IMG/VR virus record: IMGVR_UViG_3300046009_012300 | Coordinates: 1 to 21,392 of that record | Direction: 5' to 3' (one strand) | Length of the DNA stretch: 21,392 bases | Source: a virus | Shown: positions 1 through 21,392 of the stretch, piece by piece | Position numbering within the stretch: the stretch's first letter is position 1 | Layout: each line of letters starts with the position of its first letter | Program-made: the position numbers and the translations under genes | The notes under the pieces: generated by a model | Told to the model about the DNA's origin: nothing | Databases searched by the model: none | The model's input: only the letters and a program-made list of their open reading frames with translations

Positions 1-375
1 CGCCAGCTCCTTGTCCAGGAACGCGGCGTGCTCGCGGGCGTCGTAGGCGAGCACCTTCGCGTCGTTCGGGTTCGAGAACATGAGCGAGAGCTGCCGGTGC
101 GTCTTCGCGCCGGAGAACGCGCGGACGAGGTTGCCGTCTAGGAACGTGAAGATTCCGGGGAACATGCGGAACTGGAAGCCCGGCGTCACCTCGGAGCCGT
201 CAGCGCACGGGACGCCGACGAAGGTCACGTCCGGGTTCGCGCCCTCGATGTCGCGGAGGACGGGGGCCATCTGGTCGCAGTTTGGGCATCCTGCGGGCTT
301 GTAGAACTCGACGACGAGCCTGCCGGGCGTACCGGCGACCAGCTCGCGGACCTCGGACGGTTTTGCGGTTCTCAT
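1..375 (-). CDS. Thioredoxin-like protein with CPNC active site (C-terminus cut by window edge)
   Basis: The 125 visible residues read as a thioredoxin fold. After a short helix comes a beta strand (LVVEFYKPAG), then the redox motif C-P-N-C at residues 30-33, a helix (DQMAPVLRDIEG), a second strand (VTFVGVPC) and the family's cis-proline loop (MFPGIFTF), followed by a strand with the usual turn (LDGNLVRAFSGAK). Thioredoxins use CGPC, DsbA CPHC and glutaredoxins CPYC, so CPNC is compatible with disulfide exchange but does not fix its direction. No signal peptide is visible, so it probably acts in the cytoplasm or is carried in the virion. The ATG lies 9 bp after the fibre gene stop, suggesting the same transcript. 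An ATG 8 bp further upstream is followed at once by an in-frame stop, so the start at 375 is favoured. The fold is clear; the partner is inferred. Confidence 0.85.
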   Translation of the reverse strand, partial: MRTAKPSEVRELVAGTPGRLVVEFYKPAGCPNCDQMAPVLRDIEGANPDVTFVGVPCADGSEVTPGFQFRMFPGIFTFLDGNLVRAFSGAKTHRQLSLMFSNPNDAKVLAYDAREHAAFLDKELA

Positions 376-384
376 GCGCGCATT

Positions 385-3132
385 CTAAACCCCGACGAGG
401 AACCAGCCAATGCGGGCGTCGTAGGTGCCGGAGCAGCCGGAGTAGTAGGTCGTCCCCTCGCACGTTCCCTGGTCGCCGATGCCGGTGCAGCTCGCGTGGC
501 CAGAGCAGGTGGAGGAGCCGGAATCCCACGAGCAGGCGGACGTGGTGACGGAGCAGCCGGTCTGGGCCGCGCACGCGCCCTCGGAGAGGCCGGAACACGA
601 GCGGTTGTCGCGGGCAGCCTGGAACGTTGCCTTGTCCTTGTAAGAGGGCAGCGTGTAGCTGGTGGTGCCGAACCCGACCGAATCGGAGCCGGTCGGGAGG
701 ATGTTCACGTCCGCGCCGGACGACGAGGCGTTGACGAACGTGACGGTGCGCCCGAGGACGCCGGACGCCGCCGGGAGCGTGACGTTCATGGCGGTCGACC
801 ACGTGCAGCCGGTCTCCGCCGCGCACGTACCGCTGGACGAGTAGCCGCCGCAGGCGACCGTGCCGGAGCAGGCCGCGCCGTAGGTGCCGGTGCAGTTGCC
901 CGTCTCGTAGCTGCCGGTGCATGAGTAGCTGTCGTAGGTGCCGGAGCAGGACGTGAACCACGAGCCGCCGGAGCAAGCGCCCGAGCCGGAGTCGTACTCG
1001 CAGAACGAGCCGCCGTTCGCGCCGTTGCAGGCGGTGCCGTCGCCGCCGCCGTCTGAGTAGTTCGAGCAGGAGTCGGTGTTCGTCGAGCACCCTGACGTCG
1101 CGTTGCAGGCCGACTCGTCGAAGCCGGAGCAGTCCTGCGGGTTGTTGGTCCAGGAGCACCCGGTGTAGCCAGAGCAGCTCATCTCGTCGAAGCTGGAGCA
1201 GGACGCGGTTTCCACGGAGCAGCCTGACTGCCCGGCGCAGCTGGACGGGTCGCCGTTGAACGCGGAGCACGGGTTGCCCGCGAACCAGACGCACGGGAGG
1301 TGCGACTCGCAGGTCGCCTGGCCCGAGCCGGTGTAGGTCGAGCAGGCCGTCACCGACGGCGTTCCGGTGCAGGTCGGGGTGCTGGCGTCGCAGAAGTACG
1401 TGCCCATGTCCCCGGCGGTGAAGCTCTCGAACTTGAACTCGTACCCGAGCGCGAGGCCGCGCGCCGAATGGAGCGTCGTGTGCGCCGCCGAGGTCGAGCC
1501 CGCGTGCACCTTGTCCCCGAAGCTGCCGAAGCCGTAGTGGACGAAGCCGGACGAGTACAGGTACGCGGCGAGCGTGTTGCTGGTGAGGCCGGAGTTGCCC
1601 GAGTACCAGGCGGCCCCGTTGCCGCCGGAGAAGTACGTGTCGATGCCGCCGGAGCTGTTCGCGCCGACGGCGACGCGGAGCAAACCGCCGAAGCGGTAGT
1701 CCGTCCAGGTGTAGCTGTCTGAGTTGTTGAATGTAAACGCGCGCGTTGTGCCCGGCGTGCCGTTGCCCCATCCGCCATCAACGTTGACGCCGCCGGTGTG
1801 CAGGTTGGCGCGGGTGTTCGTGCCGGTCATCGGCACGAGCGACACGTCGTCAATCGATAGGCGCGAGGTGTTCGACGGCGTGAACGAGAGCGCGGCGGTC
1901 GAGGTCGCCACGAAGCGGCACTCGTGTACGCCGTCACCGGAAACGGCGGGGCAGGTGAAGCCGCCAGCCGACGGGGTGACGGTGCCGGCCGTCCATCCGG
2001 AAACGGTGTATCGCAGGCGGTACTCGCGGGTGATTTGCGTCGTCGCGGTGCTCTGCGAAAGCGGGGTCGTGCCGTTGGACGACTTGACCGCCTTGCCGCC
2101 GGACAGCGCGAACGAGCCGAACGACCACCCAGAGGACGAGGTGAAGCCGCCGTTGGTTACCACGTCGGTGCCGGTGGTCGAGAAGATGGACAGGCGGTTG
2201 AGCGAGTCGTCGTAGTAGAGGCCAGCGTTGTCCTGGGACAGCAAACCAGCCGCACCGAAGAACGGCACGGAGCCGGGCGTCATGGAATTGAAGTTCCACC
2301 CGCCGTAGGCCGTCGCGTTAACCCCGCCGCCCTGGCCGAACGACAGGACGTTGCCGCCGGACTGGTTCTGGAGGTTCCCGCCGCCGGAGCCGTGCGCCCG
2401 GAGCCCGGAACCCTCGAACGAGTACGAGCCGATGTCCACGTCGCCGGTCGCGCCGGTGTACGGGACGAGGCCGGACGTATCGCCGCCGGTCGACACGGTC
2501 ACGTTCCCGTTGGGGTCCGGCTCGGCGCCGTTGACCGTCTTCACCACCTGCTTCGCCAGGAGGAAGGACGTGCGCTTATCGAGCACGCCGAGCGCGAACT
2601 TTACCTTCTCGTCCATTTTGCCGCCGGTCTCGAACTTCGGAAGGTCGAGTCGGTCCGCGGAGATTTTCTTCGAGGACTCGTTCACCTTGTCGACGACCTC
2701 GTCGGGGGTGATTTGGGTGCCGTCTCTACCAGGAAGGCCGGGGGCGCCGGGGATAGGCTCGGGAACGGTGACGAGCGCGGCCACCTCCTCGGCGGTCGGT
2801 ACGGCCTTGAGCACCTCGGGGATGACCCGGTCGATGATTTCCTCCTCGTCGGCGTCGGCGCCCGGCTCGCCGGGGTCGCCTTTAGGACCCCTGAGCGCCT
2901 CCGTCTCCTCCGGGGTGAGGTCGTAGGTGAATTCTATATCGGAAGGCTTTTTTTTTACTTCGTCAAGGATTTCGCCGGCCGCGGCGCTGACGGCGGCGAC
3001 CACCTCGTCGGACGCGTTAGCGATTTCGCCGGAAAGGCGCTGGGAAACCTCGCCAATTTTGACGTAGGCCGCCTGGGCGGGGTCTTTGCGCGCCAGCTCG
3101 AGCTCCGCCAGTTTCCGCAGCTTCTCGTCCAT
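385..3132 (-). CDS. Large modular tail fibre / receptor-binding protein with collagen-like and cysteine-rich repeats
   Basis: This 915-residue protein is most likely a tail fibre or adhesin. The N-terminal ~75 residues are charged and helical. Short collagen-like Gly-X-Y runs follow at residues 82-93 (GPKGDPGEPGAD) and 129-138 (GAPGLPGRDG). Residues 221-235 hold the 'LVPYTGATGDVDIGSY' module common in environmental phage fibres. Residues 322-434 resemble a carbohydrate-binding module (NGGF...W start, SLVP end). Residues ~450-575 are Gly/Ser/Tyr-rich beta repeats. The C-terminal beta domain (MNVTLPAASG...WFLVGV) carries two cysteine-rich blocks, 581-776 and 846-900, holding 33 of the protein's 35 cysteines. 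The gene is last but one in the visible late block, as expected for a fibre. Its leader shows no strong ribosome site. Fibre identity is inferred from architecture and position; the receptor is unknown. Confidence 0.8.
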   Translation of the reverse strand: MDEKLRKLAELELARKDPAQAAYVKIGEVSQRLSGEIANASDEVVAAVSAAAGEILDEVKKKPSDIEFTYDLTPEETEALRGPKGDPGEPGADADEEEIIDRVIPEVLKAVPTAEEVAALVTVPEPIPGAPGLPGRDGTQITPDEVVDKVNESSKKISADRLDLPKFETGGKMDEKVKFALGVLDKRTSFLLAKQVVKTVNGAEPDPNGNVTVSTGGDTSGLVPYTGATGDVDIGSYSFEGSGLRAHGSGGGNLQNQSGGNVLSFGQGGGVNATAYGGWNFNSMTPGSVPFFGAAGLLSQDNAGLYYDDSLNRLSIFSTTGTDVVTNGGFTSSSGWSFGSFALSGGKAVKSSNGTTPLSQSTATTQITREYRLRYTVSGWTAGTVTPSAGGFTCPAVSGDGVHECRFVATSTAALSFTPSNTSRLSIDDVSLVPMTGTNTRANLHTGGVNVDGGWGNGTPGTTRAFTFNNSDSYTWTDYRFGGLLRVAVGANSSGGIDTYFSGGNGAAWYSGNSGLTSNTLAAYLYSSGFVHYGFGSFGDKVHAGSTSAAHTTLHSARGLALGYEFKFESFTAGDMGTYFCDASTPTCTGTPSVTACSTYTGSGQATCESHLPCVWFAGNPCSAFNGDPSSCAGQSGCSVETASCSSFDEMSCSGYTGCSWTNNPQDCSGFDESACNATSGCSTNTDSCSNYSDGGGDGTACNGANGGSFCEYDSGSGACSGGSWFTSCSGTYDSYSCTGSYETGNCTGTYGAACSGTVACGGYSSSGTCAAETGCTWSTAMNVTLPAASGVLGRTVTFVNASSSGADVNILPTGSDSVGFGTTSYTLPSYKDKATFQAARDNRSCSGLSEGACAAQTGCSVTTSACSWDSGSSTCSGHASCTGIGDQGTCEGTTYYSGCSGTYDARIGWFLVGV
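433..597 (-). repeat. Cysteine-rich repeat block 2 of the fibre protein
   Basis: Residues 846-900 of the fibre contain 8 cysteines in the same pattern as block 1: C-S-G-L-x4-C-x5-G-C-S, then C-S-W and C-S-G-x2-S-C, ending in a C-S-G-T-Y-D unit. The block lies between KDKATFQAARDN and RIGWFLVGV, which read as adjacent strands of one beta domain. Confidence 0.75.
805..1392 (-). repeat. Cysteine-rich PSI-like repeat block 1 of the fibre protein
   Basis: Residues 581-776 of the fibre contain 25 cysteines. The recurring unit is C-S-x-[FYL]-x(3-6)-C-x5-[GP]-C-[STV]-x(4-6)-C, for example CSSFDEMSCSGYTGCSW and CSGFDESACNATSGCS. The second half changes to shorter C-[ST]-G-[ST]-Y units (CSGTYDSYSCTGSYETGNC). 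The pattern resembles PSI/plexin-type disulfide repeats; that resemblance is by eye only. Confidence 0.75.
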
Positions 3133-3255
3133 GTGTGGATAGCTTATCTTGACTAGGGAAAACGTGTGCGGCAGGGTAGCTCGGTGCTATACACGCTTCT
3201 CATGTCAGCAATCGTGGCCGTCGCGCTATGCGTGGCCCTGGATATGCTGGAGTGA
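3133..3255. other. Intergenic gap upstream of the fibre gene
   Basis: This 123 bp gap separates the 505-residue internal protein from the fibre gene and is one of the longest inside the late block, so it may hold a promoter for the fibre/thioredoxin unit. On the minus strand a TTGCTG and a TATAGC occur, but only 14 bp apart, so no promoter is called. A CTATCCACA (DnaA-box-like) lies at 3134-3142 on the minus strand, just before the fibre start. A 17-codon plus-strand ORF at 3202 has no support. Confidence 0.4.
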
Positions 3256-4773
3256 CTACTCGCCTTCGGCGGTCATGACGTCGACGAGCGACGCCTTGAG
3301 CCACGGGACAGCCGAGAGCACCTGGGCACGCTCTTTCGGCTTCGCGCTCGCGAGCCACGACGCGAGCTCGGTTTTGAACTTCATTGAGCTGAGTGCCCTG
3401 CGGGCTCCCGCGAACGTGAGGGCGGCGATTGCCGTTTCCGGGCTGAGGAGCTCTCCCGACTGCGCCGCACCCGCCGCCGCGCCGATGCCGCCGAGCATCG
3501 CCGTGCCGAACTTAATGAAACCCTGGCGCTCCATAACCTGCGCGCGGTGCTCAGCCGCCTTTTTCGCGGAGATGAGGTCGCCGATTCGCTCGTTCAACGC
3601 CTTGGTGTCCGGCGCCACCTCCTCGATAGCCTTCCGAACGTTCGCGTACACGCCCTGAATCGCGCTGTTCGCGAGCTTGTCGTCCGACTCGTTCCCGGTC
3701 CACTTCGCGAGCTCGCCGATGTCTGACTTGAGCGTTCGCGCGGCGGACGGGATTGCCTCGGGGATGAGACCAGACTTGTCCGCGCCGAGCATGAGGAGTA
3801 GGTCTTTTCTGGTGTTCTTGAGTCGGCTGATTAGGTCAGCGTTCGTCTTCGGCGCCTTCTCGGCAGACTTAATCGCGTCGTCGATTGGCTTCAGGGCGTT
3901 CGCGAAGCCCATCTCTTTTCCAGCTTTGTCAATTGGCTGCAGCACCTTCGAGAAGTTCACCTTCTTGCCCGCGTCGTCGTACGACTTCAACGATAGTCCT
4001 AGCTCGTCTGTCTTCGCGCGCAGCGTCGAGCCGACCTTGGTGATGAGGTCGTCGAAGTTAGAGGCGGTGATTCCTTCCTGCGCGATTGCCCTCCCGGGAT
4101 TCTTTCCGTACGAGAGGTGCTTCATGAGCGGGGACACGACCGAGTTCACCAGGCGCGGCGCGAGCTTCTCTCCGGCAATGCGCGCCGCTTTTCCAATTCC
4201 CGCGGTGCCGAGGTCGAACGCGGCGGACGTCGCGGCGGCTTTGAGCGCCTCGCCGTTAACGGAGCCCTGGTTCGCGAGCTCAGACGCGGCGGAGCCGACG
4301 GCGCCGGCGACGGTTCGCGCCGCGAGCCCGGTCTTGCCGAACGCAGACGCTACCTTAACCGCCCCGGCTGACGGGAGCACGTACGAGGCGAGCTCGGCGG
4401 TTCCCGCGCCGAACTTTTCGGCCGTAGAAGACGGCGCGAGCTTCTGCTGCAGAACTTTTCCCTCCTGGGTCGTCTTGTCGAGCGCGCTGAGGCCGGGCTG
4501 TGAAGACTTCACCTCTTCGTACGTTTTGAAAGGGTTGAGGGCGGCGTACGTACGCTGGCCGATGTCCTGCAGCGCGCCGAGCGCCCCAACGCCGACGCCG
4601 ACGGCACCCTTCGTGAATCCGGTCGCGAACCCGGCGATTCCGGTCTTGCCGTCGTTCACTCCCTCGACGACATGCCCGCGCTTCTCGAGCGCCGATTTGA
4701 GACCTTCCTCGGTCGCGCCGGCGGGGAGCTTCGCGGCGAGCGCGGCGAACTCCTGAGCAGATACGTAAGCCAT
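3256..4773 (-). CDS. Putative internal / DNA-ejection virion protein with hydrophobic helices
   Basis: No enzyme motif is recognised in this 505-residue protein. It begins with a compact helical region (VSAQEFAALAAKLPAGATEEGLKSALEKRG) of a kind seen at the start of phage virion-associated proteins. Two Gly/Ala-rich hydrophobic stretches follow, near residues 45-70 (IAGFATGFTKGAVGVGVGAL) and 125-200 (SYVLPSAGAVKVASAFGKTG onward). A long charged helical centre leads to another Gly/Ala segment near 428-460 (FGTAMLGGIGAAAGAAQSGE). Such alternation of amphipathic and hydrophobic helices is typical of podovirus internal proteins that leave the head and line a channel through the host envelope. It lies 3 bp after the coiled-coil protein gene, so the two are co-transcribed and may act together. 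The function is inferred. Confidence 0.6.
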   Translation of the reverse strand: MAYVSAQEFAALAAKLPAGATEEGLKSALEKRGHVVEGVNDGKTGIAGFATGFTKGAVGVGVGALGALQDIGQRTYAALNPFKTYEEVKSSQPGLSALDKTTQEGKVLQQKLAPSSTAEKFGAGTAELASYVLPSAGAVKVASAFGKTGLAARTVAGAVGSAASELANQGSVNGEALKAAATSAAFDLGTAGIGKAARIAGEKLAPRLVNSVVSPLMKHLSYGKNPGRAIAQEGITASNFDDLITKVGSTLRAKTDELGLSLKSYDDAGKKVNFSKVLQPIDKAGKEMGFANALKPIDDAIKSAEKAPKTNADLISRLKNTRKDLLLMLGADKSGLIPEAIPSAARTLKSDIGELAKWTGNESDDKLANSAIQGVYANVRKAIEEVAPDTKALNERIGDLISAKKAAEHRAQVMERQGFIKFGTAMLGGIGAAAGAAQSGELLSPETAIAALTFAGARRALSSMKFKTELASWLASAKPKERAQVLSAVPWLKASLVDVMTAEGE

Positions 4774-4776
4774 AGT

Positions 4777-6348
4777 CTAGAGGTTTTGTCCGGTAAGGAA
4801 GCTGTCGTACACGGAATCACCGCTGTCAATTGAGGCGGTCTGCTCCTGGAGGTACGGCTTTGTTTGCTGGTACGCCTGGTAGAACCCGGCGCCGATGCCG
4901 CGGTCGTACTTGTTCGAAAGCTTATTGGTCATATCGTTGACCAGCACGTCCGCCTTCGTGAGGTACGTGTCGACCGTATCCTTGTTCGAGTAGAAGCGCT
5001 TCTGGGAATCGTTGAGCTCGAACCCGGTCAGCGAGAGGCCGGTATCGACGACGCGGAGCTTGCTGTCGAAGTTGTTCACGAGAGACAGGAACTCGGTGGT
5101 CTTCGGGTCCTGCTTTCCGAAGTATCCGCTCGCCTCGTACAGCGCCTTCTTGGCGTAGCTGATATCGAAGTCTGGATTTTCCTTCAGGAAATTCTTGATT
5201 TCGCCGTACTGTTGGAGCGCGTCTTCGGCGGCGTCGTACGCGTTCTGCTCTTTAGCGTCCCGCGTAGAAACGAACCGCGAGCGTGCCAGGTCGAGCATCG
5301 CCGGGGTACCACCTGTCTGGTAGGCGTTGATTAGGTCAGACGCCGCGGCGTCGCGACCCTTCTGCGTGGAGCCGCCGGTAAGCGAAGCAATATTATTAAT
5401 CCAAAGGTCCGCGTTCTGCAGAGCTGACGAACCAGTCTGCGTCGAGACGCCGTACGAACCAGCTCCCGTCGGCTGCAGGCTTGCCTCGTAGGCGGCGTTC
5501 TGGCGCTGGAGCTTGGCCTGGTATTCCATGCGTGCGGTCTCGCGCTCGGCGGCGAGCTTGTCGCTGTACAGGCTAACCTCGATGGCGCGCTGGTCGGCGA
5601 TGCGTTTGTTCTCTGCTGAAAGGAGCGGCGATACCATATCGAGGTACTGCTTCTGGAGGGCGATGCGATTCTCGCGCTCGCCGTACTCGATTTGGAGCTT
5701 CTGGTCCACGAGGTCCATGGCGGTCGAGATGTTCCCCTGCGCGGCGTTCGCCAGGATGGCGATGTCCGCCTGCCGGGAGAGCGACTGGCGCTGGATGTCC
5801 TGGAGCTTCTTGTTCGCGTAGCCGGCGGTCATGAAGCCGAGCTCGCCGTTGTTGATGGCGTCGGTCGTCTTCTTGAGGTTCCGCTGCTCCTGCTCGAGCT
5901 GCTTCGTGTACGTGTTGAGCAGCTCCTTGTTGGCGTTGACGCCCTCGGACTTCATCAGCTCCGCCTGGCGGGCCGACTTGCCGGCGACGCCGGAGATGTC
6001 CTTCTGAACCGACGCGAGTATCTCGGCAATTTGCGTTTCTACCGGTCCGGCTTGGGTCTGGAAGGCGGCCGCGGCGTTCTTCGCGTCCTGCACGCCGGGC
6101 ATGGACGCGCCGATAGCGTACGACGCGTCGGCGATGGCGCCGGACTCCTTGGGGGTCGGGACGGTCGGCGTGTCGGACTTGCCGAGCCTGCCGGCGTCGA
6201 CGCTGGTCTTCGGGGACACCTTGGGCTGGACGAGCATGACGCCCGACGACTTGCCGATGTCCTTTGCGGCGGCGAGCGCCTGCTCGGACGAGCCGGCCTC
6301 GACCGTCTGGAGCTTGTCCGCGGAGTCTACGTACTGGTACTTAGCCAT
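4777..6348 (-). CDS. Putative internal virion protein, long coiled coil
   Basis: This 523-residue protein is rich in Ala, Gln, Lys and Glu. The first ~40 residues look like a small alpha/beta element (KYQYVDSADKLQTVEAGSSEQALAAAKDIG). A disordered Pro/Thr/Ser linker follows, and then, from about residue 95 to 290, nearly continuous predicted coiled coil (for example LLNTYTKQLEQEQRNLKKTT and ERETARMEYQAKLQRQNAAY). The C-terminal half is helical with aromatic residues (RGIGAGFYQAYQQTKPYLQ). There is no signal peptide, membrane helix or catalytic motif. Its place between the nozzle-like tail protein and the hydrophobic internal protein suggests a second internal or ejection protein. It is too short and lacks the repetitive hydrophobic pattern for a typical tape measure, though a tape-measure role cannot be fully excluded. 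Confidence 0.6.
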   Translation of the reverse strand: MAKYQYVDSADKLQTVEAGSSEQALAAAKDIGKSSGVMLVQPKVSPKTSVDAGRLGKSDTPTVPTPKESGAIADASYAIGASMPGVQDAKNAAAAFQTQAGPVETQIAEILASVQKDISGVAGKSARQAELMKSEGVNANKELLNTYTKQLEQEQRNLKKTTDAINNGELGFMTAGYANKKLQDIQRQSLSRQADIAILANAAQGNISTAMDLVDQKLQIEYGERENRIALQKQYLDMVSPLLSAENKRIADQRAIEVSLYSDKLAAERETARMEYQAKLQRQNAAYEASLQPTGAGSYGVSTQTGSSALQNADLWINNIASLTGGSTQKGRDAAASDLINAYQTGGTPAMLDLARSRFVSTRDAKEQNAYDAAEDALQQYGEIKNFLKENPDFDISYAKKALYEASGYFGKQDPKTTEFLSLVNNFDSKLRVVDTGLSLTGFELNDSQKRFYSNKDTVDTYLTKADVLVNDMTNKLSNKYDRGIGAGFYQAYQQTKPYLQEQTASIDSGDSVYDSFLTGQNL

Positions 6349-6362
6349 GTCGGGTGATTATC

Positions 6363-8387
6363 TCAGGAATGCTTCTTGTCGGGACCGGAAACGACCTCGA
6401 GCTGCTCGATGGCGACGTCGTACCCGCGGAGCTCCACCTTGAGCTGGAGGAACTTCCCCTTGCGGTCGATGGCGAACCGCTTCCAGCCGCCGTCGGCGCT
6501 GGTCATCACGCCCGCCTTCTTGAAGTTGGTGAACACGAACCGGCAGGTGTCGGACGCCGCGATGTTCTCGATGGACTCGTCGATGGTCACAGTCCAGGTG
6601 CCGCCGGACAGCTCGCGGGAGACGACGTGCGCCAGGTAGCCGGAGCCGGCGCCCTGGATGAACTCCACCTCGTCGCCGTCCTGCACGTACGAGAGGTCGC
6701 GGAGGCTGTTCGGCACGGTGAACGACGTGGACGACGCCCAGGTGCCGCAGTCGCTCGTGGTGTTGAACCTGACGGGGTACGCGGCCGGGTTTGCATCCTC
6801 GACGCGGTACTTAACGACGACCTTGTCGATGTCCTTGGTGAGGCCGGACACCTTGAGCCACGCCGCGTTGAACGTGTCGGTCACGTTGGACGAGAAAATC
6901 TTCGCGGTGGTGACGTGGCCGCGGTTCTCCGGGCCCTCCACGAGGGCGCACACCTGGCGGACGGTGGTCGCGACGCTCTTCGCGGCGCACTCGCCGACGT
7001 AGATTGCCGAGCCGCCGAGCGCGGGCAGGTCGGGCGGCACCTCCATGACGGCGACCGAGCCGGGCGCCTCGATGAGCGACTGGCCGAAGTCGCTGTTCGG
7101 GTAGAAGAACAGGTAGTGGGTGCCGGAGCCAGCCGAGGTGATGTCCACGGCGGTGCCCGCGTTCGCCTCGGTGCGGGTAGACGCGAGCTTCAGCGTCGTC
7201 GTCGACGCGTTGATGGCGTAGTAGAGCTTGCCGCTCGTGGTTCCTCCCGGCGCGTCGCCCGAGTACAGGACAACCGGCGTGGCGGTTGCCGGCACAGTCC
7301 CCGACGAGACGGTGAGCACGTCGGTGGTCGTATTGACGCCGGTCCCCGAGTCTACCGCGAGCTGCTGGCGCTTGGCACCGGTGAGCGAGTAGCGGTGGTA
7401 CACGCCGCCGACGTTCTGGTCGTAGCAGTGGACGCCCGACGGGGACTGCGGCATGTACGCCTCGTCCTTCGGGAGCGTGTCCACGAAGGCGAGCAGCACG
7501 TCGCCGTCCGGCACGAGGCCGCCGGCGACCGACGAGTTCTGACCGAGCCGCTTGCGGCTGTTAAAGATTGGCCACGACGCGACCGGCGAGAACCCGGCGC
7601 CGTTGAACTGGAGCACCTGCCCCTTGTTCGTGACAATGACCGGAACGCCGCCGACCGTCGCCATCGCGGTCACCTCGGTCGCGTCGATTGGGTACACGTC
7701 GTCCGGCCCAGAGTTCGCCGCCGCGCCCCAGCGGGCGACGATTGCCTGCCCCCTGTAGTTCTTGGTGCCGATGAAGAAATCCGAGTTGGTCGACACGATG
7801 CAGAACGCCTCGTGGAACGTCGGCAGCGTCATGGTGAACTGCAGCGCGTGGGCGGTGCTGTACGTCTTGACGGTGTTCCCGTCGCCGACGGCGAGGTTGT
7901 CGACGAACTGCGCGACGCACAGAGGACGGGCGACTCCGGAAGACAGTCCGGTGATTCTGGACGTCCAGGTGCCGCCGGACGTGCGCGAGTGGACGGTGTT
8001 GGTGCCGCCGACGTACACCTCGCCCTGCCACGCGACCGCGCCGCCGTGGTTCGACGAAGCCGGCGCGCCGGTGTCCTTGGTCGCCACGTTCTCGGCGAAC
8101 GACGACGCGATTGCGAAGTCGTTGTCGTTCGTGTGCAGGTAGTAGTCGCCGCCGGTGACCGACGCGTACGGCGTGACGATGCCGCCCCAGGTGGTGCCGA
8201 GGCTCGCGTCGCCCAGGAGTCCCTCCGTAGCGTTGTTCGCCTCGTCGCTGAACACGGAGACGGCGCGCGGTGACAGGCGCGCGTAGCCGGCCTCGTCGAA
8301 GTAGACGTTCCGGGTAGCCCAGAGTTCGCCCGAGCGGTCTGACTCGTTCGTGACCTTCCAGTAGGAGCCTTGCGGTAGAGAAATCAT
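6363..8387 (-). CDS. Beta-rich tail protein, nozzle / tail-tube-B-like
   Basis: This 674-residue protein starts MISLPQGSYWKVTNESDRSG and soon reads WATRNVYFDEAGYARLSPRA, the style of opening found in large podovirus tail proteins of the nozzle or tubular-B type. The body has repeated short blades ending in Trp or Tyr (AVAWQGEVYVGGTNTVHSR, LCVAQFVDNLAVGDGNTVKT, FCIVSTNSDFFIGTKNY), consistent with a beta propeller. The C-terminal ~150 residues form further beta sandwiches (WKRFAIDRKGKFLQLKVELR). Its ATG overlaps the TGA of the 51-residue gene before it (ATGA), so translation is probably coupled. Length and position between head-proximal genes and internal proteins fit a tail hub or nozzle. The assignment rests on layout and pattern, not on a recognised catalytic or binding residue. 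Confidence 0.6.
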   Translation of the reverse strand: MISLPQGSYWKVTNESDRSGELWATRNVYFDEAGYARLSPRAVSVFSDEANNATEGLLGDASLGTTWGGIVTPYASVTGGDYYLHTNDNDFAIASSFAENVATKDTGAPASSNHGGAVAWQGEVYVGGTNTVHSRTSGGTWTSRITGLSSGVARPLCVAQFVDNLAVGDGNTVKTYSTAHALQFTMTLPTFHEAFCIVSTNSDFFIGTKNYRGQAIVARWGAAANSGPDDVYPIDATEVTAMATVGGVPVIVTNKGQVLQFNGAGFSPVASWPIFNSRKRLGQNSSVAGGLVPDGDVLLAFVDTLPKDEAYMPQSPSGVHCYDQNVGGVYHRYSLTGAKRQQLAVDSGTGVNTTTDVLTVSSGTVPATATPVVLYSGDAPGGTTSGKLYYAINASTTTLKLASTRTEANAGTAVDITSAGSGTHYLFFYPNSDFGQSLIEAPGSVAVMEVPPDLPALGGSAIYVGECAAKSVATTVRQVCALVEGPENRGHVTTAKIFSSNVTDTFNAAWLKVSGLTKDIDKVVVKYRVEDANPAAYPVRFNTTSDCGTWASSTSFTVPNSLRDLSYVQDGDEVEFIQGAGSGYLAHVVSRELSGGTWTVTIDESIENIAASDTCRFVFTNFKKAGVMTSADGGWKRFAIDRKGKFLQLKVELRGYDVAIEQLEVVSGPDKKHS

Positions 8388-8539
8388 TGTGCGGCGCGCT
8401 TAACGATGTTCTTGGACGGGTAATCGAGCGGCTCGGTGAGCTGCTGACGCTCGCGGGCCTCCTTCCACTGCGTCAGGTCGGCGACCGCTTTCTCGAGCGC
8501 CCGCACCTTATCCATTAGCTCCTCGATTGCCTGGTCCAT
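8384..8539 (-). CDS. Small coiled-coil protein (51 residues)
   Basis: This ORF begins MDQAIEELMDKVRALEKAVA and ends DYPSKNIVKRAAQ. The first ~33 residues form an amphipathic helix with heptad-spaced Ile, Leu, Met and Val (I5, L8, V12, L15, V19, L22), followed by a basic tail. The ATG lies 2 bp beyond the TAA of the repeat protein, and the TGA overlaps the start of the large tail protein in an ATGA junction. These tight junctions on both sides are the main evidence that it is real. It may be a small structural peptide, an oligomerisation factor or a translational coupling device. The function is unknown. Confidence 0.7.
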   Translation of the reverse strand: MDQAIEELMDKVRALEKAVADLTQWKEARERQQLTEPLDYPSKNIVKRAAQ

Positions 8540-8541
8540 GA

Positions 8542-9654
8542 TTACTCAATGTTACGGCTATCGAGCGTCCAGGAGGTCGAATTGCGCCCGTCCGAAGACC
8601 ACGAGGTCGAGTTCCGCGCGTCGTTCGCCCACAGGCCGCCGTTCCGGACGGGCGTCGGCATGTCCGCCGTCGCGTCGAGCGCGGACGGGAATACGTTCGA
8701 CGACTGCGTGAAGGTGACGTCGGGCATGTCCGCCGTCGCGTCGAGCGGGCCCAGCGCGACCGACTGCGCGAGGGAAACGGTCACGTCGCCCATGTCGCCG
8801 GAAGTGTCGAGCACCGAAACGCTCACGCGAGTCTCCGGCTCCGCGAGGATGGTCACGTTTCCCATGTCTGCTGTGGACTCGAGGACCGACACGGAAATAG
8901 ACTGGAGCGCGGCGGGCGTCACCGCTCCCATGTCCGCTGTCGAATCGAGGACCGATACGCTGACGTTAGAAGACGCGGTGAACGTCACGTTCCCTATGTC
9001 CGCCGTCGCGTCGAGGACGGTAACGGAAACGTTCGTCTCTGCCGCGGGCGCCATGGACGCGACTACGTAGGCGTAGTTGTCGTTGGTGAGCGTCACGCCG
9101 AGGGACTGGCTGCCCGTGCCGACCGTTGCGTTCGAGTCGACGAGCATGTTCTGCGAGCCGCCGGAGAAGGCGATGATGCCGCGCGACGTGGCGCCGGAGC
9201 CCGCCGCGAAGCCGCCGCCGTTGTTGACGTTCGCGGCGACGAGCCAGCAGCCCGACGCGACGACCGTGGTGGACGCCGAGTACGACGCCGCCGTGCCGTT
9301 CGCCACGGCCGAGGAGTCCGGCTGCCCGGACTGCTTGGCGCCGGTGTACGACGCGGCCACGATGCCGATGTCGGAGCTGTTGTTCGCGCTGGCGACGATG
9401 TTGTTCGTCCCCGTGGCCGGACCCTCTAGTCGGTACAAATATACGAACGTGTTGGCCTGCGACGACCGCTTGCCGATTTGCGTCATAGCGACGCCGTTGT
9501 ACGTGACGCCGGAAATTTGGTCGCCGTTCGCCGCGCGGATGCACGTGACCGATACGAACAGAATCCGGTTTGCCCCGGTGCAGGTGTGCGCGACGGTCTT
9601 CGACGTTACCGCCGTAGAGCTGCCGTTCGATGTTGCATCGAGCGCGATAGCCAT
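8542..9654 (-). CDS. Virion protein: beta-sandwich domain plus six 22-residue repeats
   Basis: This 370-residue protein has three parts. Residues 1-204 read as a jelly-roll-like beta sandwich (SKTVAHTCTGANRILFVSVT, ISGVTYNGVAMTQIG, YAYVVASMAP), a fold frequent in phage and environmental surface proteins. Residues 209-336 contain six tandem units of the form V-S-V-x-V-L-[DE]-x-T-A-D-M-G-x-V-T, starting at 209, 231, 253, 277, 299 and 321. Residues 345-368 hold three 10-residue units D-x-R-N-S-T-S-W. Ser, Thr, Val and Asp dominate and there are few charged side chains. The gene sits between the small conserved virion protein and the tail nozzle-like gene, so a decoration, head fibre or tail-surface role is likely. 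It could also be a tailspike-like adhesin. No catalytic motif is seen. Confidence 0.7.
   Translation of the reverse strand: MAIALDATSNGSSTAVTSKTVAHTCTGANRILFVSVTCIRAANGDQISGVTYNGVAMTQIGKRSSQANTFVYLYRLEGPATGTNNIVASANNSSDIGIVAASYTGAKQSGQPDSSAVANGTAASYSASTTVVASGCWLVAANVNNGGGFAAGSGATSRGIIAFSGGSQNMLVDSNATVGTGSQSLGVTLTNDNYAYVVASMAPAAETNVSVTVLDATADIGNVTFTASSNVSVSVLDSTADMGAVTPAALQSISVSVLESTADMGNVTILAEPETRVSVSVLDTSGDMGDVTVSLAQSVALGPLDATADMPDVTFTQSSNVFPSALDATADMPTPVRNGGLWANDARNSTSWSSDGRNSTSWTLDSRNIE
8551..8622 (-). repeat. Three D-x-R-N-S-T-S-W decapeptide repeats
   Basis: Residues 345-368 of the repeat protein read DARNSTSWSS, DGRNSTSWTL and DSRN. The period is exactly 30 bp and the units lie at the extreme C-terminus. 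Confidence 0.7.
8647..9030 (-). repeat. Six tandem ~66 bp repeats encoding V-S-V-x-V-L-D-x-T-A-D-M-G-x-V-T
   Basis: The protein units are spaced 22, 22, 24, 22 and 22 residues apart. At DNA level the plus-strand string ATGTCCGCCGTCGCGTCGAG occurs exactly three times, at about 8660, 8727 and 8998, so some copies are nearly identical in sequence while others have diverged. Confidence 0.75.
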
Positions 9655-9674
9655 AAGGGTTTATCCCCTACGGC

Positions 9675-10100
9675 CTAGGAGATGCGGTAGCAGCCGTTAG
9701 CGGAGAAGACGACCGTGAAGGTGCCGGAGGAAACCGACTGGTCGGCGCCGAAGTCGAAGACGCCGATGATTGGCGAGGTGGCGGCGGTGCCGGTGTCCTT
9801 GTACAGGACGCCGTAGCGGGCGTTCGTGATGGTCGCGGTGGTCCAGGACACGTCGGCCGCGTCGAGGACGGCGGTAGTCGACACGTTGGTCATGGTCTTG
9901 GACGCGAGGGCCGCGCCGCCGGCAGTGTAGCCGGTGCCGCTGATTTCGTTGGTGACGTCGTTGAAGAAGTCGTGCGCCGCGGAGGGGGTGTACGAGGACG
10001 TGGTGAGCGCGAGCTTGATGGTGTCGTTCGCCCAGTCAATCTGGGTCGAGGCCCCCTTGAGGAGGTAGAGCTTGCCGGTGGTGCTGAGTACGTTAGCCAT
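9675..10100 (-). CDS. Conserved small phage virion protein
   Basis: The 141 residues match from memory a common phage structural family: a start of the form LY-LLKGxxxxDWANDTIKLAL, then SSYTPSAAHDFFNDVTNEIS, then GTGYTAGGAALASKT, then VLDAADVSWTTATITNARYG, and an end of the form SPIIGVFDFGADQSVSSGTF. The fold is predicted to be all beta. Family members lie among head-tail and tail genes of many metagenomic siphoviruses and podoviruses, and their exact role (tail surface, head decoration or fibre) is not established. The ATG is 9 bp after the adaptor gene stop, and its leader (AAACAAGAAAC) is A-rich without a strong ribosome site. Family membership is confident; function is open. Confidence 0.8.
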   Translation of the reverse strand: MANVLSTTGKLYLLKGASTQIDWANDTIKLALTTSSYTPSAAHDFFNDVTNEISGTGYTAGGAALASKTMTNVSTTAVLDAADVSWTTATITNARYGVLYKDTGTAATSPIIGVFDFGADQSVSSGTFTVVFSANGCYRIS

Positions 10101-10109
10101 GTTTCTTGT

Positions 10110-10826
10110 TTAGCGGAACCTATTCTGACGCGGGCGGATAACCGTCGCCGAATCCCGGCCGCGCTTGGCGGTGAACTTCTGCAGCGACTTAATCTTCGCG
10201 TCGGCGCGGGCGCGCAGCGACGGGGCGGTCTCCATGTTGTTGTCCTCCGCGTAGCAGGCGGACGCCTCGAGCGACACGGCCTCGTGGTGCGCCGCGTCGA
10301 AGCCGGGCACCTTGGTGGTGTCGGAGTACGCGAACGACCCCGCCTTGCGGCGGAAGTAGACGACGAGCCCGGCGGCGTAGTCGTAGTTCGGCGTCGGGTA
10401 CAGGAGGATGTTGGCGCCGCGCAGGTCGAAGTAGCGGGGGATGCCGCCGCCGTCCATGAGCTCCTCGGGGTCACCCTTGAAGCTGTCCAGGCCTACGCGC
10501 TTGAGCTCGTACCCGTTGCCGGCGCTGTCCTTGGCGACGACCTTGTCGACGACGATGTGCGACGTGTCGAGGCTGTACTGCCTCTGGCCGTTCATGATGG
10601 CGGTGCGGCCGACCGGCTGGGTCGTGTTGTTGGCGTCGTCGAACTCCCAACGGCCGTCGGACATCAGCAGCGCCACGGAAACGGCTTCCATGGCGCGGTT
10701 GATGTAGTTGGCGAACGTCTTCAGGCGGGTGGTGTCGCCGGAAATGTAGCCGTAGTTAGCGGAGAACAGCTTCCGCTCGCAGTCCTGGACGAGGCCGTCG
10801 TAGGTCGATGTGTCGCTGAATTGCAT
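10110..10826 (-). CDS. Head-tail adaptor / connector candidate
   Basis: This 238-residue protein has helical termini and a beta-rich centre. It begins with a helical part (YDGLVQDCERKLFSANYGYI, then KTFANYINRAMEAVSVALLM) and continues into strands (GRWEFDDANNTTQPVGRTAI, GIPRYFDLRGANILLYPTPN, AAGLVVYFRRKAGSFAYSDT). It ends in a helix-turn region (HHEAVSLEASACYAEDNNME) and a basic tail (RPRQNRFR). The phrase 'I-P-x-Y-F-D...I-L-L-Y-P-T-P' is familiar from adaptor or gatekeeper-type proteins encoded after the capsid gene in podovirus-like genomes. The C-terminal helix with basic tail fits docking on the portal ring. The adaptor call is based on these features and on its place between capsid and tail genes; no catalytic residue is involved. 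Confidence 0.55.
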   Translation of the reverse strand: MQFSDTSTYDGLVQDCERKLFSANYGYISGDTTRLKTFANYINRAMEAVSVALLMSDGRWEFDDANNTTQPVGRTAIMNGQRQYSLDTSHIVVDKVVAKDSAGNGYELKRVGLDSFKGDPEELMDGGGIPRYFDLRGANILLYPTPNYDYAAGLVVYFRRKAGSFAYSDTTKVPGFDAAHHEAVSLEASACYAEDNNMETAPSLRARADAKIKSLQKFTAKRGRDSATVIRPRQNRFR

Positions 10827-10856
10827 GGCATTATCGTGCCACGCGCGACCCAGCGG

Positions 10857-11258
10857 CTAGGACTTTTTGGCCTCTTCCGGGGCCTCGTCGAGCGCGTCCC
10901 TGTGCGCCTTCTCGAGGTTCAGGCGGAACTCCTCGACGCGGTCGTAGATGACCAGGATGACCTTGCCGTCCTGGAGCATGACCTCGCGGGTGTCCTCGGT
11001 GAACTTGAGGAGCGGCTTGAACTTGGACACGACGTAGCCGCGTACGCGGTCGTCGGCCTTCTTCAGCTTCTCCTGCAGCTTCGCGAGCTCGGCGTTCTTG
11101 CCCTCGATTTCCTTGGAGAGCGCGCGGCCCTGGTCGATGATTTCCTTGCGCTTCGAGAGGTCGTCGAACATCTGCTTGGAGCTGAACTCCACGACGCGCT
11201 CGTACGGCTTTAGGTTCACGACCGACTTGCCAGGAGCCTGCTGTACTCGTTTTCCCAT
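10857..11258 (-). CDS. Coiled-coil protein of unknown function (133 residues)
   Basis: A basic N-terminus (GKRVQQAPGKSVVNLKPYER) is followed by a long charged helix with clear heptads (IIDQGRALSKEIEGKNAELA, KLQEKLKKADDRVRGYV), a short beta segment (REVMLQDGKVILVIYDRVEE) and a final helix ending DEAPEEAKKS. Its ATG lies inside the end of the glycosyltransferase gene (43 bp overlap) and has a ribosome-site-like AAGG 7 bp upstream. Placement before the adaptor gene suggests a minor structural or assembly-chaperone role. No family is recognised. Confidence 0.7.
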   Translation of the reverse strand: MGKRVQQAPGKSVVNLKPYERVVEFSSKQMFDDLSKRKEIIDQGRALSKEIEGKNAELAKLQEKLKKADDRVRGYVVSKFKPLLKFTEDTREVMLQDGKVILVIYDRVEEFRLNLEKAHRDALDEAPEEAKKS

Positions 11259-12283
11259 AGTTGTGCCTTATCGGCGATGTTGTAGTTCTTCGTAACGTAG
11301 CGCCGCGCGGCCTTTCCCATCTTCCGCCGCGTCCCGACGTCCTTCAAATTTTCGTACGCTTTCACCCAGTCGTCAAGCGTGAGGCAGACCTCCATGTACG
11401 GCTCGTCCGGCCCCTGGTACGGGGAGCGGCCGTCCGAGAACCCGGAGGCGATGACGGGAATCTCGAGCATCGACATCTCGAGGAACTTCACGTTCGACTT
11501 GCAGCGGTTGAAGTAGTTGTCGGTGCGCGGGATGAGCGCCGCGTCGAGGTCGAGCGACAGGAGCTTGTGCGGGTAGTCGGCGTTGGTGACCGGCTGGTGC
11601 ATCTCCGCGCCGACCGACTCGAAGAAGTCGTGCATCTCCAGGTACAGGCCCGTGAGGACGCCCTCGAGGCGGTCGCGCCGTTGCAGGCCGAGGACGACGA
11701 GCTGCGCCTCGCTCCCGACGCGCTCGAGGAACGGCTTCACGACCTCCCAGTCGCCGGTGGACGCCACGGAGCCGACGATGCCGAGCCGCAGGCGCTCCCG
11801 GTCCGGCTTATCCTCCGGCTCCGGCCAGTCCTCGGGGTCGACGCAGTTCGGCAGCACCACGACGTTCGGGTGGACCTGGCGGTACTCCGCGGCGAGCGTC
11901 TCGGTCGTGCAGGTCACGAGGTCGGCCTCGCGCAGCGCCTCGTATATTTTGGCGTTCCACTTCGCGAGCATCTCGGCCTCGCGCGGGCCGAAGAACTTGC
12001 CCATCGGGACGCCGGACGCCGGGACGTACGTGTCGTCGTTGTCGAACACCACCTTCTTCCCGGCGCCCTTGAGGAGCTTCATCAGCTCGATGCGCGCGTC
12101 GTCGTCCGGGCGGTGGAATACCACCACGTCGGCGTGCGCCGCCAGACGGGCCGCCTCGGTCAGCGGCAGCATCTTCCCGCGGAGCGTGTCGCGCGTGCCC
12201 CACCAGCCGCGCTCGCGCAGCGGCAGCAGGCACCGCACGTAAAAGCAGCCATCGTACTTGGAGCCGATGAAGAAGACGCGCAT
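11216..12283 (-). CDS. GT-B fold glycosyltransferase (GT4-like)
   Basis: Measured from the ATG that overlaps the upstream TAA, the protein has 355 residues and two Rossmann-like halves. The N-terminal half starts MRVFFIGSKYDGC and includes DVVVFHRP (52-59), KVVFDNDDTY (77-86) and the linker VVVLPNCVDPEDW (141-153). The C-terminal half starts LRLGIVGSVASTGDWE (165-180) and carries the nucleotide-sugar-binding region KSNVKFLEMSMLEIPVIASG (262-281), the place of the E-x7-E signature in GT4 enzymes; here E269 and E274 are spaced differently. It probably transfers a sugar from a nucleotide donor in the cytoplasm. Lying between the capsid gene and adaptor genes, it may modify a virion protein, although cell-surface glycan modification is also possible. 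An in-frame start further upstream would overlap the 38-residue gene and is less likely. Confidence 0.85.
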   Translation of the reverse strand: MRVFFIGSKYDGCFYVRCLLPLRERGWWGTRDTLRGKMLPLTEAARLAAHADVVVFHRPDDDARIELMKLLKGAGKKVVFDNDDTYVPASGVPMGKFFGPREAEMLAKWNAKIYEALREADLVTCTTETLAAEYRQVHPNVVVLPNCVDPEDWPEPEDKPDRERLRLGIVGSVASTGDWEVVKPFLERVGSEAQLVVLGLQRRDRLEGVLTGLYLEMHDFFESVGAEMHQPVTNADYPHKLLSLDLDAALIPRTDNYFNRCKSNVKFLEMSMLEIPVIASGFSDGRSPYQGPDEPYMEVCLTLDDWVKAYENLKDVGTRRKMGKAARRYVTKNYNIADKAQLWENEYSRLLASRS

Positions 12284-12399
12284 TAGCCCTTCTTGCGCTT
12301 CGGCGGCGCGACGACCTCGCCGGGGTTCTTGCCGACCCACGTGCGCTGCGGCTTCAGTCCGGGGGCGATGACGACGGGCGGTAGCGGTTGGTTTTCCAT
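12283..12399 (-). CDS. Pro-rich basic mini-protein (38 residues) coupled to the glycosyltransferase
   Basis: This ORF begins MENQPLPPVVIAPGLKPQRT and ends VAPPKRKKG. It contains eight prolines and a basic tail and has no predicted domain. Its TAA shares bases with the ATG of the glycosyltransferase (TAATG), so the two are probably translated together. The start lies 34 bp beyond the capsid terminator and 7 bp after a TACAAT element, which could make a nearly leaderless transcript. Codon use resembles its neighbours. It could be a small virion protein, a glycosyltransferase partner or a leader peptide. Confidence 0.6.
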   Translation of the reverse strand: MENQPLPPVVIAPGLKPQRTWVGKNPGEVVAPPKRKKG

Positions 12400-12433
12400 G
12401 CCCCGAATTGTACGACAGGTCAAGGAAAGCGAA

Positions 12434-12451
12434 AAGGCCCCGGAGGGCCTT
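12434..12451 (-). terminator. Intrinsic terminator after the capsid gene
   Basis: Read on the minus strand, AAGGCCC-TCCG-GGGCCTT forms a 7 bp GC-rich stem with a tetraloop, followed by TTCGCTTTCC. It lies 20 bp after the capsid stop. A near copy (19 of 20 bases over the shared core) lies at 17503-17522. Confidence 0.8.
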
Positions 12452-12471
12452 CGCGCTCGGACGTGGGTCGG

Positions 12472-13389
12472 TTAGACCGCGGTCGCGTGGGTGAGAATGC
12501 GGACGCCGGCGGTGTCTCGGTTCTCCACGACGCCGAACGCGATGTCGGCGGTCGTGACGGTCGAGAGGTAGTCCGGCATGTAGTTGGACTGGACGCGGAT
12601 ACCGGCGGAGCCGACCATAGCGCCCTTCGACATCGCGCCGAGGGGAGCGGTGGCGAAGTGGATGGCGTCCTTGTGGGCGAGCAGGTTGTACCGGCCGGTG
12701 GTGCCGCCGGAGATGGTCGGCACGTTCGGGGAGAGGTACACCGGGATGCCGTAGAGGTGGCTGTCCGGGATGCGGGCGGTCGGGTCGTTGACCGGGGAGT
12801 TCACCGCGAGGGCGAAGCGGTCGGTCGCCTGCACCTGGCGCCAGAAGGTGTTCGGGTGCAGGAAGAACGCGACGGAGCCGGTGCGGACGCCCGGGACGGC
12901 GGCGGCCTCGAGGGTCGAGATGGCGGCGCGGATGTCGGAGTCCTGGATGTTGGTCGTGGACGCGCCGACGGACTGCGAGAAGCCGGAGAACAGGGCGGCG
13001 ATGGCGGTCTCGAGCGCCATGGCCACGGTGTAGCCGGCGTTCTCCGCGTACATGCGCTGGATGTTGTAGGACTGCTTGACCTGGGCGGCCTCGAGGTCCT
13101 CAATCGCGAACGAGACTTCCTTCCAGGTGTTGACCGTGAGGGTAACCTTGGTCTCGGTCGGCGAGTTGAGGGTGACGGCGGCGCCGTTGGACTTGTCGTT
13201 TGCGGACATCTCGGTCAGGTTCGGGGTGTACAGGGCCGATGCGCCACCGCGGAGCTCCGAGGAGCGGTCGGTGAAGAACGACGCGAACACCACCTCCTTC
13301 TTGAAGATGTCGTTGATGCGCTCGCCCCAGACCTCCGGGATGAGCTCCGCGAGGTCGGAAGCGGTAAAGGTGTCGGTAGGGAAGGCCAT
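12472..13389 (-). CDS. HK97-fold major capsid protein
   Basis: The 305-residue protein shows the usual capsid landmarks. An N-terminal arm and helix (ASDLAELIPEVWGERINDIF) leads to the E-loop region (LYTPNLTEMSANDKSNGAAV). A strand-helix segment (KVTLTVNTWKEVSFAIEDLE) and the long spine helix (QRMYAENAGYTVAMALETAI) follow. The A-domain contains ISTLEAAAVPGVR and AFFLHPNTFWRQVQATDRFA, and the C-terminal strands include ADIAFGVVENRDTAGVRIL. Length is normal for a capsid subunit made with a separate scaffold protein, and such a gene lies just upstream. A strong terminator directly downstream is a common way to raise capsid transcript over the genes that follow. The ATG is preceded by CTAAACTTTA with no ribosome site. 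Alternatives are unlikely. Confidence 0.9.
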   Translation of the reverse strand: MAFPTDTFTASDLAELIPEVWGERINDIFKKEVVFASFFTDRSSELRGGASALYTPNLTEMSANDKSNGAAVTLNSPTETKVTLTVNTWKEVSFAIEDLEAAQVKQSYNIQRMYAENAGYTVAMALETAIAALFSGFSQSVGASTTNIQDSDIRAAISTLEAAAVPGVRTGSVAFFLHPNTFWRQVQATDRFALAVNSPVNDPTARIPDSHLYGIPVYLSPNVPTISGGTTGRYNLLAHKDAIHFATAPLGAMSKGAMVGSAGIRVQSNYMPDYLSTVTTADIAFGVVENRDTAGVRILTHATAV

Positions 13390-13422
13390 TAAAGTTTAGG
13401 GTAAGTTTGGCGGGTAGTCGGT

Positions 13423-13926
13423 CTAGAGCAGCCCGAACTTCTTCGCGGCGAGGGCGCGGTGCTCTTCCGGCGAAAGCTTGTCGGCGAAGCCCTTCTCGGA
13501 GCGTCGTACCGGGGAGCCGCTGGCGGCGCCGAGCTGCGCGTCGTCGGCCTTCCGCCTGTCGTCCTGGGTTTTCTTCCAGGCCTTGAACAGGTCGGACTCG
13601 GCCGCGGCCAGCGGGGAAATTCCCTCGACGCTGGCTACTTTCTTCGCGTACTCGACCTCCGCCTCGGCGAAGCCTTTGGCGTAGAGAATCGTTTCCTCCT
13701 TGGAGAGAGCGGACGGGGCTGCGGGGGCCGGGGCCTGGACGGCAGGCTTCTCCTCGGAGACGGCGGCGAGCTTGGCCTTCAGAGCCTTGAGCTCTGCCTC
13801 GGCTTTCTCGGCGCGGCGCTTCTGGGAGAGGTACTTGTCGTCGGTTGAGGGAGCTTCGTTTTCCGTCGCGCTACCGTCGACGTGCTCGTTTTCGTTCTGA
13901 GCGGGAACCGTGGTTTCGTTGTCCAT
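13423..13926 (-). CDS. Capsid scaffold-like protein
   Basis: The protein is 167 residues from ATG 13926, or 176 from ATG 13953. The inner start is preferred because the protein then opens with an acidic, disordered segment typical of scaffolds (MDNETTVPAQNENEHVDGSA) and because the outer ATG would leave almost no leader behind the candidate promoter. A coiled coil follows (KRRAEKAEAELKALKAKLAA), then an Ala/Pro linker, a second helical region (ILYAKGFAEAEVEYAKKVAS), and a basic-hydrophobic C-terminus (SPEEHRALAAKKFGLL) of the sort that contacts coat subunits. It lies 33 bp upstream of the capsid gene. No protease motif is visible, so it seems to be a scaffold alone rather than a protease-scaffold fusion. 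Confidence 0.75.
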   Translation of the reverse strand: MDNETTVPAQNENEHVDGSATENEAPSTDDKYLSQKRRAEKAEAELKALKAKLAAVSEEKPAVQAPAPAAPSALSKEETILYAKGFAEAEVEYAKKVASVEGISPLAAAESDLFKAWKKTQDDRRKADDAQLGAASGSPVRRSEKGFADKLSPEEHRALAAKKFGLL

Positions 13927-13964
13927 AGGTAGCCGATTTTGTTGAGGCGGCATCGCAACCGCCG

Positions 13965-13993
13965 GACAGACGATGGTTATTCGTCTGCGTCAA
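13965..13993 (-). promoter_or_regulatory. Candidate promoter for the scaffold-capsid unit
   Basis: On the minus strand a near-consensus -35 (TTGACG, 13988-13993) is followed after 17 bp by a poor -10 (TCTGTC). It lies just downstream of a terminator and upstream of the scaffold start at 13926. The -35 is convincing, the -10 is not. Confidence 0.3.
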
Positions 13994-14012
13994 GTTTGGG
14001 CGAAAGAAAAAA

Positions 14013-14037
14013 AGCGCGCCGCTTTTCGGCACGCGCT
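14013..14037 (-). terminator. Intrinsic terminator overlapping the stop of the 67-residue gene
   Basis: On the minus strand AGCGC and GCGCT pair, continued by GCCG and CGGC across a 2-base bulge, with an AAAAG loop and a following run of seven T. The stem begins inside the TAG stop of the upstream gene. Confidence 0.8.
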
Positions 14038-14239
14038 ACGCCTTCCTGGCCTGCTCGCGCAGCTTCTTCTGCTCCTTGATGACGCGGGCGATGCCGTCGG
14101 CGATAGCCGACTTCACGGTAGCGGCCGACGGGGACTCCCCGCGGTACACCGCGTCCAGCACCTTCTCGTCGACGACTGACAGCAGGTAGGCGGAAACCGC
14201 CTTCAGCGTCTCTTCGTCAAGCCTGAGCAGGGGCCGCAT
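14036..14239 (-). CDS. Small helical protein after the portal (67 residues)
   Basis: The protein starts MRPLLRLDEETLKAVSAYLL and ends with a basic helix (ARVIKEQKKLREQARKA). It appears all-helical with no recognised family. The ATG lies 23 bp inside the end of the portal gene, in another frame, so translation is probably coupled to the portal. An intrinsic terminator overlaps its stop, making it the last gene of the terminase-portal transcript. A small gene at this position often encodes a head-assembly accessory, but that is only an inference from position. Confidence 0.7.
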   Translation of the reverse strand: MRPLLRLDEETLKAVSAYLLSVVDEKVLDAVYRGESPSAATVKSAIADGIARVIKEQKKLREQARKA

Positions 14240-15998
14240 TGCCGCCCATTGTAGCAGGCGTGAACGCGCCAGGGGCGGTCGGGCCGGTCACCTGCGACGC
14301 GGCCGCGGCCTGGAACTGCTCCGGCGACACGCCGACGCCCGCGAGCTCGACGGCCTTGCCGAACAGCTTCTTGAGGACCGGGTCGGTGAGGACGGCAGGG
14401 TTCTGCGCGACGGTCAGGAGGATGTTGTTCAGCGACTCGAGGGTGGTGGCCTTGTCGATAGCCTCGCCGGTGACGTCGACGGTGACCTTGTACTCGTAGC
14501 CGTCGAAGAAGCCCTTGGGGATGTTGACGGTGCGCTTCGGGGGCTTGGCGCCGAGCGCGCGGAGGGCGGCGTCCTTGGCGGCCTGCGGCTCCTCGGGGGC
14601 CATCGGCTCGAACTGGTCGACCGGGGCGAGCGCGCGGTCGATGATTGCCTGCGTGGCGGCCTCGGACGCGATGGCGTCGTCGACCAGCGCCAGCTCGTCG
14701 CCGGAGAACTCGGCGGTGAGGGAGTCCTCCATCGTGTCGATGCAGTGCGGGATGACCCAGTCCTCGATGATTTCGGCGACGAAGATGCCGAACTCCTCGA
14801 CGCGGTAGCGGAAGAACGACGAGCCCTCCTGGTTCATCGTCGCGATGGCGCGGAACGGGGTGCGGGCCGGCATGGACTCGCCGGTCACCGCGGAGAAGGT
14901 GTTGGACACGCGCTCGTACTGGCGGTCCCACTTGGCGATGACGTCCTGAATCTGCGGGAAGGCGACCGGGACGGTGTTCACCTGGGAGAACGTCTTGCCG
15001 TCCTCGAGCTTGATGATTTGGCCGGTCTGGAGGTCGGTGAGCGAGTTGTCGTCGATGGACGAGTCGTCGGTCTTGTAGAAAATCTTGGAGGCGAGGTCGA
15101 GCATGTTGCGCTCCTTCTGCACCGCGTCGTTGGTCCAGGCCTGCGACTCGAAGCCGTCCTCGATGACGCCGACGCCGAGGCCGCGGCCCTCGACCTTCTC
15201 CCACGGGAGGTAGCGGTACTTGTCCTCGAGCTCGTCCAGCTCCTCGGAGAAGAGGACAATCTCCCCACCCTCGTCGACGCCGGCGATGAACGCGTGGTAC
15301 ACGGCGTACCCGTCGGCGTCCTCGCCGAAGTACTCGCGCGGGAACTCGCCGGTCACCTCGTAGACGCGGACCTTGTCGGTCGAGCCCTCGGCCTTGCCGC
15401 CGAGCGCGGACTTGCGGGCGGTGGACGCGAGCGCGAGCGCCTCGTCGACGCCGTCCCAGGCGGACGACTTGCGGGCGAGCTGCCCCGGGGTCATGTCGTG
15501 GATTTCGATGATGGCGCCGCCCATCACGTCGATGGGGTCGGTGACGGTGTTGCGCCAGTCGCACACGTCGAGGCAGAGCTTCTTCTTGCCCTTCTCGCGC
15601 TTGGTCGACTTCTTCACGAGCACGCCGCCCCACTTGGCGCGGGCGTAGCCCATCTGGTTGAGCTTGAGGCCGAAGTCCTCCTCCTTCATCCAGTTGAAGA
15701 CGCGGCGGTTGAGCAGCATCGACGGCACGTATCCGTCCTCGTGGTCGGCGATAATCTGGACGTTCTTGGTGTCGATGTCGGTCGAGCGGACGGCGACCTG
15801 CAGGCGCCACTTGGAGACGTTGTAGAACGGCTTCTCGCGGCCGAGCTCGTCGACCGGGCCGGTCTCGTACGCGGAGTTCGCGTAGAAGTGGATGCGGCGC
15901 TTGGTCTCGTACTCGTTGAAGTACAGCCCCTCGGCGAGCTCGACCCGCTCCTGCGGGTACCCCTCGATTCGCTGGCGTACGAATTCGCTTATCTTCAT
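14217..15998 (-). CDS. Portal protein
   Basis: The portal forms the dodecameric ring at the head vertex through which DNA enters and leaves. This 593-residue protein lies directly downstream of the large terminase and upstream of the scaffold and capsid genes, the canonical position. It starts with a helical region (KISEFVRQRIEGYPQERVEL), followed by RIHFYANSAYETG and clip/wing segments (KLCLDVCDWRNTVTDPIDVM, KVRVYEVTGEFPREYFGEDA). The stem-crown region is marked by AWTNDAVQKERNMLDLASKI and by MPARTPFRAIATMNQEGSSF followed by RYRVEEFGIFVAEIIEDWV. An Ala/Pro-rich tail ends QVTGPTAPGAFTPATMG. The ATG at 15998 (MKISEF) is chosen over one 129 bp upstream because the latter would overlap the terminase gene widely and its extra residues are Arg/Gly-rich shadow sequence. 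No clear ribosome site precedes it. Confidence 0.85.
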   Translation of the reverse strand: MKISEFVRQRIEGYPQERVELAEGLYFNEYETKRRIHFYANSAYETGPVDELGREKPFYNVSKWRLQVAVRSTDIDTKNVQIIADHEDGYVPSMLLNRRVFNWMKEEDFGLKLNQMGYARAKWGGVLVKKSTKREKGKKKLCLDVCDWRNTVTDPIDVMGGAIIEIHDMTPGQLARKSSAWDGVDEALALASTARKSALGGKAEGSTDKVRVYEVTGEFPREYFGEDADGYAVYHAFIAGVDEGGEIVLFSEELDELEDKYRYLPWEKVEGRGLGVGVIEDGFESQAWTNDAVQKERNMLDLASKIFYKTDDSSIDDNSLTDLQTGQIIKLEDGKTFSQVNTVPVAFPQIQDVIAKWDRQYERVSNTFSAVTGESMPARTPFRAIATMNQEGSSFFRYRVEEFGIFVAEIIEDWVIPHCIDTMEDSLTAEFSGDELALVDDAIASEAATQAIIDRALAPVDQFEPMAPEEPQAAKDAALRALGAKPPKRTVNIPKGFFDGYEYKVTVDVTGEAIDKATTLESLNNILLTVAQNPAVLTDPVLKKLFGKAVELAGVGVSPEQFQAAAASQVTGPTAPGAFTPATMGGNAAPAQA

Positions 15999-16021
15999 GG
16001 TGAGGTGAATGGTACGGTAAA

Positions 16022-17440
16022 TCAGCGGGCCGAGTTCAGGGCCGTCCCGCGGCGCAGCGCCTTCGCCGCCTTCCGAATCTCCTCGGCCAGCCGGTCGCGC
16101 GAGCCGTCCGACGGGGCGACGTTCCACAGCGCGAGGAGCAGCGCCATCACGCGGTCGTCGTGGAATCCGTCAGGCGCGCCGGCGCCCGCCTTCTTCGCCG
16201 CGTCGTCGTAGCGGAACACCTTGAGCTCGTCGAGCGTCTCCCTCTCGCGCACGCGGGCCGCGCCCCTCGCCATGAGCGCGCGGGCGTGCTCGATGAGCTG
16301 CATCTTCGTGGAGTAGGTGGTGGCGAAGCCGTACTTGTCGGTCTTCTTGCGGGTGCGGGAGTTGAACGACTCGCGCACGTACAGGCGGACGTCGCGGCGG
16401 CGGAGCTCCTCGATGAGGGCCTGGCCCACGCCGGTCGACTCCGGCACCACCAGCGGCTTCCCGAGGCGGGAGTACAGCGCGGATAGGTACACGACCTTGT
16501 CCGCGATGACCTTGGTCGGCACGAACGCGGCGTACGAGGCAACCTCCTCGCCGGTCTGGCACGACACGACCTTCACGCAGCACGGGTCCTGGGCCCCGAT
16601 GGACGGGTCGACGCCGATTTGGTACTGCTCGTCCCTCGGCTCGGCGAAGATTTTGACGCCCTCGAACACGCGGATGGGCTTGCGGACGCCGTGCTCCATC
16701 GCCCTGACGTGCGCCTCGTCGAACACCGCGCCGTCGGTCATGGAGTCGGGCGACCACTCGCCGTGGACGTACTTCCGCACCCACGAGTCGCCCTTGGCGA
16801 GCTGCGAGGCCACGAAGTCCTCCGGGAGGTTCTCCTTGTTGTCGAGCATGGACGCCTCGATGAGGCGGTAGTTCGGCATCGGGGTCGCCTTGAAGCGCCC
16901 GTACCCCCAGTAGTTCGCCGGGTTGGTGGTGGAGCAGAGCTGGTGGAACGGCATCCCCGACTGGCGCACGCAGGCGTCCAGGGTGTCGTACACCTCCTCG
17001 GAAATCTCCTCGAGCTGGTCGATGAACGCGGCGCCGAGGTTCATGCCCTTGATGTCCTGGGCCGCCTTCTTGGTGTCCTCGCCCGACGCGGAGGCGTCGA
17101 GGCCCTTAATGGTTACCTGCGAGCCGTTGGGGAATGAAATCTTGCCCGCGCCCACCTTGTACTCGTACGTCCCGGGCGGGAAAACGTCGAACACGTCCGG
17201 CAGGGTCGTCTGCTCGATGTTGGAGCGAGTCTTTCGCGCCAGGAGGATGTGGATGCCCGGGAACATCTGCGCCAGGACGTACATCTTCACGATGAAGCCG
17301 GTCGTCTTCCCGCAGCCGCGGCCCCCGGACACCAGGAGGTGCCGGTCCTTCGCGTTCACGTACTCGATTTGCTTCGGGGTGAGCCTCTTGCCCCCGAACT
17401 GGGTAATCCTGACGGTGCCGGCGAGCCAGTCGCGGCCCAT
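16022..17440 (-). CDS. terL: Terminase large subunit (ATPase and nuclease)
   Basis: This enzyme drives DNA packaging: an N-terminal ATPase translocates DNA through the portal and a C-terminal RNase H-fold nuclease cuts the concatemer. Numbered from ATG 17440 (472 residues), the Walker A is SGGRGCGKT (38-46), the Walker B is FIDQLEE (139-145, catalytic Glu 144 or 145), and the coupling motif is STTNPA (170-175). The nuclease acids are D278 (QIGVDPSIG), E334 (VVPESTGVG) and D428/D429 (GFHDDRVMAL). The length is normal for the family and all expected motifs are present, so it looks functional. A TTG at 17455 would add five residues (LDYAQ, with initiator Met) and cannot be excluded. It begins a unit behind a terminator and is followed after 23 bp by the portal gene. 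Confidence 0.95.
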   Translation of the reverse strand: MGRDWLAGTVRITQFGGKRLTPKQIEYVNAKDRHLLVSGGRGCGKTTGFIVKMYVLAQMFPGIHILLARKTRSNIEQTTLPDVFDVFPPGTYEYKVGAGKISFPNGSQVTIKGLDASASGEDTKKAAQDIKGMNLGAAFIDQLEEISEEVYDTLDACVRQSGMPFHQLCSTTNPANYWGYGRFKATPMPNYRLIEASMLDNKENLPEDFVASQLAKGDSWVRKYVHGEWSPDSMTDGAVFDEAHVRAMEHGVRKPIRVFEGVKIFAEPRDEQYQIGVDPSIGAQDPCCVKVVSCQTGEEVASYAAFVPTKVIADKVVYLSALYSRLGKPLVVPESTGVGQALIEELRRRDVRLYVRESFNSRTRKKTDKYGFATTYSTKMQLIEHARALMARGAARVRERETLDELKVFRYDDAAKKAGAGAPDGFHDDRVMALLLALWNVAPSDGSRDRLAEEIRKAAKALRRGTALNSAR

Positions 17441-17506
17441 TTGCGCGTAGTCCAATGCGCCCAGTGTCCCACGCGGCGACGAAAACGGTCAAAAGTCAAA
17501 AAGAAA

Positions 17507-17522
17507 AGGCCCCGTAGGGCCT
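17507..17522 (-). terminator. Intrinsic terminator upstream of the large terminase
   Basis: On the minus strand AGGCCC-TACG-GGGCCT is a 6 bp perfect stem followed by TTTTCTTTTTGAC. It lies 18 bp after the stop of the 168-residue gene. TTGACT (17494-17499) and TTGACC (17487-17492) follow at once and may serve as -35 elements for the terminase, but no good -10 is seen. Confidence 0.8.
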
Positions 17523-17540
17523 CATCTGGCTGCGCTCCGG

Positions 17541-18047
17541 CTACTTGTCCTCGGCGACCAGCTCCTTCGCGACCTCCACGAACTCCGGGTTCTTGTCCAG
17601 GAGGTAGGTGAGGAAGATTTTGACGCCGTCGTCGGTCAGGATGTTGTCGCCGTTGGTGATGCCAGCCTTGCGGTAGGTCTTGAACGGCTCTTTGGTGAGG
17701 AACAGCTTGAACTTTTCCATGGTTTCGCTCTCGTTAAGTTTAAATCGTCTCGGTGACAAATTGCTCCAGTTTACTGCGCTCCAGTCGACTGGCTCAACGG
17801 TCAGTTCGCCGATACATGACTGGATGGTGTCCGTAGTCAGCGCCGGCGGCTCGGGCTCCGCCGTGTGGCTGCGCGACACTACCGAGTAGTCGTCTAATCC
17901 CTCCACCCACCACACTCCTGTACTCGGGTGCCTAATCTGTTCAGCAGTACCGTCATCGCACAGGCTCGCCACCTCTGCGCCTACCCAGAAATCGAAGCCG
18001 CACCAAGAGCCAGATATTATGTCTCCTACGTGTACCTTGTGCCTCAT
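17541..18047 (-). CDS. Unknown 168-residue protein, possibly with an in-frame 59-residue short form
   Basis: No family is recognised. The N-terminal ~60 residues look like a compact beta-rich domain (KVHVGDIISGSWCGFDFWVG, then GTAEQIRHPSTGVWWVEGLD and DYSVVSRS). A polar linker follows to about residue 108. The last 59 residues (from MEKFKLFLTKEPFKTYRKAG) form a helical unit resembling short stand-alone phage proteins with a 'KTYRKAGxTxxxxxLTxxGxxIFL' pattern. The start at 18047 is supported by a 4-base ATGA overlap with the HNH gene. An internal ATG at 17720 has GAGAG upstream and a possible promoter (17768-17797), so a separate short product is plausible. An intrinsic terminator lies 18 bp downstream of the stop. 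Confidence 0.6.
   Translation of the reverse strand: MRHKVHVGDIISGSWCGFDFWVGAEVASLCDDGTAEQIRHPSTGVWWVEGLDDYSVVSRSHTAEPEPPALTTDTIQSCIGELTVEPVDWSAVNWSNLSPRRFKLNESETMEKFKLFLTKEPFKTYRKAGITNGDNILTDDGVKIFLTYLLDKNPEFVEVAKELVAEDK
17768..17797 (-). promoter_or_regulatory. Possible internal promoter for the 59-residue short form
   Basis: On the minus strand TTGAGC (17792-17797), an 18 bp spacer and TAAACT (17768-17773) each match four of six sigma70 consensus bases. A transcript would start about 40 bases before the internal ATG at 17720, with an A/T-rich leader unlike the surrounding GC-rich coding sequence. Confidence 0.3.
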
Positions 18048-18472
18048 GTTCTGCCCTTGCGGGCCAGCCAATTAACGCACCGGGAACGTAGCGGCGCAAG
18101 CCGCTTATCCACAGCCCGGCCCAGGAGCAGCAGGCGGGCCTTGAGGACGTGCCAGGCCACCCGGGCCACGTCGCGCGCGGAGAAGAGGCTGCCCTTCTCG
18201 AGGTTGCAGCGGAAACAGGCCGCCACGAGGTTCTCCGGTCCGTCCGAGCCTCCCAGTGACGCCGGCTTCAGGTGGTCCACGGTCGCCTTCCGGGCGTCGA
18301 ACGCCCTGCCGGTCTTGACGCCGCAGTAGAAGCAACGCGAAAGGTCGCCCACGGACTTACGCCGGGCCCGCTTCTCCTCGATGGACCGCGCCCGCTCGCT
18401 CTGCTCCTTCGCCGAGCCGCACCACAGCGGCACGTTCCTCCTGGCGCGGGACACGTCCCCTAGGTCTTTCAC
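18044..18472 (-). CDS. HNH homing-type endonuclease
   Basis: HNH nucleases next to terminase genes are common in tailed phages, and in some systems they are needed for terminase cutting. This 142-residue protein has a basic helical N-terminus (ARSIEEKRARRKSVGDLSRC) and the zinc and HNH core: C47-x2-C50, then D66-H67 (ATVDHLKPASLGG), N81 (PENLVAAC), and C86-x2-C89-N90 (CFRCNLEKG). Four cysteines would bind structural zinc, while H67, N81 and N90 form the metal-dependent active site. A GTG start is used; no ATG is available in this frame before the domain and an in-frame stop lies 9 bp upstream of the GTG. The stop overlaps the next gene (ATGA). It may be a packaging factor or a homing element. 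Confidence 0.85.
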   Translation of the reverse strand: MKDLGDVSRARRNVPLWCGSAKEQSERARSIEEKRARRKSVGDLSRCFYCGVKTGRAFDARKATVDHLKPASLGGSDGPENLVAACFRCNLEKGSLFSARDVARVAWHVLKARLLLLGRAVDKRLAPLRSRCVNWLARKGRT

Positions 18473-18777
18473 CCCGCAACGCTAGCCCGGAACACTCAAG
18501 GAGTAAACGTCGCTATCCACAGTCCGCCGACGGCCGCAAAAAGAAGGAAAGGAGCCCATCGTTCTCCCTATAGGCGTAGAGGTACGGGTACGTGGCGTAG
18601 GGCAACGGTATGTGTAGTCGGTTAGTAAATGGAATTCAGCATATTTACGGGAGTAGCACACAGGAAAAGAAAGAGGGAGGGCGGTCTGTCCGAACCCCCT
18701 CCCCCTATGCCCTCTGAGGCTCCAGAATGCCCCACGTTGCGCGCTACGTATCGAGACGGCGTTGGTATCGGGTGGGG
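18473..18777. other. 305 bp intergenic region between terminase small subunit and HNH gene
   Basis: Near its right end lies a probable terminator for the small subunit gene. The middle has no convincing gene. A 25-codon minus-strand ORF (18482-18559, MGSFPSFCGRRR...) has a good ribosome-site-like AGGGAGA but nothing else to support it. A CTATCCACA sequence lies at 18513-18521 on the plus strand, and GGCGTAG occurs twice (18573-18579, 18594-18600). A minus-strand promoter for the HNH gene would be expected here, but none stands out. Confidence 0.5.
18675..18703 (-). terminator. Probable terminator after the terminase small subunit
   Basis: On the minus strand GGGAGGG and CCCTCCC form a 7 bp stem. 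The stem continues inward through GGT/ACC, and it is followed by TCTTTCTTTTCC. It lies about 75 bp after the stop. The tract is pyrimidine-rich rather than pure T. Confidence 0.55.
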
Positions 18778-19359
18778 CTATTCGCCCTCAGCCACGGGGC
18801 TTGTGGGGGCTTCTGGCGTACCGTCTGCGGGGCTATCCTCTACGGCGATATCGCGGATAGTGTCGGACAATGGTGATTGTGCGACACGTTCAATATCTCC
18901 TTTGTTTTCAAAGGTATTTACGCGCTCGACGGTGATGTTGACGGGTGAAGCGGCTACCTTTTCCGAATCGGAGAAGCGGCTGTCTATTTCCCCCATCAAT
19001 GGCGTGATAGCCCTGAGCTTGGTAGCCAGGTCCTTATCTTGGCCAATTATCTTTACGTATTCGGCCTTCACCTCCTCCTCCTTCAGCCCCATTAGCTCTA
19101 TCAGGGAGCGGCTCTCTCTGAGGGAAAGCCCTTTGCTTTCTTTCGCGGCGGCCTCAATGATTCTCTGGGTGGCGATCCGCACGATGTCGAAGCCTCGCAC
19201 TTCTGCCGTTGAATCAGCGTAGCCGACGCTTTTAGCCGCCTGGGTGGCGTTGTAGCCGTTCGCCGCGTAGGCCTTCACCACCGCCTTCGCCATTTCCGGG
19301 TGCATTCTCCCCCGTCTAGGCTTAGGGGTGCCCTTGTACTCGCTCGGTGGTTCCTTCAC
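18778..19359 (-). CDS. terS: Terminase small subunit
   Basis: The small subunit recognises the packaging site and delivers the large subunit to DNA. The N-terminus is basic (GTPKPRRGRMHPEMAKAVVK). A helix-turn-helix follows at about residues 34-56 (YNATQAAKSVGYADSTAEVR), matching the family pattern 'xNATQAAxxAGYS..TAxxxGxxLL'. A helical oligomerisation region comes next (RESRSLIELMGLKEEEVKAE, IIGQDKDLATKLRAITPLMG). The C-terminal ~60 residues are acidic and disordered, fitting a tail that contacts the large subunit. It starts with GTG, preceded by AAGGA, one of the clearer ribosome sites in the window. Two other genes and a terminator separate it from the large subunit, which is less usual than direct adjacency. 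Confidence 0.8.
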   Translation of the reverse strand: MKEPPSEYKGTPKPRRGRMHPEMAKAVVKAYAANGYNATQAAKSVGYADSTAEVRGFDIVRIATQRIIEAAAKESKGLSLRESRSLIELMGLKEEEVKAEYVKIIGQDKDLATKLRAITPLMGEIDSRFSDSEKVAASPVNITVERVNTFENKGDIERVAQSPLSDTIRDIAVEDSPADGTPEAPTSPVAEGE

Positions 19360-19443
19360 GGTGTTTTCCTTTACTTTTCCTTTGTTGGTGGCCCAATGCT
19401 AATCCCTTGCCTTTTTATTGGCGCGGTTTTTGCACTCGCCTAG

Positions 19444-19452
19444 TTATCCACA
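19444..19452 (+). promoter_or_regulatory. Perfect DnaA-box sequence TTATCCACA
   Basis: The nonamer matches the bacterial DnaA consensus exactly and lies in the divergent intergenic region, 9 bp upstream of the -35 of the early promoter. A second copy (18105-18113) is inside the HNH gene, and two one-base variants lie at 18513-18521 and 3134-3142. A single good box does not prove an origin. Confidence 0.4.
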
Positions 19453-19461
19453 GGCTGCCTA

Positions 19462-19490
19462 TTGACCCGCTTTCTATAGTCTACTAGTAT
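19462..19490 (+). promoter_or_regulatory. Rightward early promoter (sigma70-like)
   Basis: TTGACC (19462-19467), a 17 bp spacer and TAGTAT (19485-19490) form the best promoter in the window. It sits in an A/T-richer stretch of the divergent region and points at the early genes. The predicted transcript start near 19497 leaves a leader of about 33 bases before the first ATG. Confidence 0.7.
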
Positions 19491-19493
19491 ACA

Positions 19494-19518
19494 GGTACAC
19501 CTTAGCAGGGTGCATACC
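19494..19518 (+). promoter_or_regulatory. Inverted repeat at the predicted early transcript start
   Basis: GGTACACC and GGTGCATACC pair around a 7-base loop, with a 2-base bulge in the right arm. Overlap with the predicted +1 suits either an operator or a 5' leader hairpin. No regulator gene is visible in the window. Confidence 0.4.
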
Positions 19519-19529
19519 AACTAGCCGAA

Positions 19530-19727
19530 ATGCCCGTGAGCAAAGAAGCAGACACCTTCAAAGACCTCGCCGCTGGCCGCGTAGTCCGCGAGTACCGCGC
19601 CGGGAAGCGCCGCGAGACGCTCGCCGCCCTGTCTCAGTTCGCCCGCGAAGCCCTGGCCGCCCTATCGCTCGCCGCCCTGTTCTTTGCCTCTGTGTGGCTC
19701 GCCCACCTAGCCGCTAACGCCTTCTAG
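19530..19727 (+). CDS. Small membrane protein (65 residues)
   Basis: A charged, basic N-terminal half (KDLAAGRVVREYRAGKRRE) is followed by one hydrophobic segment at about residues 41-61 (ALAALSLAALFFASVWLAHL) and a short tail. Positive charges before the segment predict a cytoplasmic N-terminus. It is the first gene after the early promoter, so it is probably made immediately on infection. Small single-span early phage proteins often alter host envelope functions or exclude other phages, but no specific family is recognised. There is no strong ribosome site. It stops with TAG one base before the next ATG. Confidence 0.6.
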   Translation: MPVSKEADTFKDLAAGRVVREYRAGKRRETLAALSQFAREALAALSLAALFFASVWLAHLAANAF

Positions 19728-19728
19728 T

Positions 19729-19884
19729 ATGAATTTCCCCGTTATCGCCGTCTGCCCGTGCGGCGCGCCGCTGACCGCCCTAGACATATTTCCGGGCAAC
19801 GTCTGCCTCGACTGCCACGCCCGGAAGGAGGACGCGCTGCCGCCCGTCCCGCCCGACTTCGCCGCAACTCTTAACCTCTCCTAG
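19729..19884 (+). CDS. Putative zinc-ribbon mini-protein (51 residues)
   Basis: This ORF begins MNFPVIAVCPCGAPLTALDI. Four cysteines are placed as C9-x-C11 and C26-x2-C29, with H30 adjacent (VCLDCHARKE), which suggests a small zinc knuckle of rubredoxin or ribbon type, although CxC is not the classic CxxC spacing. A Pro-rich tail follows (LPPVPPDFAATLNLS). Its ATG begins one base after the previous stop and its TAG lies 2 bp before the next start, a tight arrangement that supports its reality. Possible roles include binding a host transcription or replication protein; none is shown. Confidence 0.6.
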   Translation: MNFPVIAVCPCGAPLTALDIFPGNVCLDCHARKEDALPPVPPDFAATLNLS

Positions 19885-19886
19885 CC

Positions 19887-20231
19887 ATGAAAACCCTAGC
19901 CGACCTGAAACGTGATTTGACCATAGGCCGCAAGCTCCGAATGGTCCGGTTCTACGAGTCCGAGACGGAAGGCCGCCTGCTCAACGTCCCGCGCGAGGTG
20001 GTGGCCGTCCAGTCTAACGGCGTCTGGCTCTCGCTGCCCCCGGAAATGCGCCGCTCGCTCGACCGCTCGCCGCGCTCCTACCTCGACTTCCCCAAGGCGA
20101 AAGATTTGGAGTACGACGGCCGCACGTTCCGAATTTTCGCCGACGACGCTATCCCCGTCCTCGCGCCCGGCCAGTCTTCAACGTCCGTGTTCCGCCGGGG
20201 CGAGTGTATGGCCTACGAGTTCCTAGACTAG
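19887..20231 (+). CDS. Conserved small early phage protein (114 residues)
   Basis: The protein starts MKTLADLKRDLTIGRKLRMV and continues with REVVAVQSNGVWLSLPPEMR, RSYLDFPKAKDLEYDGRTFR and IFADDAIPVLAPGQ. The order 'LKRDLxxGxxxxMV...REVVxVQSNGVxL...SxLDFPKAxxxEYDGxTFxI' is one I associate with short accessory proteins of phages and plasmids of unknown function. It appears mostly beta. There are no cysteine clusters or membrane segments. It follows the mini-protein by 2 bp and belongs to the same early operon. Family recognition is from memory and moderate. Confidence 0.7.
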   Translation: MKTLADLKRDLTIGRKLRMVRFYESETEGRLLNVPREVVAVQSNGVWLSLPPEMRRSLDRSPRSYLDFPKAKDLEYDGRTFRIFADDAIPVLAPGQSSTSVFRRGECMAYEFLD

Positions 20232-20252
20232 CCCCATTAACCTAAACGCCTT

Positions 20253-20513
20253 ATGGAAACAAGACCTGAGCATAAGTTCGATGTGCCTCTCGTGCGGGAC
20301 GCGAGGCAGCGCGCCGCCGACGCCCAATGCGACTACGCGCTCGCGCTGAAGGCGGCCATTGACGCCGCGCTCGACGGCGCGGGCCAGGACGAGAAAGACC
20401 GCGCGTCCGCCGAGGTTCACGACGCCGAGAACGCCGAGAAGCTGGAAGACGAAATTTACGAGCTTGAGTCTATTCTCTCGCGGCTAGACGAAGACGGTTA
20501 CGACGCCATCTAG
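20253..20513 (+). CDS. Acidic helical protein (86 residues)
   Basis: The sequence reads METRPEHKFDVPLVRDARQR, then a long helix rich in Ala, Asp and Glu (CDYALALKAAIDAALDGAGQ, AEVHDAENAEKLEDEIYELE) and ends LSRLDEDGYDAI. It is strongly acidic and could mimic DNA or bind a host protein, as several small acidic phage proteins do, but no motif proves this. The gap to the previous gene is 21 bp and has no ribosome site (CCTAAACGCCTT before ATG). Confidence 0.6.
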   Translation: METRPEHKFDVPLVRDARQRAADAQCDYALALKAAIDAALDGAGQDEKDRASAEVHDAENAEKLEDEIYELESILSRLDEDGYDAI

Positions 20514-20531
20514 CCCCTAAACAAAAACTAT

Positions 20532-20861
20532 ATGAAAAAGTACAAGGTGGAGATTACGGAAACCAGAACCTACTGCGTGGACGTTCTCGCCGCGGCCGAA
20601 CCTGAGGCGGTCAAGCTCGCCCTGGAACACTTCGACGCCTGCGGCAAGGCTGGCACGGCGCACTATTTGGAGGTAGAGACCGGAGACGGGCCGGAGTCTT
20701 TCGCGTCGAACGTCTACGACGTGACCGACACCGACGATTCGTTTAGCCCCGTCAATGAAACCCCCTACGCCGCCCGTGTGCGCGAGCTGGAAGCCGAAGG
20801 ATTGACCACCTCAGACGCGCAAGGTGTCGCCATGGCCGAAGGCCTGGACGCCCGCGAGTAG
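20532..20861 (+). CDS. DpnD/PcfM-like small protein (109 residues)
   Basis: The N-terminal 40 residues (MKKYKVEITETRTYCVDVLA, AAEPEAVKLALEHFDACG) follow the pattern of the DpnD/PcfM-like family, 'xYxVxIxET...VxVxAxxxxEAxxxA'. That small alpha/beta unit is found in plasmids, phages and restriction loci, and its function is unknown. The acidic middle contains NVYDVTDTDDSFSPVNETPY, and the C-terminal helix-turn (RVRELEAEGLTTSDAQGVAM) resembles a short helical tail or a UBA-like element. The leader before the ATG is A-rich (CTAAACAAAAACTAT) without a ribosome site. It is the last gene before the paired hairpins. Confidence 0.6.
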   Translation: MKKYKVEITETRTYCVDVLAAAEPEAVKLALEHFDACGKAGTAHYLEVETGDGPESFASNVYDVTDTDDSFSPVNETPYAARVRELEAEGLTTSDAQGVAMAEGLDARE

Positions 20862-20871
20862 CCCCCCCGCC

Positions 20872-20920
20872 CTGCCTCTCACTCGTTGGGAGGCAGCAGC
20901 GGGCAGGTTAACCACTGCCC
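20872..20920 (+). promoter_or_regulatory. Two consecutive hairpins in the early operon
   Basis: CTGCCTC and GAGGCAG (20872-20896) form a 7 bp stem. Four bases later GGGCAG and CTGCCC (20901-20920) flank a loop containing GTTAAC, itself a palindrome. Neither is followed by a T run, so they are not standard intrinsic terminators. They may be an operator, a processing site or an attenuator. Confidence 0.4.
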
Positions 20921-20937
20921 CCGTAACTTGAAAACCT

Positions 20938-21392
20938 ATGTCTGAGAAACTAGCGGATAAAATCCGCGCCCTTGGTGATTCGAACGACTACGCCGGGCAG
21001 GCAAACACCTTCCTAGAAGCTACCGGGGCCAGAATCCTGTTTCGCTACGCGGGGCAGGAATCGAGCCGCGTAGCCAGCGGGAAGCGAAATGGCCTTTGGA
21101 AGTTCCGCATCGAGCGCGGCTCTCGAGCCTACGAGGCCGACTGGCACGAATCAATCGCAGACTTCGAGTCCCGCATGTTCGACTGCTACGGCGAGCGGTA
21201 CAACTGGCCAGAGACGTTCGGGGATTCACCGCGCGAAGCCTTCACCGGCACCAAGCGGGCGAAAGCATTAAAGTTTCTGGCCGCTACTAAAGACTTCGGG
21301 CCAGCCGGAACCGACGGCCGCCCCGACGCCTACGGCCTATTGGCGAGCCTAGAAGCGCGGGACGTTGGCACGATTGATGACTTCGCTGCTGA
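20938..21392 (+). CDS. Widespread uncharacterised phage protein family (C-terminus cut by window edge)
   Basis: The reading frame from ATG 20938 is open to the window end (151 visible codons). It reads MSEKLADKIRALGDSNDYAG, FLEATGARILFRYAGQESSR, GLWKFRIERGSRAYEADWHE, and near the edge RPDAYGLLASLEARDVGTID followed by DFAA. The order 'FLxxxGxxIxxxYxG...Y/F-x-V/I-x-I/L-x-R...PxAYxxLAxLxxxDxGTxxDF' matches a family common in phages and plasmids of many hosts, usually beside replication or recombination genes; its role is unknown. It lies 76 bp after the previous gene, the longest gap in the early block, which holds the paired hairpins. The leader (TTGAAAACCT) has no ribosome site. Replication genes may follow beyond the window. 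Confidence 0.65.
   Translation, partial: MSEKLADKIRALGDSNDYAGQANTFLEATGARILFRYAGQESSRVASGKRNGLWKFRIERGSRAYEADWHESIADFESRMFDCYGERYNWPETFGDSPREAFTGTKRAKALKFLAATKDFGPAGTDGRPDAYGLLASLEARDVGTIDDFAA

Follow-up and report, generated by a model that had tools for sequence, protein, structure and literature searches.

Why does a phage place a thioredoxin-fold gene directly behind the gene of a fibre whose tip is crowded with cysteines? The question is raised by the stretch of DNA analysed here (the window, meaning all 21,392 bp of IMG/VR record IMGVR_UViG_3300046009_012300, which is linear and incomplete). On its minus strand the genes run in the order terminase large subunit (17455-16022), portal, major head protein, tail genes, fibre and thioredoxin; a glycosyltransferase gene lies between the head and tail genes (11216-12340, minus; phrog_7162, E 5e-33) and an HNH endonuclease gene upstream of the packaging genes (18044-18472, minus; PF01844, E 7e-10). 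A preliminary description had reported a CPNC thioredoxin-fold gene starting 9 bp past the stop codon of a fibre gene with 35 cysteines, and both the spacing and the cysteine count were recovered. The range that it gave, 1-600, does contain the thioredoxin gene, and also takes in the last ~71 fibre codons; it left unmentioned that the thioredoxin is incomplete, its ORF being open to the first base of the window and hence truncated after 125 codons with the C-terminus missing. The features concerned are:

1..375, minus strand: thioredoxin-fold gene, ATG at 375, 3' end missing at the contig end, at least 125 aa, with PF00085 and fold matches
277..288, minus strand: CPNC active-site motif, thioredoxin residues 30-33, both cysteines invariant in 16 relatives
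157..159, minus strand: Pro73 at the thioredoxin cis-proline position (Met-Phe-Pro), invariant in the alignment
376..384, minus strand: 9-bp gap from the fibre stop codon (385-387) to the thioredoxin start
385..3132, minus strand: tail-fibre gene, 915 aa, 35 cysteines, 48% identical to the fibre of relative L029 over 727 alignment columns
805..1392, minus strand: fibre cysteine block 1, residues 581-776, preceding the conserved VTLPA strand (sequence, alignment)
598..804, minus strand: canonical fibre C-terminal beta segment (VTLPAASG..GR..N.SS..V.I.P..TSYTL..YKD), flanked by both cysteine blocks
433..597, minus strand: fibre cysteine block 2, residues 846-900 (sequence, alignment)

The window protein matches the Thioredoxin family PF00085 with an E-value of 3.1e-9 and 37.2 bits, above the cut-off of 23.5, while thioredoxins of the CPYC group (see below) reach 20.7 bits, just under it. 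Its AlphaFold2 model (m685625c3bf5a; pLDDT 88, pTM 0.79) matches 379 PDB chains at E <= 0.001, these being solved thioredoxins, with TM-scores that lie at about 0.65-0.72 when scaled by query length and reach as much as 0.85 when scaled by target length (single-domain thioredoxins). The model and the alignment together recover the beta-alpha fold, with a helix from residue 31 at the CxxC and an invariant P73; all 16 aligned thioredoxins share the CxxC cysteines and the cis-proline, although identity is otherwise low. A single-sequence search gave no viral relatives of the window thioredoxin, and the deposited phage records gave a single distant match.

The cysteines of the window fibre are strongly concentrated: residues 581-900 contain 33 of them, against two in the whole of residues 1-580. 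The N-terminal part carries short collagen-like Gly-X-Y stretches (GPKGDPGEPGAD, PGAPGLPGRDG; window 2700-2900, minus). The C-terminus follows the pattern '..VTLPAasg..GR..n.ss..v.i.p...tSyTL..ykd....W', with block 1 inserted ahead of the VTLP strand and block 2 ahead of the final Trp strand. This segment resembles what we take to be a common type of phage fibre tip, and in the relative L072 it occurs without cysteine blocks. An alignment of 19 fibre-domain sequences has 32 columns with cysteine in at least 85% of them, and a CxxC is found in none of the 19, which favours disulfides, about 16 in number, over zinc or iron-sulfur sites. On this pattern the 32 conserved cysteines probably form about 16 disulfides, and a metal-binding cysteine domain is unlikely. 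The structural model of the fibre domain is of moderate quality (pLDDT 76, pTM 0.45), and a fold search with the domain gave no significant match; the best weak matches (E 0.01-0.1) were to phage tailspike and baseplate proteins, which is consistent with a fibre tip without being proof of it. Neither the window fibre nor the fibre domain and thioredoxin of L038 had a match in 50,697 deposited phage records, and 84,980 species genomes of bacteria and archaea, scanned twice, yielded no relatives of the fibre domain at the sensitivity used.

The preliminary description had linked thioredoxin and fibre by adjacency; the link now extends to pairing across contigs, presence/absence controls and joint transfer. 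Scans of IMG/VR with the fibre domain recovered 27 further contigs holding the domain together with the fibre stop codon, or 28 with the window, and in 27 of the 28 a same-strand thioredoxin-fold ORF starts at most 1.2 kb downstream of the cysteine fibre (that of L033 being counted via the scan with thioredoxin queries). The distance is 2-18 bp in most contigs, but a few reach as much as 1,168 bp, and one or two genes separate the pair in L013, L037, L038 and L040. The sole exception, L039, has a full cysteine domain and no thioredoxin in its 39.2-kb record (G001), which is probably a complete, circularly permuted genome because each of its two ends carries a part of the capsid gene. The 42-kb record of L029 (G003), both ends of which contain the same part of the thioredoxin, also looks like a complete circularly permuted genome. 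Reverse scans with CSFC and CPYC thioredoxins, which reach mainly close relatives of the queries and are not a census of all phage thioredoxins, returned 29 loci. Where 190 bp or more of sequence preceded them, these thioredoxins stood behind cysteine fibres only; the preliminary description had held that such enzymes beside fibres lacking cysteine blocks would speak against the link, and none was found. Three of the loci were new contigs with a clear domain match (L042, L048 and L053); the upstream match in L046 covers the end of the domain only, is weak (E 4e-4) and was left out of the counts, and L062 has only 63 bp upstream of its thioredoxin. In all, about thirty uncultured phages carry the thioredoxin-like gene with the cysteine-rich fibre tip.

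Presence and absence in relatives follow the same rule. A portal-protein scan gave 80 loci of one phage group, 32 of which cover the whole stretch between the portal and a conserved marker gene further downstream. Among these 32 the thioredoxin is present in all four phages whose fibre has the cysteine block and in none of the 28 with other fibres, where no ORF of 85-260 aa with an early CxxC lies between portal and marker gene (Fisher p 2.8e-5; with portals merged at 95% identity, 3 versus 22 clusters, p 4e-4), a comparison that the preliminary description had proposed as a check. The portals of L114 and L130 cluster with that of L098 at 80% identity or more (single-linkage), yet both phages have an ordinary fibre and no thioredoxin, and in L114 the gene that normally stands behind the thioredoxin directly follows the fibre. 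In the lineage of the window, L144, L145, L148, L149 and L150 (about 10 kb of downstream sequence available) lack both genes and the syntenic L029 has both. On the strength of these controls, chance adjacency of the two genes is rejected. A setting in nucleotide metabolism, likewise named beforehand as evidence against a role in the fibre, is rare: of 15 records, a single one has a ribonucleotide reductase, and there it lies ~12 kb away from the thioredoxin.

Furthermore, the two genes seem to travel together. The L002/L005 phages share only 24% identity in the portal and 45% in the terminase with L007, while their fibre domains are 75% and their thioredoxins 74% identical, and over 16 pairs the fibre-domain and thioredoxin distance matrices are correlated (Mantel r 0.73, p 5e-5). 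Fibre domain and thioredoxin therefore appear to have been inherited and exchanged jointly, moving as a cassette. Five kinds of thioredoxin stand beside cysteine fibres: CPYC (most), CSFC, CPHC (L012), the CPNC form of the window and a CPNC relative in L029, which is 31% identical to that of the window over 110 columns. With no more than 17-29% identity between the window thioredoxin and the other groups, parallel recruitment is possible. The CPYC, CSFC and CPHC groups have C-terminal helices, and four thioredoxins, those of L012, L013, L029 and L040, end in short cysteine tails (CPSGNC, CCDGCAEGNGC, CDSC and CCESCSDGGSC). Directly after the CSFC thioredoxin there is a small cysteine-rich protein in L048 (6419-6670), L042 (765-1019) and L035 (7433-7759), with eight cysteines in L048 and L042; its CEGC..CLACGCF-like pattern is possibly that of a zinc ribbon.

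Which known family, then, does the window protein belong to? It shares the fold, the CxxC and the cis-proline with TrxA (PF00085, TIGR01068) and the phrog_22 thioredoxins; unlike them it lacks WCGPC and lies outside a replication or nucleotide module. Against the TrxA equivalog TIGR01068 it scores 32 bits where the cut-off is 96.8, with GCPNC in place of WCGPC, and the TrxA-type CGPC occurs in none of the thioredoxins beside cysteine fibres. The job that we propose is the same as that of DsbA/DsbC, and L012 shares with them CPHC and an exported-type N-terminus; the window protein differs in having no hydrophobic N-terminus or signal peptide and no match to the Dsb models. Another parallel is TrbB (TIGR02738, with TraF) of F-like conjugative plasmids, also a thioredoxin-fold protein encoded by a mobile element, within an operon for a surface apparatus whose proteins include cysteine-rich ones. 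It is the dedicated disulfide isomerase of these conjugation systems and has partners rich in cysteine (PMC7555446). The thioredoxins of L012 and L038 give weak matches to the TrbB profile. However, TrbB is periplasmic and serves type IV secretion, whereas the window protein is a phage gene product tied to one fibre domain, has no match to the TrbB/TraF profiles (the best overall being 20.4 bits for L012 against a cut-off of 132) and is encoded in a phage structural module with no F-type conjugation operon. In position the gene is reminiscent of T4 gp38, Mu Tfa and gp27 of Alteromonas phage V22, small proteins encoded immediately downstream of the fibre (PMC7289586). As in that class, the thioredoxin lies just downstream of the fibre and is exchanged with its tip; no match to Tfa/gp38 or to another fibre-chaperone PHROG or Pfam family was found in the window. 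To our knowledge the T4, Mu and V22 chaperones do not have thioredoxin folds and contain no redox centre. The window protein lacks the tested features of the TrxA, Dsb and TrbB families, and the enzyme is best filed as a variant of the fibre assembly factors rather than as a member of any of the three.

Based on these observations we propose that the gene is likely to encode a thiol-disulfide oxidoreductase, an oxidase or isomerase, acting as the dedicated redox chaperone of the adjoining fibre. The preliminary description had suggested a dedicated fibre oxidoreductase, and that reading gains support from coupling in both directions, the presence/absence pattern and the rarity of ribonucleotide reductase. 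The redox chaperone is favoured because genes for fibre assembly chaperones often directly follow the fibre gene (PMC7289586), because the active-site motifs are not the TrxA-type CGPC, and because of the parallel with TrbB. According to this proposal, in which we infer the action on the fibre, the redox direction and the disulfide state of the cysteines, the fibre tip would be a phage beta domain of common type with two inserted cysteine-rich blocks, and the enzyme would be made together with the fibre and act on it in the same compartment. There it would catalyse disulfide formation or, more likely, shuffle wrong pairings so that the tip folds, thus taking the place of a fibre assembly chaperone. 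A search of 15 records for Erv/ALR-type oxidases found none, so the host would have to supply an electron acceptor. The proposal is also weakened by L039 with its thioredoxin-less cysteine fibre, by the genes that intervene in L013, L037, L038 and L040, and by the low identity of the window thioredoxin to the other groups.

Some bearing on the place of action comes from the N-termini, in which signal peptides were judged by hydropathy and by eye. The majority of these thioredoxins lack a signal peptide. The fibre of the exceptional L039 (4813-7080) has a signal-peptide-like start, MRNFLNRLIFATLFTTHLVANA-D, a trait that it shares, among the cysteine fibres, only with the fibre of L012 (5859-10025). 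The thioredoxin of L012 (10045-10635) has a signal-like start too and the motif CPHC. CPHC is the motif of DsbA, and CPYC that of glutaredoxin; the L012 thioredoxin also weakly matches DsbA models, leader included. Signal-like starts are unexpected in virion parts assembled in the cytoplasm; the fibre of L144 (after position 10448) is a further one that begins in this way. The pattern, with n=2 (L012 and L039), is a hint that the site of fibre synthesis is also the place of enzyme action, an exported fibre relying on host Dsb proteins or needing an exported helper, and it leans towards help during fibre production. The bacterial cytoplasm is normally considered unable to form such disulfides. 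A more tentative idea, which we regard as possible rather than probable, is that of a two-gene mobile cassette, made up of a hyper-disulfide receptor-binding tip and its own thioredoxin-fold redox chaperone, that builds about 16 disulfides in the bacterial cytoplasm, with lineages that export the fibre moving the enzyme to the periplasm or dropping it.

The same coupling data would fit an enzyme carried in the virion, or acting late, that opens or rearranges the fibre disulfides at the host surface as an infection trigger. There is a precedent in Agrobacterium phage Milano, whose tail and receptor-binding proteins also depend on disulfides, and whose tail disulfides must be reduced before contraction (PMC10811340); the C-terminal helices and the four cysteine tails could tether such an enzyme to the fibre. 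However, the Milano disulfides link sheath and baseplate subunits and the paper mentions no thioredoxin (PMC10811340), whereas here the cysteines lie in one fibre-tip domain. Moreover, a reductase-type CGPC is lacking, there is no electron source for the enzyme outside the cell, the signal-like starts of both L012 proteins point to joint action during biogenesis, and helpers encoded beside fibres are usually assembly factors. We therefore consider a surface reductase unlikely. Similarly improbable is a role in the cytoplasm as a reductant or holdase, keeping the cysteines reduced until lysis, after which the disulfides would form spontaneously outside. Proteins without a signal peptide would indeed work in the reducing cytoplasm, and the missing Erv-type sulfhydryl oxidase agrees with this, but host thioredoxins already do that job, CPHC and CPYC are generally held to be motifs of more oxidising kinds, and such a role would leave unexplained why L012 has an exported enzyme with CPHC. 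A non-catalytic fibre part or chaperone with the thioredoxin fold and unused cysteines is conceivable, as the use of thioredoxin by T7 polymerase shows that the fold can serve structurally; the invariance of both active-site cysteines and the cis-proline in 16 of 16 proteins of low identity makes it very unlikely. Least credible of all is an ordinary thioredoxin of nucleotide metabolism or DNA replication standing beside the fibre by chance, for although phage thioredoxins are generally accounted for as donors to ribonucleotide reductase or as factors of a polymerase (PMC4193335) and some members weakly match phrog_22 of that category, the strict co-occurrence with the cysteine fibre, the rare and distant ribonucleotide reductase and the location of all groups inside the structural module oppose it.

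A literature search found no paper describing the fibre-thioredoxin pair. The fold is an ordinary one, and it is the job, that of a fibre-dedicated thioredoxin-fold enzyme moving with its fibre, that was not found in the literature searched. Phage redox proteins are usually read as helpers of nucleotide metabolism; the recurrent, transferable pair points instead to virus-encoded oxidative folding of a receptor-binding protein. It would give an annotation rule for nameless fibres and 'thioredoxins' in environmental phages, offer a compact enzyme-substrate system for studying cytoplasmic disulfide formation, and show by what means a cell can produce a host-recognition tip rich in disulfides.

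Follow-up and report, generated by a model that had tools for sequence, protein, structure and literature searches.

Cysteine-rich tail-fibre tips and an adjoining thioredoxin-fold gene in metagenomic phages: a putative redox chaperone

Tfa of lambda and gp38 and gp57A of T4 are well-known chaperones of tail-fibre assembly. In filamentous phages, the receptor-binding protein pIII contains disulfides, is exported and is oxidised by periplasmic enzymes of the host. To our knowledge, reliance on many disulfides is without precedent among cytoplasmically synthesised phage tail proteins, and it would be unexpected there because the cytoplasm is a reducing compartment. In bovine antibodies with ultralong CDR H3, a disulfide-rich knob carried by a beta-domain loop has been described (PMC6440498, PMC7498065).

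The present work deals with a tail-fibre gene whose product has a cysteine-rich C-terminal tip, and with the thioredoxin gene that adjoins it. The latter was overlooked by a preliminary description of the same DNA and is new in this analysis; moreover, no prior description of a fibre-thioredoxin pair was found in the open-licence literature.

The fibre gene and its interrupted end domain

The DNA analysed, referred to below as the window, is the 21.4 kb IMG/VR virus record IMGVR_UViG_3300046009_012300 (21,392 nt), the minus strand of which encodes a terminase, a portal, a capsid protein, an SU10-type adaptor and tail proteins. A glycosyltransferase gene (11216-12340, minus strand; phrog_7162, E 5e-33) is located between the capsid and adaptor genes. 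The last complete minus-strand gene of the window is the tail-fibre ORF (385-3132), whose product of 915 aa carries both cysteine blocks in its C-terminal tip and has an end domain matching the folds of phage tail proteins. Thirty-three of its 35 cysteines lie within aa 581-776 (window 805-1392) and 846-900 (433-597), where the preliminary description had put them, and the flanks and motifs quoted there are found verbatim in the sequence, so that the observation of a cysteine-rich fibre tip is confirmed. The probability of finding at least 33 of 35 cysteines in those 251 positions by chance is 2e-17, the intervals having been picked post hoc. One of these residues, C581, belongs to a scaffold strand (YFCDAS) and falls outside the blocks proper, which comprise block 1 (aa 585-779; window 796-1380, minus strand), with 24 cysteines in the first loop, and block 2 (aa 844-905; 418-603, minus strand), with 8 cysteines in the second; the inserts are 195 and 62 residues long, respectively.

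The remaining pieces of the tip, all on the minus strand, form the scaffold. Piece A (1381-1437; aa 566-584, FKFESFTAGDMGTYFCDAS) belongs to the beta domain that was aligned to 24qj, 7rfo and 1qex and in the family alignment, piece B (604-795; aa 780-843) runs from TAMNVTLPAASG to KDKATFQAARDN, and piece C (388-417; aa 906-915, ARIGWFLVGV) is the final strand of the domain. The tip was modelled with AlphaFold2 (aa 546-915, alignment of 17 family members) at a mean pLDDT of 81 but a pTM of only 0.40, so that the model can be trusted for its local folds and not for the way in which they are oriented to one another, knob orientation included. With VIA-align 2, residues 16-370 of this model were superimposed on 89 contiguous residues (610-698) of 24qj, the C-terminal beta domain of the Acinetobacter phage tailspike Solidus_gp83 (Z 12.9, rmsd 1.7 A), and weaker matches were obtained with CBA120 TSP4 (Z 11), T4 gp9 (Z 9.0) and the T4 baseplate chain 5iv5_AC (Z 8.7). 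Since the flanks align with one contiguous stretch of the target, the two blocks are seen to interrupt a single, ordinary beta domain.

Sequence searches point to the same arrangement. Once the flanks are joined, phrog_31104 is matched (E 4e-5) in an alignment that spans the block-1 junction, whereas the intact fibre protein gives no match, and a natural relative with a plain end domain has been found (see below); a tblastn search of the joined flanks against named phages gave no match. When the fibre C-terminus was searched directly in Pfam, PHROGs, NCBIfam, PDB sequences and phage and plasmid records, nothing convincing was obtained, and relatives of the tip were recovered only by joining the flanks or by scanning viral contigs. 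The architecture first proposed, in which a single beta domain accommodates a cysteine-rich block in each of two loops, is supported by the model and by these comparisons. Neither of the two outcomes that would have refuted it has emerged: the flanks do come together as one domain in the structural comparison, and fully readable homologues show no blocks as independent domains in series, the same two sites being used in them. Block 1 is indeed predicted to fold alone, as would be expected of free-standing domains rather than insertions, but such a serial arrangement is scarcely credible, being already contradicted by the contiguous alignment of the flanks with solved structures and with relatives that naturally lack inserts.

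Relatives of the tip and their conserved cysteines

Scans of viral contigs revealed relatives of the tip on about 30 records, of which roughly 20 are distinct, all family members being metagenomic contigs. Both insertion sites are conserved across some 20 distinct homologues; the phages that carry them are otherwise unrelated, their genome backbones sharing almost nothing beyond the fibre, and block 1 is found at the same site in every homologue readable in full. Block 2 is half as long in L107, with 4 cysteines, and absent from L027, where a single scaffold cysteine is present. The plain domain, without either block, occurs in L188 (i-E 4.7e-4 within 727 ORFs), whose capsid protein is 86% identical and whose fibre N-terminus is similar in style; this phage is also devoid of the thioredoxin gene. 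A stalk-based search added only one further contig, which was already known, and of two scans of bacterial genomes for relatives of the blocks, the first gave no confirmed match and the second spurious frames only.

Some members depart from the common layout. In L051, a cysteine-poor copy resembling the plain domain follows right after the inserted domain (2512-2790, minus strand), although its i-E of 0.29 on its own makes it suggestive only. In the full-length fibre of L069, of which L034 is the 3' part, the inserted domain is not terminal and several hundred residues lie beyond it. Furthermore, the BFVD entry A0A6J5M4N0, an 'uncharacterized' fragment from an uncultured phage, is 47% identical over 186 columns, which indicates that members of the family are already deposited in databases without annotation.

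Block 1 is built of repeated C-x(6-12)-C-x5-C modules, a run of C-x-G-[TS]-Y units and one further module, while block 2 is a short form of the same plan, in which a linker connects one three-cysteine module to a CSGTYD unit. Their local alignment scores 130, a value reached by none of 2000 shuffles in which the cysteine positions were kept (maximum 118), so the likeness exceeds what shared cysteine spacing would give, and the earlier suggestion that the two blocks are related cassettes is borne out. Modelled alone, block 1 reaches a pLDDT of 89.3; when it was compared with the PDB, Foldseek gave nothing below E 7 and VIA nothing with Z of at least 2. On the basis of this model, the fold of block 1 apparently has no known match in the PDB, which is no proof of a new fold. 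The Paramecium surface antigen repeat (PF01508) was considered and rejected, its best score being 14.2 bits against a cut-off of 21.2 (E 0.063), with weak matches in 9 of 17 members.

The suggestion that the tip offers a variable surface is not supported. Leaving cysteines aside, pairwise identity averages 60% in block 1, above the 46% of the stalk and the 49% of the scaffold, and block 1 is more identical than the stalk in 71 of 78 pairs, all of which denotes a conserved, not a hypervariable, surface.

Without the scaffold cysteines, block 1 holds 24, 28, 32 or 36 cysteines, depending on the homologue, and block 2 holds 8 in nearly all of them, 4 in L107 and 0 in L027; all 24 cysteines of block 1 are invariant in 21 sequences. 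The fibre contains neither a CxxC nor a CxC motif. With such motifs missing and all block counts even, disulfides are favoured over metal binding, and it is inferred that the tip cysteines are disulfide-bonded, 16 bonds being expected (12 in block 1 and 4 in block 2); disulfide geometry could not be inspected in the tip model. The high cysteine content and the lack of a solved structure leave some room for cysteines that bind metal ions and form no disulfides. Such binding is nevertheless very improbable in view of the cysteine spacings of 6-13, the totals that step by fours at invariant positions and the CxxC oxidoreductase gene alongside.

The thioredoxin-fold gene and its pairing with the tip

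The gene at window positions 1-375 (minus strand) starts 9 nt past the fibre stop codon and is cut by the window edge. Its product carries a GCPNC active site and matches Pfam Thioredoxin (E 3.1e-9; 37.2 bits against a cut-off of 23.5), and both cysteines of the CxxC motif, together with P73 at the conserved cis-proline position, are invariant in the enzyme alignment, A7. Judged by its sequence, this product is a member of the thioredoxin family; thiol-disulfide exchange on the fibre is inferred. The C-terminal tails of the enzymes differ: in the main group a conserved, helical-looking tail contains LFAQRGELTYN, the tails of L066 and L027 end in CDSCQ, and those of L069 and L051 also bear cysteines.

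A CxxC gene of the thioredoxin or glutaredoxin fold lies directly or one gene downstream of the fibre in all 26 contigs that include downstream DNA and whose fibre lacks a visible signal peptide. Among these 26 are L058, L135 and L027, where the fibre N-terminus is off the contig; two further contigs end inside the fibre. The reverse search, starting from the enzyme, found a tip adjoining 22 of 22 loci and added two new contigs, in which the short stretch ahead of the enzyme gene codes for the end of block 2 or for the final strand of the fibre. The enzymes of other carriers are only 14-28% identical to that of the window, and many of the thioredoxin matches fall below the Pfam cut-off, having been accepted on position, CxxC motif and the invariant proline of A7. 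The Pfam Thioredoxin profile gave no match in any of 50 unrelated viral records, nor in any of 47 records from capsid relatives in which no tip was detected. Within one capsid group, the gene is present in all six phages with the tip and in none of the 40 without it (Fisher p 1e-7), the six carriers corresponding to approximately two independent lineages. The pairing of tip and enzyme genes is thereby established by observation, its chemistry being inferred.

The same counts bear on whether the thioredoxin might serve elsewhere, for example as a processivity factor of a DNA polymerase, with its place by the fibre being incidental. The DNA polymerase of T7 does make use of the host's thioredoxin, and there are phages that encode a thioredoxin of their own (PMC3556154, PMC4281155), but a role of this kind is rendered quite improbable by the tight adjacency across unrelated backbones and different thioredoxin/glutaredoxin lineages, and by the lack of the gene in tip-less relatives.

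The signal-peptide predictions rest on a simple heuristic script of our own, and in most fibres of the family no such peptide is visible. One is predicted at the fibre start in three members, L068 (same contig as L031), L069 and L070; an apparent secretion signal is surprising on a fibre-like protein, a virion component whose assembly is cytoplasmic. In L069, the fibre predicted to be exported is followed by a thioredoxin also provided with a signal peptide and with the CPHC motif familiar from DsbA, and the compartments of fibre and enzyme are matched in this one informative case. The tip is present in L068 and L070 with no thioredoxin gene behind the fibre; by a post hoc argument, host periplasmic enzymes could serve these exported fibres.

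These observations also bear on the direction of the exchange. As long as the fibre is in the cytoplasm, the enzyme might hold the cysteines of its tip in the reduced state, with disulfides closing spontaneously after lysis, a role in keeping with the generally reducing bacterial cytoplasm and with the absence of a signal peptide from most of the fibres. However, the active-site motifs of the 20 enzymes examined are CPYC, CPNC, CPKC, CPHC, CSFC or CGNC, the reducing motif CGPC occurring in none, and L069 places a CPHC enzyme in an exported compartment. A protective, reducing role is considered unlikely, without being dismissed, and oxidation or isomerisation of the tip is the inference preferred.

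A putative redox chaperone in the light of known systems

The adjacent enzyme is probably a redox tail-fibre chaperone which would form or edit the disulfides of the tip, this being the best explanation of a conserved, compartment-consistent pairing; no experiment has been made, and activity on the fibre is inferred. The fibre ends in a beta domain of an ordinary kind, the type found in the phage tail proteins 24qj, CBA120 TSP4 and T4 gp9, and two loops of this domain bear related, presumably disulfide-rich knobs made of repeated cysteine modules. A dedicated helper with the thioredoxin fold may form, isomerise or control the 16 disulfides expected in the knobs, acting in the cytoplasm on fibres produced in that compartment, and in the periplasm where fibre and enzyme are both exported, as predicted for one phage. 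Its gene would be a redox version of the chaperone genes often found behind fibre genes. The knobs lie distally on the fibre and most likely touch the host surface; receptor binding by the tip is inferred solely from its position at the fibre C-terminus. A broader proposal, towards which the evidence leans with rather less assurance, is that of a mobile two-gene module of tailed phages in which a disulfide-knob tip of new fold is accompanied by a dedicated, phage-encoded oxidoreductase oxidising or isomerising it in the cytoplasm, different branches of the thioredoxin superfamily having been repeatedly recruited.

The family suggests that some phages carry an enzyme for one structural protein as a solution to the problem of the reducing cytoplasm. 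It offers a testable system of cytoplasmic disulfide formation together with an apparently unmatched disulfide-rich fold, and a naturally occurring case in which stable knobs have been grafted on two loops of a beta scaffold. In addition, a CxxC gene behind a fibre gene provides a genomic signature with which more such systems may be found.

As regards known systems, the fold of the fibre tip is common, over about 90 residues, to Solidus_gp83 (24qj), CBA120 TSP4, T4 gp9 and 5iv5_AC (Z 8.7-12.9), but where the known tail domains have short loops the fibre tip has the disulfide-rich inserts of 195 and 62 residues. The bovine CDR H3 antibodies share the knob-on-loop design, whereas there is no homology with them and the fibre tip has two knobs, built of repeats and conserved instead of hypervariable. 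Within the thioredoxin/DsbA/glutaredoxin superfamily, the window enzyme passes the Pfam cut-off and has the GCPNC site, but it appears to be dedicated to one phage gene, and several of the phage enzymes carry helical-looking or cysteine-bearing C-terminal tails. No matching chaperone family was found for the window enzyme. Its likeness to lambda Tfa and to T4 gp38 and gp57A lies in a small gene directly behind the fibre and in the proposed aid to tip folding; unlike them, it has a thioredoxin fold and a CxxC motif. Finally, in contrast to pIII of the filamentous phages, the putative helper is encoded here by the phage itself, and the fibre is mostly not exported.
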